Part shown: positions 1-64,000 of the stretch, one piece after another
Layout of the letters: the number at the start of each line of letters is the position of its first letter
Numbering within the stretch: position 1 is the stretch's first letter
Assembly: GCF_000632225.1 (NCBI RefSeq)
Contig: NZ_JFYV01000008.1
Coordinates: 1 to 64,000 of the forward strand
From: Sphingomonas sp. RIT328
GTDB lineage: Bacteria; Pseudomonadota; Alphaproteobacteria; Sphingomonadales; Sphingomonadaceae
Reading direction: 5' to 3'
DNA length: 64,000 nucleotides
Translations under genes and position numbers: made by a program
The notes under the pieces: model-generated
The model's database searches: none
Seen by the model: only the letters and a program-made list of their open reading frames with translations
Told to the model about the DNA's origin: nothing

Positions 1-30
1 CTCCACCACCACGCTGCGCGTGGCGGTCCC

Positions 31-49
31 CCTCCCCGTGCCGGGGAGG
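31..49 (-). terminator. GC hairpin directly after fliA
   Basis: A perfect 8-bp stem (31-38 with 42-49, loop TGC) begins one base past the fliA stop codon. There is no T tract, so it is terminator-like rather than a textbook intrinsic terminator. The surrounding bases 1-50 look like one copy of a G/C-rich dispersed repeat common between sphingomonad genes (recalled knowledge, not checked). Confidence 0.45.
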
Positions 50-50
50 A

Positions 51-830
51 TTACAGTTTGCGGGCCAAAGCTTTCTTCAATCGGCCGTGCGCGGCAGCCT
101 TGATCTGGCAGACCCTTGCCGCACCGACGCCGAGGACGCGGCCGATCTCTTCGAGGTTGAGTTCCTCGACGTAGAACAATTGCACGACCAGCGCCTCGCG
201 CTCGGGCAGCGCGCCGATCGCGGCGATCAGCGTGTCGCGCAGGTCGCTCTCGGCGAGCTGTTCAAAGGCGTCGGGCGTGTCGTCGGCGAACCAGGGCAGA
301 TCGTCCGAATAGATGTCGTCGATTGCCTCGAACCGCACCGCCTCGGCGGTGACGTAATCGGCGCGCAGCTTCTCGACCGAGACGCCGAGTTCGCGCGCGA
401 CCGCCGCCTCTTCGGGCGGGCGGCCGGTCTGCGCGGTCAGCGTCGCGATCGCGGCATGATATTGCCGCCGCCGCCGCATCGCCCCGCGCGTCGAGGTCGC
501 CTGCCGGCGCAGTTCGTCGATCATCGCGCCGCGCAGGCGGGTCTGGAGATAGGCGCGGAACTGCGCGCCTTGCTCCGCGGCCTGGCCGACCGCCTCGACT
601 AGCGCGACGAGGCCGATCTGCACCAGATCCTCGACCTCGACGATCGTGCTCATCGAACCGTGGACGTGCCAGGCGATCCGCCGGACCAGCGGCAGATACT
701 GGCGGATCATCGCCTCGGGATCGCCGCCCGGCCGGGTGGCGCGCGAATAGGTGAGCGGCGCCTGCGGCACCATGTCGGCGGGCGCCGGGGTGGCGGCGGT
801 GAACGCCTGCGGCATCGGCTCGGCGCTCAT
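51..830 (-). CDS. fliA: Flagellar sigma factor FliA (sigma-28)
   Basis: This 259-aa protein is an alternative sigma factor that directs RNA polymerase to late flagellar and motility promoters. Sigma-70 region 2 lies at about residues 40-110 (YLPLVRRIAWHV, then VEDLVQIGLVALVEAV). Region 4 with its helix-turn-helix lies at about 205-255 (LPEREALVVQLFYVEELN, then LEEIGRVLGVGAARVCQI). The start was set at the ATG overlapping the flhA stop (ATGA), which removes the long out-of-family extension of the open frame. It is the last gene of the transglycosylase-flhA-fliA unit, behind a sigma-54 promoter at 3784-3799. Its likely antagonist FlgM is encoded nearby at 4165-4473. Confidence 0.93.
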   Translation of the reverse strand: MSAEPMPQAFTAATPAPADMVPQAPLTYSRATRPGGDPEAMIRQYLPLVRRIAWHVHGSMSTIVEVEDLVQIGLVALVEAVGQAAEQGAQFRAYLQTRLRGAMIDELRRQATSTRGAMRRRRQYHAAIATLTAQTGRPPEEAAVARELGVSVEKLRADYVTAEAVRFEAIDDIYSDDLPWFADDTPDAFEQLAESDLRDTLIAAIGALPEREALVVQLFYVEELNLEEIGRVLGVGAARVCQIKAAAHGRLKKALARKL

Positions 831-2899
831 GCCGCGAGCGCCTGATGCTGCTGGCCGATCACCGCGACGACCTCGACGGCCTTCTCCTCGGGCACCTCGA
901 AGAAGGAGAGGACCGGCGTGTCGGGCAGCACCGTCTTGACCAATTTGCGGATGGCGAGGCGGATCGCCGGCTGGACGACCAGCGCGAACGGCTTGGCCTC
1001 GGCGATCAGCGGCTGGGCCGCCTCCTGCAGCGCATCGACGATGCGGCGGCCGAGATCGGGCTCGATGACGTGGCGGCGCGAGCTGTCGGCGCGTGCCGCC
1101 TGACCGAGCAGCGCTTCGAGCTGGCCGTCGAGCGTCATCACGCGCAGCGGTTCGCGCATGCCGCACAGTTTCTGGATGATCAGCGGGCCGAGTTCGGGGC
1201 GGATCAGTTCGATGATCTCTTCGGCGTCGGCGCTGCGCGTGGCGGCAACGGCGATCGCCTGGGCGATGCGACGGAATTCCTTCAACGGAATATTCTCCGC
1301 AAGCAGGCCCTTGAGGACCTGGGTGAGGGTGGTGAGCGGCAGCGGATTGGGGGTGAGCGCGGCGACGAGCTGCGCCGCGCGCTCCTTGAGCCCGTCGAGC
1401 AGCGACTGGACCTCGTCGGGGCCGAGCAGATCGGTGGCGTTGGCGCCGAGCAGATGGTTGAGGTGCGTCGCCATCACCGTGCCGGCATCGACGACGAGGA
1501 AGCCCGCGCCGGTCGCCGCATCGGCATCGCCCGACGGGATCCAGGTGGCGTCGAGCCCGAAGGTCGGGTCCTTCGCCTTCTTGCCGCTGAGCGAGCCATA
1601 GGCCTGGCCGGTGTCGAGCGCGAGCATCTCGTCGGGCGACACCTGATCCTCGCCGAGCACGACGCCGTTGATGAGGATGCGATAGGTATAGGGCGCGAGG
1701 TTGATGTCGTCGCGCACGCGGCATTGCGGCACGACGAAGCCCAGTTCGCGCGACAGCTGGCGGCGCACGCCGGTGATGCGGCCCATCAGCGGCGCGCCGC
1801 GGCGCGGATCGACCAGCGGCACCAGGCCATAGCCGATGTCGAAATTGACCTGCATGCCGTCGGTCACCTCGTCCCAGCCGATCTTGGACGGGTCGGCGGG
1901 CTCCTCGGCGACCGCGGGCGCAGCCTCGACCACCGGGCGGCGCTCGATCTGGCGCAGCTTCCAGGCGGCGAAACCGGCGATCCCCGCGGCGGTGAGGATG
2001 ACGAGATGCGGCATGCCGGGCAGCAGCCCGAGCAGGCCGAGGATCACCGCGACCGGCGTCCAGGTGCGCGGGGACCCGAACTGGCCGCCGATCTGGCCGG
2101 CGAGGTCCTTGTCCGACGAGACGCGGGTGACGATCGCGGCGGCGGCGATCGACAGCATCAGCGACGGCAGCTGCGCGACGAGCGCGTCGCCGATCGCGAG
2201 CAGGATGTAGCTTTTCGCCGCGGCGGCGATCGTCATGCCGTGGCTTACGGGTCCGAGGATCAGGCCGCCGATGACGTTGGCGGCGAGGATCAGCATCGCC
2301 GCGACCGCATCGCCCTTCACGAACTTGGACGAACCGTCCATCGATCCGTAGAAATCGGCCTCGGTCGCGACCTCGACACGGCGCTTCTTGGCGTCGTCGG
2401 GGGTGATGAGGCCGGCGTTGAGGTCGGCGTCGATCGCCATCTGCTTGCCGGGCAAGGCGTCGAGCGTGAAGCGCGCCGAGACTTCGGAGACGCGGCCGGC
2501 GCCCTTGGTAACGACGATCAGGTTGATGATCATCAGGATCGCGAAGACGAAGATGCCGACGACATAGTCGCCGCCGATCAGGAAGGTGCCGAACGCCTCG
2601 ATGACGTGACCCGCCGCGCTCTCGCCCTCGTGGCCGTGGACCAGCACGATGCGGGTCGAGGCGACGTTGAGCCCGAGGCGGAACAGCGTCGCGAACAGCA
2701 GCACCGTCGGGAAGGACGAGAAGTCGAGCGGCTTCTGCGCGTTGAGCGACACCATCAGCACCGCGAGGCTGATCGCGATATTGGCCACGAAGAAGATGTC
2801 GAGCAGGAAGGCTGGGATCGGCACGACCATCACGACGACGAGCAGCAGGATGGCGAGCGGCAGCGCCGCGCCGCGGCCGGAGGCGAGCAGCTTGTTCAC
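827..2899 (-). CDS. flhA: Flagellar type III export gate protein FlhA
   Basis: This 690-aa inner-membrane protein forms the nonameric export gate of the flagellar secretion system. The N-terminal half has about eight hydrophobic segments. The FHIPEP signature region is at roughly residues 143-165 (FTLDALPGKQMAIDADLNAG). The C-terminal half is the soluble cytoplasmic substrate-docking domain, ending in a family-typical region (LIIQKLCGMREPLRVM near 610). The start is a GTG one base after the upstream stop, preceded by a G-rich ribosome site. The stop overlaps fliA by ATGA, indicating translational coupling. The other export genes (flhB, fliPQR) are not in this window. Confidence 0.95.
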   Translation of the reverse strand: MNKLLASGRGAALPLAILLLVVVMVVPIPAFLLDIFFVANIAISLAVLMVSLNAQKPLDFSSFPTVLLFATLFRLGLNVASTRIVLVHGHEGESAAGHVIEAFGTFLIGGDYVVGIFVFAILMIINLIVVTKGAGRVSEVSARFTLDALPGKQMAIDADLNAGLITPDDAKKRRVEVATEADFYGSMDGSSKFVKGDAVAAMLILAANVIGGLILGPVSHGMTIAAAAKSYILLAIGDALVAQLPSLMLSIAAAAIVTRVSSDKDLAGQIGGQFGSPRTWTPVAVILGLLGLLPGMPHLVILTAAGIAGFAAWKLRQIERRPVVEAAPAVAEEPADPSKIGWDEVTDGMQVNFDIGYGLVPLVDPRRGAPLMGRITGVRRQLSRELGFVVPQCRVRDDINLAPYTYRILINGVVLGEDQVSPDEMLALDTGQAYGSLSGKKAKDPTFGLDATWIPSGDADAATGAGFLVVDAGTVMATHLNHLLGANATDLLGPDEVQSLLDGLKERAAQLVAALTPNPLPLTTLTQVLKGLLAENIPLKEFRRIAQAIAVAATRSADAEEIIELIRPELGPLIIQKLCGMREPLRVMTLDGQLEALLGQAARADSSRRHVIEPDLGRRIVDALQEAAQPLIAEAKPFALVVQPAIRLAIRKLVKTVLPDTPVLSFFEVPEEKAVEVVAVIGQQHQALAA

Positions 2900-2900
2900 C

Positions 2901-3746
2901 TCAGCGGCCCCCCATCTGCGCGAGCATCATATAGGCGAGCCGGGCATTGGCCGGGGACGGGCGCAGCAGCGCATTGGCGCTGGTCGGCGCGGTATTGAGC
3001 CGCCCCATCGCCTGCGTCGCCCAGGCGAGCGCATCCTCCGCGCTCTCGTTGCCGCCGGTGACGACGGTCGAGCCGTTGAGGTCGAGCGACTGGGCGGCGA
3101 AGGCGAGGTTGGCGGCGCGCGTCTCGGTGACGCTGTCGCTGCCCGCGCCGAGCTTGTCGGCGAACCGCTGGTAGATCGCCTCGAGCGAGCGCGGCTGGCC
3201 GTTGCCGGCGTAGAAGATCGAGCGGTTGGCGCCCGCCGCCTGCGGGAACAAGGATGCCGCCGACGCATCGGGGTTGCTCTGCATCGCCGACAGGAATTTC
3301 TTGGCGCCGCCGAGCCCGAGGAAATGCGCCATATAGAGGTCGGTGCCGTTGGCGCTGCGGCCGAGCGTGCCTTCGAGCTCGCCCTTGTTGTCGGAGGCGT
3401 GTTCGGCCGCCATCAGCGAGGCGGCGGTGGGATCGTTGCGCAGCGCGAGGATTGCCGAGCGGGTGGCGGGATCGCTGACGGTGAAATGGCCGTGCGACTG
3501 GCCGATGCTGTCGGCGGCCCAAGCCATGCCATGTTCGGCGCCGTGCTTCTTGACGACCGCGAGCCAGCTTTGTTCGACGAACTGGTACAGGCCCGACGCC
3601 GACGAGGTGCCGGCGCGGGCGTTGGCGTTCAGCCCGGATTCGATCTTGGCCTGGCCGAGCAGATAATCGAAGTCGACGCCCGTCTTGCTGCTCGCAAGCG
3701 CGATCGCGGACTGGATCCGGCCGGAGCTAATCGGATTGACGGTCAT
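2901..3746 (-). CDS. Lytic transglycosylase (SLT fold), flagellar operon
   Basis: This 281-aa protein has a lysozyme-like transglycosylase fold at about residues 10-130. The catalytic Glu36 lies in QAKIESGLN, followed by SSASGLYQF, the usual SLT order. No clear cleavable signal peptide is visible, so export may use the flagellar apparatus (inference). It is the first gene of a unit with flhA and fliA behind a sigma-54 promoter. FlgJ in this genome has only the rod-binding domain (13154-13483), so this enzyme is the natural candidate to open peptidoglycan for rod growth. Residues beyond about 150 match no domain I recognise. Confidence 0.85.
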   Translation of the reverse strand: MTVNPISSGRIQSAIALASSKTGVDFDYLLGQAKIESGLNANARAGTSSASGLYQFVEQSWLAVVKKHGAEHGMAWAADSIGQSHGHFTVSDPATRSAILALRNDPTAASLMAAEHASDNKGELEGTLGRSANGTDLYMAHFLGLGGAKKFLSAMQSNPDASAASLFPQAAGANRSIFYAGNGQPRSLEAIYQRFADKLGAGSDSVTETRAANLAFAAQSLDLNGSTVVTGGNESAEDALAWATQAMGRLNTAPTSANALLRPSPANARLAYMMLAQMGGR

Positions 3747-3783
3747 TACGAAGAAAGCACACCCCTGTTGTCAGAGGGTCTTC

Positions 3784-3799
3784 AGCAACAACCGTGCCA
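3784..3799 (-). promoter_or_regulatory. Sigma-54 promoter of transglycosylase-flhA-fliA unit
   Basis: On the minus strand the sequence reads TGGCACG-GTTG-TTGCT, a full match to the -24/-12 consensus with correct GG-to-GC spacing. The predicted start is near 3773, giving a 27-base leader before the transglycosylase ATG. It places fliA under RpoN control. Confidence 0.8.
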
Positions 3800-3841
3800 A
3801 CTATGACATAAAGCGTCCGGCGCTCGCGCAGAGTCGGTTTG

Positions 3842-3865
3842 GACATTGGCGGAAGAGCCAATGTC
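3842..3865 (-). terminator. Inverted repeat at flgN stop
   Basis: Perfect 9-bp arms (3842-3850 and 3857-3865) are separated by six bases and overlap the flgN stop codon. There is no T tract. It could end flgM-flgN transcription, or serve as a protein site upstream of the sigma-54 promoter that begins about 43 bases further along. Confidence 0.4.
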
Positions 3866-4184
3866 AGGCGCAGGCCGAGACGAACGTCGGGCGGTAGCCG
3901 TGGCCGGCATCGCCGGTCAGAATTTGCAGGCGGCGGCGAACATTTGCCGCCATCAGGTTGACGTAGATCCGGCACGTCTCGTTGAGGCGGTTGGCCTCGT
4001 CGGCAAGCGCGCGCACGTCGTCGCCGGCCGGGCCGGTGCCGAGCGCGGCGACCTGTTCGATGCCGGCGAGCTTGGACTGGGTCGCGCGTTCGAGCGCATG
4101 GACGTCGTTGGACTTGAGCGCGTCGATCTCGGCATGGAGCGAGTCGATCACCTGGATGAGGGCATCACGCCGCGTCATGGCCAT
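3864..4184 (-). CDS. flgN: FlgN-like flagellar export chaperone
   Basis: This 106-aa, mostly alpha-helical cytoplasmic protein has the size and place of FlgN, the chaperone for hook-filament junction proteins FlgK and FlgL. The helix LIQVIDSLHAEIDALKSND and the C-terminal ETCRIYVNLMAANVRRRLQ fit the family pattern (a hydrophobic helical tail that binds FlgK/L). Sequence identity in this family is low, so the call leans on its position directly after flgM, with which it overlaps by 20 bases. Both of its probable clients, flgK and flgL, lie in the window. Confidence 0.72.
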   Translation of the reverse strand: MAMTRRDALIQVIDSLHAEIDALKSNDVHALERATQSKLAGIEQVAALGTGPAGDDVRALADEANRLNETCRIYVNLMAANVRRRLQILTGDAGHGYRPTFVSACA

Positions 4185-4473
4185 TCCAGTTCAGCCGGAG
4201 TGCGAGAAGCCGGTCGGCGATCGTCGCCGGCAGGATGGGGAAGGAGCCGTTCTGGATCGCCTTCTTGATCTCGTCGATGCGATCGCTGTCGACCGGCGGT
4301 TCCGCCGCGAGCGTGCGGGCGAGGTTGCTGAGCTGCGTCGCGTTGCTGGCCGCGGGCGCCTGTTGCGCCGCCTGCTGCACCGCCGGCTGCACCACCGGCG
4401 TCGCGGCCGGCGCGGCGACGCGCGAGACGCTTCCACTTCCGTTCAGCGGCGTCGTGCCGATCGAGTCCACCAT
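4165..4473 (-). CDS. flgM: Anti-sigma-28 factor FlgM
   Basis: This 102-aa protein has a low-complexity Ala/Gln/Pro N-terminal half, expected to be disordered. The C-terminal FlgM domain (about residues 46-95) includes LSNLARTLAAEPPVDSDRI and IKKAIQNGSFPILPATIADR, which bind FliA. Known role: hold FliA inactive until the hook-basal body is finished, then be secreted. A candidate sigma-28 promoter lies 34-60 bases upstream, which would give the usual FliA-FlgM feedback. It is cotranscribed and overlapping with flgN. Confidence 0.85.
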   Translation of the reverse strand: MVDSIGTTPLNGSGSVSRVAAPAATPVVQPAVQQAAQQAPAASNATQLSNLARTLAAEPPVDSDRIDEIKKAIQNGSFPILPATIADRLLALRLNWNGHDAA

Positions 4474-4506
4474 GTCCGCACCTATCTGTGTTGCCTGACA
4501 TGGGTG

Positions 4507-4533
4507 TAAACGACCGGTAGGGCCCCGCCTTTA
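4507..4533 (-). promoter_or_regulatory. Candidate sigma-28 promoter of flgM
   Basis: On the minus strand TAAA (4533-4530) is followed by exactly 15 bases and then GTCGTTTA (4514-4507), 5 of 8 to the enterobacterial GCCGATAA. The predicted start near 4500 gives a 27-base leader. The -35 and spacing are good and the -10 is weak. Confidence 0.38.
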
Positions 4534-4563
4534 GAAAAAAGAATCGCGGCGCGGCGGGCGTGC

Positions 4564-5079
4564 CTATTCGCCCCAGCCGGGCAACGTGGCGCGGCCGCCT
4601 TCGAGCGCGATCGCCTGTACCGGCGCCTTGGCGTCGTCGACCTTGACGAGGAAGCGGCCGCCCGGCGGGGCGTCGCCCATCGCAATGCCTTCGCGGCTGA
4701 TCGAGAAGCCGGACGATCCCGCCTCGATCACCACCGGGTCGCCGCGGCGGATCACCGGTTCGGCCTTGGCGGCGACCGGCGCGCGCGCGGTGGCGGGAGC
4801 GGCGGCCGGGCCGGCGGGACGGATGACGGGGACGAAGATGCGCCAGTCGGGCCCCGAACAGGACACGACCACCGCGTCATGCGCCTCGGTCCGCCAGGCG
4901 AGCGCGACGGTGGGGCAGAGCGCGAGGCGCAGCCGGCTGTCGATCGCGGTGCGCGCGCCGCCCTCCGCGCCGATCGGCCGGCTGGTGAAGGCGGCGACCG
5001 CACGGTCGAGCCCGCCGGTATCCTGAAAGGCGAGTGCGCCGCCCATCGGCGCTGCGGCAAGGAGAAGAGCGAGGATCAT
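4564..5079 (-). CDS. flgA: Flagellar P-ring assembly chaperone FlgA
   Basis: This 171-aa periplasmic protein begins with a signal peptide (LALLLAAAPMGGALAFQD). It ends in a SAF/ChapFlgA domain at about 105-171, with VIRRGDPVVIEAGSSGFSIS and the typical GGRFLVKV. FlgA helps FlgI polymerise into the P ring. Here it is the last gene of the small-stator operon and its ATG overlaps the stop of the preceding gene (ATGA). It is somewhat shorter than many FlgA proteins (about 220 aa). The linker is Ala/Pro-rich. Six T residues follow about 20 bases downstream on the coding strand, without a clear hairpin. Confidence 0.85.
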   Translation of the reverse strand: MILALLLAAAPMGGALAFQDTGGLDRAVAAFTSRPIGAEGGARTAIDSRLRLALCPTVALAWRTEAHDAVVVSCSGPDWRIFVPVIRPAGPAAAPATARAPVAAKAEPVIRRGDPVVIEAGSSGFSISREGIAMGDAPPGGRFLVKVDDAKAPVQAIALEGGRATLPGWGE

Positions 5080-5585
5080 CGGTGCTGGTCCATGGATTGC
5101 GGCTCGCCGACGAAGGCGAGCGTGAGGATCGCGGCGCGGCGGCCGGGGCGGGGATTGGTGGCGATGGCGATGCGGCGGCTGACCGGGGCGAGCGCCGCGG
5201 CAAGGCTGCGCGCGCGGTCGGCGGCGAGCAGCGCGGCGCTGCCGGTGGCGGGGTCGACATCCGCGGCGCTGCCGTCGGTCGACCCGGTGACGGTGAGCGC
5301 GACGCGCGGATCGCGCACCGCGTCACGCGCCCAGGCGATGGCGGCGGCGGGGTCGGTCAGTGCCGCGCTGCCGGGCGCGAAGGCGACGCCGGTCGCCATC
5401 ATCGCCAATGGCGCGGGCGCTGGCGTGCCGCCGAAGCTTTCGCGCAGCGCATCGGTGATCGCGCGCGGCTTCTCGCTCGCCTGCAACAGGACGAAGAAGC
5501 CGACCAGCAGCAGGGCGAGGTCGGCGAGCGTCACCAGCCACAGCGGTTTGGCGGGCGGCGTATCGGGATAGAGCGCGTGGGTCAT
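5076..5585 (-). CDS. Small MotB-like stator protein
   Basis: This 169-aa protein has one N-terminal membrane segment at about 15-38. It carries the ion-binding aspartate of the stator family, Asp22 in TLADLALLLVGFF. A reduced OmpA/MotB-like domain follows (FAPGSAALTDPA, VTGSTDGSAADV, ADRARSLAAAL). A normal MotB is about 300 aa; compare 16750-17655 in this window. It overlaps its neighbours on both sides by 4 bases, between a MotA-like gene and flgA. It most likely forms an alternative stator with the MotA-like partner. Because the OmpA domain is degenerate, peptidoglycan anchoring is uncertain. Confidence 0.72.
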   Translation of the reverse strand: MTHALYPDTPPAKPLWLVTLADLALLLVGFFVLLQASEKPRAITDALRESFGGTPAPAPLAMMATGVAFAPGSAALTDPAAAIAWARDAVRDPRVALTVTGSTDGSAADVDPATGSAALLAADRARSLAAALAPVSRRIAIATNPRPGRRAAILTLAFVGEPQSMDQHR

Positions 5586-6229
5586 GCGACGCTCTGCAAA
5601 GGCGAGCGCGGGGTTTCGCGCAGCGCGAGCGCGAGCAGCGGCGCGTCGATGCGCGCGCGCTCGAACGCCTCGATCCGGCCGGCGGCGCGCAGCCGCTGGC
5701 AGATCGGGATCAGCACCAGATTGGCGAGCAGCGCCCCGTAAAGCGTGGCGAGCAGGGCGATCGCCATCGCGCCGCCGATCGCCTTGGGATCGGTCATGTT
5801 GGCGAACATGCCGGCGAGGCCGATCAGCGTCCCGACCATGCCCATCGCCGGCGCCGCCTCCGCCGCCGCCGACCAGACGTCGGCATGCGCGACGTGCCGC
5901 GCGACGCGGGCGCCGCGGCGATGGTGGAGCAGCGCCTCGACCTCGCGGACGCCGGCGCCGTCGACGATCGCGGCGACCGCGGCGGCGACATCGGGGTCGG
6001 CGATCACCGAGCGATCGAGCGCGACGATGCCGTGGCGCTTGGCGATGCGCGCCTGTGCGGCGATCTGGTCGAGCAGCGCATCGGCGCTGAACCGCCGGCG
6101 GCCGAGCACCCGCAGCGCGGACACCGCGCCCGACGCGTCGCGCAGTGGCGCGCGCAGGATCGCGGCCAGCGCGGTGCCGCCGCCGACGATGGCGAGCGCG
6201 ATCGGATCGAAGAATTGGGCGATCATCAT
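5582..6229 (-). CDS. Small MotA-like stator protein
   Basis: The protein is 215 aa from the first of two adjacent ATG codons (6229 or 6226). MotA/TolQ/ExbB-type membrane segments are visible: an N-terminal IALAIVGGGTALAAIL, then the paired segments around PAMGMVGTLIGLAGMF and AIALLATLYGALLANLVLIP, with the conserved proline after AAEAA. It is shorter than the motA at 15871-16734 (287 aa). It starts an operon with a MotB-like gene and flgA. A sigma-54 promoter at 6241-6256 predicts transcription starting at about 6230, and no Shine-Dalgarno is visible, so the message may be leaderless. Pairing with the adjacent MotB-like protein is inferred from the overlap. Confidence 0.75.
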   Translation of the reverse strand: MMIAQFFDPIALAIVGGGTALAAILRAPLRDASGAVSALRVLGRRRFSADALLDQIAAQARIAKRHGIVALDRSVIADPDVAAAVAAIVDGAGVREVEALLHHRRGARVARHVAHADVWSAAAEAAPAMGMVGTLIGLAGMFANMTDPKAIGGAMAIALLATLYGALLANLVLIPICQRLRAAGRIEAFERARIDAPLLALALRETPRSPLQSVA

Positions 6230-6240
6230 GCGCGTGACGT

Positions 6241-6256
6241 TGCAAGGGGCGGGCCA
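6241..6256 (-). promoter_or_regulatory. Sigma-54 promoter of small-stator/flgA unit
   Basis: The minus strand reads TGGCCCG-CCCC-TTGCA, one mismatch from the -24/-12 consensus with correct spacing. Predicted +1 is about 6230, directly before the ATGATG start. Confidence 0.68.
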
Positions 6257-6306
6257 AATTGCCCGGCATGGAGCGTTCGCCAATGGGGCGGGGTTGCGGA
6301 GTCCGG

Positions 6307-6398
6307 CAGTATTCTCGCGCGGGCGGGCGTCCATTGGTCAAGCGGATCAACCGCTTGCGGCAGAAAATTACTGGGCTCCCGCCTTCGCGGGAGCACTG
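6307..6398. repeat. Dispersed intergenic repeat, copy 1
   Basis: This block of about 92 bases recurs at 38374-38476 with roughly 85 percent identity by eye. It contains a short hairpin (CTCCCGC and GCGGGAG, loop CTTC) and the shared CAAGC...GCTTGCGG core. It looks like a REP-type non-coding repeat. The stretch 6257-6669 holds this block, the next repeat, and no gene that I can support. Confidence 0.65.
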
Positions 6399-6446
6399 TG
6401 GCGGGAGCATTGCGGCCTTTGTCGGTGCGCGACGGCATCGTCTTTA

Positions 6447-6520
6447 TGCGCACGCAGGAACCCAGGGTCAGGCAGAGCAACGACTTCGGTTCTCCGCAAC
6501 CCTGGGCTCCTGCGTGCGCA
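6447..6520. repeat. Long inverted repeat, REP-like
   Basis: Two 22-base arms (6447-6468 and 6499-6520) match at 21 of 22 positions when one is reverse-complemented, with a 30-base loop. The second arm also contains its own small hairpin. It lies between the divergent small-stator and flgB operons and resembles the repeat family at 6307 and 38374. Confidence 0.65.
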
Positions 6521-6669
6521 GGAGCGCTGGCGCGGGTTGGCAGACGTTGCGCTCTCAGGGGCGCGGCGGAGGGTTTCGTAAAGGCGCCCCGACGCCGGTC
6601 GCCGGTGCCGCGCCGGGCCCTGCGCAGGCGCGATTTGGTAAAGCTTTCGAACACCATGCCGGTCGACCG

Positions 6670-6718
6670 GCGGCAGCTTTTGCCGCTCCCCGGCAACGGG
6701 CGGCAAGGCTTTGCCGCC
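6670..6718. promoter_or_regulatory. Paired palindromes: candidate enhancer for flgB
   Basis: Two palindromes share the half-site GCGGCA. The first (6670-6686) has 6-bp arms and a 5-base spacer. The second (6699-6718) has perfect 8-bp arms and a 4-base spacer. Centres are about 30 bases apart (three helical turns), 62-110 bases upstream of the sigma-54 -24 element, a normal distance for an NtrC-family activator such as FlbD or FleQ. A further TTGCCGCC-like half-site follows at about 6723-6730. Confidence 0.55.
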
Positions 6719-6779
6719 GGCCTTGCCGCCGGGTCCGCGGCCGGCGAAAAAGCGGCAGGTGCCACGCGGAATCGAAAAC

Positions 6780-6795
6780 TGGCACGGCGGTTGCT
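6780..6795 (+). promoter_or_regulatory. Sigma-54 promoter of flgB operon
   Basis: The sequence TGGCACG-GCGG-TTGCT is a full -24/-12 consensus match. Predicted +1 is about 6806, giving a 31-base leader containing GGAG before the chosen flgB ATG. Confidence 0.82.
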
Positions 6796-6836
6796 TAGCT
6801 CCGGGCAGCGCAATGGTGCGCCGGAGATTTGGGCCG

Positions 6837-7181
6837 ATGGCCGCAGAGAGTTTGTTCGGAGTCCATGGTGCCGCCCTCGAAGTGCGCGGGCAGCGCATGG
6901 GCGTGCTGGCCTCCAACATCGCCAACGCCTCGACTCCCGGCTTCAAGGCGAAGGACATCGACTTCAAGTCGGCGCTCGCCACGCTGGAGCAGGACAATAA
7001 CGGCACCCTCGACGCCGCGACCAAGTTCCGCGTGCCGCTGCAGACCTCGATGGACGGCAATACCGTCGAACTCAACGAAGAGCAGACCGCCTTCGCCGAG
7101 AACGCCGTCCAGTATCAGACGACGCTGTCGTTCCTCAACGGGCGGATCGGCCAGATCACCCGCGCGCTGAAGGGGGAGTAA
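6837..7181 (+). CDS. flgB: Proximal rod protein FlgB
   Basis: This 114-aa protein is a rod subunit at the base of the flagellar axial structure. The N-terminal rod motif is clear (ASNIANASTPGFKAKD, about residues 24-39), and the C-terminal coiled part (FAENAVQYQTTLSFLNGRI) is typical. The start at 6837 follows GGAG by ten bases and suits the sigma-54 start at 6806. An in-frame ATG at 6813 would lie only seven bases into the transcript without a ribosome site. It is the first gene of flgBCDEFGHIJKL. Confidence 0.92.
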   Translation: MAAESLFGVHGAALEVRGQRMGVLASNIANASTPGFKAKDIDFKSALATLEQDNNGTLDAATKFRVPLQTSMDGNTVELNEEQTAFAENAVQYQTTLSFLNGRIGQITRALKGE

Positions 7182-7185
7182 GCCG

Positions 7186-7593
7186 ATGGCCGATCCGATC
7201 AACGTCTTCCAGGTCGCCGGGCGAGCGATGAGCGCGCAGCTCATCCGCATGAACACCACCGCGTCGAACCTCGCCAATGTCGGCGGCACGACCGGCTCGG
7301 CGGACACCGCCTACAAGACGATGAAGCCGGTGTTCCGCACCAGCTTCGACGCGGCGAGCGGCCTTGCCACCGTCGACGTCGAGAAGATCGTCACCGCCGG
7401 TGAATCGCCGACCAAGATCTACGATCCGAACAACCCGCTCGCCGACAAGGATGGCAATATCTACCAGGCCGCGGTCGATGAAAGCCGTGAACTCGTCGAC
7501 ATGATGGAGACGGCACGTTCGTATCAAAACAACGTCGAGGTGATGAATACTGCCAAGCAGCTCACCATCGATACCCTCAAGCTGGGACGTTAA
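7186..7593 (+). CDS. flgC: Proximal rod protein FlgC
   Basis: This 135-aa rod protein has the N-terminal rod motif TTASNLANVGGTTGS (about residues 22-36). Its C-terminal SRELVDMMETARSYQNNVEV is the signature of FlgC/FlgG-type axial proteins. A GGGGAG ribosome site precedes the ATG. It lies 4 bases after flgB, and its stop overlaps the flgD start (TAATG). Confidence 0.93.
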   Translation: MADPINVFQVAGRAMSAQLIRMNTTASNLANVGGTTGSADTAYKTMKPVFRTSFDAASGLATVDVEKIVTAGESPTKIYDPNNPLADKDGNIYQAAVDESRELVDMMETARSYQNNVEVMNTAKQLTIDTLKLGR

Positions 7594-8324
7594 TGATGGT
7601 GGACTCGATTACCTCGACGCAGTCGACGTTCGACGCGACGCTCGACAAGCTCGGCATCAAGCGGTCGGGCTCCACCAGCGCGACGACGACGGCGACCGGC
7701 GCCTCGACGACGCCGACCGCGACCAAGACGACGCTCGACCAGTCCGATTTCCTGACGCTGCTGACCACGCAGCTCAAGAACCAGGACCCGCTGAGCCCGA
7801 TGGACAACACCCAGATGGTCGCCCAGATGGCGCAATTCTCGTCGGTCGCCGGGATCAGCGAGATGAACAAGACGCTGTCGAGCGTCGCCACCAAATTGGG
7901 CTCGACCACCGCGTCCGACGCGATGAGCTATGTCGGCAAGACGGTGCTGACCGAGGGATCGACCGCCTATCCGCGCGCCAGCGGCAGCCTCGACGGGGCG
8001 GTCGAGCTCGACGACGACGCGACGCAGGTCACCGTGTCGATCTCCGACGCCAACGGCGGCACGCTGCGCAACCTGACGCTCGGCGCGCAGAAGAAGGGCA
8101 CCGCGACCTTCGAGTGGGACGGCAAGGACGGCGCCGGCAACAGCGCCGGCGACGGGCCGTTCACGGTCACCGCGCTCGCCACCGCCGGCGACAAGACCGT
8201 GACCAGCCGCACCCTCGTGTGGGCGCCGGTCGAATCCGTCTCCTTGCCGTCGAGCGGCTCGCCGACGCTCAAGGTGCTCGGCGTCGGCGACGTCAATCCC
8301 GCCGACGTCCGGTCCGCCACCTGA
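7593..8324 (+). CDS. flgD: Hook assembly scaffold FlgD
   Basis: This 243-aa protein is the hook cap that guides FlgE polymerisation and is removed when the hook is complete. The N-terminal FlgD motif is clear: FLTLLTTQLKNQDPLSPMD at about 52-70, followed by NTQMVAQMAQFSSVAG. FlgD Ig/tudor-like domains follow (FEWDGKDGAGN at about 173-183). The start is at 7593 or the adjacent ATG at 7596. Translation is probably coupled to flgC. Confidence 0.92.
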   Translation: MMVDSITSTQSTFDATLDKLGIKRSGSTSATTTATGASTTPTATKTTLDQSDFLTLLTTQLKNQDPLSPMDNTQMVAQMAQFSSVAGISEMNKTLSSVATKLGSTTASDAMSYVGKTVLTEGSTAYPRASGSLDGAVELDDDATQVTVSISDANGGTLRNLTLGAQKKGTATFEWDGKDGAGNSAGDGPFTVTALATAGDKTVTSRTLVWAPVESVSLPSSGSPTLKVLGVGDVNPADVRSAT

Positions 8325-8363
8325 TCCCGCTTTTCCCGATATCCGCTTCCAAGGAGTAACCCG

Positions 8364-9659
8364 ATGTCCTTCTACACCTCGCTCTCCGGCCTCCAGGCGT
8401 CGCAGACCGACATGGCGACGATCAGCCACAATCTCGCCAACGTCTCGACCACCGGCTTCAAGAAGAGCCGTACCGAATTCGCCGACATCATCGCGTCCAG
8501 CACCTCGACCGATCCGCGCAAGATGGTCGGTTCGGGCGTCGTGGTGAAGGGCAACACGCAGCAGTTCAAGGAGGGCAACCTCACCACCACGTCGAACGCG
8601 CTCGACCTGGCGATGGTCGGCGAAGGCTTCTTCACGATGCGCTCGACCGGCACCAGCGATTCGACCACCTACACGCGCAACGGCAGCTTCTCGGTCGATT
8701 CGAACAACAACGTCGTCGACGCGCAGGGCAGCTACCTGATGGTCTATCCGGTCGACAGCGACGGCAACGTCACCGCCACCGGCGAGAAGGGCCTGACCAC
8801 GCTGCAGATCCAGCAGACCAGCGGCACGCCCAAGGGCACCAGCAAGGTCGCCACCGCGGTGCAGATGTCGTCGACCTCGACCGTCAAGGGCGCCGCGGCC
8901 GACTATAAGTTCGATCGCACCGACACGACGACCTACAACAACTCGGTCGCCTCGCGCATCTATGACGCGAACGGCAATCCGATGACGATGACCAGCTATT
9001 ACGTGCGCACCGCGACGGGCACCGACGGCCCGCCGGTCACCACCGGCAGCTGGGACGTCTATACCTTCGTCGGCGACCAGGCGATGACCACCGGCACCGC
9101 GCCCAACACGAGCAACAAGGTGACGCTGACCTTCGACGACAAGGGCGCGCTGACCTCGACCTCACCGACCAAGATCGACTTCAACGCCTTCACCCCGACC
9201 TCGGGCGCGGCGACGCAGACGATCTCGCTCGACATCACCAATTCGACGCAGCTGTCGTCGGCCTTCGCGGTCAACGCCAAGACGCAGGACGGTATTCCGG
9301 TCGGCCAGCTCGCCGGCGTCACCGTCACCGACGCGGGCCTGATCCAGGCGAGCTTCTCGAACGGCGACATCAAGCCGCTCGGCAAGGTCGCGCTCGCCAA
9401 ATTCTCGACGCCGACCGGCCTGCGCCAGATCGGCAGCAGCTATTGGGCGGCGACCGGCGTGTCGGGCGCGGCGACGCTCGGCATGGCGAGCGCCGACGGC
9501 TTCGGCACGCTGATGAGCGGCACGATCGAAGGATCGAACGTCGACATCACCGAGGAGCTGGTCAACCTGATCGCGGCGCAGCGCAACTTCCAGGCGAACT
9601 CGAAGGCGCTCGATACCGCCAATCAGGTGTCGCAGACGATTATCCAGATCCGCAACTGA
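8364..9659 (+). CDS. flgE: Flagellar hook protein FlgE
   Basis: This 431-aa subunit builds the hook. The N-terminus MSFYTSLSGLQASQTDMA and HNLANVSTTGFKKSRTEF carry the axial-protein motif. The C-terminus ends in NVDITEELVNLIAAQRNFQA, also conserved. The middle is the Thr/Ser-rich exposed domain. A strong AAGGAG precedes the ATG by seven bases. It falls between flgD (its cap) and flgF. Confidence 0.95.
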   Translation: MSFYTSLSGLQASQTDMATISHNLANVSTTGFKKSRTEFADIIASSTSTDPRKMVGSGVVVKGNTQQFKEGNLTTTSNALDLAMVGEGFFTMRSTGTSDSTTYTRNGSFSVDSNNNVVDAQGSYLMVYPVDSDGNVTATGEKGLTTLQIQQTSGTPKGTSKVATAVQMSSTSTVKGAAADYKFDRTDTTTYNNSVASRIYDANGNPMTMTSYYVRTATGTDGPPVTTGSWDVYTFVGDQAMTTGTAPNTSNKVTLTFDDKGALTSTSPTKIDFNAFTPTSGAATQTISLDITNSTQLSSAFAVNAKTQDGIPVGQLAGVTVTDAGLIQASFSNGDIKPLGKVALAKFSTPTGLRQIGSSYWAATGVSGAATLGMASADGFGTLMSGTIEGSNVDITEELVNLIAAQRNFQANSKALDTANQVSQTIIQIRN

Positions 9660-9682
9660 GCGACGCGGCGCGGAGGCTTTAG

Positions 9683-10435
9683 ATGGACAAACTGGTCTAT
9701 ACGGCGGCGACGGGGCTGCGTGCGCACATGCAGGCGCAGGCGGCGATCGCCAACAATATGGCGAATGCGTCCACCACCGGCTTCCGCGCCGATCGCGTCG
9801 TCTTCGACCGGATCGAGCTGAAGGGCGGCGGCACGCAGCTCGAGGCGCGCATGCCGACCAGCGAAGAGGTCACCGACGCCGATCGCGCCCCCGGCGCGAT
9901 CCAGGCGACCGGCCGGCCGCTCGACGTCGCGATCAGCGGCAACACCGACTGGCTGGCGGTGCAGGCCGCCGACGGCAGCGAGGCCTATACCCGTCGCGGC
10001 GATCTCGAGATCGCGGCATCGGGCGTGCTCCAGACCGGCGACGGCTTCATCGTCCAGGGTCAGGCGGGGCCGATCACCGTGCCGCCGCACGACAGCCTGA
10101 CGATCGCCGCCGACGGCACGATCAGCATCGTGCCGCAGGGCGGCGACGCCAAGAACCCGCAGGTGCTCGACCGGCTCAAGCTGGTCGACACCAAGGGGAC
10201 GACGACGCTCAAGGGCCTCGACAATCTGCTGCGCGTCAAGGGCGGCGGGGTGCTCCCCGCCAATCTCGACGCCAAGGTGCAGGGCGGCGCGCTGGAGGCC
10301 TCCAACGTCAACATGACGCAGGCGCTGGTCGACATGATCGAGAACCAGCGCAGTTACGAAGTCCAGGCCAATCTGATGAAGTCCGCCAAGGACATGGACG
10401 AGAGCAGCACCTCGGTGATGCGTCTGCCGAGCTAA
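9683..10435 (+). CDS. flgF: Rod protein FlgF
   Basis: This 250-aa protein is a rod subunit of the FlgF/FlgG family. It has the N-terminal motif NNMANASTTGFRADRVVF (about 23-40) and the C-terminal LEASNVNMTQALVDMIENQR. The position between flgE and flgG and the shorter length separate it from FlgG (262 aa). GGAGG lies eight bases before the ATG. Confidence 0.92.
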   Translation: MDKLVYTAATGLRAHMQAQAAIANNMANASTTGFRADRVVFDRIELKGGGTQLEARMPTSEEVTDADRAPGAIQATGRPLDVAISGNTDWLAVQAADGSEAYTRRGDLEIAASGVLQTGDGFIVQGQAGPITVPPHDSLTIAADGTISIVPQGGDAKNPQVLDRLKLVDTKGTTTLKGLDNLLRVKGGGVLPANLDAKVQGGALEASNVNMTQALVDMIENQRSYEVQANLMKSAKDMDESSTSVMRLPS

Positions 10436-10447
10436 GGGAAGAAAGAT

Positions 10448-11236
10448 ATGTCCTCCTCCGCCATGCACATCGCGCGCACCGGGCTCGACGCCCAGGATAC
10501 GCGCATGCGGGTGATCTCGAACAACCTCGCCAACGTCAACACGACGGGGTTCAAGAAGGATCGCGCCGCGTTCGAGACGCTCGCCTATCAGACGATCACC
10601 GCGCCCGGCGCGGCGTCGACCGCCGACACCAAATATGCCACCGGGCTCAACCTCGGCACCGGCGTGCGCGTGCAGGGGACGGCGCGGATCGATACGCAGG
10701 GCTCGCTGACGCAGACCGGCAACGCCTATGATCTGGCGCTCGACGGCGACGGCTATTTCCAGGTGCAGCTGCCCGGCGGCAACCTCGGCTATACGCGCGC
10801 CGGCAATTTCAGCCGCAGCCCGGAAGGCCTGCTGATCACCTCCGAAGGCTATCAGGTGATGCCGGGCATCACCGTGCCCGCCAACGCCACCTCGGTGTCG
10901 ATCGGCACCGACGGCACGGTGACGGCGCAGATCCCCGGGCAGAACGAGGGGACCAACCTCGGCCAGATCCAGGTCGCGAGCTTCCCCAATCCGACCGGGC
11001 TGCAATCGACCGGCGACAATTACCTCAAGGAGACCGCCTCGTCGGGCGCCGCCAACATGGGCATCCCCGGCCAGGACGGCCGCGGCAACGTCCGCCAGGG
11101 CAGCCTCGAGGCGTCGAACGTCAACGTCGTCGAGGAACTCGTCGACATGATCGAGACGCAGCGCGCCTATGAGGTCAATTCCAAGATGATCTCGTCGTCC
11201 GACGAGATGCTCAAGACGCTGAACCAGAACCTGTGA
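10448..11236 (+). CDS. flgG: Distal rod protein FlgG
   Basis: This 262-aa protein is the distal rod subunit. The N-terminus MHIARTGLDAQDTRMRVISN and NLANVNTTGFKKDRAAFE and the C-terminus SNVNVVEELVDMIETQRAYE match the family closely at its usual length of about 262 residues. An AAGGGAAG ribosome site precedes the ATG. The stop overlaps the flgH start. Confidence 0.95.
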   Translation: MSSSAMHIARTGLDAQDTRMRVISNNLANVNTTGFKKDRAAFETLAYQTITAPGAASTADTKYATGLNLGTGVRVQGTARIDTQGSLTQTGNAYDLALDGDGYFQVQLPGGNLGYTRAGNFSRSPEGLLITSEGYQVMPGITVPANATSVSIGTDGTVTAQIPGQNEGTNLGQIQVASFPNPTGLQSTGDNYLKETASSGAANMGIPGQDGRGNVRQGSLEASNVNVVEELVDMIETQRAYEVNSKMISSSDEMLKTLNQNL

Positions 11237-11916
11237 TGCCCGCTCCGCTGTTCCGCGCCGGGATCGCCGGCCTGCTCGTCCTCGGTGTCGCCGCCCCGGC
11301 CGACGCCCGCCTGTTCAAGAAGAAGCCGGCGGAGGATTTCACCGCGGTGCGCGCGCCGCTGGCGCCGCCCGCGCCGGTCGCCAACGGATCGATCTTCCAG
11401 GCGGGCGATGGCTATGCCGCGCTTTACGAGGGCTGGCGCGCGCGCCGGGTCGGCGATCCGCTGACGATCGTGCTGGTCGAGCGCACCGCGGCGTCCAAAT
11501 CCTCCGGGTCGAAGCTCGATTCCAAGGGCTCGTTCGGCGTCACGCCGCCGACCACCGGGCCGCTCAAGCTGTTCAACTCGACCGATATCGGCGCGAGCGG
11601 CACGCGCGGGTTCGACGGTTCGGGGCAGGCCGACCAGGCCAATTCGCTGTCGGGCGAGGTCTCGGTGACGGTCGCCGAGGTCTATCCCAACGGCACGATG
11701 CTGGTGCAGGGGCAGAAGCGCGTCACGCTCAACCGCGGCGACGAGTTCCTCCAGATCAAGGGCATCGTCCGTACCGCCGATATCGGCGCGGACAATCGCA
11801 TCCTGTCGACGCGGGTCGCGGACGCGCAGATCGCCTATACCGGCAAGGGCGATGTCGCACGCGCCGGGCGGCAGGGCTGGCTCAGCCGCTTCTTCTCCGT
11901 CGTCAGCCCGTTCTGA
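11236..11916 (+). CDS. flgH: Flagellar L-ring protein FlgH
   Basis: FlgH forms the outer-membrane L ring. It is 226 aa from the ATG that overlaps the flgG stop (TGATG); a GTG one codon earlier is possible. A signal peptide is visible (IAGLLVLGVAAPADA). The conserved core includes YEGWRARRVGDPLTIVLVE, LSGEVSVTVAEVYPNGTM, and GIVRTADIGADNRILSTRVA. FlgH is normally a lipoprotein, but there is no cysteine anywhere in this protein, so the lipobox is absent and the signal looks like type I. It is translationally coupled to flgG. Confidence 0.92.
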   Translation: MPAPLFRAGIAGLLVLGVAAPADARLFKKKPAEDFTAVRAPLAPPAPVANGSIFQAGDGYAALYEGWRARRVGDPLTIVLVERTAASKSSGSKLDSKGSFGVTPPTTGPLKLFNSTDIGASGTRGFDGSGQADQANSLSGEVSVTVAEVYPNGTMLVQGQKRVTLNRGDEFLQIKGIVRTADIGADNRILSTRVADAQIAYTGKGDVARAGRQGWLSRFFSVVSPF

Positions 11917-11954
11917 TGCGCCGGGCCCCGTCCTCACCCCCCGCCGCCTTCGGC

Positions 11955-11985
11955 GTCCCTCCCTTTCCCAATGGGGAGAGGGAAG
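11955..11985. repeat. Pyrimidine/purine hairpin between flgH and flgI
   Basis: A CCCTTTCCC stretch is followed three bases later by a GGGGAGAGGG stretch, forming an imperfect hairpin. Such blocks recur between genes in related genomes (recalled, not checked). The open frame of flgI runs through it, but the family start lies downstream. Confidence 0.4.
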
Positions 11986-12047
11986 GCGGAACGGGTGCGG
12001 GCAGGGTTAGCGCTACGGTAACCAATATGAGTGCAGGCATTGCCGCT

Positions 12048-13157
12048 ATGATCCGTCATCTTGCCCGTTCGCTGATCACCGCGCTGATCGCCACCGTCGG
12101 CCTTGCCGCGCCCGCTTCGGCGGACCGGATCAAGGACCTCGGCGGCTTCCAGGGTATCCGGGCCAACCAGCTCACCGGCTATGGCGTCGTCGTCGGCCTG
12201 CCCGGCACCGGGGACGACAATCTCGAATATACCGTCCAGTCGCTGAAGGCGGTGGCGTCACGCTTCGGCCTGCAACTGCCGCCCGGCGCCAATCCGGGGA
12301 TGAAGAATGCCGCGGTGGTGATGATCACCGCCGAGCTGCCGCCCTTCGCCAAGCCCGGCCAGCGGCTCGACATCACCGTCGCCTCGATGGGCAAGGCCAA
12401 GTCGCTGCGCGGCGGCAGCCTCGTGCTGACCCCGCTGCTCGGCGCGGACAATCAGATCTATGCGATGGCGCAGGGCAATCTCGCGGTCGGCGGCCTCGGC
12501 GCGGAGGGCGCGGACGGATCGCGGATCGTCGTCAACGTGCCCTCGACCGGGCGCATCCCCGAGGGCGCCACCGTCGAGCGCGCGGTCGCCACCGGCTTCG
12601 ATTCGGCGCCGATGCTGACCTTCAACCTCGCTCGGTCGGATTTCACCACCGCGCAGAACGTCGCGCAGGCGATCAACGCCAAGCTCGGCTTCGGCACGGC
12701 GCAGGCGGTCGACGGCGTGTCGGTCGCGGTGCGCGCGCCGCCGGGCGCCGACGTGCGCGCGACGCTGATGTCGACGATCGAGAACCTCGATGTCACTTCG
12801 GCCGAGCCGCCCGCAAAAGTAATTGTAAATGCGCGCACCGGAACGGTCGTTATCAATTCTGCGGTCAGGGTGGGTCCTGCCGCGGTGACGCACGGCAAGC
12901 TGACCGTGCGCATCGACGAGAACCAGCGGATCAGCCAGCCGGCGCCGTTCAGCCAGGGTCAGACCGCGTTGGAGAAGAAGTCCAACGTGTCGATCGAGGA
13001 GGAGAAGAAACCGATGTTCCTCATCAACCCCGGCCCCAGGCTCGCCGACATCGTCAAGGCGGTGAACGCAATCGGCGCGTCGCCCGCGGACCTCGTCGCG
13101 ATCCTCGAGGCGCTCAAGGAAGCGGGCAGCCTCAAGGCGGAGCTGATCGTGCTATGA
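12048..13157 (+). CDS. flgI: Flagellar P-ring protein FlgI
   Basis: FlgI forms the periplasmic P ring. From this ATG the protein is 369 aa with a clean signal peptide (ARSLITALIATVGLAAPASA, cut before DRIKDL). The conserved start of the mature protein (DLGGFQGIRANQLTGYGVVV) follows at once. The frame is open back to 11916, and another ATG lies at 12027. I chose 12048 because it gives the family length and a normal signal peptide. The C-terminal PGPRLADIVKAVNAIGASP is typical. The stop overlaps the next gene (ATGA). Its chaperone FlgA is encoded at 4564-5079. Confidence 0.93.
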   Translation: MIRHLARSLITALIATVGLAAPASADRIKDLGGFQGIRANQLTGYGVVVGLPGTGDDNLEYTVQSLKAVASRFGLQLPPGANPGMKNAAVVMITAELPPFAKPGQRLDITVASMGKAKSLRGGSLVLTPLLGADNQIYAMAQGNLAVGGLGAEGADGSRIVVNVPSTGRIPEGATVERAVATGFDSAPMLTFNLARSDFTTAQNVAQAINAKLGFGTAQAVDGVSVAVRAPPGADVRATLMSTIENLDVTSAEPPAKVIVNARTGTVVINSAVRVGPAAVTHGKLTVRIDENQRISQPAPFSQGQTALEKKSNVSIEEEKKPMFLINPGPRLADIVKAVNAIGASPADLVAILEALKEAGSLKAELIVL

Positions 13158-13483
13158 CGACGCTCGGCACCACGCCCGTCGGTGCGACCGGCGGCATCTC
13201 GACCGATACGTCGCGGCTCAAGTCCGCCGAGAACCTCAAGAAGGCGGGCGAGAAGTTCGAAGCGGTGTTCACCGGCATGATGCTGAAGAGCATGCGCAAG
13301 GCCAAGCTCGCCGACCCGCTGTTCGATTCGAAGGCGATCGACACGTTCAGCGAGATGCAAGACGCCCGCGTCGCGCAGACGATGGCGGAGACGACGCCGC
13401 TCGGCATCGGCAAGGCGATGACCGCCTTCCTCGCCAAGTCGCAATCCGATCTTAACACCTCTGTTGCAGATCCGCCCAAATGA
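13154..13483 (+). CDS. flgJ: Rod-binding protein, FlgJ N-terminal domain only
   Basis: This 109-aa protein corresponds to the rod-capping half of FlgJ: KKAGEKFEAVFTGMMLKSMR, then DTFSEMQDARVAQTMAET. The muramidase half of the enterobacterial protein (about 310 aa) is missing, as in many alphaproteobacteria. It overlaps flgI and flgK by 4 bases each. The enzyme function is probably supplied by the transglycosylase at 2901-3746 (inference). Confidence 0.85.
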   Translation: MTTLGTTPVGATGGISTDTSRLKSAENLKKAGEKFEAVFTGMMLKSMRKAKLADPLFDSKAIDTFSEMQDARVAQTMAETTPLGIGKAMTAFLAKSQSDLNTSVADPPK

Positions 13484-14838
13484 GCGACTTGCTGTCGATC
13501 GGCGCTTCGGGCGTCCGCGCGTATCAGAGCGCGCTGTCCACGGTGGGCGAGAATATCGCCAACGTGAACTCGACCGGTTATACCCGGCGCACGGTCAACA
13601 TCAGCGAAGTGGCGGGCGGCAGCGGCTCGCTCAATCCCTATGGCGCCGGCAACGGTGTCGTGCTGACCGGGGTCGGCCGGTCGGCCAACGTCTATGCGAG
13701 CGCCGCGCTGCGCGCCTCGACCAGCGACCTGTCGCGCACCACCAAGGGCGCGGAATGGCTCGATCGCATCCAGGACGCGCTGACCGGCAATGCGCTGACC
13801 ACCCGCGTCACCTCCTTCTTCGCCTCGGCGCAGAGCCTTGCCGCCGAACCCAATTCGACCGCGCTGCGCACCGGCATGCTGAGCGCCGCGGCCTCGGCGG
13901 GGATCGCCTTCACCGCGACCGGCAAGGCGTTCGACCAGATCGATTCGGATATCGACACCGCCGGCAACCAGGCGGCGCAGAGCCTGACCTCGCTCGGCGA
14001 CTCGCTCGGCAAGATCAACGACAGTCTCGGCCGCGCGCAGGTCGGCAGCACCGCCGCGGCGCAGCTGATGGACCAGCGCGACAATATCCTCTCGCAGATG
14101 AGCGAGCTCGCCGACGTCACCACCAAGACCGATGCGATCGGCCGCGCGACGGTGAGCTTCGCCGGATCGACCGGCCCGGCCTTCGTCCAGGGCGTGACCA
14201 GCGGGCAGGTCGCCTATGATCGCGGCAGCGACGGCAAGGTGTCCTTCACGGTGACGGTCGGCGCGGTCAACAGCCAGATCACCGCGAGCGGCGGCACGAT
14301 CGCCGGCATCACCGACGGCGCCGAGCGCGTTGCGGCGATCCGCCAGGAGCTGAACGCGGTCGCCACCGGCTTCACCGGCGCGGTCAACGCCAACCAGACC
14401 GCCGGGCTTGATCAGAACGGCAACACCGGCATCGCGATGTTCGCGACCGGCACCAATCCGACCGACATCAGCGTGTCCGATCAATTCACCTCCGGCAGCC
14501 TGATCGCCGCGGGCAAGATCGCGGCGAGCGCCGGCGGCGGGGTGCGCGATTCGTCCAACCTCACCGCGCTCGAAGCGACGCGGCAGTCGCAGGGGTTCGA
14601 GACCAAGCTGACCGCGCTCGTCACCGACAATGCGACGGCGTACAAGCAGAAGAACACCATCGCCGACGCGCAGACCGCGATCCGCGACGGCGCGGCGACC
14701 GCGCTGTCGACCGCGACCGGCGTCAACCTCGATTCGGAAGCCGTCGACCTGATGCGCTTCCAGCAGGCCTATGCCGCCTCGGGCCGCGTCATCCAGGTGG
14801 CGCGCGAGACGATGCAGACCATCCTCGACATCCGCTAG
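13480..14838 (+). CDS. flgK: Hook-filament junction protein FlgK
   Basis: This 452-aa protein is the first hook-associated protein. The N-terminal axial motif is ENIANVNSTGYTRRTVNISE (about 25-44). The C-terminal LDSEAVDLMRFQQAYAASGR and VIQVARETMQTILDI are typical. The middle region (MDQRDNILSQMSELADVT) matches the FlgK helical domain. It is coupled to flgJ by an ATGA overlap. It is the likely client of the FlgN-like chaperone at 3864-4184. Confidence 0.94.
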   Translation: MSDLLSIGASGVRAYQSALSTVGENIANVNSTGYTRRTVNISEVAGGSGSLNPYGAGNGVVLTGVGRSANVYASAALRASTSDLSRTTKGAEWLDRIQDALTGNALTTRVTSFFASAQSLAAEPNSTALRTGMLSAAASAGIAFTATGKAFDQIDSDIDTAGNQAAQSLTSLGDSLGKINDSLGRAQVGSTAAAQLMDQRDNILSQMSELADVTTKTDAIGRATVSFAGSTGPAFVQGVTSGQVAYDRGSDGKVSFTVTVGAVNSQITASGGTIAGITDGAERVAAIRQELNAVATGFTGAVNANQTAGLDQNGNTGIAMFATGTNPTDISVSDQFTSGSLIAAGKIAASAGGGVRDSSNLTALEATRQSQGFETKLTALVTDNATAYKQKNTIADAQTAIRDGAATALSTATGVNLDSEAVDLMRFQQAYAASGRVIQVARETMQTILDIR

Positions 14839-14847
14839 GGCCGCGCC

Positions 14848-15750
14848 ATGCAGATCTCCACCAGCCTCTTCTACAGCAATGCGGCGACCCGCTTTTCGCA
14901 GATGAGCAGCCGTGCGTCGGACTTGCAGACGCAGATCTCGACCGGCAAGAAGATCCTCAAGCCCTCCGACGATCCCGCCGCGGCGCAGCAGCTCGCCGAG
15001 CTCGACCGCAAGGATGCCGACGCCGCGGTCTATGGCACCAACATCACGCTGGCGAGCTCGCTGCTCGATCAGGCGGACGGCGTGCTCAGCCAGATCAGCA
15101 CGCAGCTGACCCGCGCCACCGAACTCGCGACGCAGGCGGCGAACGGCACCCAGACCGACGCGACGCGCAAGCTGATCGCGACCGAATTGACGTCGATCGT
15201 CGGTTCGCTGGTCGGCCTCGCCAATACCAAGAACGTGCGCGGCCAGCCGCTGTTCGGCTCCGCCTCGGGCGGCGCGGCGGTGATCGACAACAAGGACGGC
15301 ACCTTCACCTTCCCGCCCGACGTCGAAGTGTCCGAAGTGCCGATCGCCGACGGGCAGACCGTGCAGGCGACCGAGAGCGCCAAGCGCATCTTCGCCCTGC
15401 CCGGCGGCACCGACAACACGCTGGCGATGCTGAGCAAGCTCGCCGCGACGCTCAACGCCGGCGGCGACGTCTCGGCGTCGGTCGCGACTTCGCTCGACCA
15501 GATCAATCAGGCGGTCGATCAGGTCGCCGACGTTTCCGCGTCGGTCGGCGCGCGCGGCGCGCGGGTCGATCTCCAGCAGCAGTTGCTGACCAGCGCCAAC
15601 ACCGATCGCAGCGAGCTGCGCGGCAAGATCGAACAGGTCGACGTCACCGACGCCGTCGTCCAGCTCCAGCAGATGATGACCGCGCTGTCCGCGTCGCAGG
15701 CGAGCTTCAGCAAGCTCTCCAGCCTGTCGCTGTTCGACTACCTCAAATAA
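14848..15750 (+). CDS. flgL: Hook-filament junction protein FlgL
   Basis: This 300-aa flagellin-like protein is the second hook-associated protein. The flagellin N-terminal domain is at about 5-140 (QTQISTGKKILKPSDDPAAA is diagnostic). The C-terminal helix region includes VTDAVVQLQQMMTALSASQA. It starts 9 bases after flgK and ends the flgB-L operon, followed immediately by a perfect hairpin. No filament flagellin gene (fliC) is in this window. Confidence 0.93.
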   Translation: MQISTSLFYSNAATRFSQMSSRASDLQTQISTGKKILKPSDDPAAAQQLAELDRKDADAAVYGTNITLASSLLDQADGVLSQISTQLTRATELATQAANGTQTDATRKLIATELTSIVGSLVGLANTKNVRGQPLFGSASGGAAVIDNKDGTFTFPPDVEVSEVPIADGQTVQATESAKRIFALPGGTDNTLAMLSKLAATLNAGGDVSASVATSLDQINQAVDQVADVSASVGARGARVDLQQQLLTSANTDRSELRGKIEQVDVTDAVVQLQQMMTALSASQASFSKLSSLSLFDYLK

Positions 15751-15772
15751 GCGCCGCCGCGGCCGGCGGCGC
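15751..15772 (+). terminator. Hairpin ending flgB-L operon
   Basis: A perfect 9-bp stem (15751-15759 with 15764-15772) with a CGGC loop begins at the first base after the flgL stop. No T tract follows, so termination would be partial or factor-assisted. Confidence 0.55.
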
Positions 15773-15791
15773 AACAAACTCACCGCGCCGG

Positions 15792-15819
15792 TAACCACTT
15801 GTCGAGGAAGTGCGGTTAA
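15792..15819 (+). promoter_or_regulatory. Weak sigma-28-like promoter before motA
   Basis: TAAC, a 16-base spacer and GCGGTTAA (6 of 8 to GCCGATAA) lie about 50 bases before the motA start. The spacer is one longer than consensus. The same bases also form an imperfect inverted repeat (15792-15800 and 15808-15818). Confidence 0.25.
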
Positions 15820-15870
15820 TCCGGTCGTATCGGATTGCCGGCCGCGCCGGCGCAACGGGGGTTGCCCAAC

Positions 15871-16734
15871 GTGTTTCCAGCCATCGGTCTTGTCGTCCTG
15901 CTCGCCATGGTGTTCGGCGGCTTCGCCATCACCGGCGGTGCGCTTGGCCCGGTGATGGAGGCGATCCCGCACGAGATGCTGATCATCGGCGGCGCCGCCG
16001 CCGGCGCGCTGATCATCGGCAATTCGGGGACCGAGCTGAAGGCGATGGGCGGCGGCCTCGCCAAGGTGTTCAAGGGCCCCAAATACAAGAAGCAGGATTA
16101 TCTCGACGTCATCTTCCTGGTCAGCAAGCTGATGAAGATGCTGCGCATGGACGGCCCGATCGCGCTCGAACCGCATGTCGAGGACCCCAAATCGTCGGCG
16201 GTGTTCAGCGAATATCCGCGGCTGCTCGCCGACCACACGCTGGTCAATCTGATCGCCGACACGCTGCGCCTCGTCGTCGTCTCGTCGGGGACGCTCGACG
16301 TCCACGCGGTCGAGGAGGTGATGGATCATGCGATCAAGACCCACCACCATGAGGTGGAGGGGCCGCATACCACGCTGACCAGCCTGGCGGATTCGCTGCC
16401 CGCGCTCGGCATCGTCGCGGCGGTGCTCGGCATCGTCAAGACGATGGGATCGATCGACAAGCCGCCGTCGGTGCTCGGCGGGATGATCGGTTCGGCGCTG
16501 GTCGGCACGTTCATGGGCGTGCTGCTCGCCTATGGCATCGTCTCGCCGCTCGCCGGACGGCTGAAGCAGGTGATCGATGCCGACGCGGCGATCTACAACG
16601 TCGTCAAGCAGATCATCATCGCCTCGTTGCATGGCCATCCGCAGCCGCTGGTCATCGAGGCGGCACGTTCGGGCATCGCGCACAAGAACCAGCCGGGGTT
16701 CGCCGAGGTGTTCGACGGGCTGCGCGGCAAGTAA
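15871..16734 (+). CDS. motA: Flagellar stator protein MotA
   Basis: This 287-aa inner-membrane stator subunit conducts ions with MotB and drives rotor FliG. The start is a GTG at 15871, with GGGGG upstream; it gives the family N-terminus (VFPAIGLVVLLAMVFGGFAI) and length. An upstream TTG at 15835 would add 12 non-family residues. Four membrane segments are visible. The conserved proline lies in DSLPALGIVAAVLGIV, and the cytoplasmic loop precedes it. motB follows after 15 bases. Confidence 0.93.
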   Translation: MFPAIGLVVLLAMVFGGFAITGGALGPVMEAIPHEMLIIGGAAAGALIIGNSGTELKAMGGGLAKVFKGPKYKKQDYLDVIFLVSKLMKMLRMDGPIALEPHVEDPKSSAVFSEYPRLLADHTLVNLIADTLRLVVVSSGTLDVHAVEEVMDHAIKTHHHEVEGPHTTLTSLADSLPALGIVAAVLGIVKTMGSIDKPPSVLGGMIGSALVGTFMGVLLAYGIVSPLAGRLKQVIDADAAIYNVVKQIIIASLHGHPQPLVIEAARSGIAHKNQPGFAEVFDGLRGK

Positions 16735-16749
16735 GGCGGGAGCAGAGCC

Positions 16750-17655
16750 ATGGCCCGCGCCGCCCCCCACGGCAACAACCAGCCGCCCAAGATCATCATC
16801 GTCAAGAAGATCATCGACGGCGGGCACGGCGGCCATCACGGCGGCGCGTGGAAGGTCGCCTATGCCGATTTCGTCACCGCGATGATGGCGTTCTTCCTGT
16901 TGCTGTGGCTGCTCGGCGCGACGACCGAGAAGCAGCGCAAGGGGATCGCCGACTATTTCGCGCCGACCCTGCTCGACAAGAAGATGACCGGCCTCGGCGG
17001 CAACGGCGTGCTCGGCGGCGAATCGATCCTCAGCAACAACAAGCTCGGCCCCAAGGCGGCATCGGCCCCGATCGCGTCGATCGGCATCCCGATGAGCACG
17101 GCGGGCGGCGACCGCAGCGGCACCGGCGACAAGGGATCGCTGCGCAACCCGGTGGCGATGCAGGCGGACAAGCAGGCGTTCCAGGCGATCAAGCAGCAGC
17201 TCGAAAAGCAGATCAAGGCGTCGCCGCGGCTCGCCAAGATGGCCGACCATATCCGCTTCGTGCCGACGCAGGACGGGCTGCGCATCGATCTGGTCGACAA
17301 TGCCGATTATTCGATGTTCGCGCTCGGCACCACCGCGCTCGATCCCAAGGCGTCCGAGCTGATCGGGATGATCGCCGGCACGATCGCGGGCACGCCCAAC
17401 ACGATCATGATCCGCGGCCATACCGACAGCGTGCCCTATGGCGACCCGCGGGCGATGAACAACTGGATGCTCTCCTCGGGCCGTGCCGAGGCGACGCGGC
17501 GGCGGCTGGCGCTCGGCGGCATTCCCGAATCGCGGTTCGAGCGGATCGAGGGCGTCGCCGATCGCGAGCCGATCATCACCGACGATCCCGGCGATCCGCG
17601 CAACCGCCGCGTCGCGATCACCTTGCTGTACCGGCAGGGCAAGTTCGGCCAGTAA
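16750..17655 (+). CDS. motB: Flagellar stator protein MotB
   Basis: This 301-aa stator subunit has an N-terminal membrane segment with the ion-carrying Asp40 (AYADFVTAMMAFFLLLWLL), a plug/linker, and a C-terminal OmpA-like peptidoglycan-binding domain (about 215-300). That domain shows MIRGHTDSVPYG, NNWMLSSGRAEATRRRL and DPRNRRVAITLL. A GGGAGCAGAG ribosome site precedes the ATG. With motA this is the full-size stator set, in contrast to the reduced pair at 5076-6229. Confidence 0.95.
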   Translation: MARAAPHGNNQPPKIIIVKKIIDGGHGGHHGGAWKVAYADFVTAMMAFFLLLWLLGATTEKQRKGIADYFAPTLLDKKMTGLGGNGVLGGESILSNNKLGPKAASAPIASIGIPMSTAGGDRSGTGDKGSLRNPVAMQADKQAFQAIKQQLEKQIKASPRLAKMADHIRFVPTQDGLRIDLVDNADYSMFALGTTALDPKASELIGMIAGTIAGTPNTIMIRGHTDSVPYGDPRAMNNWMLSSGRAEATRRRLALGGIPESRFERIEGVADREPIITDDPGDPRNRRVAITLLYRQGKFGQ

Positions 17656-17730
17656 TCCGGCGCGCCACGACGCTTCGCTTTTGCGCGGCGATATGGGACA
17701 GTGACCGCTTCATGAGCAGCGGAGGCGCGG

Positions 17731-18117
17731 TTGCGGCACGACCTGACATTCACCACCGCGCTCGCGGCCGCCTTTCTCGCCAGCGGCTGCGGCCAGCGCC
17801 ATGACGATGCCGACGGCTGGGTCGCGCAGGGCGATACGGCGCTGTGCACCGATCGCGACGGCAAGCGCGTCGCCGACGCCAATTGCGCGCGCCAGGCGCA
17901 TGCCGGCGGCGGGGCGAGCCCGTTCCTGTGGTATTTCCTCGCGCGCAATGCGGTGATCCCGCCCTATGGCGAGCGGGTCGGCGGCGGCTCGTTCGCGCGG
18001 GCACCGGGGCGGGCCTATGGCTTTGCCCCCGCGACGACGCAGGTGACGCGCGCCGGGGCGATCAGCCGCGGCGGGTTCGGCGCCTCGGCGCGGAGCTTCG
18101 GCGGCGGCCGCTCGTGA
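17731..18117 (+). CDS. Small lipoprotein, DUF1190/YjfM-like
   Basis: This 128-aa protein starts at a TTG preceded by GGAGG at good spacing. It has a lipoprotein signal ending in LASGC (about residues 16-20). The mature part has two cysteines (ALCTDRD, DANCARQ) and a Gly/Arg/Ser-rich tail with ISRGGFGASARSFGGGRS, the pattern of DUF1190 proteins such as E. coli YjfM. It overlaps the following YjfC-like ATP-grasp gene by 4 bases. The E. coli relatives are also neighbours, which supports the call. The molecular role is not known. Confidence 0.65.
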   Translation: MRHDLTFTTALAAAFLASGCGQRHDDADGWVAQGDTALCTDRDGKRVADANCARQAHAGGGASPFLWYFLARNAVIPPYGERVGGGSFARAPGRAYGFAPATTQVTRAGAISRGGFGASARSFGGGRS

Positions 18118-19262
18118 TCCGCATGCCGCTGACCCCGCGCCGCGACTGGCAGGCGCAGGTCGAGGCGGAGGGGCTGGTCTGGCACAGCAGCGACGGGCAG
18201 CCCTATTGGGACGAATCAGCCTGCTACCGGTTCAACGCGGCGCAGGTCGCCGAGATCGAGGCGGCGACCGCCGAACTCTATCGCCTGTTCCTCGCGGTGG
18301 GGGAGGCGATCGTCGCCGAGCCGCGGCGGATGGACCGGCTCGGCATTCCGCGCGCTTTCCACCAGCCGATCCGCGAGGCCTGGGAAGCGGAGCCGCCGGC
18401 GCTCAACTTCGGCCGCTTCGACCTCGGCTATGACGGTGCGTCGCCGCCCAAATTGTTCGAGTTCAACTGCGACACGCCAACCTCGCTGCTCGAGGCGGCG
18501 GTGATCCAGTGGAGCTGGAAGGCGGCATGCTTTCCGGACGCCGACCAGTTCACCAGCCTCCACGAACGGCTGGTCGAGAGATGGCGCGACCTCGGCGCCC
18601 ATCTGCCTGCCCGCGTCCACTTCGCGCATGCTGCCGACGACGCGGGGGAGGACGGCGTCACCACCGCCTATCTGCGCGACACCGCGGCGGCGGCGGGGAT
18701 CGATACCGCAGCCCTGCCGATCGACGCGATCGGCTGGGACGAGCAGCGCCGCCGCTTCGTCGACGAGGGCGGCGCGCCGATCGATGCGCTGTTCAAGCTC
18801 TATCCCTGGGAGTGGCTCGCCAACGAGGCGTTTGCCGGCGTGCTCGCCGAGGATCTCGCCGCGGGCGGCACCTCGTGGATCGAGCCGGTGTGGAAGATGC
18901 TGTGGAGCAACAAGGGCGTGCTGGCGATGCTGTGGGAGCTGTTCCCCGATCACCCCAATCTGCTCGCCGCCGGCTTCGCCATCCCCGAGGGCGACGCGGT
19001 CGCCAAGCCGCTGCTGTCGCGCGAGGGCGCCAACGTCTCGATCCGGCGCGGCGGCCGCATCGTCGCCGAGGCGCCGGGCGATTATGGCGACGAGGGCTAT
19101 GTCTATCAGGCGATCTATCCGCTGCCCGAGACGGCGCCGGGCTGTTACCCGGTGATCGGCAGCTGGGTGGTCGACGGCGTGCCCGCGGGGATGGGAATCC
19201 GCGAGGGCGGGCTGATCACCGGCAATGGCGCGCGCTTCGTGCCGCATATCGTCCTCGACTGA
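18114..19262 (+). CDS. ATP-grasp ligase, glutathionylspermidine synthase family (YjfC-like)
   Basis: This 382-aa protein has the C-terminal domain fold of glutathionylspermidine synthase. Motifs: YWDESACYRFNAAQVAEIE near residue 30, KLFEFNCDTPTSLLEAAVIQ near 115, and WKMLWSNKGVLAMLWELFP near 265. These belong to a family that ligates a carboxylate to an amine using ATP. The amidase half of the bifunctional enzyme is absent. I set the start at the GTG overlapping the upstream stop, because MIRMPLTPRRDW then aligns with the remembered E. coli YjfC N-terminus; an ATG at 18123 is the alternative. The true substrate is unknown; peptides or cell-envelope amines are possible. Confidence 0.8.
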   Translation: MIRMPLTPRRDWQAQVEAEGLVWHSSDGQPYWDESACYRFNAAQVAEIEAATAELYRLFLAVGEAIVAEPRRMDRLGIPRAFHQPIREAWEAEPPALNFGRFDLGYDGASPPKLFEFNCDTPTSLLEAAVIQWSWKAACFPDADQFTSLHERLVERWRDLGAHLPARVHFAHAADDAGEDGVTTAYLRDTAAAAGIDTAALPIDAIGWDEQRRRFVDEGGAPIDALFKLYPWEWLANEAFAGVLAEDLAAGGTSWIEPVWKMLWSNKGVLAMLWELFPDHPNLLAAGFAIPEGDAVAKPLLSREGANVSIRRGGRIVAEAPGDYGDEGYVYQAIYPLPETAPGCYPVIGSWVVDGVPAGMGIREGGLITGNGARFVPHIVLD

Positions 19263-19324
19263 GTGATCGGAGCGGGGCTGTTCGTCGCCTCGGTCGGCAG
19301 TGTTCGGGGGGATTGGCGATTTGG

Positions 19325-19355
19325 TTCGCGCTGAGGCGCGGAGGCGCGGAGGGGA
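19325..19355. repeat. GCGGAGG-type repeat
   Basis: The short gap between the YjfC-like gene and the aldolase carries one copy of the GCGGAGGC-unit repeat also seen at 30629-30990 and 38722-38845. No other feature is visible between 19263 and 19446. Confidence 0.55.
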
Positions 19356-19446
19356 GGTGGCCGGTTTGGCCCTTGCGTTCCCTCTTCGCCGGAGGGGAGG
19401 CAACCGACTGCGCCGGGTGCGCCCCCTCCGCGCCACCGCGTGACCC

Positions 19447-20226
19447 TTACTGGCGGTAGCTTGGATCGATGCGGTCGAGCTTGCGCAGCAGCGCCGGCCA
19501 GGCGAGCGCCTGCGCCACCATCCCCATCCCAGCCGGGCTGGCCTGATGTGCGACCTTCTCCTCGACCCCGTCGGGCGGCGGGTTGAGGCCATCGCGTCCC
19601 GCTGCGAGCATATGCACCTGCGCCTGGCACGCACGTTCGAGGAAGTAGAGCCGAAGGAAACAGGCCGCGACCGAATTGCCCACCGCCAGCGTGCCGTGGT
19701 TGCGCAGGATCATCGCATTCTTGATGCCGAGGTCCGCGACCAGCCGCTCGCGCTCGGCGAGGTCGGTCGCGATGCCCTCATAATCGTGATAGGCGACGTC
19801 GTGGCTCGCGATCATCGCGGTCTGGGTGTGCGGCAGCAGCCCGCACGCCATCGCCGACACCGCCTGACCGTGCGGCGTGTGCAGATGCATCACCGCGTGC
19901 GCGTCGTCGCGCGCCATGTGGATCGCGGAGTGGATGGTGAAGCCCGCCGGATTGACCGGATGGTCCGAGCGACCGACCGGCTGCCCGTCGCCGTCGATCT
20001 TGACCAGCGACGAGGCGGTGATCTCCTCGAACATCATATTGTACGGGTTGATCAGGAAGTGATGCTCCGGCCCCGGCACGCGCGCCGACAGATGGGTGAA
20101 GATCAGATCGTCCCAGCCGTAGAGCGCGACCAGCCGATAGGCGGCGGCGAGATCGACGCGCGCCGCCCATTCCTCCGGGCTGATCGAATCGGGGCAGGCG
20201 GGGGTGGCTGCGGGCATCGTGGCCAT
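19447..20226 (-). CDS. Class II aldolase/adducin family protein
   Basis: The protein is 259 aa from the ATG preceded by GAGAGG; the upstream frame extension to 20331 lacks a ribosome site and family similarity. The class II aldolase fold is seen across about 20-225. Zinc-binding histidines appear in MHLHTPHG and in the later RNHGTLAVGN. INPYNMMFEEITASSLVKID is the typical substrate loop. Enzymes of this family cleave or epimerise small sugar phosphates, but many members lack activity. No sugar pathway neighbours are present, so the substrate is unknown. Confidence 0.8.
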   Translation of the reverse strand: MATMPAATPACPDSISPEEWAARVDLAAAYRLVALYGWDDLIFTHLSARVPGPEHHFLINPYNMMFEEITASSLVKIDGDGQPVGRSDHPVNPAGFTIHSAIHMARDDAHAVMHLHTPHGQAVSAMACGLLPHTQTAMIASHDVAYHDYEGIATDLAERERLVADLGIKNAMILRNHGTLAVGNSVAACFLRLYFLERACQAQVHMLAAGRDGLNPPPDGVEEKVAHQASPAGMGMVAQALAWPALLRKLDRIDPSYRQ

Positions 20227-20376
20227 GGTGGATCCTCTCTTATCGTTGGCCGGCAGGATGACAGGAAATGCCCGCCCGGCAAGCCGGTGCGGATCGTGGC
20301 AAGATTGTGGCAACATGGACAAGATGGACACCTTGACCGAAACGATCGCGGTCCATCGTTTCCGGATGGCGACCGT

Positions 20377-21060
20377 TCACCACGCCCCGGCCTCCGCGTC
20401 CTCCGCCTCGAGCCGCGCCGCGGCGGGATGCGGTTGCCGCTGGTCGATGACGTCGAGCAGCGCCGGGAACAGCGCGGCGAGTTCGGGCGGGGTCAGCACC
20501 GGATGGGCGGGCGCCGGCTGATGCGCGAGCAGGAAGGTGAGCAGCCGGTCGTTGTAGACGGTGCGCGTGCCGACCTGTTCGCCGCGATGCCAGACCGCCA
20601 CCTCCTGCCCGGCGATCGCGCGCTCCATCGCGATGTCGAGCAGCCGCTTGCGCCCCATCTGGATCGCCACGTCCCAGGCGAGCGCGAAGAGGCTGTAGGA
20701 TTCGCGCTGGCGCATCGCATAAGCGGTGTTGCGCGCGACGCCGACCGCGGCGCAGGCGTGGCTGACGCAGCCGCTGTCGGCGAGCGCCTGGATGAACTGG
20801 CGTTGCGTGGCGATGCTCCAGCCGTCGATCCGCCGGCGCTGGCGGAGGCGGGCGGCGATCGGCGCCATATCCGGATCGTCGCCGCCGGGCTTACCGCGCG
20901 GCTTGGTGACCGCGGCGATGGCGACGGCGGGATCGCCGCCGGCCTTGACCGCCTCGATCCCCGCGAGGATCGCGCGATCGGTCATCGCCCGCCGCTCCGC
21001 CTGCTGCGCCTCCCACTGCCGGGCGCGCGCCGCGCTCCAGGGTTCGTTGTGCTTGCTCAT
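20377..21060 (-). CDS. Hypothetical protein with helix-turn-helix
   Basis: This 227-aa protein is not clearly assignable. Residues about 82-110 look like a helix-turn-helix (ATQRQFIQALADSGCVSHAC, then AAVGVARNTAYAMRQR). The N-terminal 70 residues are basic and Arg-rich. The layout recalls phage terminase small-subunit-like DNA-binding proteins, but there are no phage genes nearby. It stands alone between the aldolase and the brnTA module. No membrane segment or signal peptide is seen. Confidence 0.6.
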   Translation of the reverse strand: MSKHNEPWSAARARQWEAQQAERRAMTDRAILAGIEAVKAGGDPAVAIAAVTKPRGKPGGDDPDMAPIAARLRQRRRIDGWSIATQRQFIQALADSGCVSHACAAVGVARNTAYAMRQRESYSLFALAWDVAIQMGRKRLLDIAMERAIAGQEVAVWHRGEQVGTRTVYNDRLLTFLLAHQPAPAHPVLTPPELAALFPALLDVIDQRQPHPAAARLEAEDAEAGAW

Positions 21061-21160
21061 CGTCCCTCCGATTCGCTGCCAGGGGACCGACGACCTATGC
21101 CAAGTGCGACCGTGTAGGACAGAGGGATTCTATGATGCGCTGAGGCGGCGTTGACGCTCG

Positions 21161-21180
21161 CATTATGGAGTTACATAATG
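21161..21180. promoter_or_regulatory. Inverted repeat over brnT start, candidate operator
   Basis: CATTATG (21161-21167) and CATAATG (21174-21180) form a perfect 7-bp inverted repeat with a six-base spacer; the right arm contains the brnT start codon. A TTGACG box lies at 21151-21156. BrnT/BrnA modules repress their own promoter through BrnA, so this is the natural operator candidate. Confidence 0.5.
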
Positions 21181-21450
21181 GACGGCGAGATCAGCTTCGA
21201 TCCGGTCAAGCGGGCGATGACGCTGGCGGACCGTGGGCTGGATTTCGCCGAGGCCGGGCAGGTGTTCGATAGCCGAAGCAAGACGGTGATCGACGACCGG
21301 TTCGACTATGGTGAGGTGCGTTACGTGACGTACGGATGGCTTGAGCAGGATGCCGTGGCAGTGGTGTGGACCGAGCGGGATGGCGGGTGTCGGGTGATCT
21401 CGATGCGGCATATGCACCAATGGGAGATCAGACATGTCGGACTGGATTGA
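21178..21450 (+). CDS. brnT: BrnT family ribonuclease toxin
   Basis: This 90-aa toxin has a RelE-like RNase fold. Family marks: ISFDPVKRAMTLADRGLDFA at the N-terminus, then AGQVFDSRSKTVIDDRFDYG, and the C-terminal VISMRHMHQWEI where BrnT usually has RxISxRxAxxxE. The ATG at 21178 is preceded by GGAG at eight bases; the frame continues upstream to 21151 without a better site. The downstream antitoxin gene overlaps its end by 17 bases. The pair should cleave mRNA under stress when free of BrnA (family knowledge). Confidence 0.86.
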   Translation: MDGEISFDPVKRAMTLADRGLDFAEAGQVFDSRSKTVIDDRFDYGEVRYVTYGWLEQDAVAVVWTERDGGCRVISMRHMHQWEIRHVGLD

Positions 21451-21706
21451 TCCCGATGACGCGCCCGAATTGACCGAGGAAATGGCGGAGATCGCCGAGA
21501 TACGGGTGGGCGGCAAGGTGATCCGCCCGGCAACGGGGTATCTCGGGCCGAACGGCGTGGTGCGTGGCCGCCCGCCGCTGCGCGAGCAGGCGAAGCGGCA
21601 GGTGACGCTGCGGCTCGATCCCGATGTGATCGAGCGGTTCCGCGCCGATGGGCCGGGCTGGCAGGGGCGGATGAACGCTGCGCTGCGCAAGGCGGCGGGG
21701 CTTTAG
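21434..21706 (+). CDS. brnA: BrnA family antitoxin
   Basis: This 90-aa partner of BrnT has a C-terminal ribbon-helix-helix segment (KRQVTLRLDPDVIERFRADG, about 54-73) followed by GWQGRMNAALRKAAG, the standard BrnA ending. The N-terminal part would neutralise the toxin. It overlaps brnT by 17 bases. Its stop overlaps, on the opposite strand, the stop of the parE-type toxin gene by four bases. Confidence 0.86.
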   Translation: MSDWIDPDDAPELTEEMAEIAEIRVGGKVIRPATGYLGPNGVVRGRPPLREQAKRQVTLRLDPDVIERFRADGPGWQGRMNAALRKAAGL

Positions 21707-21981
21707 GGGTAGCGCTGTCGAGCGTGGAGCACGGCGAGCACCTCAATTGCATGAATCGCGACCCGATATACGAGAATGTAGTTCGGATGAACGATCGCCT
21801 CCCGCGTGCCGGCGATCCGGCCGGGACGATGAATGTAGGGGTGGTCGGGCAGGCGGTCGGCGGCGTGCTGGATCAGCGCCTCCAGCCGGTCGGCCGCGGC
21901 GACATTGCGTTCGGCGATGTAATCGAGAATGTCGAGAAAGTCGGTAGTCGCATCGTCGCTCCAGACGACGGCGAGCGTCAT
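21703..21981 (-). CDS. ParE/RelE family toxin
   Basis: This 92-aa toxin shows the ParE pattern: VVWSDDATTDFLDILDYIAE at the N-terminus, AADRLPDHPYIHRPGRIAGT in the middle and REAIVHPNYILVYRV near the end. ParE toxins usually poison DNA gyrase; RelE relatives cut mRNA, and sequence alone does not decide. It follows its antitoxin gene with a 4-base overlap (ATGA). It converges on brnA. Confidence 0.83.
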   Translation of the reverse strand: MTLAVVWSDDATTDFLDILDYIAERNVAAADRLEALIQHAADRLPDHPYIHRPGRIAGTREAIVHPNYILVYRVAIHAIEVLAVLHARQRYP

Positions 21982-22154
21982 TTTGCACGATGCCGATCAA
22001 TGATCCTGCGCGCCTCGGCCATCACTTGATCGTGCGGTATTTTCGGCGCCTTGGACGCCATAGCCCGCTCGACCTTGGCGCGGAACCATGCGTCATAGGC
22101 CTCCGCCTCTTCGGTCGTCGCGAATTCCGACTCGATGGGGGTGAGGTCGGTCAT
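21978..22154 (-). CDS. PaaA2-type antitoxin
   Basis: This 58-aa acidic protein resembles PaaA2, the antitoxin of the E. coli O157 paaR2-paaA2-parE2 module: SEFATTEEAEAYDAWFRAKV then KIPHDQVMAEARRIIDRH, where the remembered reference has SEFETIEQENSYNEWLRAKV and AIPHDEV. It is upstream of and overlaps the ParE-like toxin gene. The third regulator gene (paaR2) of the O157 locus is not present here. No good ribosome site is visible before the ATG. Confidence 0.75.
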   Translation of the reverse strand: MTDLTPIESEFATTEEAEAYDAWFRAKVERAMASKAPKIPHDQVMAEARRIIDRHRAK

Positions 22155-22189
22155 GGGGAAGATATAACGGGTCGAAGTACTCAGCGGAA

Positions 22190-22277
22190 GAGAGGTGCGA
22201 CGGTGCGGGTCGATCCCGATGTGATCGGGCGGTTCCGCACGCGGATGGGCCGGGCGGGCAGGGGCGGATGAACGATG
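22190..22277 (+). pseudogene. Decayed brnA antitoxin fragment
   Basis: This stretch repeats the C-terminal coding part of brnA (21597-21692) at about 80 percent identity by eye, including the core coding VRVDPDVIGRFR. It has lost the N-terminal half and carries a frame change after FRT, after which the matching residues (GRMNDA) continue in another frame. It is best read as the remnant of a second brnTA module or a partial duplication. The remaining bases of 22155-22347 show nothing else. Confidence 0.65.
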
Positions 22278-22347
22278 CGTCCCCAACGTCGATGGCGCCT
22301 GACTCGTCTTAACCGCGGCTACAATACTACGGCACCGACGTTGTAAG

Positions 22348-23335
22348 ATGGAAGCGACGATGATCCTCGTAACCCTCGTTGCGGCGGCCACGCCAACGTC
22401 TGACGTGTCCGTCCGCGGCATGATCCGAGAGGCGCGGGAGATCATTCTCCAGTCGGGCGGCCAATTGTGGGCCGGCTATCCGAAAATTCCGCTGCCTGTG
22501 CTCTTGATCGACGAGAAGCAGGAGCGTCTGTTTTGTGGCCAGCCAGCGGCAGGGTTTCGTCCGGCGGGGATCGATCGTGTGACGGGATGCCCAGTGCAGC
22601 GCCGTCCGCGACAGCTTCCGGTCGATTTGGCCGCGGCCACCGATCTGGACCAACAGTCCGTCATCGAAATCGGTCTACCCTCGGCAGTGGGCCTCTCTCG
22701 GCCTGAATGGATCGTCACCCTAGTTCATGAGACATTCCCATCAATATCAGGCGAATATCCCGAGTTATAATCGGACGGTTGCAGATGTTGGGCGGCATCT
22801 CGGAACATCCGGGACGGACTGGATATTGGGCTATTCCTTCCCCTATAAGCAGCCAAACGTCGTCGCGGCATTCAAGGTCATGACCGATCGTGCGCTGGCA
22901 TTCCTATCGAATCGTCTAGCTGATAAGGACCGGCAGCTGATTGCGGATTATCTGAAGGCGCGTCGTGCGGCGCGCGCAGCCTCAGGAGACGTTGCCTGGG
23001 TCTATGCCGAGTTTCAGATCGGGCAGGAGGGTGTCGCACGGTGGACCGAATTGACGCTGGGGCGGCAGGTCAGTCGTACCGACGCGGCGGTCGCCGCCGT
23101 TGCAGCGGACCGCTGCGCGGGGCTGACGACGAGCCTGCGCGCCATCAACGATCAGGGACTCGCGATCTGGAGGCGCAATGCCTTCTATGTGCTTGGCGCG
23201 GTGGAGGCAGAAATGCTTGATCGGGTTAAGCCCGATTGGCGGGATGCCTATGTCCGCCACCCCTTCTCCCTCGGTCAGCAATTGGAAGATTGTTGCGGAG
23301 AGGCTGATCCTAGTTCCGAAACCGCGTCAGGGTAG
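22348..23335 (+). pseudogene. Frameshifted HExxH metallopeptidase-like gene
   Basis: Two overlapping frames form one broken gene. The first (22348-22770, start at 22348 or 22360) ends in LVHETF and then leaves the family pattern. The second (22727-23335) continues HQYQANIPSYNR after an artificial RHS. Removing one C from the CCC at 22737-22739 joins them as LVHETFHQYQ, restoring the zinc motif HETFH exactly at the break. Downstream, QEGVARWTEL could provide the third zinc ligand, as in gluzincins. The restored protein would be about 325 aa with a short hydrophobic N-terminus. Family assignment is uncertain. It could be a true pseudogene or an assembly error. Confidence 0.6.
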
Positions 23336-23347
23336 GCGGTGGCGGCG

Positions 23348-26254
<2,907 letters not shown>

Positions 26255-26390
26255 AAGGCGGGTTCTACTTCTGTTCTGTGGCTGAGGCTAGTGCGGGAAG
26301 TAGGAACGCAGAGAGGCGCTTGCCAGCACCACGTTGAAACATCGCCGATGGTGTCTTATCTCGACGACACACAGGCAGAAGGGCCGGCAG

Positions 26391-26804
26391 ATGGGCAAGA
26401 AGAAGAAGGCGAAGGCGAAGCTCCCCAAGGAGGTGCTCGGCATCCGCCTGCCCAAGGAGCTGCGCGAGGTCGGCGGGGCGCTGCTCGAGAAGGCGAACAG
26501 CCCGCAGGGGCGCGAGTGGCTCGCGGCGGGGCTGACGATGGCGGCGACCGCCGCGACCGCGGCGGTGGCGAAGGGCCAGGCGCGGCGCAGCGAGGCGACG
26601 CGGCCGGCGGCGGAACGGCCGGTGCCGCCGACACCGCCGGCAACTCCCGTGTCGCCGAGCGGGGACGGGCCGCCCGAACCGCCCCGCCCCGAGGCGCCGC
26701 CGCAGGGCACTCAGACCCAGCCCGATCCGCAGGCGATCGCCGCCGCGGTCGGCAAGGCGGCGGAGGCGATGCTCGGCCGACTGTTCGGCGGCAAGGCGGG
26801 CTAG
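26391..26804 (+). CDS. Hypothetical protein, basic start and Pro-rich linker
   Basis: This 137-aa protein has no recognised family. It begins with a Lys-rich stretch (GKKKKAKAKLPKEVLGIRLP), has an Ala-rich helix at about 50-65, a Pro-rich linker (about 75-110) and an amphipathic C-terminal helix (AIAAAVGKAAEAMLGRLFGG). The ATG follows AGAAGGG at suitable spacing. It is divergent from uvrA and convergent with the chemoreceptor gene. It may be a nucleoid- or envelope-associated small protein, but there is no direct evidence. Confidence 0.55.
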   Translation: MGKKKKAKAKLPKEVLGIRLPKELREVGGALLEKANSPQGREWLAAGLTMAATAATAAVAKGQARRSEATRPAAERPVPPTPPATPVSPSGDGPPEPPRPEAPPQGTQTQPDPQAIAAAVGKAAEAMLGRLFGGKAG

Positions 26805-26890
26805 GGCCGCCCGGCGGGGCTAAGGCCGGCGTCGCCGGTCGGAGCCGCCGCCGCCCGGTCTCGCTCAGGCGCAGCGCCGCCCGACGCCGA

Positions 26891-28573
26891 TCAGGGCAGG
26901 CGCTGCTTGGGGAGCGGCGCGATCACCCGCGGCGAGATTTCGGTCGGGCGGAGCGGCCAGACCGGGCGCGGTTCGAAATCGGGGAGGCGGTCGTTGGCGA
27001 CCTCCCATTCGCTGAAGCGGAACTGCTCGATCTGACCGGTCATCACCTTGGTCTCATGGACCAGCTTGCGCGCGGCGGCGCTCTGCTCCTCCGCCATCGC
27101 CGCATTCTGCTGGGTGACGCTGTCGAGCTCGGCGACCGCGGCGGTGATCTGTCGCAGCGCGAGCGACTGCTGTTCGATATTGTCGGCGATATTGGCGGTG
27201 ATCGACGCGACGCTGCCGGCGCGTTCGATCACCTGATCCAGCATCGCTTCGGCGTCGTGGACCGAGCGGACGCCGACATGGATCTGTTCGGTCGACCGGC
27301 CGATCCGCTTCTTGACGTCCTCTGCCGCCTTGGCGGAGCGACCGGCGAGCGCGCGGACCTCGAGCGCGACCACGGCGAAGCCCTTGCCCGCATCACCGGC
27401 GCGCGCGGCCTCGACCCCCGCGTTGAGCGCGAGCAGATTGGTCTGGAAGGCGATCCGGTCGATCACCACCAGGATGTCAGCGATCTCTTCGGAAAATTGC
27501 TCGAGCCGGGTGATCGCCGCCACCGCGTCACGCAGCAGGGCGCCCGATTTCTCGACATCGACATTCGCCGCGGCGACGGTGCTGCGCACCTGCGCGGCGT
27601 GCTGCGCGGAATTGGTGACGGCCTCGCTGAGCTGTTGCAGCGTGCCGGCGGTTTCTTCGAGGCTGGCCGCCTGACGTTCGGTGCGGGCCGAATGATCGGT
27701 CGACGATTCCATCAGCTCGTCCGCGCCGGCGCTGATGTCCATGGCGCTGCGCCGGATCGTCGCGAGCGCCGAACCGAGCGCATCGGCGGCATGGTTGAAG
27801 TCGCTTTTAAGCTTGCCGAATTCGCCGGCGAGCACGCCATCGATCCGGACGGTGAGATCGCCCCCGGCGAGCTTGTGCAGGCCGCTGCCGAGGTTGCGCA
27901 CGATCAGCCGAGTCTGCGAACGGCGCACCATCTCCACCAGCGCGCCCGTGGCGAAGCCGAGCACGCTGAGGAAGAGGACCGCGATCATCAGCATGCGGTT
28001 GGCCGAATGTTGCGCGCTTTCGGCGGTGTCGCGCAGCGCGGCGACACGGGCGCCCATCAGTTCGATCTGCGTATCGACGACTTTCGATGCGGCCCGTTCC
28101 GCGGGGCGAACCTTCTGGCGGAACAGGCGCATCGCGTCGCCGCGATCGCCGGAGGTCGCAGTGTCGGCAACGTCGGACAAGGCGGCGAGCACCGTGTACG
28201 ACAATTGGAAATAATCCTCGGGCAACAGATGATGCGCCGGGCCGCTTTCGAGATCGCGCAGCATCTTGCGCATCCATTGCGAGCGATCCTCAAACTTCTT
28301 GACGATGATCGATCGGTCGAGCGGATCCTCCTCGCTGATCAGGTTGAGTGCATCGCGCTGCAGTGAGCGGCTGACCGAGCGCACCTCCGCGACGCTGTGC
28401 ATATATTCCTGCGCGTCGATGGCGCTGCGGTAGGTCGCACCGACCTGGCGATTCTCGTTATAGGTGATCGCGGCGAGCAGCCACAGCAGCAGAATGGCGC
28501 CGGCGAGCGACGCCATCACGCGAATATTGAAGCTACGCAGCAAGCTACGACCCTTTGCGCCGGCAAGGCCCAT
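26891..28573 (-). CDS. Methyl-accepting chemotaxis protein
   Basis: This 560-aa chemoreceptor has TM1 at about 17-38, a helical periplasmic sensor domain (about 40-190), TM2 at about 193-215 and a HAMP region ([20 protein letters not shown]). The signalling domain follows, with the conserved hairpin tip [20 protein letters not shown] and [20 protein letters not shown]. It passes ligand or redox signals to CheA/CheW, which are not encoded in the window. A TATAAT box lies on the minus strand at about 28592-28597, about 20 bases before the start. No methylation-enzyme docking pentapeptide is seen at the C-terminus. Confidence 0.92.
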
Positions 28574-28737
28574 CCCCCGCCCGCTCCATTATAGACGGAT
28601 CGTGCGCGGTCACGGTGGCGAGCCGCGAAATATCAGGGGCATTGCAGATGACCGGCGACGAGAGAGCCGTCGTCGCACACCGGTGGACCGGTGCGGCGGC
28701 GGCTGCCAATAGTGAGCGAAACGACGGCGGGGACGCG

Positions 28738-30621
28738 ATGACGATCAAATTCGGGGTGATGGCGGCAGCGGTGATGGCGGTCACGGCCGTCTCGCAGGCA
28801 CCGGCGCAGGCGCAGACCGGCGCGCAGGCGGAGGCGGCGCAGCGCGCGCAGGATCCGGGCGCGCGGGCGGGAACGTCCTATGACGTGTCCTTCGCCAATG
28901 CGGCGCATCACGAGGCGCAGATCACCGCCACCTATGCGCGCGTGCCGGCCGGGCCACTGCGCGTGCAGATGGCGCGCTCGTCGCCCGGACGCTATGCGAT
29001 CCACGAATTCGCCAAGAACGTCTATGCCGTCTCGGCGAAGGATGGCGCCGGGCGGCCGCTCCCCGTGATCCGCAGCGATCCCTATGGCTGGACGGTGGCG
29101 GGGCATGACGGCACCGTCGTCGTCACCTATACGCTGTACGGCGACTGGGGCGACGGCACCTATGCGCAGATCGACACCAGCCACGCGCATCTCAACATGC
29201 CTGCGACCTTCCTATGGGCGCAGGGCTATGACGACCAGCCGATCCGCGTGCGCTTCCACCCCTTCGATCCCCGCTGGCGGATCGCGACGCAATTGCCGGC
29301 GGGGCAGGGGACGAACAGCTTCTGGGCGCCCAATCTGCAATATTTCATGGACAGCCCGACCGAGATCAGCGCCTTTTCGCTGCGCGAATGGCCGATCACC
29401 GATGCGCTCGGCAAACGGTATGTCGTGCGGCTGGCGGTGCATCACGCCGGCAGCGACGCCGACCTCGACGTCTATACCGCCAAGGTCAAGCGGGTGATCG
29501 CGCAGCATTATGCGCTGTTCGGCCAGGCGCCGCGCTATGATTACGGCACCTATACGTTCATCGCCGACTATCTGCCGCAGATCACCGGCGACGGCATGGA
29601 GCATCGCAACTCGACGATCATCACCGACAAGCGCGGGCTCGCCGAGGCGAAGTTCGCACAGCTCAACACGCTAAGCCACGAGTTCGTCCACAGCTGGAAC
29701 GTCGAGCGGCTGCGCCCCGCCGAGCTGGAGCCGTTCGACTTCACCCGCGCCAATCCGACGCCGAGCCTGTGGTTCGCCGAAGGCTTCACGCAATATTACG
29801 GGCCGCTGATGATCCGCCGCGCCGGCGAGATGAGCGTCGACGACTTCCTGCGCACGCTCGGCGGCACGCTGAGCGGCGTCGTCACCAGCCCGGCGCGGCG
29901 CTACGGCGGACCAGAGGAGATGAGCCTGCGCGCGCCCTTCGTCGATGCCGCCAAGTCGATCGATCCGGTCAATCCCAATATCTTCGTCTCCTATTATCCC
30001 TATGGCGCGGTGATCGCGCTGGCGCTCGACCTCGAGCTGCGGCAGCGCGATCCGCGGCTGTCGCTCGATGCCTATATGCGCCACATGTGGACGGCGCGCG
30101 GCGACCGCGAGCGGCCCTATACACCCGCCGACCTCGAACGCGGGCTCGCCGAGCTGACCGACGCGGGGTTCGCCAAGGCCTTCTTCGATCGCTCCATCCA
30201 TGCGAGCGCGCTGCCCGATTATGCGCCGCTGCTGCGTCAGGCGGGATTGGTGATGCGGCCGGTCGATCCGGCGCATGGCTGGTCGGGGCTGACGCTCGCG
30301 GCGGGGGAGGCGGGCGACGTGATCGTCGCCGCGCCGCCGCGGCCCGATGCGCCGGCCTATGCGGCGGGAGTCGAGCGCGGGGACATGGTGCTGGCGCTCG
30401 ACGGCGCTTCGGTCGGCGATGCGGCCTCGGCGCTGGCGGCGCTGGCGACGCATCGGCCGGGCGACCGTGTCGCGATCCGCTTCCGCCAGCGCGGCGTCGT
30501 GCGCGATGCGGTGATGACGCTCGGCACCGATCCGTCGTTCGAGGTGGTGCGCGGCGAGACGGCGGGGGTGGCGGTATCGCCGGCGCAGATGGCGTTCCGC
30601 GCTGCGTGGCTGGGGAAATAG
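28738..30621 (+). CDS. M61 family glycyl-type aminopeptidase with PDZ domain
   Basis: This 627-aa exported peptidase has a signal peptide at 1-30 (VMAAAVMAVTAVSQAPAQAQ). The M61 N-terminal beta domain precedes the catalytic domain with the zinc motif in LSHEFVHSWNVERLRPAE and the third ligand in WFAEGFTQYYGPL. A PDZ domain follows near 530-600 (AAGVERGDMVLALDGASVGD). The frame is open upstream to 28555, but the ATG at 28738 gives the signal peptide. It is a lone gene divergent from the chemoreceptor. Substrates are unknown beyond the family preference for Gly/Ala N-termini. Confidence 0.88.
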   Translation: MTIKFGVMAAAVMAVTAVSQAPAQAQTGAQAEAAQRAQDPGARAGTSYDVSFANAAHHEAQITATYARVPAGPLRVQMARSSPGRYAIHEFAKNVYAVSAKDGAGRPLPVIRSDPYGWTVAGHDGTVVVTYTLYGDWGDGTYAQIDTSHAHLNMPATFLWAQGYDDQPIRVRFHPFDPRWRIATQLPAGQGTNSFWAPNLQYFMDSPTEISAFSLREWPITDALGKRYVVRLAVHHAGSDADLDVYTAKVKRVIAQHYALFGQAPRYDYGTYTFIADYLPQITGDGMEHRNSTIITDKRGLAEAKFAQLNTLSHEFVHSWNVERLRPAELEPFDFTRANPTPSLWFAEGFTQYYGPLMIRRAGEMSVDDFLRTLGGTLSGVVTSPARRYGGPEEMSLRAPFVDAAKSIDPVNPNIFVSYYPYGAVIALALDLELRQRDPRLSLDAYMRHMWTARGDRERPYTPADLERGLAELTDAGFAKAFFDRSIHASALPDYAPLLRQAGLVMRPVDPAHGWSGLTLAAGEAGDVIVAAPPRPDAPAYAAGVERGDMVLALDGASVGDAASALAALATHRPGDRVAIRFRQRGVVRDAVMTLGTDPSFEVVRGETAGVAVSPAQMAFRAAWLGK

Positions 30622-30628
30622 GCGCGCG

Positions 30629-30747
30629 GCGGCGCGGAGGGCGCGGAGGGCGCAGAGGGGGTCGGTCTTCGGCGCCGGGGGCTCGGCTGGGGCGATCCGG
30701 GTCGTCGCATCCGGAGAGTTCTCCGCGCCTCCGCGCCTCCGCGTGAG
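30629..30747. repeat. GCGGAGG inverted repeat pair
   Basis: Just after the M61 stop, three GCGGAGG-type units (30629-30660) are followed by three units in reverse (30718-30747), so the pair could fold over a loop of about 57 bases. It is part of the same repeat family as 30756-30876 and 38722-38834. Confidence 0.6.
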
Positions 30748-30755
30748 AATGTGAG

Positions 30756-30876
30756 TCACGCCAAGACGCGAAGACGCGAAGGGGAATAGATTGGGCGTGC
30801 GTCCTGGCGTGTGAGCGCTCCCGAGCTCGAGCCCGTCCGGTAGCTTTTCTCTTCGCGTCTTCGCGCCTTCGCGTGA
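30756..30876. repeat. GCGAAGAC inverted repeat pair
   Basis: Arms 30756-30781 and 30851-30876 match at 24 of 26 positions when one is reverse-complemented, separated by 69 bases. A further forward GCGGAGG copy lies at about 30963-30985. The gap 30622-31203 contains these repeats and no gene I can support. Confidence 0.65.
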
Positions 30877-31203
30877 GTGCTTCTTATTTTTGGAGGTTGG
30901 GGGCGGGGCAGGGGGGCGTTTGCCGTTACGATCCCCTTTCCTTGGCTCGGTCGGGTCTTGGTTCGCGCGGAGGCGCGGAGGAAGATTTTCGAAGGGCAGG
31001 TCGTCCTTGCGCATGTCTTCGCGCGCCGCTCGGCTGAGGCGGGGGTCGTGGCGATCGTCGGCGGGGGAGCGGCCAATCCTGCCAGATAACACTCGGGTTG
31101 CCCTTCGCAGCGCCGCGGGGTACACGGGGGGTTAGGCAGCGGCCGCTCCGGCAAGGGGCGGCCCTATTTGTTTCCGACCCAGATGATCCGACGGAGTTCC
31201 CCC

Positions 31204-31884
31204 GTGGCCCAGCCTCTTATGCCCCATGCGACCGCGTCCTGGATGGTCGACAATACGTCGCTGTCGTTCGACCAGATCGCCGATTTCTGCGGCCTGCATA
31301 TCCTCGAGATCCAGGCGATCGCCGACGATACCGCCGCCTCCAAGCTGACCGGGCGCGATCCCGTCCGCGCGCACGAGCTGACGCAGGAGGAGATCGACAA
31401 GGGGCAGGCCGATCCCGCCTATCGCCTCAAGATGATCAAGGGCCCCGAGCAGGTCCGCCGCACCAAGGGGCCGCGCTACACGCCGGTCAGCAAGCGGCAG
31501 GACAAGCCCGACGGCATCGCCTGGATCATCCGCAACCATCCCGAGATCACCGACGGTGCGATCAGCAACCTGATCGGCACGACGCGCACGACGATCGCCG
31601 CGATCCGCGACCGCAGCCACTGGAACATCGGCAACATCACGCCGAAGGACCCGGTGACGCTCGGCCTGACGACGCAGCGCGAGCTCGACGCGGCGGTGGC
31701 CAAGGCGTCGAAGGCGTCGGGCGCCGAGGCGGCGCCGGCCGACACGCGGCTGGAGGGCGATCGCGAGGCGCTGATCGCCAGCCTGCGCGCCGAGCGCGAC
31801 GCGGCGGCGCGCGGCGTCGACGTGGCGGATCAGGACCCGGCGTCGGCGGCGGCGGCGCTGTTCCAGGATCCGTTCAAGCGCTGA
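31204..31884 (+). CDS. trcR: Cell-cycle transcriptional regulator TrcR (DUF1013)
   Basis: This 226-aa protein of the alphaproteobacterial DUF1013 family is known as TrcR. The GTG start follows GGAG and gives the family N-terminus (VAQPLMPHATASWMVDNTSL) and SFDQIADFCGLHILEIQAIA. A second helix-turn-helix-like part lies at about 105-140 (GAISNLIGTTRTTIAAIRDR). The C-terminal 50 residues are Ala/Asp-rich. It associates with RNA polymerase in related bacteria (family knowledge). It stands alone. Confidence 0.85.
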   Translation: MAQPLMPHATASWMVDNTSLSFDQIADFCGLHILEIQAIADDTAASKLTGRDPVRAHELTQEEIDKGQADPAYRLKMIKGPEQVRRTKGPRYTPVSKRQDKPDGIAWIIRNHPEITDGAISNLIGTTRTTIAAIRDRSHWNIGNITPKDPVTLGLTTQRELDAAVAKASKASGAEAAPADTRLEGDREALIASLRAERDAAARGVDVADQDPASAAAALFQDPFKR

Positions 31885-32272
31885 TGTGGTAAGGGGCGGG
31901 CGCGCCGGTTGGGCGACCGCCGTTGCGGGGTGTGGCGGCCGTAAACCGCTGTTCTGCTTGGCGGCTGGTAGCTCGCCGGCGCGGGACCTCTGCAAAACGT
32001 CGCGCCGCCCTGAACGCACCGTCACCCCGGACAGAGGATACGCGTGAGCGGACATACCGCTGCTCCAGTGCTCCTGCGGAAGCAGGAGCCGCGGGTTCCG
32101 AGAGCTACGAGCCCTTGTCTTGCGCCGCCCTGGAGTCCTGCGTTCGCAGGCATACGGGCGGGATGATCGCTCGGCCTGAGCCCGCATCGTCGCCGCAGCG
32201 GCCACCGTCACACCCCACTGGCGCGTCCCCGCGCGCTCGGCTAGCCTCCCGCGAACGCAAGGGAGAGCAGGC
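31885..32272. repeat. Intergenic region with short perfect hairpins
   Basis: No gene is supported here. Two compact hairpins stand out: 32070-32089 (8-bp perfect stem, GGAA loop) and 32137-32150 (6-bp stem, TT loop). Both resemble the stem units in the REP-like repeats at 6447-6520. The dienelactone hydrolase start follows a GGGAGAGCAGGC ribosome region. Confidence 0.5.
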
Positions 32273-33127
32273 ATGTGCGACGAACTCACCGCCGAGGACA
32301 ATGGTCGGCTGACGCGGCGGCAGCTCGGTGCGGCGGCCGGGGCGGTGGGGGCGGCGCTGGTGCTGCCGGCGCCGGCGGATGCCAAGCCGATCAAGGGGCG
32401 CGACGTGACGATCACCACGCCCGACGGCCAGTGTGACGCCTATTTCACCGCGCCGACCGGCACCCGTTCGCCCGGCGTGCTGATGTGGCCCGATATCATG
32501 GGCCTGCGCCCCGCCTTCCGGGCGATGGCTGACCGGCTCGCGCAATCGGGCTATGCCGTGCTGGTCGTCAACCAATTCTACCGCTCGGCCAAGGCGCCGA
32601 TCATCGCGCCGGGCGAGAGCTTCGACCAGCCGGCGGTGCGCGACCGGATCATGCCGTGGCGCGCGGCGCTGACCGCGGCGGCGACGACGAGCGATGCGGA
32701 GGTGTTCCTCGCCTTCCTCGACCTGCAGACGGAGGTCGACACCCGGCGCGGCATCGGCAGCGCCGGCTATTGCATGGGCGGACCGATGGTGCTGCGCACC
32801 GCCGCCGCCAAGCCGGCACGCGTCCATGCCGGCGGGTCGTTCCACGGCGCGGGGCTGGTCAGCGACGGACCGGACAGTCCGCACCTCCTGGTGCCGAAGC
32901 TGGCCGGCGGCTATTTGATCGCGATCGCCAGCAACGACGATGCGCGCAGCCCGAACGACAAGACCGTGCTGCGCGAAGCGTTCGCCGCCGCCAAGCGCCC
33001 CGCCGAGATCGAGGTCTATGCCGGTGCGATGCACGGCTGGTGCGTCCCCGACAGCAAGGTCTACAACAAGCCGCAGGCCGAGCGCGCCTGGGGTCGGATG
33101 CTCGATCTGTTCAAGCGGCAGCTGTGA
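32273..33127 (+). CDS. Exported dienelactone hydrolase family protein
   Basis: This 284-aa alpha/beta hydrolase has a Tat-type leader (TRRQLGAAAGAVGAALVLPA, then PADA, residues 14-37), suggesting folded export. The DLH triad is visible: Cys nucleophile in GYCMGGPM (about 166), Asp in SNDDAR (about 222) and His in AMHGWCVPD (about 253). The reaction is likely hydrolysis of a lactone or ester, substrate unknown. A GST gene follows after 17 bases, so the two may share a transcript and a detoxification role. Confidence 0.83.
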   Translation: MCDELTAEDNGRLTRRQLGAAAGAVGAALVLPAPADAKPIKGRDVTITTPDGQCDAYFTAPTGTRSPGVLMWPDIMGLRPAFRAMADRLAQSGYAVLVVNQFYRSAKAPIIAPGESFDQPAVRDRIMPWRAALTAAATTSDAEVFLAFLDLQTEVDTRRGIGSAGYCMGGPMVLRTAAAKPARVHAGGSFHGAGLVSDGPDSPHLLVPKLAGGYLIAIASNDDARSPNDKTVLREAFAAAKRPAEIEVYAGAMHGWCVPDSKVYNKPQAERAWGRMLDLFKRQL

Positions 33128-33144
33128 GCGCGGGGGGCGGGACG

Positions 33145-33771
33145 ATGACGGCGCTGACCTTCTATACCAATCCGCAGTCGCGCGGCCGGATCGCCCGCTG
33201 GATGCTCGAGGAGAGCGGCGCGGCCTATGACACGGTGGTGCTCGACTATGCGACGAGCCTCAAGGCCGACGCCTATCGTGCGATCAACCCGATGATGAAG
33301 GTGCCGGCGATCGTCCACGGCGAGACGGTGGTGACCGAGGGTGCGGCGATCTGCGCCTATCTCGCCGAGACCTTCCCCGACGCCGGCCTCGCGCCGACCG
33401 CAGCGGAGCGGGGCGACTATTATCGCTGGCTGTTCTTCGCCGCGGGCCCGCTCGAGGCGGCGGTGGTCAATCGCGCGATGAAGGTCGAGACCGAGCCGCA
33501 GATGCAGCGGATGGCGGGCTATGGCACGTTCGACCTCGTCACCGGCGTGTTCGACGCGGCGGTGTCGCGCCGGCCGTATATCGCCGGCGACCGCTTCACC
33601 GCGGCGGACGTCTACGTCGGCTCGGCGGCGATGTGGTACACGCAATTCGGCCTGCTGCCGAAGGCCGAGGGGCTCGCGGCGTACATCGACCGGCTGACCG
33701 CGCGCGAGGCGTTCCGGCGCGCCGCGGCGATCGACGATGCGCTGCTGGCGGAGGCGGCGGCGAAGGGCTAG
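33145..33771 (+). CDS. Glutathione S-transferase family protein
   Basis: This 208-aa protein has an N-terminal thioredoxin-like domain (LTFYTNPQSRGRIARWMLEE), with Ser or Arg in the usual catalytic region, and cis-Pro in MMKVPAIVHG. VTEGAAICAYLAETFP is the glutathione-binding part. The helical C-terminal domain includes RPYIAGDRFTAADVYVGSA. The start follows a GGGCGGGACG ribosome region. It is probably cotranscribed with the DLH gene. Substrate is unknown. Confidence 0.85.
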   Translation: MTALTFYTNPQSRGRIARWMLEESGAAYDTVVLDYATSLKADAYRAINPMMKVPAIVHGETVVTEGAAICAYLAETFPDAGLAPTAAERGDYYRWLFFAAGPLEAAVVNRAMKVETEPQMQRMAGYGTFDLVTGVFDAAVSRRPYIAGDRFTAADVYVGSAAMWYTQFGLLPKAEGLAAYIDRLTAREAFRRAAAIDDALLAEAAAKG

Positions 33772-33789
33772 GTCCGTCGCCGCTTGCGC

Positions 33790-35259
33790 TCAGGCGTCGG
33801 CGGCGTGGTCAGACGGAGCGGGCAGGCCAAACGAATAGGACAGGAAGTCCGGGATCGGGCCGTTCCAACCGTCGTCGGGTCCGTCGTCCTGCTGATCGCG
33901 CCGCGGGCGGCGGTCGGCCTGGCGCGCCGGCGCGGCCGGTGCCGGACGTTCCGCGCGCGGCGCCTGCTGCGACTGGGGCTGAGCGGCGTCCGGCAACGAG
34001 TCCTGCGACCGCGGCTCGCCCTGGCCCGCAGTGCGACGGTCGCGGCGCGGCTCGCGCTCGCGCTCGCGGCGCGCGCGCGGCGCAGGAGCGGCCTGTTCCT
34101 CCGCCTCAGCGGCGGGGGCGGCGGGTTCGGTCGCCGGGGTGTCGAGCGTCAGCCGTTCGATCTTCTGGCCGGTCAGCTTCTCGATATTCTGGATGTTCTC
34201 GGCATCCTCGCCGGTGATCAGCGTATAGGCGATGCCGGTCGCGCCGCCGCGGCCGGTGCGGCCGATGCGGTGGACGTAATCGTCGGGATGCCACGGCGCA
34301 TCGAAGTTGAAGACGTGGCTGACACCCTTGATGTCGAGCCCGCGCGCCGCGACGTCGGACGCGACGAGGATGTTGATCTTGCCGTCCTTGAACAGGTCGA
34401 GCTCGGCGATGCGCTGCGCCTGCTCCATGTCGCCATGGATTTCGCCCGACTTGAAGCCGTGCTTCTTCAGGCTCTTGTTCAGCTCGCGCACCGTCGTCTT
34501 GCGGTTGCAGAAGATGATCGCGTTGCGCACCTCGTCCTGGCCGAGCAGGCGGCGCAGCGTGTCGCGCTTCTTGATCGCATTGCCGGTGACGGGAACGAGG
34601 AACTGCTGGATGTTGAGGTTGGTCGAGGCGGGGCGCGACACCTCGATCATCTTGGGATTGTCGAGGAACTTGTCGGCGAGTTTCTTGATCGGCGGCGGCA
34701 TCGTCGCCGAGAAGAGCAGGGTCTGGCGCTGCTTGGGCAGCTTGGTGCAGATTTCCTCGATGTCGGGGATGAACCCCATGTCGAGCATCCGGTCCGCCTC
34801 GTCGATGACCAGCATCGAACAGCCGGTGAGCAGGATATTGCCGCGACCGAACAGGTCCATCAGCCGCCCCGGCGTCGCGATCAGCACGTCGACGCCCTTT
34901 TCCAGCGCCTTGATCTGATCGCCCATCGACACGCCGCCGATCAGCAGCGCCATCGACAGCTTGGTGCCCGCGCCGTATTTCTCGAAATTCTCGGCGACCT
35001 GCGCGGCGAGTTCGCGCGTCGGTTCGAGGATCAGGCTGCGCGGCATGCGCGCCCGGCTGCGGCCATGGGCGAGGATGTCGATCATCGGCAGCACGAAGGC
35101 GGCGGTCTTGCCGGTGCCGGTCTGGGCGATGCCGATCAGGTCGCGCATCATCAGCACGCTGGGGATGGCGGAGGCCTGGATCGGCGTCGGCTCGGTATAG
35201 CCGGCGTCGGTGACCGCCTTGAGCAGTCCGTCGGAGAGGCCGAGGTCGGCGAAGCTCAT
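33790..35259 (-). CDS. DEAD-box ATP-dependent RNA helicase (RhlE-like)
   Basis: The protein is 489 aa from ATG 35259 (MSFADLGLSDGLLKAVTDAG); an in-frame ATG at 35277 is possible. All helicase motifs are present: Q motif TEPTPIQ, Walker A AQTGTGKT, PTRELA, DEAD in VIDEADRM, SAT, and HRIGRTGRGG. The C-terminal 110 residues are Arg/Pro/Ala-rich and likely disordered, as in cold-shock or ribosome-assembly helicases. It remodels RNA duplexes; the exact partner is unknown. Confidence 0.92.
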   Translation of the reverse strand: MSFADLGLSDGLLKAVTDAGYTEPTPIQASAIPSVLMMRDLIGIAQTGTGKTAAFVLPMIDILAHGRSRARMPRSLILEPTRELAAQVAENFEKYGAGTKLSMALLIGGVSMGDQIKALEKGVDVLIATPGRLMDLFGRGNILLTGCSMLVIDEADRMLDMGFIPDIEEICTKLPKQRQTLLFSATMPPPIKKLADKFLDNPKMIEVSRPASTNLNIQQFLVPVTGNAIKKRDTLRRLLGQDEVRNAIIFCNRKTTVRELNKSLKKHGFKSGEIHGDMEQAQRIAELDLFKDGKINILVASDVAARGLDIKGVSHVFNFDAPWHPDDYVHRIGRTGRGGATGIAYTLITGEDAENIQNIEKLTGQKIERLTLDTPATEPAAPAAEAEEQAAPAPRARREREREPRRDRRTAGQGEPRSQDSLPDAAQPQSQQAPRAERPAPAAPARQADRRPRRDQQDDGPDDGWNGPIPDFLSYSFGLPAPSDHAADA

Positions 35260-35397
35260 GCCATAAGGCTCATGCAAGGATCCGGATAAGAACGGCCACG
35301 CGCGCCTGCGCGGTCCTTGCCGCCGGCGCTTGCGGATTTGGCCGGAAAAGTCAAGAATTGGCTGGCCGTGGCGCTCTATTGCGGCGACCGGCGCGGA

Positions 35398-35877
35398 TTA
35401 TTTGGCGGCGACGAGCGTGCGGAAGGTGGCGATGCCGCAGCTCGCGCCCGATCGCATGCGCAGCACGTCGCGACCGGCGCAGACCTTGCCGTCGGCGGCG
35501 GGGCGCAGATAGAAGCCGGCATAATAATCGAGCGGCCCGCAATCCTTGTCGAGCCGCGCGCGCAGCCGCTTGCCGCCGGTGATCACCAGATCGACCGCGC
35601 CGGGCTCCTGGATCAGCGCGCCGGCCAGCTCCGCCGCGGCGACGCATTTGGGGCCCTTCTTCTCCTTGTAGCGGACCGGCACAGGGACGGGCAGCCGCGA
35701 CGCCGCGCTCATCCGCGGCACGCGGATGACGACGCGTTCGCGGATCGTCATCTGCGCGACCATCGTGCCGTCGAGCGACTGCTGCGCCGGCACGGCGTCG
35801 GGAGGTGCGGCGTCGAGCGCCGCGACGGCGGGCGCGGTGACGGCGAGCAGCAGGATGGGAAGCGCGGGATGCAGCAT
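35398..35877 (-). CDS. Hypothetical exported protein
   Basis: This 159-aa protein has a signal peptide (LPILLLAVTAPAVAALDAAP). The mature part has a basic middle (RVPRMSAASRLPVPVPVRYK) and four cysteines (PKCVAA, DCGPLDY, KVCAGRD, SCGIATF) that could form two disulfides. Conserved-looking GPLDYYAGFYLRPAADGKVC suggests a small folded domain. I know of similar uncharacterised proteins in sphingomonads but no function. It lies downstream of and divergent from the FAD oxidase. Confidence 0.62.
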   Translation of the reverse strand: MLHPALPILLLAVTAPAVAALDAAPPDAVPAQQSLDGTMVAQMTIRERVVIRVPRMSAASRLPVPVPVRYKEKKGPKCVAAAELAGALIQEPGAVDLVITGGKRLRARLDKDCGPLDYYAGFYLRPAADGKVCAGRDVLRMRSGASCGIATFRTLVAAK

Positions 35878-35940
35878 GTCTTGCCCGCCCCTTAGCCCGG
35901 ATCGTTGAACGCGCGATGAACTTCCGGTAGCGGTCCTGTC

Positions 35941-37374
35941 ATGACGCCTGCGCAGACCGCCCTGCTCGACTCGCTCGCCGCGACGCTCGGGCCCAAGGGG
36001 ATCGTCACCGATGCCGAGCGGATCGCGCCATGGCTGGTCGACTGGCGGCGGCGCTTCCACGGCGCCGCCCCGGCGCTGCTCGCCCCCGCCTCGACCGCGG
36101 AGGTGAGCGCGGTGGTCACCGCCGCCGCGGCGCATGGCGTGCCGCTGGTGCCGCAGGGCGGCAACAGTTCGATGGTCGGCGGCGCGACGCCGCCCGCGGA
36201 CGGATCGGCGCTGATCCTGTCGCTGCGGCGGATGACCGCGATCCGCCGCCTCGATGCGGCGGCGAACCTCACCGTGGCGGAGGCGGGGGTGATCCTGTCC
36301 GACCTGCACGATGCGGCGCTGGCGGCGGGCCGGCGTTTCCCTTTGACGCTGGGCGCGAAGGGGCATGCGACGGTCGGCGGGCTCGTCTCGACCAATGCCG
36401 GGGGCACGCAGGTGCTGCGCTTCGGATCGATGCGCGGGCTGGTCGCGGGGCTCGAGGTGGTGCTGGCGGACGGCAGCGTGCATGACGGGCTGGCGCCGCT
36501 CAAGAAGGACAATCGCGGTTACGACCTGACGCAATTGCTGATCGGCGCGGAAGGGACGCTCGGCATCGTCACCGCGGCGACGCTGCGTCTCGCGCCCGAG
36601 CCGGCGACGCGGACCACCGCCTGGGCGGCGGTGCGCGATCCCGCGGCGGCGCTGACGCTGCTGCGCCGCTGCCAGGCAAGCAGCGATGCGCTGGAGAGTT
36701 TCGAGATCCTGCCGCAGGAGACGCTCGCCGCGGTGCTCGCCTACGTACCCGGCGCGCGCGCGCCGGTCGCGACGACGGCGGCCTGGCACCTGCTGATCGA
36801 GCATAGCGATCCGGCGGGCGCGGCGCTGACCGAGCGATGGCTCGGCGAGGCGCTCGCCGACGGGCTGATCGCCGATGCGACGATCGCGGCCAACGCGGCG
36901 CAGGCGGCGGACTTCTGGCGGTTGCGCGAATCGATTTCCGACGCGGAACGGGCGCTCGGCCCGGCGTCGCAGCACGATCTGTCGGTGCCGGTCGACACGA
37001 TGCCGCGCTTCATGATCGAGGCGGCGGCGGCGTGCGAGGCGCGCTTCCCCGGCTGCCACGCGAGCGGCTTCGGCCACCTCGGCGACGGCAACGTCCATTT
37101 CCACGTCCGCGCTGCACCCGGCACTGATCCGGCGCGCTGGTATGCGGAGGAGGTACCGGTGGTGACGCGCTTCGTCGACGATCTGGTGATCGCGGCGGGG
37201 GGATCGATCGCCGCCGAACACGGGATCGGCCAGATGAAGCGCGACGAGCTCGAACGCACCTCGTCGCCGGCGCGGCTCGCGGCGCTGCGCGCGGTGAAGG
37301 CGGCGATGGACCCGCTCGGCATCCTCAATCCCGGCAAGCTCGTCACGCTTGCGCCCACGCGCGCCGGCCAATAG
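35941..37374 (+). CDS. FAD-linked oxidase, D-lactate/2-hydroxyglutarate dehydrogenase type
   Basis: This 477-aa flavoenzyme has the PP-loop FAD-binding domain (VPLVPQGGNSSMVGGATPPA near 60-80, TLGAKGHATVGGLVSTNAGG near 135-155, LLIGAEGTLGIVTAATLRL near 200). The C-terminal FAD-oxidase domain shows ASGFGHLGDGNVHFHV and AAEHGIGQMKRDEL, the metal and substrate motifs of the GlcD/D2HGDH group. It probably oxidises a D-2-hydroxyacid and passes electrons to an acceptor. Which acid cannot be told. It is a single gene. Confidence 0.88.
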   Translation: MTPAQTALLDSLAATLGPKGIVTDAERIAPWLVDWRRRFHGAAPALLAPASTAEVSAVVTAAAAHGVPLVPQGGNSSMVGGATPPADGSALILSLRRMTAIRRLDAAANLTVAEAGVILSDLHDAALAAGRRFPLTLGAKGHATVGGLVSTNAGGTQVLRFGSMRGLVAGLEVVLADGSVHDGLAPLKKDNRGYDLTQLLIGAEGTLGIVTAATLRLAPEPATRTTAWAAVRDPAAALTLLRRCQASSDALESFEILPQETLAAVLAYVPGARAPVATTAAWHLLIEHSDPAGAALTERWLGEALADGLIADATIAANAAQAADFWRLRESISDAERALGPASQHDLSVPVDTMPRFMIEAAAACEARFPGCHASGFGHLGDGNVHFHVRAAPGTDPARWYAEEVPVVTRFVDDLVIAAGGSIAAEHGIGQMKRDELERTSSPARLAALRAVKAAMDPLGILNPGKLVTLAPTRAGQ

Positions 37375-37430
37375 AGCAGCCGACCAGCCTGCGGCTGCGC
37401 CGCAAACTATCCACGACGGAGAGAGTTCCC

Positions 37431-38192
37431 ATGGCCAGTGCGCCGCTTCCTTTGTTCTACAACGGCCTCGAGCCGCTCTCGAGCGAGACGCATGCCAATT
37501 GGCGCATCCGCCAGCAGGACAGCGCGCCCTTCCTGGTCGGGCAGCATGCGATTCCGATCACCACCGACGAATTCCCGCTGGTGCAGCGCCACATGCCGAT
37601 CGTCTTCTCGGTCGGCGACGATGCCATCCCGCTGGCGCTGATGGGCCTCAACGAGGGCGTCAACGTCTTCATGGGCGACGACGGCAAGCTGACCGAAAAC
37701 AATTTCTACGTCCCCGCCTATGTCCGCCGCTATCCGTACATGCTGGCGCGGCTGCGCCCTGACGCCGAGGAGCTGTCGCTGTGCTTCGATCCGACGTCGG
37801 AGGCGCTCGGGCCGTATGACGACGGCGAGGCGCTGTTCGAAAACGGCCAGCCGAGCCAGGTGACCAAGTCGATCCTCGATTTCGCCGAACAGTTCGAACA
37901 GGCCGGCGCCCGCACGCAGGCGTTCATGAACGAGCTGCGCGAGCAGGAGCTGCTGATGGAGGGCGAGGTCACCATCCAGGTCGACGAGACCCAGCAGCCG
38001 TTCGTCTATCGCGGCTTCCAGATGATCAACGAGGAGAAGCTCGCCGGTCTGCGCGGCGACCAGCTGCGCAAGATGAGCCAGTCGGGCATGCTGCCGCTGC
38101 TCTACGCGCACCTCTTCTCGCTGTCGCTGATGCGCGAGATCTTCGGCCGCCAGTCGCAGCAGGGCAAGGTGCCGCAGCCGCAGCTGGTCTGA
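37431..38192 (+). CDS. SapC family protein
   Basis: This 253-aa protein belongs to the SapC family named from a Campylobacter S-layer locus and common in sphingomonads and Caulobacter relatives. Typical motifs: AIPITTDEFPLVQRHMPIVF, NFYVPAYVRRYPYMLARL and FVYRGFQMINEEKL. No signal peptide is evident. In sphingomonads sapC often sits next to TonB receptors and tryptophan halogenase genes, but here it is alone. Biochemical function is unknown. Confidence 0.85.
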   Translation: MASAPLPLFYNGLEPLSSETHANWRIRQQDSAPFLVGQHAIPITTDEFPLVQRHMPIVFSVGDDAIPLALMGLNEGVNVFMGDDGKLTENNFYVPAYVRRYPYMLARLRPDAEELSLCFDPTSEALGPYDDGEALFENGQPSQVTKSILDFAEQFEQAGARTQAFMNELREQELLMEGEVTIQVDETQQPFVYRGFQMINEEKLAGLRGDQLRKMSQSGMLPLLYAHLFSLSLMREIFGRQSQQGKVPQPQLV

Positions 38193-38373
38193 TCCTGCGG
38201 GCGGGCGGCGTCGCGGGATGCGGCGTCGCCCGCTGTTGCCGGGGCGGGGCGGTGTTTCCGGCGAAGTGCGGCGCGCGCGTGGAGCTGCGCCGCCTTCGCG
38301 GCTCAGATGAGTGTTTGGTCCGCACGCGAGGCCGCGATCTGAGCGCGAGTCGGCGCGGGATCGCCGGTCGCGC

Positions 38374-38476
38374 CAGTATTCCCGCGCAGGCGGGAATCCA
38401 GTGGTCAAGCAGAGCAACGGCTTGCGGTGGAAAGAACACTGGGCTCCCGAAACTGTACACCTTCGCGGGAGCACTG
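38374..38476. repeat. Dispersed intergenic repeat, copy 2
   Basis: This is the second copy of the repeat at 6307-6398. A 10-base stretch AAACTGTACA (38450-38459) interrupts the terminal CTCCCG/CGGGAG hairpin and is absent from copy 1. CTGTACAC (38453-38460) and its inverse GTGTACAG (38515-38522) lie 54 bases apart. Confidence 0.62.
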
Positions 38477-38721
38477 CTGGGGCTTCGGCCCCTGCGAGGT
38501 CTCGTAGCTCATACGTGTACAGATCGCGTGGCAGCGTGGCAGCGTGACGGTGGACGCCCTTGATCTGATACCCGCCCCGCCCTTTTGCCGACCGCTCAGC
38601 GACTGTCTTCGGATCTGGATCATGCAAAGGCGCAAAGGTGCTGCGCGTGACGACACGTTCGGACGCTCCTGTTTCGAAAGCTTCTTCGCTCATCGCGATG
38701 CGGGACGGCGTTCCTGACCCT

Positions 38722-38834
38722 CCTCCGCGCCTCCGCGTGAACCTCCTTTTCTCTTCGCGTCTTCGCGTCGTCGCGTGATCTTTCATGCCATGACAGCAGT
38801 GGGCCGGAGATTGGTTCACGCGGAGGCGCGGAGG
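38722..38834. repeat. Perfect GCGGAGG inverted repeat
   Basis: Arms 38722-38742 and 38814-38834 are exact 21-base reverse complements separated by 71 bases. Inside lies a GCGAAGAC-type unit (about 38752-38776). The whole gap 38193-39165 (about 970 bases) holds this element, the repeat at 38374-38476 and no supported gene. Confidence 0.68.
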
Positions 38835-39165
38835 CGCGGAGAGGGGTGGGGAAGCGACCGGCGCGAACTTTTTGTTTCGGCCTCTTCACAGCCTCCGCGA
38901 AGTCGCTTCTCGGCTCCGTCATGCCGCACCTGCTCCGGCCTCCGCGGTTCCGGCACACCGTAAGCCGCTGATTTCGCAGTACGGCGGACTTGGCTCCAAG
39001 TCCGGATGGGCGAGACGCCTGGCCTAAGGCCGACAATCGCTCGAGGGCGCGCGCCTCCGACGCACCCGACGATGCGGGGGCGGTTCGCGCAGGGCCCGCC
39101 TCCGCCGGGCTTGACCGCTTGCGGCGGCGCAGCGATGGTACGGCCCTGACGGCGAGGAGCGGGAT

Positions 39166-39720
39166 ATGGCGGAACGGCTGCGCGGCGAGCGCTATTCCAG
39201 CGTGGCGATCGCCTTCCACTGGACGATCGCGGCGCTGGTCATCGCCAATCTGATCATCGGCATCGGCCATGACGGCATCCCGGCGCTGCGGGCGCTGATG
39301 GGGGCGCACAAGGCGATCGGCATCACCGTGCTGGCGCTCACCGCCGCGCGCGTCGCGTGGCGGCTGACGCATCGCCCGCCGCCGCTGCCCGCGGGCACGC
39401 CCGGCTGGGAGAAGGGCCTCGCGCATGCGACGCACTGGAGCCTGTATCTGCTGATGGTGGCGATGCCGCTGACCGGGTGGATGATGGTCTCCGGCCCGCC
39501 GGGACCGGGGCCGGCGCGGCCGCTGAGCTGGTTCGGGCTGTTCGACGTGCCCAAGCTGCCGGTCGGCGAGGGCGCGGCCGATCTCGGCCACAATGCGCAT
39601 GGCCTGCTCGGCTGGCTGATGCTGGCGCTGGTAGTACTGCACGTCGCGGCGGCGCTGCGCCACCATCTGCTGCTGCGCGACTCGGTGCTGGCGCGGATGG
39701 CGCCCGCGCTCGACCGGTAA
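39166..39720 (+). CDS. Cytochrome b561
   Basis: This 184-aa inner-membrane haem b protein has four membrane segments. Candidate haem-ligand histidines: His18 in AIAFHWTIAALV, MGAHKAIGIT, ALVVLHVAAALRHH and HATHWSLYL. MPLTGWMMVSG is the typical turn. It shuttles electrons between quinol and periplasmic acceptors (family knowledge). A GAGCGGGAT ribosome region precedes the ATG. It lies alone after the long repeat-rich gap and upstream of the candidate small RNA. Confidence 0.87.
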   Translation: MAERLRGERYSSVAIAFHWTIAALVIANLIIGIGHDGIPALRALMGAHKAIGITVLALTAARVAWRLTHRPPPLPAGTPGWEKGLAHATHWSLYLLMVAMPLTGWMMVSGPPGPGPARPLSWFGLFDVPKLPVGEGAADLGHNAHGLLGWLMLALVVLHVAAALRHHLLLRDSVLARMAPALDR

Positions 39721-39763
39721 AAGCCATTTCATCAGGAAAAAACACCGCCTTGCGGGGCGGGGG

Positions 39764-39791
39764 TTGAACCAATCGGCGGCTCGCCTATTTT
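39764..39791 (+). promoter_or_regulatory. Sigma-70-type promoter of candidate small RNA
   Basis: TTGAAC (39764-39769), a 16-base spacer and TATTTT (39786-39791) are a good housekeeping promoter, unusually clear for this GC-rich window. The predicted start is about 39798, and no protein-coding start follows before the terminator. Confidence 0.58.
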
Positions 39792-39797
39792 ACAGAA

Positions 39798-39903
39798 GTA
39801 CGGCGCTCGTGTCCCCCCTTTCGCGAGCCCGTATGACACACTTTCAGTGTGTCTCCTCCCTGAACCTTGGCCACTCCGTGCTTCTGCACGGGGTGGTTTT
39901 TTT
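39798..39903 (+). ncRNA. Candidate small RNA with anti-SD-like linker
   Basis: About 106 bases with three stem-loops in series. Stem 1 (39805-39828, 7 bp) has a C-rich loop, TCCCCCCTTT. Stem 2 (39835-39853) is a perfect 8-bp stem with a TTC loop. A single-stranded linker CTCCTCCC (39853-39860) follows. Stem 3 (39871-39896) is an 11-bp terminator stem followed by seven T. The CTCCTCC linker is complementary to Shine-Dalgarno sequences, as in alphaproteobacterial trans-acting small RNAs such as the cuckoo/CcsR and alpha-r14 types (recalled families). No open frame is visible in it. The name and targets are unknown. Confidence 0.6.
39871..39903 (+). terminator. Rho-independent terminator
   Basis: An 11-bp stem (39871-39881 with 39886-39896, one G-T pair, loop TTCT) is followed by seven T residues. 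It is the only textbook intrinsic terminator I see in the window and ends the candidate small RNA, 4 bases before the convergent gene's stop. Confidence 0.85.
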
Positions 39904-39906
39904 ATG

Positions 39907-40761
39907 TCATTCCGCCGCGAGCGCGCGGCCGTCGTCGCCGAGCGCCTCGTCCGCCACCGCGGCGATCATCCGGCGCAGCAGCGCGACGACCATCGGCAGG
40001 CCGGCGCCGGGCTGGTCGAGCGCGGCATCGAGATAGAGCGTCCGGTCGAATTCGATCTGGATCGCGTGAATGCCGCGCGCGGGGGCGGCATGGCGTTCGA
40101 GGATATGGCCGCCGGCATATGGCGTGTTGAGCGCGCTGCGCAGTCCGCTGCGCGCCGCCTCCGCCTCGAGCCGGGCGATGAAGCGCGGCGCCGCCGCCTG
40201 GCCGAAACGATCGCCGAGCACGACGCGGGCATGGTCGCCGAGCGGCGGCATCGAATGGATGTCGAGCAGCACCGCGACGCCGAACCGGCGCTGCACCGCC
40301 GCCAGCGCCGCGGCGAGCGCGTCGTGATAGGGGCGGTGATCCTGCGCGATCCGCGCCGCGACCTCGACCGCGCTGAACCGCCGCCGCCACAGATCGCCCG
40401 CCGCGCCGCCGCGGCGCGGCACCAGCCCCAGTCCGCTGCGCACCTTGGCGGAGGCGGTGGGCAGCGCCTGCGGCCGCGCGCCTTCGTCGACACGCGGGTC
40501 GCGCTCGCTCTCGCCGCGATTGAGGTCGATCCAGGCGCGCGCGCGGCGCTGGACCAGCATCGTCTCGCGCGTCTGCGCGCCGTCCGCCACCGCGTCGACG
40601 AAGCGATCCTCGAGCGCGACGAGCGCGGTGGCGGGCAGGCGCAGCGCGCCGAGCAATGCCGCCGGATAGTCGCGCCCGGCATGCGGCACCGACAGCACCA
40701 CCGGGCTGAGCGGTGCGCCGTCGCGGTCGGTGCCGCCGATCGAGTCGAACGCTGCGTCCAT
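39907..40761 (-). CDS. N-formylglutamate amidohydrolase family protein
   Basis: This 284-aa zinc hydrolase-type protein has the family marks LSVPHAGRDYPAALLG, VALEDRFVDAVAD, RAWIDLNRGESERDPRVDEG, the central LLDIHSMPPLG and the late IQIEFDRTLYLD. Known members split N-formylglutamate to glutamate and formate at the end of histidine degradation, but no hut genes are nearby, so the physiological substrate is open. It is divergent from cpdR with a 97-base spacer. Confidence 0.85.
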   Translation of the reverse strand: MDAAFDSIGGTDRDGAPLSPVVLSVPHAGRDYPAALLGALRLPATALVALEDRFVDAVADGAQTRETMLVQRRARAWIDLNRGESERDPRVDEGARPQALPTASAKVRSGLGLVPRRGGAAGDLWRRRFSAVEVAARIAQDHRPYHDALAAALAAVQRRFGVAVLLDIHSMPPLGDHARVVLGDRFGQAAAPRFIARLEAEAARSGLRSALNTPYAGGHILERHAAPARGIHAIQIEFDRTLYLDAALDQPGAGLPMVVALLRRMIAAVADEALGDDGRALAAE

Positions 40762-40858
40762 CTATGGCACGTCCTATCGCCTTCGCCGCCATGGCGCGCT
40801 GGAAATCTTTACATCTGCGCATCATAGAGCGGGCGTGCACAGGGAGACCGACCGAGCG

Positions 40859-41236
40859 ATGATCCGCATCCTGCTGGCCGAAGACGATCAAGTCATGCGC
40901 GAATATCTCACCCGGGCGCTGGAGCGCGCCGGCTATGCGGTGGCGGCGGTGGATCGCGGCACCGCGGCGATCCCGCTGCTGGAGCGCGAATCGTTCGATC
41001 TGCTGCTCACCGACATCGTCATGCCGGAGATGGACGGCATCGAGCTCGCCCGCCGCGCCGCCGAGCTGGTGCTGGGGCTGCGCGTGATGTTCATCACCGG
41101 CTTCGCCGCGGTGACGCTGAAGGCGGGGCGCGAGATGCCCAATGCGCGCGTGCTGTCCAAACCCTTCCACCTGCGCGACCTCGTCGCCGAGGTCGATCGC
41201 GTGTTCGAGACGGGAAGTGCAAGCGGATTGAATTGA
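40859..41236 (+). CDS. cpdR: Cell-cycle response regulator CpdR
   Basis: This 125-aa stand-alone receiver has phosphoacceptor Asp52 in LLTDIVMPEMDG, acidic pocket residues in LLAEDDQ, and the conserved lysine in VLSKPFHLRDL. ARRAAELVLGLRVMFITGFA and SKPFHLRDLV match CpdR, which when unphosphorylated primes the ClpXP protease to degrade CtrA-pathway proteins in Caulobacter. The ATG at 40859 gives the family length; upstream codons of the open frame are not family-like. The phosphorelay partners are not in this window. Confidence 0.87.
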   Translation: MIRILLAEDDQVMREYLTRALERAGYAVAAVDRGTAAIPLLERESFDLLLTDIVMPEMDGIELARRAAELVLGLRVMFITGFAAVTLKAGREMPNARVLSKPFHLRDLVAEVDRVFETGSASGLN

Positions 41237-41281
41237 GCGCTTGCCAGGCCGGCCAAGCCCGGCTAATGGCCCACCTCCGGC

Positions 41282-41356
41282 GGGCGTGTAGCTCAGTGGT
41301 AGAGCACTGTGTTGACATCGCAGGGGTCGCAAGTTCAATCCTTGCCACGCCCACCA
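41282..41356 (+). tRNA. tRNA-Val (anticodon GAC)
   Basis: A complete cloverleaf: acceptor GGGCGTG pairs with CACGCCC, D arm GCTC/GAGC, anticodon stem CTGTG/CGCAG with loop TTGACAT (anticodon GAC), variable loop GGGTC, and T arm GCAAG-TTCAATC-CTTGC. The CCA end is encoded (41354-41356). It is a lone gene after cpdR. Confidence 0.96.
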
Positions 41357-41364
41357 TCCTGATT

Positions 41365-41414
41365 TGGCTCTATCCGGCAGCATTCCTCCACCCCAGAGGG
41401 ATCGGATAGAGCCA
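41365..41414. repeat. 11-bp inverted repeat after tRNA-Val
   Basis: TGGCTCTATCC (41365-41375) and its exact reverse complement (41404-41414) flank 28 bases and begin 9 bases after the tRNA. No T tract follows. It may act as the tRNA's 3' processing or termination structure. Nothing else is visible between 41415 and 41574. Confidence 0.55.
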
Positions 41415-41574
41415 CATCGCTCCCCCCATCGTGATCGTCGTGCATCGGATATGCGTCCGTGCATCTGTGCGAGGCCTTGTGCCTCCGCGCTACGCCTCGC
41501 CCGTGCGGCGTCCGGTGCGGCGAATCAGGCGTCACGAGCCGGGCGGTGCCGCCCGGCGCGCGACGCCGATCCGG

Positions 41575-41781
41575 TCAGTCCTGCGCGATGCCGCGCCCGG
41601 CGACCTTCTCATAGCCCGACAGTTCGTCGCCGATCGCCACCTTGGCGGCGAGGTCGTCGGCCCGCGCCTGATCCTTTGCGGCGCGCTTGGGGTCGTTGGG
41701 ATCGCCGTCGGGGTCTGCGGCGCCGACATTGGGGCTGTCGGGCATGTACAGGACGGGCGGTTCGCTCTTGTCGTCGGCCAT
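41575..41781 (-). CDS. Small acidic hypothetical protein
   Basis: This 68-aa protein is preceded by a strong AAGGAG at correct distance. The N-terminal half is Asp/Pro-rich (NVGAADPDGDPNDPKRAAKD) and the C-terminal half is a predicted helix (ADDLAAKVAIGDELSGYEKV). No membrane segment or known domain is seen. It is 71 bases downstream of the siderophore receptor gene on the same strand. Function unknown. Confidence 0.6.
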   Translation of the reverse strand: MADDKSEPPVLYMPDSPNVGAADPDGDPNDPKRAAKDQARADDLAAKVAIGDELSGYEKVAGRGIAQD

Positions 41782-41852
41782 GATCGTCTCCTTGGGGGAT
41801 GAGGAAACGATCGGGCGCGGGAGCGGTGCCATCGGTCCCGCGCCGGCCACGG

Positions 41853-43973
41853 TCAGTAGCGGACGCTGATCGTGCCGAGGATCGAGCGCGGCGCGGCGTA
41901 GCGGCTCTGATCGAAGGTCAGCGCAGTCAGATATTTGGCGTTGGTGACATTCTGCAGATTGGCGCTGACTGCGATCCGGTCGGTGAGCGCGTAGCGGGCG
42001 AGCAGGCCGAGCGTCGCGACGCTGCCCTGGGTGATGCGGATCGGCTGCCCGGTGGTGGTCGAGAGCGTGCCGGGCTCGAAATAGAAACGCCCCTGATATT
42101 GGAGCGACGCGCCGAGCTTGAGCGCGGCGAGGCCCTGCGGCGTATAGGTCAGGTTGAGCCGCCCGGTGCTGCGCGGCACGAAGGTGCGCACCGCGGTGGT
42201 GTCGTCGCCGCGGATGCGCATCAGCGTGACGCCGCCGGTGACCTGCACGCCCGTCGTCGGCTGGCCCGAGACTTCGAGTTCGACGCCCTGCGAGCGGGCA
42301 TCGATGCCGCGATAGATGGTGCGGCCGAGCGTCGTGTCGAAGCCGGCCGATTCGGCGGTGTTGTTCTGCCGCGCCTGGAATAGCGCGGCGCTGGCATTGA
42401 GCAGGCCGTTGAACCATGCGCCCTTCAGCCCCGCTTCGATATTGTCGCCGGTGATCGGCGCGAGCTGGCGGTTGTTGGCGTCGAACTCGCTCTGCGGATT
42501 GAAGATCGTCGCGTAGCTCGCATAGGCGCTGATCGTCGGCGACAGGTCGAGCGTCGCGCCGACGAACGGCAGGAAGCGCTTGGCGTCGAAGCTGGTCGGC
42601 ACGTCATAGGAATAGCCGCTGTTGCTGGCATGCGTGTAGCTCGCGCCGAGCATCACCTTGAGCGGATCGGCGGGGTTGAGGCGGACGAGGCCGTAGACCG
42701 TCTCGCGCTGCGTGTGCACGTCGAGGCTGAGTGTGTAGGGGGTGGGGAAGGTCGGCGCCGGGAAGGTGCCGCCGAACAGCGAATCGAGCGGCAGCGACTG
42801 GTTCAGGCTGGCCTGGTCGTAGCTCGAATATTGCCGGTAGCGTTCGGCGCCGCGCATCACGCCGACCATCACGTCATGCTTGCGGCCGCCGATCGTCACC
42901 GGGCCGCCGACATAAGCGTCGAGCGTCAGGTTGCGCGTCTCGCCGGAGAAGGCGCCCGGATAGGTCTGGATGCCGAGGCCGGTGGCGCGGTCGGGGTTGC
43001 CGTAGACGTAGAAGAGCTGGTCGTTCTCGCTCGTCGCCTTGCGCAGCGCCGAGATCTTGCCGGTCCAGCCGTTACCGAAATCATGCGTCAGGTCGACGAA
43101 GATCTGCCGGTCGATGACGTTCCAGCCCGACCAGCGCGGCGCGTAATTGGCGGAGCGGGCGAAATCGATGCGGCTGCCGTCGGTGTAATAAAGCGGGATC
43201 GCGCCCCACATCGCGCCGCGGCTCTGATGGTCCTGATGGCCATAGCCCGCCGACACGACGGTATTGGGGCCGAGATCCGCCTCGACGATGCCATAGCCGG
43301 TCCAGCGGCGCAGGCTGTAGCGATCGAGATAGCTGTCGGTGTCGAGCAGCGCGCCGACCGCGCGGGCGCGGATGCTGCCGTCGGCGGTGAGCGGCACGCT
43401 GACGTCGGCGTCGATCCGCTTGTTGTCGAACGAGCCATATTGCGCGCTCGCCGTGGCGTGCAGCTCGCGATAGGGGCGCTTGCGGATGAAGTTGATCACC
43501 GCCGAGGGATTGCCGGTCGGCGAGAGCAGGCCGGGCGCGCCGCGCACCACCTCGACCCGGTCGTAGATCGCGGTGTCGATCGAGCCGGTCTGGATGCCGA
43601 ACGAGAAGGGCAGGCCGATGCCGTCGATCTGGAAGGTCTGGATGTCGAAGCCGCGCGCCGAATAATAGACGCGGTCGGTCTCGCCGGCGAGCACGTTGAC
43701 GCCGGGGACGGTGGCGAGCAGCGCATTGACGTCGTTGAGCTGGAAATCCTCGATCTGCGCGCGGGTGACGACGCTGACCGATTGCGGCGTCTCGCGCTGG
43801 CTGAGCGGCAGGCGGGTCGCGGTGCGCTGCGTCTTGACGCCGTAGGAATCGGTGCCCTCGCTGCGCTGGCCGGTGACGATGATATCGTCGCTGCTGCGTT
43901 GCGGATCGGCGGCGGTGTCGTTCGCCGGTGCCGCTACCATGCTTGCCGCCATCAACGCGATGAACGCCGTCAT
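41853..43973 (-). CDS. TonB-dependent siderophore receptor
   Basis: This 706-aa outer-membrane receptor has a short signal peptide and the TonB box DDIIVTGQR at about 29-37. The plug domain follows (RETPQSVSVVTRAQIEDFQL, then EVVRGAPGLLSPTGNPSAVI), a pattern of the siderophore subclass. The barrel ends in the expected aromatic residue (ISVRY). A GGGAG ribosome site precedes the ATG. A weak TTGC/GCAA palindrome 48 bases upstream could be a Fur-type site. The ligand is unknown. Confidence 0.88.
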   Translation of the reverse strand: MTAFIALMAASMVAAPANDTAADPQRSSDDIIVTGQRSEGTDSYGVKTQRTATRLPLSQRETPQSVSVVTRAQIEDFQLNDVNALLATVPGVNVLAGETDRVYYSARGFDIQTFQIDGIGLPFSFGIQTGSIDTAIYDRVEVVRGAPGLLSPTGNPSAVINFIRKRPYRELHATASAQYGSFDNKRIDADVSVPLTADGSIRARAVGALLDTDSYLDRYSLRRWTGYGIVEADLGPNTVVSAGYGHQDHQSRGAMWGAIPLYYTDGSRIDFARSANYAPRWSGWNVIDRQIFVDLTHDFGNGWTGKISALRKATSENDQLFYVYGNPDRATGLGIQTYPGAFSGETRNLTLDAYVGGPVTIGGRKHDVMVGVMRGAERYRQYSSYDQASLNQSLPLDSLFGGTFPAPTFPTPYTLSLDVHTQRETVYGLVRLNPADPLKVMLGASYTHASNSGYSYDVPTSFDAKRFLPFVGATLDLSPTISAYASYATIFNPQSEFDANNRQLAPITGDNIEAGLKGAWFNGLLNASAALFQARQNNTAESAGFDTTLGRTIYRGIDARSQGVELEVSGQPTTGVQVTGGVTLMRIRGDDTTAVRTFVPRSTGRLNLTYTPQGLAALKLGASLQYQGRFYFEPGTLSTTTGQPIRITQGSVATLGLLARYALTDRIAVSANLQNVTNAKYLTALTFDQSRYAAPRSILGTISVRY

Positions 43974-44020
43974 TCTCTACTCCCTGATCGCTGCCAGCCT
44001 CTTAGCGGCTGTCGCTGCTG

Positions 44021-44037
44021 TTGCAAGTGAATAGCAA
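44021..44037. promoter_or_regulatory. Possible Fur-type site before siderophore receptor
   Basis: TTGCAAGTGAATAGCAA is an imperfect palindrome with TTGC/GCAA ends, about 50 bases upstream of the receptor start on the minus strand. It does not match the classical Fur box well, so the call is weak. Confidence 0.25.
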
Positions 44038-44147
44038 TAGCCGATCCATGGGGAAGGATAGTGTTACATCATAGTCACATATCGGGCCCATTTCTCGATC
44101 GTCCTAAGTCTGACATTGCCGCTAAGACCGGAATCCACTAATGAAAA

Positions 44148-44161
44148 TGCTAGCGCTACCA
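44148..44161. promoter_or_regulatory. LacI-family (XylR-box-like) operator
   Basis: TGCTAGCGCTACCA is a near-palindrome, read as TGGTAGCGCTAGCA on the other strand. It has the central AGCGCT of LacI-family operators and differs by one base from the Xanthomonas xyl-box TGGTAGCGCTAACA (recalled). It lies 51 bases before the large TonB receptor start, where a repressor would block transcription. Confidence 0.62.
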
Positions 44162-44212
44162 TAAAGCGCGAGGTTCAGTTTGCGCCGGGTTGGGGCGCCG
44201 GAGAGGATGGGG

Positions 44213-47200
44213 ATGACGAAGATCGTGACCGCGGACGGCAAGCGTCCGGCTTTCAACGCTGCGCTGCGTGCCGGTGTGTCGAGCCTTGCGCTCGGCATGA
44301 TCGCGCTTGCAACGCCGGCTTTCGCCGAAGGGCTGGGCCAGGCGGATACGAGTGCGATCCCACAGGCGACGGACCAGGCGGCGACCACCGCGGGCGACCT
44401 CACCAGCAATGCGACCACCGCCGATCAGGTGCCCGCAGACCAGCCGTCGGGTGAAGAGATCGTCGTCACCGGTCGTCGTGCCGCGCTCCAGGCCGCCGAC
44501 GAGCGCAAGCGCCGCAGCGAGACGATCATCGACTCGGTCGTCGCCGACGAGGCCGGCAAATTGCCAGACAATAGCATCACCGAAGTGTTGCAGCGCGTCT
44601 CCGGCGTGTCGATCGTGCGCTTCGCCGCGCTCGGCGATCCCGATCACTTCTCGGTGCAGGGCTCGGGCGTGCAGGTGCGCGGTCTGACCGGCGTCGCCTC
44701 GCGCCTCAACGGCCGCGAGATCTTCAGCGCCAACAACGGCCGCGCGATTCTGTGGAGCGACGTCACCCCCGAGCTGATGGCCGCGGTCGACGTCTACAAG
44801 GCATCCACCGCCGACCTGATCGAGGGCGGCACCGGCGGGCAGATCGATCTGCGCACCAAGATGCCGTTCGACTTCAACGGCGACTGGCATATGGCCGCGA
44901 CGGGTGAGTTGAGCATGGGCGACATGGCGCAGAAGGCCGATCCGGCCGCGTCGATGCTGCTCACCAAGTCGTTCGATACGCCGATCGGCAAGATCGGCAT
45001 CCTCGGCGACATCGCCTACAGCCAGTTCAGCTCGCTGTCGCAGTTCATCCGCACCGAGCCCTATTTCAAGACCAACATCAGCGGGAAGGACTACTATATC
45101 CCGGGCGGCTTCACCTATGGTGACGAGGCGTTCCAGTATCGCCGCTACGGTATCTATGGCGCGGTGCAGTGGGCGCCGACCGACGACCTGACGTTCAGCG
45201 GCACCTTCTTCCAGTCGCGCTACAAGAGCCAGTCGAGCGATTACGGCGCGCAGGTCAGCTCGCAGACGCTCGCGGTCGACCCGGCGAGCAGCAGCTTCGA
45301 CAGCAACGGCGCGCTGACCAAAACCAGCTCGCTGTTCAACCGCGACACCAATACCTTCCTGCCCAGCACCAGCCCGGTGACGAGCTCGGGCAACAAGGGT
45401 TTCGTCGACAGCAACACGCGCACCCGCGACTATTCGCTGGCGTTCAACTATGCGCCGACCGACAGCCACCTGTCGTTCAAGGGCGCGTTGCAGCGTGTCG
45501 ATTCGCGGCAGATCTACGATCGTCTCGACATCTTCCGCGATCTGAGCTTCGGCACCGGCTTCGGCATGGACCTGACCGGCGACCTGCCGCAGATCACCAC
45601 CACCGCCGCGGCGCAGGCCGGCTTCGCCAATCCGGCGAACTATTTCTGGTCGGCGTCGATGCCGCATAACGAGCGCAACAAGGGCCGGCTCGATGCCGCG
45701 AACCTCGATGTCGAATATTCCTTCGACGACAGCTTCCTCAAGGCGATCAAGGTCGGTGCCCGCGCTGCCGAGCGGACCGAACGCGATCTCCAGAACGGCT
45801 ATAACTGGAGCGCGCTGGGCCGCGGCTGGAACGGCGATCCGCAGCTGACCTATGCCAATGCCGCGCCGGGCGACACGACCTATCACGCGTTCAAGGACTT
45901 CTTCCGCGGCGAGACGGTCCTGCCGGGCAATCTGATGTTCGCGAGCGAGGATCTGGCCCGTCGCTTCGTCGCCAACCGGACCGGACTGACCGCGTCGCCG
46001 CCGGCGGGCTTCTGCCCCGCCACGGCACAGTTCGACTGCTCCGCATCGGGTCCGCTGCCTTCCAGCACCTATGGTGGGGGTTCGCAGATCACCCGTCCGG
46101 CCGGTTTCGTGCTGCCCGGCGATCAGGTCGACAACAAGACGATCACCAAGGCTGCTTACGCCTTGGCACGCTTCGGTCGTCCGGAGGGCGGCATCTCGGG
46201 CAACGTCGGCGTCCGCGTCGTCAACATCCAGAACGAGGGCAGCGGCTACATCCAGCAGAATTCGTCGACCTTCGTTCGCAACGGCGTGACGCAGACGCTG
46301 GCGCAGACCTTCATCGCCCGTGGCGGCAAGGCGGAATTCACCCGCTGGCTGCCGTCGATCAACGTCGACTATGCGCCGAACAGCAAGACGAAAATCCGCG
46401 CCGGCTATAACATCACGATGGATCTGCCGAGCTTCAACGCGCTGCGCGCGTCGGGCAGCATCGGTGTGGCGACGACGAGCAATCCGGGCAACACCGGCGG
46501 CACCAGCAGCCTGCCCAATATCTTCACCAACTTCACCGCCGATACGGGCAATCCGCTGCTCAAGCCGACGATGTCGAACAACTTCGACCTGTCATTTGAA
46601 TATTACGCCCGCGCCGGTACCGCCTTCCACATCGCGCCGTTCTACAAGCGCCTGACCAACCTGCCGATCTACTCGCTGACGCAGCGGCAGGTGACGGTGG
46701 TGTTCACCGACGGCACCAGCGAGAACGTCAATGCCGCGGCGACCGACTATATCAACGCGACCAAGGCGGCGACGGTCAAGGGCGTCGAGGTCGGCGGTCG
46801 TGCCTTCCTCGACATGCTGCCCGGCGTGCTCGCGGGTCTCGGCTTCGAGGCGAATTATACGTTCATCGACAGCCAGAACCCGGGCGATCTGTATCGCGAC
46901 ATCAACGGCGTCACGCACAATGACGCGCCGCTGATCGGCCTGTCGAAGCACAATGCCAACGTCACCTTGCTGTACGAGCGCAAGGCGGTGTCGTTCCGCG
47001 TCGCTTATTCGTGGCGGTCGCGGTACCTGCAGACGACGAACAGCAACGGCACCAACCCGACGTATAACTATTACCCGTCGGCGGGTGCGACCGCGGTGCC
47101 GATCCAGATCGCGCTGCCGGTCTATGGCGGCGCCTATGGTACGCTGGACGGCGGTGCGCGCTTCAAGGTGACCGACAATTTCTCGTTCGGCGTGCAGTTC

Positions 47201-47323
47201 ACCAACATCCTCGGCGCGACGCAGCGGACGTTGATGGGCGGCTATCCCAACGGGGCGCTCTATGGCCGCAGCTGGTTCCAGAGCGATCGCCGTATCTCGA
47301 CCGGGATCAACCTGGCCTTCTGA
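44213..47323 (+). CDS. Large TonB-dependent receptor, glycan-locus type
   Basis: This 1036-aa receptor has a signal peptide at about 15-38 (SSLALGMIALATPAFA), an Ala/Thr-rich spacer and the TonB box EEIVVTGRR at 81-89. The plug follows (KLPDNSITEVLQRVSGVSIV, then VRGLTGVASRLNGREIFSAN), a pattern of large carbohydrate-type receptors in sphingomonads, Caulobacter and Xanthomonas. The C-terminus ends in the barrel signal (STGINLAF). The start at 44213 follows GGAGAGG by seven bases; ATG 44207 is the alternative. It lies after a LacI-type operator and before GH39 and GH74 genes, so xylose-containing oligosaccharide uptake is likely. Confidence 0.88.
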   Translation: MTKIVTADGKRPAFNAALRAGVSSLALGMIALATPAFAEGLGQADTSAIPQATDQAATTAGDLTSNATTADQVPADQPSGEEIVVTGRRAALQAADERKRRSETIIDSVVADEAGKLPDNSITEVLQRVSGVSIVRFAALGDPDHFSVQGSGVQVRGLTGVASRLNGREIFSANNGRAILWSDVTPELMAAVDVYKASTADLIEGGTGGQIDLRTKMPFDFNGDWHMAATGELSMGDMAQKADPAASMLLTKSFDTPIGKIGILGDIAYSQFSSLSQFIRTEPYFKTNISGKDYYIPGGFTYGDEAFQYRRYGIYGAVQWAPTDDLTFSGTFFQSRYKSQSSDYGAQVSSQTLAVDPASSSFDSNGALTKTSSLFNRDTNTFLPSTSPVTSSGNKGFVDSNTRTRDYSLAFNYAPTDSHLSFKGALQRVDSRQIYDRLDIFRDLSFGTGFGMDLTGDLPQITTTAAAQAGFANPANYFWSASMPHNERNKGRLDAANLDVEYSFDDSFLKAIKVGARAAERTERDLQNGYNWSALGRGWNGDPQLTYANAAPGDTTYHAFKDFFRGETVLPGNLMFASEDLARRFVANRTGLTASPPAGFCPATAQFDCSASGPLPSSTYGGGSQITRPAGFVLPGDQVDNKTITKAAYALARFGRPEGGISGNVGVRVVNIQNEGSGYIQQNSSTFVRNGVTQTLAQTFIARGGKAEFTRWLPSINVDYAPNSKTKIRAGYNITMDLPSFNALRASGSIGVATTSNPGNTGGTSSLPNIFTNFTADTGNPLLKPTMSNNFDLSFEYYARAGTAFHIAPFYKRLTNLPIYSLTQRQVTVVFTDGTSENVNAAATDYINATKAATVKGVEVGGRAFLDMLPGVLAGLGFEANYTFIDSQNPGDLYRDINGVTHNDAPLIGLSKHNANVTLLYERKAVSFRVAYSWRSRYLQTTNSNGTNPTYNYYPSAGATAVPIQIALPVYGGAYGTLDGGARFKVTDNFSFGVQFTNILGATQRTLMGGYPNGALYGRSWFQSDRRISTGINLAF

Positions 47324-47442
47324 CGACATCGTGGCCTGCCCGCCGGAAACGGCTGGCAAGTCATTGTAATACGACAAATAAATCGACCTGACGGTGGGCT
47401 CCGGCTAGACCGGTGGCTCGACCGGCACAGCGGAGGAATGGG

Positions 47443-49005
47443 ATGACAGCGCTCTTGGTCCGTATCGGCGCCGGAGCGCTGCTCGGCCTGTCCGCCGCCG
47501 CCTCGGCGCAGCAGGCGCGCACGATCGACGTCGATGTCGCGCGCGCGGGCCCGCCGATCGATCGGGCCTTCGACCTGTCGGTGGGGTCGGATTATGCCGG
47601 TACGCTGATCCGCCCCGACAGCCTCGCCCAGCTCGACACCGCGGTGCGCGAACTCGGCTTCCGCTACGTCCGCTTCCACGACATCTTCACCGACGCCCTG
47701 GGGACGGTGAAGCGGACGCCGGACGGCGGCATCACCTATGACTGGACGAAGATCGACCAGCTCTACGACGCCTTGCTCGCCCGCAAGATCAAGCCGTTCG
47801 TCGAACTGGGTTTCACCCCCGACGCGCTCAAGACGTCGAACCAGACGATCTTCTATTGGAAGGGCAATACCTCGCACCCGCAGCCGGAGGGCTGGGCGAA
47901 GCTGATCGACGCCTATGTCCGCCGCCTGCGCGAGCGCTACGGCGCGGCGGAGGTGCGCAGCTGGTATTTCGAGGTGTGGAACGAGCCCAATCTCGCCGGC
48001 TTCTGGGAAAAGGCGGATCAGGCGGCCTATTTCCGCCTGTATGAAACGAGCGCGCGGACGATCAAGGCGATCGATCCCGCCCTGCGTGTCGGCGGTCCGG
48101 CGACCGCGGGCGCGGCCTGGGTGCCCGAGCTGCTAGCTTATGCCAAGGCGCGGAACGTGCCGGTCGATTTCGTCTCGACGCATACCTATGGGGTCGACGG
48201 CGGTTTCCTCGACGAGAAGGGCGAGGACGACAACCGGTTGTCGACCAATCCCGATTCGGTGGTCGGCGACGTGCGCCGCGTGCGGGCGCAGATCGCCGCC
48301 TCGCCCTTCCCCGACCTGCCGCTATTCTTCACCGAATGGAGCGCGAGCTACAATCCGCGCGATCCGGTGCATGATTCCTATATAAGCGCGCCCTTCATCC
48401 TCACCAAGCTGCGCGCGACGCGCGGCATCGCGCAGGGGATGAGCTATTGGACCTACAGCGATCTGTTCGAGGAGGCGGGGCCGCCGCCGACCCCGTTCCA
48501 CGGCGGCTTCGGGCTGATGAACCGCGAGGGCATCCGCAAGCCGGCGTGGTTCGCGTATAAATACCTCCACGCGCTCGCCGGGCCGGAGATCCCGCTTGCC
48601 GACGGTCAGGCGCTGGCGACGACCGATGCGCGGCGGACCGCGGTGCTGCTATGGGACTGGCAGCAGCCCAAGCAGGTGCTGAGCAACCGGCCGTTCTTCA
48701 CCCGCCAGCTGCCGGCGACCGCCGCCGCGCCGGCGACGCTGCGGCTGACGCACCTGACGCCCGGCCGCTACCGGCTGGCGGTGCGGCGCACCGGCTATCA
48801 GCATAACGACGCGCATTCGCGCTACCTTGCGATGGGATCGCCCAAGACGCTGACGCCGGCGCAGATCGCCGAGTTGCAGGCGCTGACCACCGATACGCCG
48901 GAGGTGGCGCGGACGGTGCAGGTCGGGCGCGACGGGACGTACACGCTGCGGCTGGCGATGCAGAGCAACGACGTGGTGCTGGCGACGCTCGAGCGGTCGC
49001 GCTGA
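47443..49005 (+). CDS. Glycoside hydrolase family 39 (beta-xylosidase type)
   Basis: This 520-aa exported enzyme has a signal peptide (GALLGLSAAASAQQ). The GH39 (beta/alpha)8 domain has acid/base Glu181 in VWNEPNLAGFW and nucleophile Glu298 in FFTEWSAS, both in the right context. A C-terminal beta domain of about 100 residues follows. Retaining beta-xylosidases and alpha-L-iduronidases share the family; bacterial members in such loci are usually xylosidases. CGGAGGA precedes the ATG. The 119-base gap from the receptor has an imperfect TTGT/ACAA palindrome at 47364-47377. The stop overlaps the next start (TGATG). Confidence 0.85.
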   Translation: MTALLVRIGAGALLGLSAAASAQQARTIDVDVARAGPPIDRAFDLSVGSDYAGTLIRPDSLAQLDTAVRELGFRYVRFHDIFTDALGTVKRTPDGGITYDWTKIDQLYDALLARKIKPFVELGFTPDALKTSNQTIFYWKGNTSHPQPEGWAKLIDAYVRRLRERYGAAEVRSWYFEVWNEPNLAGFWEKADQAAYFRLYETSARTIKAIDPALRVGGPATAGAAWVPELLAYAKARNVPVDFVSTHTYGVDGGFLDEKGEDDNRLSTNPDSVVGDVRRVRAQIAASPFPDLPLFFTEWSASYNPRDPVHDSYISAPFILTKLRATRGIAQGMSYWTYSDLFEEAGPPPTPFHGGFGLMNREGIRKPAWFAYKYLHALAGPEIPLADGQALATTDARRTAVLLWDWQQPKQVLSNRPFFTRQLPATAAAPATLRLTHLTPGRYRLAVRRTGYQHNDAHSRYLAMGSPKTLTPAQIAELQALTTDTPEVARTVQVGRDGTYTLRLAMQSNDVVLATLERSR

Positions 49006-51182
49006 TGCGCCGGTCGCGGCGGGTCAGGGCGGGCGGCGCGCTGCTGGTCGCGCTCGCCTTGCCGGCCGCCGCGCCGACCCCGGCTTATCGCTGGACCAAT
49101 GTCACCGTCGGGGCGGGCGGCTATGCGCCGAACATCGTGTTCAGCCCGGTCGAACGCGGCCTCGCCTATCTGCGCACCGACATGGGCGGCGCCTATCGCT
49201 GGGATGCGCAGGCGGCACGCTGGCTGCCGTTGCAGGACGACAATGCCGAATCGAGCTATATGGGGATCGAGAGCATCGCGCCCGATCCGGTCGATGCCGA
49301 TGTCGTCTATATGGCGGCGGGGATGAACGCCGGCGCGCCCGCGGCGATCCTGCGTTCGGCCGATCGCGGCCGCCACTGGACGGTGACGCCGGTGCCGTTC
49401 GCGATGGGCGGCAACGAGCCGGGCCGCGGGCTCGGCGAGCGGCTGGCGATCGATCCGCGCGATCATGACCATTTGTGGTTCGGATCGCGGCACGACGGTC
49501 TGTGGCAGAGCCGCGATGCCGGGCGGCATTGGGCGAAGGTGGCGGGCTTTCCCTATGCCGGGCTCGGCAGGCCGGCGCGCCGGACGGCGCATGGCGGCGT
49601 GTCGTTCGTCGCGATCGATCCGAGGCTGGGCGCGCGGCGGATCTGGGCGGGGATCGCCGATCCGGGCGTCGCGCCGCTCTACCGCTCCGACGACGGCGGC
49701 GCGCATTGGCGCGCGGTCGCGGCGCCGGGCCTGCTCGCCGCCAAGGGGGTGATCGACGCACGCGGCGTGCTGTGGGTCGGCTATGGCAGCGGCATCGGTC
49801 CGAGCGAGGTCAAGACCGGCGCGCTGTGGCGCTACGATCCCGTCGGCACGGGGCGCGACGTGACGCCGCCCGACTGGCGGGACGCCGGGGCGGAGGGCGC
49901 GTTCTTCGGCGTCGCGGTGGCGCGCAGCGCGCCGGGCACCGTCGCGGTATCGACGATCGACCGCTATCGCGCGGGCGATTCGCTGTGGCTGAGCCGTGAC
50001 GACGGCGCGCAGTGGGACGATGTCGGCAAGCGCAGCCGCCGCGATGTCTCGGCGACGCCCTTCCTGCTGCACGAGGGCAAGGGCGCCGATTTCGGCCATT
50101 GGATCTCCGGCCTCGCCATCGATCCCTTCGACGCCGGGCATATCGCCTATACCACCGGCGCGACCGTCTATGCGACGCAGCGGGTGCCGGCGCGCGGACC
50201 GGTCGACTGGGCGCCGTGGGTGCGCGGCATCGAACAGACCGCGGTGATCACGCTGATCGCACCGACGGGCGGCGCGCCGGTCGTCTCGGGCTTCGGCGAC
50301 CTCGCCGGCTTCGTCCACGACGATCTCGACCGTTCGCCGCAGCCGAGCTTTATCGATCCCTATCTCTCCAACACCAACATGCTCGATTATGCCGGTCGGG
50401 CGCCCAACGTCATCGTGCGCAGCGGCAGCCTGTATCTCGACCGGCCGCGCGACGCGAGCCTCGCCCGGTCGGAGGATGGCGGGCGGCACTGGACGCCGCT
50501 GCGCCTGCCGCCGCAGGGAGAGCCGCCGGCGCGCGACGACCTCAATGGCGAGGCGGCGATCACCGTCTCCGCGGACGGCGCGACGATGATCGTCGCCGCG
50601 CGCGTGCCGCAGCGGACGCGCGACGGCGGGCGGAGCTGGCAAGCGGTGCGCGGCCTGCCGCCGCGGACGCGCGCGGTGGCGGACAAGGTCGATGCGGCGA
50701 CCTTCTACGCGGTCGATGCCGCGGCGGGGCGGCTGCTCGTCTCGCATGATGGTGGCGCCAGCTTCGCGCCGGTCGCGACTCAGGGCCTGCCGCGCGACCT
50801 GTCCGCCGCGGCGCCGCGCAATCGCGAATCGCAAAGCGCGCTCGTCGCCGTGCCGGGCGCGGCGGGCGAATTGTGGCTGCAGGTCGGGACGGCGCTGTTC
50901 CACAGCCGCGACGCGGGCCGGCGTTTCGTCGCCGCGAACGGCGATCTTGCGGTCGAGCTGTTCGGCATCGGCAAGGGCGCGGTCTATGCGATCGGCAGCC
51001 GCGGCGGGGTGCGCGGCATCTGGCGCGCGAACGATGCCGGGGGAGCATGGAGCCGGATCGACGACGATGCGCATCGCTGGGGCGGGCGCTATCGCGTCAT
51101 CGCCGGTGACCCGCGCCGCGCCGGCCGCGTCTATGTCGGCACCGACGGGCGCGGGCTCTTCTACGGCGATCCGGCCGGCTGA
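49005..51182 (+). CDS. Glycoside hydrolase family 74-like (xyloglucanase type)
   Basis: This 725-aa exported protein is made of BNR/sortilin-like repeats (SxDxGxxW copies near 120, 170, 229, 331, 484, 533). GH74 marks are clear: LRTDMGGAYRWD with candidate catalytic Asp59 and HWISGLAIDPFDAGHIAYTT with Asp374, the positions of the two catalytic aspartates in xyloglucanases. The signal peptide is short and Arg-rich. It overlaps the GH39 gene by one base, so both are made together. Substrate may be xyloglucan or a related xylose-bearing glycan. Confidence 0.82.
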   Translation: MRRSRRVRAGGALLVALALPAAAPTPAYRWTNVTVGAGGYAPNIVFSPVERGLAYLRTDMGGAYRWDAQAARWLPLQDDNAESSYMGIESIAPDPVDADVVYMAAGMNAGAPAAILRSADRGRHWTVTPVPFAMGGNEPGRGLGERLAIDPRDHDHLWFGSRHDGLWQSRDAGRHWAKVAGFPYAGLGRPARRTAHGGVSFVAIDPRLGARRIWAGIADPGVAPLYRSDDGGAHWRAVAAPGLLAAKGVIDARGVLWVGYGSGIGPSEVKTGALWRYDPVGTGRDVTPPDWRDAGAEGAFFGVAVARSAPGTVAVSTIDRYRAGDSLWLSRDDGAQWDDVGKRSRRDVSATPFLLHEGKGADFGHWISGLAIDPFDAGHIAYTTGATVYATQRVPARGPVDWAPWVRGIEQTAVITLIAPTGGAPVVSGFGDLAGFVHDDLDRSPQPSFIDPYLSNTNMLDYAGRAPNVIVRSGSLYLDRPRDASLARSEDGGRHWTPLRLPPQGEPPARDDLNGEAAITVSADGATMIVAARVPQRTRDGGRSWQAVRGLPPRTRAVADKVDAATFYAVDAAAGRLLVSHDGGASFAPVATQGLPRDLSAAAPRNRESQSALVAVPGAAGELWLQVGTALFHSRDAGRRFVAANGDLAVELFGIGKGAVYAIGSRGGVRGIWRANDAGGAWSRIDDDAHRWGGRYRVIAGDPRRAGRVYVGTDGRGLFYGDPAG

Positions 51183-51243
51183 CACGCATCCCCTGACGCG
51201 CTCGACCGTTCAGGGATGCTCGAAGCCGTTGGGAGAAAAGCTT

Positions 51244-52044
51244 TTGTCTGCGCTCGCAGGTCATACCGCCATCATTACCGGCGCCAGTTCGGGAATCGGC
51301 CTCGCCGTCGCCGAGGGGCTCGCCGGGGCAGGCGCGGCGGTCGTCATCAACTATCGGTCGGACGAGGACAGCGCCAACAGCCTCGCCGAACGGATCGGCG
51401 AGCGGGGCGGACGCGCGATCGCGGTGCAGGCGGACGTGTCGCAGGAGCAGGAGGTCGGGCGCTTGTTCGACGCCGCCGCCGACGCCTTCGGCCGGATCGA
51501 CGTGCTCGTCTCCAATTCGGGCGTGCAGAAGGATGCGCCGGTCGCCGATCTGTCGCTCGACGACTGGAATACGGTGATCGACATCAACCTGACCGGACAG
51601 TTCCTCTGCGCGCGCGAGGCGGTGCGCCGCTTCCGCAGCCAGCCCGAATCCGCGCGGCCGTCGCGCAGCGCCGGCACGATCATCGCGATGAGCTCGGTGC
51701 ACGAGCTGATCCCCTGGGCGGGGCACGTCAATTATGCCGCGGCGAAGGGCGGCGTGCGGATGCTGACGCGGACGCTGGCGCAGGAGGTCGCGCCGGACCG
51801 GATCCGCGTCAATGCCATCGCCCCCGGCGCAATCCGCACACCCATCAATCAGGAGGCGTGGGAGACGCCCGCAGCGCTCGAAAAGCTGCTGCGGCTGATC
51901 CCCTATGGCCGGATCGGCGAGCCGGAGGATGTCGCACGCGCGGCGGTGTGGCTCGCATCGGACGAGGCGGATTACGTCACCGGCACGACCCTGTTCGTCG
52001 ACGGCGGCATGTCGCTCTATCCCGAATTCCGCGACAATGGCTGA
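51244..52044 (+). CDS. SDR family oxidoreductase (glucose dehydrogenase-like)
   Basis: This 266-aa NAD(P)-dependent short-chain dehydrogenase has the cofactor motif TGASSGIG at about 12-19, NSG in VLVSNSGVQ, the catalytic Ser in MSSVHELIPW, YAAAK (Tyr/Lys) and RVNAIAPGAI. FVDGGMSLYPEF resembles glucose 1-dehydrogenase endings. The start is a TTG, preceded by GGGAGA; no ATG fits the family N-terminus. It overlaps the GH15 gene by 8 bases. It may oxidise the sugar freed by the neighbouring hydrolases (inference). Confidence 0.85.
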   Translation: MSALAGHTAIITGASSGIGLAVAEGLAGAGAAVVINYRSDEDSANSLAERIGERGGRAIAVQADVSQEQEVGRLFDAAADAFGRIDVLVSNSGVQKDAPVADLSLDDWNTVIDINLTGQFLCAREAVRRFRSQPESARPSRSAGTIIAMSSVHELIPWAGHVNYAAAKGGVRMLTRTLAQEVAPDRIRVNAIAPGAIRTPINQEAWETPAALEKLLRLIPYGRIGEPEDVARAAVWLASDEADYVTGTTLFVDGGMSLYPEFRDNG

Positions 52045-53902
52045 GCGCGACGCCGCCGCGGAGGCGGAAGCGCAGGTGCGGGCGCAGGCGGCGGTGACGC
52101 CGCGACGGCGGATCGGCGATCACGGCATCATCGGCGACATGGAGACCGCGGCGCTGGTCGCGGCGGACGGCACGATCGACTATCTGTGCTGGCCGTCGCT
52201 CGACAGCCCGAGCGTGTTCGCCGAACTGCTCGACGCCGAGCAGGGCGGCGCGTTCGAGATCGTGCCGGCGCTCGACGACGCGCGGGTGCTGCAGATCTAC
52301 GTCCCCGACACCAACGTGCTGACGACGCGGTGGATGGCGAGCGCGGCGAGCGTCGAGATACTCGACCTGATGCCGCATCCCGACATCTGCGGCGATGCGG
52401 GCCTCGACCGACGCTGCCTGATCCGCCAGATCACCGTGACCCGCGGCACGGTGCGCTTCACCGCGCGCTGTCGTCCGCGCTTCGATTACGCGCGCGAAGT
52501 GCCGGAGGCGGCGGCGGTGGACGGCGGCGTCCGTTTCGCCGGAAGGGCGCTGACGATGCGTCTGTACGGATCGGTGCCGGTGCAGGCGGCGCCGGGCGAA
52601 GCGGTGGCGGAATTCACGCTCGGCGAGGGCGAGACCGCCTGGTTCGTGCTCGGCGACGACGCATTGCGCCGCCCCGATGATGCCGGCGTTTCGGGCGACA
52701 TCACCGAAACGACCAAGGCGTGGCAGCACTGGCTGAGCCGCACGGACTATCGCGGGCGCTGGCGCGAGGCGGTGCTGCGCTCGGCATTGGCGCTCAAGCT
52801 GCTCACCTCGGACCGGCACGGCTCGATCGCCGCGGCGGCGACCTTCGGCCTGCCCGAGGCGGTCGGTGCCGGGCGCAACTGGGATTATCGCGCGACCTGG
52901 ATCCGCGATGCGTCGTTCACCGTCTATGCCTTCATGCGGCTGGGCTTCATCGACGAGGCCGAGCATTTCCGCCAATGGGCCGGCAAGCGGGTGATGGCGT
53001 CGGATCAGGATCACCCGATCCGCATCATGTATGCGATCGACGGATCGCATGCGAAGGACGAGACCGAATTGCCGCACCTCGCCGGTTATGCCGGCAGCCG
53101 GCCGGTCCGCATCGGCAATGGCGCGCACGCGCAGAGCCAGCTCGATATCTTCGGCGAGCTGATGGACAGCGTCTATCTCTCCAACAAATATGGCGCGGCG
53201 ATCGATCATGCCGGCTGGCAGCACGTCCGCGGCATCGTCGACTATGTCATCGCGCATTGGCAGGAACCCGATGCCGGCATCTGGGAGATGCGGTCGGAGC
53301 CGCGGCATTTCCTCCATTCGCGGCTGATGTGCTGGGTGGCGCTCGACCGGGCGATCCGGCTGGCGAAGAAACGGTCGCTGTCGGCGCCGCTGGTCGCGTG
53401 GAGCGAGGCGCGCGATGCGATCGTCGAGGATATCTGGAGCAACTTCCGCCATCCCGAGCACGGCTATTTCGTGCAGAGCCGCGGCGGCACCGAGCTGGAT
53501 GCGGCGTTGCTGATGATGCCGTTGATGCGCTTCGTCTCGTCGACCGACCCGGTGTGGCTGACGACGCTCGACGCGATCGGCGCACAGTTGCGCGACGACG
53601 GGCTCGTCTACCGCTATCGCGGCGACGACGGGCTGGACGGGCAGGAGGGGGCGTTCACCACCTGCACCTTCTGGTATGCCGAATGTCTCGCCCGCGCCGG
53701 GCGGCTCGACGAGGCGCAGCTGATCCTCGCCAAGGGGATCGCTTATGCCAATCCGCTCGGGCTGTTCTCCGAGGAGCTCGACCTGCGCGGTGAGCCGATC
53801 GGCAATTTTCCGCAGGCGCTGACCCATCTGGCGCTGATCAGTGCGGCCTATTTCATCGACCGGCGGCTCGATCCCAGCTACCGGCCCAATTGGCAGCCGT
53901 GA
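52037..53902 (+). CDS. Glycoside hydrolase family 15 protein (glucoamylase/trehalase type)
   Basis: This 621-aa cytoplasmic enzyme (no signal peptide) has an N-terminal beta domain (residues 35-240) typical of bacterial GH15, with IGDHGIIGDMETAALVAADG and TIDYLCWPSLDSPSVFAELL. The (alpha/alpha)6 catalytic domain shows GRNWDYRATWIRDASFTVYA, DAGIWEMRSEPRHF (general acid) and NPLGLFSEELD (base). GH15 members of this shape split trehalose or alpha-glucans by inversion. SDR-GH15 pairing suggests sugar release followed by oxidation. Confidence 0.87.
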   Translation: MAERDAAAEAEAQVRAQAAVTPRRRIGDHGIIGDMETAALVAADGTIDYLCWPSLDSPSVFAELLDAEQGGAFEIVPALDDARVLQIYVPDTNVLTTRWMASAASVEILDLMPHPDICGDAGLDRRCLIRQITVTRGTVRFTARCRPRFDYAREVPEAAAVDGGVRFAGRALTMRLYGSVPVQAAPGEAVAEFTLGEGETAWFVLGDDALRRPDDAGVSGDITETTKAWQHWLSRTDYRGRWREAVLRSALALKLLTSDRHGSIAAAATFGLPEAVGAGRNWDYRATWIRDASFTVYAFMRLGFIDEAEHFRQWAGKRVMASDQDHPIRIMYAIDGSHAKDETELPHLAGYAGSRPVRIGNGAHAQSQLDIFGELMDSVYLSNKYGAAIDHAGWQHVRGIVDYVIAHWQEPDAGIWEMRSEPRHFLHSRLMCWVALDRAIRLAKKRSLSAPLVAWSEARDAIVEDIWSNFRHPEHGYFVQSRGGTELDAALLMMPLMRFVSSTDPVWLTTLDAIGAQLRDDGLVYRYRGDDGLDGQEGAFTTCTFWYAECLARAGRLDEAQLILAKGIAYANPLGLFSEELDLRGEPIGNFPQALTHLALISAAYFIDRRLDPSYRPNWQP

Positions 53903-53930
53903 TGCGTCCATAAACGACAGGCTTTACGGG

Positions 53931-53973
53931 CCCCCTTATTGGTACTAATGCGAAACAGTATCAATAAAGGGGG
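53931..53973. promoter_or_regulatory. Hairpin: terminator of GH15 or SD-masking leader
   Basis: Arms 53931-53946 and 53957-53973 pair over about 16 bp (one mismatch, one bulge) with a 10-base loop, followed by CTCTTTT. It can end transcription from GH15. The right arm also contains AAGGGGG, the ribosome site of the next gene, so folding in a leader would mask translation. Confidence 0.6.
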
Positions 53974-53978
53974 CTCTT

Positions 53979-56072
53979 TTGATCGACACCAGTCTGGCGA
54001 TGCGGATCGGCATCGCCATCGCAGTCGGCTATGGCGCGGTATCCGCCGCCGCGGCACAGACCGCGCCGGAGGACGAACCCGGCGAGACGATCCTCGTCAC
54101 CGCCTCGCCGCAGGGCTATACGGCGAGCGAGACCGGGCTCGCCAAGATCCCGGTGCCGCTGCGCGACCTCCCGCAATCGATCGCGACCGTCACCGCGGCG
54201 GTGCTGCGCGACCAGCGCGCTTTGTCGGTGCAGGATGCGCTGAAGAACGTGCCGGGGGTCAGCTTCGCGGCGGGCGACGGCCAGCGCGACCAGGTCACGA
54301 TCCGCGGCTTCTCGGCGATCGCCGACCAATATGTGAACGGCTTCCGGGACGATGCGCTTTATTACCGCGACCTGTCCAACGTCGAACGGGTCGAGGTGGT
54401 CAAGGGGCCGGCGGCGGTGCTGTTCGGGCGCGGATCGTCGGGCGGGCTGATCAACCGCGTGCTCAAGCGTCCCGACAGCAATGTCACCGCCGCGGCGTTA
54501 AGCGCCGGATCGTACGCCGCGCGGCGTGCCGAATGGGACGTCGGCCGTTTCGATGCGCGCAGCGGCGTCGGCTTCCGCATCACCGGCGCGCACGAGGATG
54601 ACGACAGCTTCCGCGACCAGCAATTGCTGCGCCGTTCCGCGATCGCGCCGTCGCTGCTGATCGGCGAGGGGCGCGCAACGACGCTGATGCTCGAAGCCGA
54701 CGCGCTGCACGATCACCGGCTGATGGACCTCGGCATTCCGGCGCTCGGCGGGCGGCCGATCGACGTGCCGCGGTCGACCTATTACGGGGCCGCCAATGCG
54801 CGCGACGTGGATACGACGACGAGCAAGGTCTATTCGCAGACCGTCGAGCTGACGCACCGCCTGTCCGAAGCACTGCGCTTCCGCAACGGCTTCCGCCACT
54901 ATGATTACCGGCTGTGGCGCAACAGCACGCTCCCCGCGGCGATCGATCCGGTCGCGCGGACGGTGACCTTGCAGCACGGCCGGCTCAACCGCGACGAGGA
55001 AGGCTGGTCCGATCAGGCGGAGCTGACGTGGCGCGGCCGGCTCGCCGGGGTCGATCACGTGCTGCTCTACGGCGTCGAGCTGTCCCGGCAGACGAAGCGG
55101 GCGGATACGTTCGCGCAGGTCAAGGTGGCGGTGACGTCGCTGTTCAAGCCGGTGCTGCCGGTACTCGATCCCGCCCGCTTCACGCGGATCGCGACGGCGA
55201 CCGCGAGCGTGTTCGACACCGGCGGCGTCTACGTGCAGGATTTCGCCGACTTCGGCCATGGCATCAAGGCGCTGGTCGGCGTCCGCCGCGATCGCTTCCG
55301 GCAGGCGACCGACCAGCGGCTGCCGGTCGCGGCGCGGCTGGTCCGCACCGATATCGCGTGGAGCCCGCGGGCCGGGATCGTGCTGCAACCCGACGCGACG
55401 CAATCCTATTATCTGTCGTGGAGCCGCAGCTTCCAGCCGTCCGCCGAGACCTTCGCACTGACCGCGAGCAATGCCGACATCGCGCCCGAGCAGACCAGCA
55501 ACAAGGAGGTCGGCGGCAAATATACGCTGCTCGGCGGCGCGCTCAACGTGCAGGCGGCGGGGTTCCTGCTGCGCCGCACCGGGATCAAGGGCACCGATCC
55601 GCTCGACCCGACGCGGCTGGTCGCGGCGGGCACGCAGCGGACGCGTGGCGTCGAACTGTCGGCGCAGATGACGCTGCCCGCGGGGTTCCAGGCGGTCGCC
55701 GGCTATGCCTATCTCGATGCCCGGATCACCGCCTCGTCGCGCCCCGATTTCGTCGGCAAGGGTGCGACGATCGCGCCGCGCCATGCCGCCAACGGCTTCC
55801 TCAGCAAGAGCTTCGCCGGCCGCTTCGGGCTGGGCGGCGGAATCAATTATGTCGGCGACCGCTGGGCTGATCCGCTCAACACGACGGTGCTGCCGCATTA
55901 TGTCACCGTCGACGGGCTGCTGTGGGTGGCGACGGGGCCGCTGCGCTGGCAGCTCAACGCCTATAATCTCGGCAACGTCCATTATACCGTCGCCGGACAT
56001 GGTACGTCGGCGCTGCTCAACATGCCGGGCGCGCCGCGCTCGGTGCTCGGCACGCTGCGGATCGCCTTGTAG
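53979..56072 (+). CDS. TonB-dependent siderophore receptor
   Basis: This 697-aa outer-membrane receptor starts at a TTG five bases after AAGGGGG; ATG 54000 is the alternative. It has a signal peptide (GIAIAVGYGAVSAAAAQ), TonB box ETILVTASP, a plug domain (RDLPQSIATVTAAVLRDQ, VEVVKGPAAVLFGRGSSGGL) and a C-terminal phenylalanine-free barrel end (LGTLRIAL). RDLPQS and FGRGSSGGLINR are typical of FhuA/FpvA-like receptors for ferric siderophores. It follows a large hairpin. The ligand is unknown. Confidence 0.86.
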   Translation: MIDTSLAMRIGIAIAVGYGAVSAAAAQTAPEDEPGETILVTASPQGYTASETGLAKIPVPLRDLPQSIATVTAAVLRDQRALSVQDALKNVPGVSFAAGDGQRDQVTIRGFSAIADQYVNGFRDDALYYRDLSNVERVEVVKGPAAVLFGRGSSGGLINRVLKRPDSNVTAAALSAGSYAARRAEWDVGRFDARSGVGFRITGAHEDDDSFRDQQLLRRSAIAPSLLIGEGRATTLMLEADALHDHRLMDLGIPALGGRPIDVPRSTYYGAANARDVDTTTSKVYSQTVELTHRLSEALRFRNGFRHYDYRLWRNSTLPAAIDPVARTVTLQHGRLNRDEEGWSDQAELTWRGRLAGVDHVLLYGVELSRQTKRADTFAQVKVAVTSLFKPVLPVLDPARFTRIATATASVFDTGGVYVQDFADFGHGIKALVGVRRDRFRQATDQRLPVAARLVRTDIAWSPRAGIVLQPDATQSYYLSWSRSFQPSAETFALTASNADIAPEQTSNKEVGGKYTLLGGALNVQAAGFLLRRTGIKGTDPLDPTRLVAAGTQRTRGVELSAQMTLPAGFQAVAGYAYLDARITASSRPDFVGKGATIAPRHAANGFLSKSFAGRFGLGGGINYVGDRWADPLNTTVLPHYVTVDGLLWVATGPLRWQLNAYNLGNVHYTVAGHGTSALLNMPGAPRSVLGTLRIAL

Positions 56073-56114
56073 TTCGTTCATCGACCGGCCAGCCGTCTGC
56101 GCTACAAGGGCGGC

Positions 56115-57359
56115 GTGGGGCGCTGGCTGGGCATGATCATCGGAGCGGCGGGACTGGCGGCGGGTTCGCCGCTCGCGGCGCAGACGTTGGTCGCGCCGCC
56201 GCCCGTGGTCGCGCCGGTCGAGTCGCTCGACGCCGCGATCGCGCAGGATGCCGCGGCGGTCGCCGACCGGCTCGGGCTGCCGGTCGACGAGGCGGAGCGG
56301 CAGTTGCGGTTGCAGGTGGCGAGCGCGCCGGTGACCGACGCGATCGCCGACGAATTCGCCGCGCGGCTGACCGGGATCGCGCTCGTCCATCGGCCTGAAT
56401 TCTCCATCGTCGTGACGCTGACCGGTACGGCGGCGGAGCCCGAACGGATCATCGACCTGAACGGCACGCCGGTGCGGATCAGCTTCAGCACCGGCGCGGC
56501 GGCGACGCACACCGGGCTGGTCCAGGCAATCGGTGCCTATCAGGCAGCGATCCGCGCCAGCCTGCTGTCGCCGCCCGGCCTCGGCATCGACCAGCGCAGC
56601 GGCGAGCTGGTCGCGGTGGTTTCGACGCGCGACGTCGCGCGGGAGGGCGCCGAGCCGCTTGCCGCGCGGCTCGCGGCCTTGACGCAGGTGCCGGTGCGGC
56701 TGCGCGTCGTCGACCAGCCGGCGCTCGACATGGGCGGCATCCAGGGCGGGACGCGTGTCGTCGGGCAGGTGCCGGGGGACAGTCATCGCTATCTGTGCAC
56801 CGCCGGCTTCGTCGTCACCGACGGCACGCGTACCGGCATCGCCACCGCGGCGCATTGCCCCGACGCGCTGCGCGCCCGCGATGCCGCCGGGATCGAACAG
56901 GACCTGCCCTTCGTCGGGCAATGGGGCTGGGGCCATCAGGACGTGCAGATCAACGCGAGCGCGGTGCCGCTCGCGCCTTTATTCTATGCCGACAGCGCGC
57001 GCACCGTCAGCCGGCCGGTCGGCGATGCGCGCAGCCGTGCCGGTACGCGCGCCGGCGACATCGTCTGCCACCGCGGCGAGCGCACCGGCTATAGCTGTTC
57101 GGAGGTCGAACTGACCGACTTCGCGCCGGCGGGCGATCTGTGCGGCGGCGCCTGCCTGCCGACCTGGACGACGGTGGCGGGGCCGGTGTGCAGGAGCGGC
57201 GACAGCGGCAGCCCGGTGTTCCTCGGCGATACCGCTTATGGAATTCTGAAGGGCGGCAGCTATCGCGCCGACGGCAGCTGCGCCTTCTATTTCTATATGT
57301 CGACCGACTTTCTGCCGACCGGATGGCGGCTGCTCACCGCTCCGATCGCCAGCCCCTGA
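56115..57359 (+). CDS. S1 family serine protease, alpha-lytic-protease-like
   Basis: This 414-aa exported preproprotease starts at a GTG after AAGGG. It has a signal peptide (GAAGLAAGSPLAAQ) and a pro-region of about 185 residues (with VRLRVVDQPALDMGG near its end). The chymotrypsin-fold domain follows, with His in IATAAHCPDALR, Asp in GHQDVQINA and Ser in RSGDSGSPVFLG. Three cysteine pairs can form disulfides. It resembles streptogrisin/alpha-lytic proteases, whose pro-region is a folding chaperone. It stands alone between the receptor and the NepR-like gene. Confidence 0.82.
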   Translation: MGRWLGMIIGAAGLAAGSPLAAQTLVAPPPVVAPVESLDAAIAQDAAAVADRLGLPVDEAERQLRLQVASAPVTDAIADEFAARLTGIALVHRPEFSIVVTLTGTAAEPERIIDLNGTPVRISFSTGAAATHTGLVQAIGAYQAAIRASLLSPPGLGIDQRSGELVAVVSTRDVAREGAEPLAARLAALTQVPVRLRVVDQPALDMGGIQGGTRVVGQVPGDSHRYLCTAGFVVTDGTRTGIATAAHCPDALRARDAAGIEQDLPFVGQWGWGHQDVQINASAVPLAPLFYADSARTVSRPVGDARSRAGTRAGDIVCHRGERTGYSCSEVELTDFAPAGDLCGGACLPTWTTVAGPVCRSGDSGSPVFLGDTAYGILKGGSYRADGSCAFYFYMSTDFLPTGWRLLTAPIASP

Positions 57360-57380
57360 TCGCGCCTGTCCGGAACGCGC

Positions 57381-57545
57381 TCAGTGCGTGACGCGGTCGA
57401 GGCGCTCCAGCAACGTCTTGAGATCGTCGGGCATTGGCGTTTCACCGAAGACGCCGCGCAGAGCATGGCCGAGCGGATCGGCCGGGCGTGGCAAACGGAC
57501 GACATAATCGCCGTTGCGCGCGCGTCCTGTTGTTTGCGTAGCCAT
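57381..57545 (-). CDS. NepR-like anti-sigma factor
   Basis: This 54-aa protein has the two-helix NepR core: PLGHALRGVFGETPMPDDLK followed by TLLERLDR, where NepR has IGxxLRxxYxEVxxEPxPxxFxxLLxxLD. NepR holds the general stress sigma factor EcfG until PhyR-P titrates it (alphaproteobacterial system). No phyR or ecfG is adjacent, so this is an orphan or paralogue. The start may be 57545 or 57551. A GCAAC-N16-CGTT pattern, close to the EcfG promoter, lies at 57561-57585 on the same strand. Confidence 0.72.
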   Translation of the reverse strand: MATQTTGRARNGDYVVRLPRPADPLGHALRGVFGETPMPDDLKTLLERLDRVTH

Positions 57546-57609
57546 GTGCATAGACCGGAGAACGATCCTGTGGCGGAAACGTTGCCGACTGCAATAAAGG
57601 ATATCCGCG

Positions 57610-60276
57610 ATGCCGACGCCCGTCTCCGCCGCGATCGATCGCGCCCGCGCGCATGCGCCGTTCCTCGCATTGCTGCTGGATCGCGAGCCGGTGCTCGCCG
57701 AGCGGCTCGCCGCCGGCATGTTCGACCTCGCCTACACCGCCGCGACTCCGGATATGCCGATCGCCCGCCAGTTGCGGCTCGACCGGCGCGCGCTGGCGCT
57801 GGCGATCGCGATCGGCGATCTCGCCGGCGTCTATGATCTGACCGCGGTGACGCAGGGCCTCAGCGACTTCGCCGATCGCGCGCTCGACCGGGCGATCACC
57901 GCGGCGATCGCCGAGCGCACGCCGGGGGAGGCACCGCGCGGCTTTGCGGCGATCGCGCTCGGCAAGCAGGGCAGCCGCGAGCTCAATTATTCGTCGGACA
58001 TCGATCCCATCCTGATCTTCGACCCGCGCACGTTGCCGCGCCGCGCGCGCGAGGAGCCGGAGGAAGCGGCGGTGCGGATCGCCAAGCGCGTCGTCGAACT
58101 GCTCCAGGCACGCGACGGCGACGGCTATGTGCTGCGCGTCGACCTGCGGCTGCGCCCCTCGCCCGAGGCGACGCCGATCGCGCTGCCGGTCGACGGCGCG
58201 ATCGGCTATTACGAATCGCAGGCGCTGACCTGGGAGCGGGCGGCGTTCATCCGCGCCCGCGCCGCGGCCGGCGATCGCGCCCTCGGCGGCTATTTCCTCG
58301 ATGCGATCCGGCCGTTCGTGTGGCGGCGCGGGCTCGATTTCGGCGCGATCGGCGAGATCCGCGACCTCTCCCGCCGCATCCGCGATCATTATGCGAGCGG
58401 CCAGGCGTTCGGCGCGGGCTATGACCTCAAGCGCGGCCGCGGCGGCATCCGCGAGGCGGAATTCTTCGCGCAGATCCATCAGCTGATCCACGGCGGGCGC
58501 GATCCGGCCCTGCGCGCACCCGCGACGCGCGACGCGCTGGCGCGGCTGGCGGAGGCGGGGTGGATCGGTACGGACGAGGCGGCGGCGCTGAGCCGATCCT
58601 ATACGCTGCTGCGGACGATCGAGCATCGTGTCCAGATGATCGACGATCGCCAGACGCATGTGCTGCCGGGCGGCGCGGCGCTCGACGGGGTGGCGCGCTT
58701 GCACGGCCTTGCGGACGGGGCGGCGCTGATCGCGCTGTTGCGGGAGCCGGTCGCGCGCGCCGGCCAGATCTACGACGCGCTCGACGACGGCCGCGGCGGC
58801 GACTTCCCGCACGAGCCGCAGGCGCTCGCCGCGCGGCTGGAGCAGGCGGGGTTTCCCGATGGCGCCGGTGCGGCGACGCTGATCGCGCGCTGGCGTGCCG
58901 GCCGCTATCCGGCGCTGCGCAGCCCGGCGGCGCGCGACGCGCTGGAGGCGGTGCTGCCGGCGCTGATGCCCGCCTTCGCCGACGCGCCCGATCCGAGTGC
59001 GGCGTTGCGGCGGCTCGACGGGCTGCTCGAACGCCTGACCAGCGCGATCAACATCCTGCGGCTGCTCGAGGCGCGTCCCGGGCTGGCGGTGCTGCTCGCG
59101 ACGATCCTCAGCCATGCCGCGCCGCTCGCCGATGCCTTGGGCGTGCGCCCCGAGCTGATCGACTGGCTGATCGATCCCGGCGCCTTTGAGCCGCTCGGCC
59201 CGGTCGAGGCGCTGGCGGCGGAGATGCGGCGCGGCGAGGGCGGCGACTATCAGGCGCTGCTCGACCACGTCCGCCGCAGCGTCGGGGAGAAACGGTTCGC
59301 GCTCGGTGCGCAGGTGGTGGCAGGCGCAGCCGATCCGCTCGATGCGGCGGCGGGCTATGCGCGGCTCGCCGAGGCGGCGATCGCGGTCCTCGCCGAGGCG
59401 ACGATCGCAGAATTCGCGCGCAGCCATGGCCGGGTGCCGGGCAGCGAGCTGCTGATCCTCGCCTTCGGACGGCTCGGCGGCGCGGCGCTGACCCACGCCA
59501 GCGACCTTGACCTCGTCTATCTGTTTACCGGGGACTTCCGTGCGGAATCGGACGGCGCCAAGCCGCTCGGCGCGACGCTCTATTACAATCGCCTCGCGCA
59601 GCGGATCACCGCGGCGCTGTCGGTGGCGACCGCGGCGGGGCCGCTCTACCCGGTCGACACGCGGCTGCGCCCGTCGGGGACGCAGGGGCCGCTGGTCGTC
59701 TCGCTCGAGTCCTTCGCCCGCTATCAGCGCGAGGATGCCTGGACCTGGGAGCATATGGCGCTGACGCGGGCGCGGCCGGTGTTCGGCTCGGCCGAGGCGC
59801 GGGCGGCCGCCGCCGCGGTGATCGACGCGGTGCTGGCGGGCGAGCGGCCGGCGCGGAACCTGACCGGCGAGGCGGTGGCGATGCGCGCCGAGATGGCCCG
59901 GCACAAGCCGCCGACCGGGCCGCTCGACGCCAAATTGCTGCCCGGCGGACTGGTCGATCTCGAATTCACCGTTCACCTGACGCAGTTGCGCCATCGTATA
60001 GGCTTCGATCCGCACCTCGGGCGGGCGATCGGCGCGCTGGTCGCATCGGGCCTGCTGCCCGCGGCGCTGGCGGTGGCGAACGATCAGCTGACGCGGCTGC
60101 TCGTGGTGCTGCGGCTGGTCGCGCCCGATGCCGCCGAGCCGTCGCCGGCGACGCAGGCGCTGATTGCGCGCGCCTTGCGACTCGCCGATTGGCCGGCGGT
60201 GCTTGAAGCGCTGGCGATGACGCGGCAGGACGTGGCGGCGGCCTGGACGCAGGCGACGGGAGGCTCGGATGGATGA
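57610..60276 (+). CDS. glnE: Glutamine synthetase adenylyltransferase/deadenylase GlnE
   Basis: This 888-aa bifunctional enzyme adds or removes AMP on glutamine synthetase under PII control. Both nucleotidyltransferase domains are intact: the N-terminal one with ELNYSSDIDPILIF (Asp-x-Asp) and KRGRGGIREAEFFAQ, and the C-terminal one with THASDLDLVYLF and LLPGGLVDLEFTVHL. Length is slightly below the usual 900-980. AAAGG precedes the ATG by nine bases. The last codons overlap the peroxiredoxin start by 8 bases. Confidence 0.95.
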   Translation: MPTPVSAAIDRARAHAPFLALLLDREPVLAERLAAGMFDLAYTAATPDMPIARQLRLDRRALALAIAIGDLAGVYDLTAVTQGLSDFADRALDRAITAAIAERTPGEAPRGFAAIALGKQGSRELNYSSDIDPILIFDPRTLPRRAREEPEEAAVRIAKRVVELLQARDGDGYVLRVDLRLRPSPEATPIALPVDGAIGYYESQALTWERAAFIRARAAAGDRALGGYFLDAIRPFVWRRGLDFGAIGEIRDLSRRIRDHYASGQAFGAGYDLKRGRGGIREAEFFAQIHQLIHGGRDPALRAPATRDALARLAEAGWIGTDEAAALSRSYTLLRTIEHRVQMIDDRQTHVLPGGAALDGVARLHGLADGAALIALLREPVARAGQIYDALDDGRGGDFPHEPQALAARLEQAGFPDGAGAATLIARWRAGRYPALRSPAARDALEAVLPALMPAFADAPDPSAALRRLDGLLERLTSAINILRLLEARPGLAVLLATILSHAAPLADALGVRPELIDWLIDPGAFEPLGPVEALAAEMRRGEGGDYQALLDHVRRSVGEKRFALGAQVVAGAADPLDAAAGYARLAEAAIAVLAEATIAEFARSHGRVPGSELLILAFGRLGGAALTHASDLDLVYLFTGDFRAESDGAKPLGATLYYNRLAQRITAALSVATAAGPLYPVDTRLRPSGTQGPLVVSLESFARYQREDAWTWEHMALTRARPVFGSAEARAAAAAVIDAVLAGERPARNLTGEAVAMRAEMARHKPPTGPLDAKLLPGGLVDLEFTVHLTQLRHRIGFDPHLGRAIGALVASGLLPAALAVANDQLTRLLVVLRLVAPDAAEPSPATQALIARALRLADWPAVLEALAMTRQDVAAAWTQATGGSDG

Positions 60277-60733
60277 TGGCGCAACGATACCTGCGGTGAC
60301 GGTGACCGCCGCCGACGGCAGCGCGATGCCGCTCGCCGCGATATCCGGCCCGGCGGTGTTCTATTTCTACCCCAAGGACGATACCAGCGGCTGTACCCGC
60401 GAGGCGCAGGATTTCTCCGCGCTTGCGGCGGATTTCGCCGCGGCGGGGGTGACGGTGATCGGGATCAGCAAGGACCCGCCCGCCAAACATGCCGCCTTTA
60501 CCGCCAAGCACGGCCTCACCGTCACGCTGGCGAGCGACGAGGACGGCAGCGCCTGCGACGCCTTCGGCGTGTGGGGCGAGAAGCAGCTTTATGGCCGCAC
60601 CTATATGGGGATCGAGCGCGCCACCTTCCTGTTCGGGCATGACGGTCGGCTGGTGCGGGCGTGGCGCAAGGTGCGCGTGCCCGGCCATGCGGCGGCGGTG
60701 CTCGCCGCCGCGCGCGAGGTCGCGGCGGGATAG
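60269..60733 (+). CDS. bcp: Thiol peroxidase, Bcp/PrxQ type
   Basis: This 154-aa peroxiredoxin reduces peroxides. The peroxidatic Cys42 lies in KDDTSGCTREAQDF with the PxxxT/SxxC pattern (YPKDDTSGC). The resolving cysteine expected five residues later is replaced (TREAQ). Another cysteine appears in GSACDAFGVWGEK (about residue 95) and may replace it. GISKDPPAKHAAF is typical. The start overlaps glnE by 8 bases, with GGGAGG upstream. Confidence 0.88.
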   Translation: MDDGATIPAVTVTAADGSAMPLAAISGPAVFYFYPKDDTSGCTREAQDFSALAADFAAAGVTVIGISKDPPAKHAAFTAKHGLTVTLASDEDGSACDAFGVWGEKQLYGRTYMGIERATFLFGHDGRLVRAWRKVRVPGHAAAVLAAAREVAAG

Positions 60734-60749
60734 GCGGGCGCGCGGAGCC

Positions 60750-61232
60750 TTATCCGCCGACGGTGATCGTGCCCTTGGCGTTGCTGCCGTCACCGGCGAG
60801 GTCGAGGTGGAAGGGCTGCTTTTCTTCGGTGGTGCCGGTCAGGCCCTGGCCGTCCGGATGGACGGTGAAGCCCGCCTTGGCGAGCCGCTCGGTGAACCAG
60901 CCGCGCACCTGATCGGGGCTGGCGGGGCTGGTGAAGCGGACGCGCAGGCCGCCATCGTCGTTCCTGCCGCCGGCGACGTCGACCGCGTCGATCGTGGAGC
61001 CCGGATAGAGGTGGACGCCGTTGAGATCGAAATTGTCGGCCTTGAGTTGCACCTTGGGCAGCTTGAGCTGGCCCGAGAAGCCCGGCACCGCGATCTTGAC
61101 CTGCCCGGTCGCGCCATCGACCGCGCCGAGCACATTGCCGCCATCGGCGTTGATCGTCACCGACGTGCCCGGACCGCGATCGCAGGCGGCGAGCGACAAG
61201 GCGGACAGGGCACAGAGCGACAGGCGGATCAT
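60750..61232 (-). CDS. Hypothetical lipoprotein
   Basis: This 160-aa protein has a lipoprotein signal ending in SALSLAAC (Cys about 17). The mature protein starts with a negatively charged linker, then repeats of hydrophobic beta-like stretches (QVKIAVPGFSGQLKLPKVQL and KADNFDLNGVHLYPGSTI) and a C-terminal part with DQVRGWFTERLAKAGFTVHP. No named domain is recognised. A palindrome at 61244-61261 sits 12 bases before its start. It is convergent with the peroxiredoxin. Confidence 0.68.
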   Translation of the reverse strand: MIRLSLCALSALSLAACDRGPGTSVTINADGGNVLGAVDGATGQVKIAVPGFSGQLKLPKVQLKADNFDLNGVHLYPGSTIDAVDVAGGRNDDGGLRVRFTSPASPDQVRGWFTERLAKAGFTVHPDGQGLTGTTEEKQPFHLDLAGDGSNAKGTITVGG

Positions 61233-61243
61233 GGCAACCTCGT

Positions 61244-61261
61244 GTATTGCGTCGGCAATAC
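61244..61261. promoter_or_regulatory. Perfect 7-bp palindrome between divergent genes
   Basis: GTATTGC-GTCG-GCAATAC is a perfect inverted repeat lying 12 bases before the lipoprotein ATG and 67 before the exporter GTG. It could be an operator for the divergent pair or a leader hairpin of the lipoprotein message. Confidence 0.5.
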
Positions 61262-61328
61262 GCTAGGCCGGTCGGCGCATGCGATCAAGGGTTCCGGAGC
61301 CGATCGCTTCCCGGTAGGAGGGCGCCCC

Positions 61329-62594
61329 GTGACCCGCTCCTCGCACACTCCCGCGCCGGCGACCGCCGGTGCCCCCGCCGCGGCGGTGGAGCCCGCCGGC
61401 GCGCCGATCGGTTTCGCCGAATTCGTCGCGCTGGTCGCGGCGCTGATGTCGCTCGCCGCGCTCGGCATCGATTCGATGCTGCCCGCGCTGCCGGCGATCG
61501 GCGTCACGCTCGACATCGCGACCGAGAACCAGCGCCAGTTCATCGTCACCGCCTTCGTCTTCGGTTTCGGCATCGCGCAGATCGCACATGGGCCGCTCGC
61601 CGACCGTTACGGGCGGCGGACGGTGCTGCTCGCCGCGATCGGCGGTTATGTCCTCGCCAATATCGCCTGCGCGATGGCGGCGAGCTTCCCGCTGCTGCTC
61701 GCCGCGCGCGTGTTCGGCGGCGCGATGGTCGCGGCGACGCGCGTCGCGACGGTGGCGATGGTGCGCGACTGCTATCACGGCCGGCCGATGGCGCGGGTGA
61801 TGTCGATCGCGTTCATGGTCTTCATGATCGTTCCCGTGCTCGCCCCCGCCTTCGGCCAGACGGTGCTGCTGTTCGCCAATTGGCGCGGCATCTTCTGGAC
61901 GGTGGCGGGGCTCAGCGCCCTGATCTGGACCTGGTTCTTCCTGCGCATGCCCGAGACGCTGCGGGTCGAGGCACAACTGCCGCTGTCGCTGGGCCGCGTC
62001 GCCGCGGGATGGCGGCAGACGCTCGGCGACCGGATGTCGCTCGGCTATGCGCTCGCCTCGACCGCGCTGCTCGGCGCGCTCTACGGCTATCTCAATTCCG
62101 TCCAGCAGATCATGTTCGACACCTTCCGGCAGCCGCGGCTGCTCGCGGTGATGTTCGCGGTGACGGCGACGCTGATGGCGGCGGCGAACCTGACCAACGC
62201 GCGGCTGGTGATGCGGCTCGGCACGCGGCTGATCAGCCACAGCGCGCTGGCGCTGCTGGTGGTGCTGAGCGCGATCCACCTCGCCCTCGCCGTGCTGGGC
62301 TATGAGACGCTGGTCGGTTTCGTCATCCTCCAGGCGCTGACGATGGGCTGTTTCGGCCTCGCCACCTCCAATTTCTCGTCGATGGCGATGGAGAATATGG
62401 GTGCGATCGCCGGCACCGCGTCCAGCGTGCAGGGCTTTGCCAGCATCACCCTCGGCGCGGTGATCGGCGTGGTGATCGGCCAGGCGTTCGACGGCACCAC
62501 CGCGCCGCTCGCCGGGGGCTTCCTGATCTGCGGTCTCGTCTCGCTCGGCATCGTCGCGGCGACCGAGCGCGGGCGATTGTTCCGCCCCGTCTGA
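61329..62594 (+). CDS. MFS exporter, Bcr/CflA drug-resistance type
   Basis: This 421-aa inner-membrane transporter has 12 predicted membrane helices. MFS motif A is GPLADRYGRRTVLLA, and the TM1 region AALGIDSMLPALPAIG and IVTAFVFGFGIAQ are characteristic of the Bcr/CflA group. The GTG start follows AGGAGG by six bases; the longer open frame upstream is not family-like. Such pumps export drugs or small metabolites; the substrate cannot be told. It is divergent from the lipoprotein gene across the palindrome. Confidence 0.87.
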   Translation: MTRSSHTPAPATAGAPAAAVEPAGAPIGFAEFVALVAALMSLAALGIDSMLPALPAIGVTLDIATENQRQFIVTAFVFGFGIAQIAHGPLADRYGRRTVLLAAIGGYVLANIACAMAASFPLLLAARVFGGAMVAATRVATVAMVRDCYHGRPMARVMSIAFMVFMIVPVLAPAFGQTVLLFANWRGIFWTVAGLSALIWTWFFLRMPETLRVEAQLPLSLGRVAAGWRQTLGDRMSLGYALASTALLGALYGYLNSVQQIMFDTFRQPRLLAVMFAVTATLMAAANLTNARLVMRLGTRLISHSALALLVVLSAIHLALAVLGYETLVGFVILQALTMGCFGLATSNFSSMAMENMGAIAGTASSVQGFASITLGAVIGVVIGQAFDGTTAPLAGGFLICGLVSLGIVAATERGRLFRPV

Positions 62595-62669
62595 TCCGCG
62601 CGTCCGGCGGTGTGGACGGAACCGGGCGCGCGCCCCGCCGTTCGCACCCGGTAACACGAGGAGGTTGTG

Positions 62670-63008
62670 ATGGGCGGACATCAGGTCACGAGCCACGGGT
62701 CGGGCGACGACGGCTATGACGAGGAAGGCTATGACGAGAGCCAGCGCGCCGAGATCCTCGAGGCGACGCGCAACGGCCCCAGCGACGGGCTGGTGCTGAC
62801 CGACCTCAACCCCGACATCGGCGACGACGACGAGGAAGAGGAATCGATCGACGAGCTCGACATGGATTCGCAGGAGGTCGGCGAGAGCGACCCGACTGTG
62901 ACGATGGACGAGGCGGACATCGACGAGGACGACGCCCAGGACGATTTCGACAGCGATACGACGTCCGAGGACGTCAGCGACGCCGACGACGTCGCGCTGC
63001 GGCCCTGA
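62670..63008 (+). CDS. Very acidic small hypothetical protein
   Basis: This 112-aa protein is preceded by GAGGAGG. About a third of residues are Asp/Glu, with runs such as GDDDEEEESIDELDMDSQEV and AQDDFDSDTTSEDVSDADDV and no cysteine. The only more neutral part is RNGPSDGLVLTDLNPDIG. It is likely disordered and cytoplasmic. I recognise no family. Its single-gene context gives no hint. Confidence 0.65.
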   Translation: MGGHQVTSHGSGDDGYDEEGYDESQRAEILEATRNGPSDGLVLTDLNPDIGDDDEEEESIDELDMDSQEVGESDPTVTMDEADIDEDDAQDDFDSDTTSEDVSDADDVALRP

Positions 63009-63088
63009 GCCTGAGATGATCCACCCGGCCTTGCGCCGCCGCGGGTAGGCGGCGGTGCGGGGCCGGGCGGCAGACCATCGGACGAGTG

Positions 63089-63304
63089 ATGCGTATCCTG
63101 CTCTTCCTTCCGGCGTGCGCGCTGCTCGCCGCCTGTTCCGACCGTGCCGCCCAGCGATCGACGCGTACGGTCGATGTCGCCGCCGCCGCCTCCCGCGGCC
63201 AGTCGGACATCGACAATTATGCCGCCGCGTCAGGCCATAGACCGCGCCTGCCCACCGCCGCCGGAGCGCCCTCCCGACCCGAGGTTCGTGCCGCGCAACG
63301 CTAG
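63089..63304 (+). CDS. Small putative lipoprotein
   Basis: This 71-aa protein has a short lipoprotein signal (MRILLFLPACALLAAC, Cys at 16). The mature part is 55 residues, Arg/Ala-rich, without a known domain. The ATG at 63089 is preceded by a GTG of another start one codon earlier; no strong ribosome site is seen. It could be a real small outer-membrane-linked protein; confidence is limited by its size. Confidence 0.5.
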   Translation: MRILLFLPACALLAACSDRAAQRSTRTVDVAAAASRGQSDIDNYAAASGHRPRLPTAAGAPSRPEVRAAQR

Positions 63305-63574
63305 TGCAGCATCCTTGCCCTTTCCCCGGTGCGTCCCTGAGGCACGCCGCTGTGGCCGCTCGGCCGCAGTGTTTTGCCACGGTCACGCCACGATTTGGGC
63401 GGATTTCGTTCATCGCTTGGCAAGGAAGTGTGATCGGAAAGCCACATCGCGGAACGTTCCCGGTAAAAGCGACTTCGCATTGCAACAAAGGTCCGAAAGC
63501 GCGGTTTGAACGGACCTGGGCTGATCGACGCTGCGGTGTCGTCGCCCGAGTTGAGGCAATAAAGGTAATCACAT

Positions 63575-64000
63575 ATGCGTAAGCTCGCCCTCGCGGCCGC
63601 CGTTGCGGCAGCGTCCTTCGCCGTCCCCGCCTTCGCGCAGGACATGTCGACCACCGGCACGACCGACACCACCGTCGCCACCGACGCGCAGGTCGACACC
63701 GCGCCCAAGGCTCCGGACGGCACGCGCGCCTTCGGCATCGAGCCGTATGTCGCCGTGATGGGCGGCTGGGAGCAGTTCGACCGCCAGACCGTCGCCGGCA
63801 TCCCCGCGCAGCCCAAGGGCTATAACCTCGACGGCGCGCTGATCGAAGGCATCGTCGGCTTCAACGTGCCGCTCGGCCCGGTGTTCGTCGGCGCCGAAGG
63901 TGCGGTCGCCAAGGGCGTGTCGGGTGACATCGACTGGCAGTATGGCGCCTATGGCCGCGCGGGCTTCCGCGCCGGTGACAGCGGCCTGTTCTACGGCAAG
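63575..64000 (+). CDS. Outer-membrane beta-barrel protein, 5' part only
   Basis: The gene runs off the window; 142 codons are seen. A signal peptide (LALAAAVAAASFAVPAFAQD) is followed by a Thr-rich linker and then barrel-like strands (FGIEPYVAVMGGWEQFDR, GFNVPLGPVFVGAEGAVAKG, YGAYGRAGFRAG). It resembles opacity-type porins (OmpA/OmpW-like beta-barrels) common in sphingomonads. The start ATG at 63575 follows AAAGG. The 270 bases before it have a GGAACGTTCC palindrome (63451-63460) and no other gene. Confidence 0.78.
   Translation, partial: MRKLALAAAVAAASFAVPAFAQDMSTTGTTDTTVATDAQVDTAPKAPDGTRAFGIEPYVAVMGGWEQFDRQTVAGIPAQPKGYNLDGALIEGIVGFNVPLGPVFVGAEGAVAKGVSGDIDWQYGAYGRAGFRAGDSGLFYGK

Follow-up and report, generated by a model that had tools for sequence, protein, structure and literature searches.

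The intergenic sequence between a cytochrome b561 gene and the gene of N-formylglutamate amidohydrolase (FGase) in the window, as we call the whole stretch of 64,000 nucleotides that was analysed, very probably encodes a real bacterial small RNA. Its kinship is firm: the RNA is an FGase-linked alpha-r8 RNA (SuhB/MmgR/SisA-type) in a lineage-specific long variant. Its covarying structure, two nearly fixed C-rich unpaired stretches, the identity of its locus and its spread through the family Sphingomonadaceae are matters of observation. As to function, it is probably a repressor of receptor mRNAs, judged from sequence comparisons, which suggest that the C-rich loop of an added 5′ hairpin matches receptor start sites and that receptor genes are silenced as a group. 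The reading that combines these points, a long alpha-r8 RNA linked to FGase and acting as a two-seed anti-SD repressor of TonB-dependent receptor mRNAs, is the one we favour, with reasonable though not strong confidence. One conserved RNA whose loop is complementary to many receptor starts would be a simple means of controlling so many receptors.

A three-hairpin RNA and its locus

The predicted fold of positions 39764–39910 contains three hairpins with a free energy of −59.5 kcal/mol (z = −6.5), and none of 200 shuffled sequences was as stable. A DNA search located the element in 58 of 61 genomes of the same genus, including its own, where it is present in a single copy at E values up to 0.001; partial matches were found in 2 of 39 genomes from other families of the same order. 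In the genus alignment (58 sequences, 56 of them distinct, and 119 columns), RNAalifold recovered the same three stems when no structure was supplied. The named structure has 97.3% of its cells paired and double changes in 22 of its 34 pairs. None of 500 shuffles reached the observed value on any of five covariation measures, and slid versions of the structure gave 34–54% pairing, far below the true register. The linker UCCUCCCUGAACC is nearly fixed across the 58 genomes while the stems covary, and the same holds for the stem-1 loop, as expected for unpaired seeds held in place by structural stems.

The three stem-loops named in a preliminary description of this DNA are thereby borne out by both fold and covariation, and its forecast of compensatory stem changes around a fixed linker in other sphingomonads came out as predicted, with both proposed anti-SD stretches, the C-rich stem-1 loop and the linker, nearly fixed in the 58 sequences. 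The single-stranded state that it gave to the linker holds for 39854–39868, the free linker; the first C (39853) of CTCCTCCC, which spans 39853–39860, closes stem 2. The terminator was described with an 11-bp stem and seven T; the seven T are in place at 39897–39903, and the stem has 13 pairs, of which the two at its base are G-U and seven show changes on both sides. Whole-window scans gave 43 terminator-like sites (19, 16, 8 and 0), and no other site in the 64-kb window has more than nine pairs or seven consecutive T, which upholds the claim that this is the only textbook terminator.

The −35 and −10 boxes, which had been read as TTGAAC-N16-TATTTT and are indeed found in the sequence with a spacer of 16 nt (39764–39791), also recur in the genus. 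A pattern search for a TTG-type −35 box and a −10 box spaced by 15–19 nt succeeded in 53 of the 58 sequences, including the own one, and the distance from the end of the −10 box to the C-run is 20–24 nt in these 53. Because the two boxes lie at a fixed distance upstream, hairpin 1 is placed at the 5′ end of the transcript. A scan with an E. coli-type promoter consensus listed no promoter on the + strand. We infer that the RNA would be transcribed from the conserved promoter; its previously estimated length of about 105 nt agrees with a predicted start near 39798 and the end of the terminator (Table 1). With promoter, hairpins, terminator and conserved unpaired stretches, the locus is organised like an independent, trans-acting small RNA, as had been claimed.

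Table 1. Positions of the RNA, its neighbouring genes and its predicted target sites within the window
Feature	Coordinates	Strand	Basis or remark
Cytochrome b561 gene, upstream neighbour	39166..39720	+	Pfam PF01292, E 6.3e-34
−35 box TTGAAC	39764..39769	+	Sequence; conservation profile
−10 box TATTTT	39786..39791	+	Sequence; conservation profile
Predicted small RNA, ~105 nt	39798..39903	+	Start predicted from −10 box; terminator sets the end
Stem-loop 1, added 5′ hairpin	39798..39834	+	Double compensatory changes in 9/13 pairs
Loop 1, UCCCCCCUUU, proposed second seed	39812..39821	+	Near-invariant in 58 genus sequences
Stem-loop 2	39835..39853	+	Double compensatory changes in 6/8 pairs
UCUCCUCCCU, counterpart of the alpha-r8 10-mer	39852..39861	+	9/10 identical to UUUCCUCCCU; last 8 nt unpaired
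Single-stranded linker UCCUCCCUGAACCUU	39854..39868	+	One column varies, rest invariant, 58 sequences
Intrinsic terminator, 13-pair stem and seven T	39869..39903	+	Fold, terminator scan, covariation
FGase gene, convergent neighbour, alpha-r8 locus marker	39907..40761	−	Pfam PF05013, E 1.6e-60
Predicted target site UCAGGGAG, TonB-dependent receptor gene	43980..43987	−	Upstream of ATG 43973
Predicted target region, divergent TonB-dependent receptor gene	44187..44215	+	ATG taken at 44213 (heuristic)

In 52 of the 58 genus loci, FGase similarity is found next to the RNA, on the other strand. In the remaining six, none was seen downstream (four were read over about 530 nt, one over 620 nt up to a contig end and one over 1.5 kb), and the linkage may have been lost there. 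A reading of the RNA as a leader was rejected, as the next downstream gene lies on the opposite strand. Two further observations concern the surrounding DNA and the assemblies: an intergenic inverted repeat of the CCTCCGCGCCTCCGCGTGAACC/GGTTCACGCGGAGGCGCGGAGG type, seen by eye at 38715–38860 in the window, is perhaps a small palindromic repeat element, and the two equal-score copies of the RNA in one genome (G054, C1:34601 and C1:3430022), close to both ends of one contig, are possibly an assembly overlap.

Kinship with alpha-r8 and the added 5′ hairpin

At the gathering threshold, an Rfam scan of the window returned a tRNA as the sole match. In a permissive scan of the locus (261 nt), suhB/MmgR (RF00519) was the best family with 35.2 bits and an E value of 6.6e-6, below the gathering cut-off of 41 bits. 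The match spans 39831–39910 and so begins at the end of hairpin 1, which marks this hairpin as an addition to alpha-r8; stem-loop 1 lies almost wholly beyond it. Within the match, an unpaired CCUCCCU core has a short hairpin on one side and the terminator on the other and is invariant in the 58 sequences. The 10-mer published for alpha-r8 is UUUCCUCCCU (excerpts of PMC12559287). Its exact, fully single-stranded form is absent here; UCUCCUCCCU takes its place with the first two bases paired in stem 2, and for this reason we class the RNA as an alpha-r8 variant and not as a plain member. Several other genera and families have the exact 10-mer at the equivalent position, and other genera of the family combine its context with the C-loop hairpin. 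Since these intermediates carry both features, they bridge this RNA and standard alpha-r8. According to the same excerpts, most species have one alpha-r8 copy adjoining the FGase gene (PMC12559287), a trait that is present here.

The Rfam cut-off overlooks this locus in all 20 loci scored, 10 from the genus and 10 from elsewhere in the family, not one of which exceeded it. A strict-filter search, which covered 34 genus copies including six of the 10 genus loci, likewise gave none above it (23 scored, the best at 40.2, and 11 without a row). Eight loci from other families of the order score 54–67 bits against suhB, partly by choice, as they were picked as best suhB hits (six) or DNA matches (two); FGase similarity adjoins five of the eight within 500-nt flanks. 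Three sibling suhB-type RNAs were also seen in the own genome (C30:23551-23624, C7:68057-68131 and C34:77091-77169). They exceed the cut-off, have CCUCUCC cores and carry GGCAUCCUCUCCUAAAAACUUU where alpha-r8 has its 10-mer; a TTGC-rich stretch upstream of them may be a shared control site.

To follow the long form through the family, we ran a model of it, R1, on the family genomes and obtained matches in 255 of 298 genomes and 88 of 96 genera, with 43 genomes lacking a match. All of the 30 best family loci, which were picked by a model favouring that loop, have four or more C followed by UU. Among 20 lower-scoring loci, taken from the end of the listed R1 matches and read down to about 70 bits, seven have four C with UUU, ten have four C with UCA and three have CCC followed by UCA, so that UCA replaces UUU after the C-run in 13. 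At least four C upstream of the core were counted in 17 of these 20, in 14 by script and in three by eye (L590, L592 and L597). The C-rich loop is thus widespread in the family; the exact UCCCCCCUUU is not. In several of these loci, which belong to a group of genera of the family (L584, L585, L587, L593, L594, L596 and others), the stem-1 loop CUCCCCUCAUGG stands in place of the C-run with UUU, a natural variant that could serve to test the seed idea. Loci of other families also have an apparent upstream hairpin, with loops that lack a four-C run, such as UUCUUGGUGUAGGAA in the outgroup genome G083; the loop of G074, from another family, contains UUCCCC, and this genome was excluded as an outgroup.

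A two-block pattern scan of named genomes found at least 120 stretches, and the 80 titles listed comprise Sphingomonas, Sphingobium, Rhizorhabdus, Blastomonas, Stakelama, Hephaestia and similar genera, along with a single unplaced alphaproteobacterium and a record labelled Bacillus sp. Titled Bacillus sp. 2B10 (RPSH01000014.1), this record holds the sphingomonad RNA flanked by FGase and cytochrome b561 and is, on account of this combination, probably mislabelled.

GGGG at receptor start sites

In Caulobacter, SisA acts as a repressor of TonB-dependent receptors and uses its 10-mer to pair with one of them (excerpts of PMC12559287), which is why receptor genes were the planned target test. The own genome has 89 Plug-domain (TonB-dependent receptor) matches, and background genes were drawn from 400 kb of the same genome. 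In a first scheme, 42 k-mers were compared between 83 of the 89 receptor start regions and 201 background genes. AAGGGG (12 versus 3, p 4e-5) and AGGGGG were among the 6-mers with the strongest enrichment, and several of the first ten correspond to parts of AAAGGGGGGACAC, the complement of loop 1. CAGGGA, a complement of the linker, was also enriched (4 versus 0 among the same 83 receptors and 201 background genes). The longer linker motif CAGGGAG, promising on 28 receptor genes, is rare overall (3/83 versus 0/201).

A second scheme counted GGGG at −22 to −3 under two heuristic start rules (best-SD and first-ATG) in the own genome and three more, taking in 74 of the 89 own receptors and, from the 30 best-scoring receptors of each other genome, 24 in the family genome G046 (106 in the genome), 28 in the family genome G392 (55) and 28 in the outgroup G083 (93). 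Receptor-like background genes were left out (0, 5, 3 and 3, respectively). Under the best-SD rule, GGGG was present at 40/74 receptors versus 12/135 background genes in the own genome, 16/24 versus 23/186 in G046 and 19/28 versus 25/148 in G392, as compared with 2/28 versus 25/186 in G083, whose lower G+C content (0.52 versus 0.64–0.68) is controlled by the in-genome background, with the lineage difference remaining. The first-ATG rule gave 32/74 versus 11/135, 14/24 versus 20/186, 11/28 versus 19/148 and 1/28 versus 18/186 in the same order. AAGGGG was found at 15/74 receptors and 1/135 background genes of the own genome. When the three family genomes were pooled, 75/126 receptors had GGGG versus 60/469 other genes, the latter made up of 20/86 signal-peptide-like non-receptor genes and 40/383 remaining genes; with only 20/86 in the signal-peptide-like group, secretion does not explain GGGG at receptors.

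A replicate restricted to receptors took in 25 of 30 family loci from nine more genomes and 23 of 26 outgroup loci from six more, with four further outgroup loci excluded and G192 having no usable start. GGGG was present at 16/25 family and 2/23 outgroup receptors (p = 7e-5), or at 12/25 and 1/23 under the first-ATG rule. AGGGAG, the complement of the standard core, marked 10/28 receptors versus 6/186 background genes in G083 and also 4/28 versus 3/148 in G392; in the replicate it was found at 1/25 family and 2/23 outgroup receptors. Enriched in G083 and not in the six other outgroups, it confines the outgroup half of a possible seed switch, described below, to one genome.

We then consider predicted pairing. 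The contrast between receptors and background was larger for loop 1 than for 299 of 300 shuffled loops. Raw pairing of loop 1 to receptors is ordinary, being equalled by 59 of 300 shuffles and by 64 of 139 permutations. When the C-run was kept and the flanks were permuted, 17 of 139 loops matched the contrast of loop 1, which did better than the other 122; the loop 1 match is essentially one of C-run to G-run. The linker core separates receptor from background starts as well (p 3e-6), and several C-rich seeds, including the sibling core and the 16S anti-SD, do so in part. The reversed linker and the reversed loop, used as controls, also separated them, and this prompted the addition of k-mer counts, outgroups and shuffled loops.

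Exact complements before an ATG were searched in the 61 genus genomes, with hits in 33 genomes for one pattern and 11 for the other. Several are the RNA gene itself on the opposite strand, and among 41 loci (30 of 51 and 11 of 11 places) no two reading frames longer than 30 aa were alike and no target recurred. In the linker search, the control pattern obtained by reversal was found more often than the pattern itself. Nearly all genus genomes contain this control (GTA, a gap and AGGAGGGACTT) about once, which means that it is part of a conserved element.

Within the window, a divergent pair of TonB-dependent receptor genes (41853–47323) lies 2–5 kb from the RNA, with starts near 43973 and 44213 and strong predicted sites at both. 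UCAGGGAG is predicted to form eight consecutive pairs with the linker (−18.3 kcal/mol), and the target region of the second gene is predicted to pair with loop 1 at −16.4 kcal/mol and with the linker at −16.2 kcal/mol. No good site is predicted for a third receptor gene of the window, with its ATG taken at 54000. The idea, already put forward in the preliminary description, that the RNA could repress many mRNAs is strengthened by the receptor-gene result.

Alternative readings, proposed mechanism and known systems

Hairpin 1 might be only a 5′ stability or chaperone-docking element of an alpha-r8 RNA that hits its targets through the linker core alone, with the G-rich SDs unrelated. In favour of this, the core is conserved at least as well as loop 1 and separates receptor starts by itself; permuted flanks around a kept C-run do about as well as loop 1, and the sequence after the C-run varies among other genera. 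Such a hairpin, however, need not keep UCCCCCCUUU genus-wide, or a C-run in most of the family loci read, while its stem covaries, and GGGG at receptors is common in genomes with the C loop but rare in all seven outgroup genomes, which makes this reading unlikely. We consider it distinctly improbable that the G-rich receptor SDs are answered by another regulator, be it one of the siblings of suhB type or a CsrA-like protein, and that the present RNA serves another regulon. CsrA-kind proteins bind GGA, the own genome has three siblings above the cut-off with CCUCUCC cores, and the sibling core, the 16S anti-SD and other C-rich seeds partly separate receptors; the sibling core, however, fits AGGAGAGG and not AAGGGG, and the unbiased top k-mers AAGGGG, AGGGGG and GGGGAC are matched most closely by loop 1.

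Two more readings have very little probability. Orthology with AbcR (alpha-r15), with two anti-SD motifs and control of ABC transporters, would account for the same three-hairpin, two-motif layout (excerpts of PMC7143759) and for one lower match to a suhB-clan family in the permissive Rfam scan, but suhB is the best Rfam family, related loci carry the exact alpha-r8 10-mer, and the neighbours are cytochrome b561 and FGase, the alpha-r8 linkage, and not lsrB. Equally remote is a hairpin cluster in the 3′ UTR of the cytochrome b561 mRNA or a terminator shared by convergent genes. The locus does lie between convergent genes, 43 nt from the cytochrome b561 stop codon to the −35 box, but a conserved promoter stands directly upstream, the unpaired blocks are invariant, and the RNA is kept where cytochrome b561 similarity is absent within about 1.5 kb (e.g., L006 and L012).

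In the favoured reading of a two-seed receptor repressor, the 5′ hairpin would present loop UCCCCCCUUU, and hairpin 2 and the terminator would flank the CCUCCCU core. Together with Hfq, the RNA would pair with ribosome binding sites and block translation, by analogy with SisA and the SuhB of Sphingopyxis. Its main targets would be TonB-dependent receptor mRNAs, whose SD sites are often of the (A)AGGGG type complementary to loop 1, and a few receptor sites would fit the linker instead. Of the two anti-SD seeds, loop 1 would be the newer. More tentatively, and with less than even confidence, we propose a seed switch in which the alpha-r8 RNA acquired a C-run loop on a 5′ hairpin early in the Sphingomonadaceae, the ribosome binding sites of dozens of receptors moved to (A)AGGGG, and the old core was left as a second seed. 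If so, a lineage-specific SD code would place a receptor regulon under one RNA, receptor sites should read TGAGGGG in genera whose loop is CCCCUCA, and a small RNA seed and a class of ribosome binding sites would be shown changing together.

Among the known systems, alpha-r14 (NfeR1) and cuckoo/CcsR share with this RNA the general idea of anti-SD stretches. The likeness to them that had been suggested earlier probably gives way to suhB/MmgR (alpha-r8) as the best family and to the FGase linkage; neither is among the matches listed up to E = 10 in the permissive scan, made with an Rfam copy that may lack a model for one or both. In its three stem-loops and two CU-rich anti-SD motifs, the layout is closest to that described for AbcR1/AbcR2 (alpha-r15), and AbcR is called partly homologous to SuhB (excerpts of PMC7143759). 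AbcR1/AbcR2 differ in lying beside lsrB, in having targets rich in ABC transporter mRNAs and in belonging to another sequence family. The SuhB of Sphingopyxis granuli TFA has the same Rfam-derived name and a sphingomonad host; it is reported as a 61-nt RNA that blocks a 5′ UTR in an Hfq-dependent manner (excerpts of PMC6563040). The TFA genome paper used cmsearch for ncRNAs (excerpts of PMC4741004), and cmsearch at the Rfam cut-off would miss the FGase-linked form; the 61-nt SuhB may therefore be of the sibling type. In the excerpts of PMC6563040, PMC4741004, PMC7713065 and PMC7064620, the long form is not described.

The nearest relative is alpha-r8/suhB/MmgR (RF00519; SisA–D of Caulobacter and MmgR of Sinorhizobium), which has in common with this RNA a short hairpin, an unpaired CCUCCCU core, an intrinsic terminator, an FGase-linked locus and a likely anti-SD repression of TonB-dependent receptor and other mRNAs (excerpts of PMC12559287). 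In contrast to alpha-r8, the RNA described here scores below the Rfam cut-off, its 10-mer is altered at one position with two bases paired, its stem 2 is stronger, and it has an extra 5′ hairpin with a C-run loop. As far as the compared sequences indicate, this 5′ hairpin with its C-rich loop is what is new relative to standard alpha-r8.
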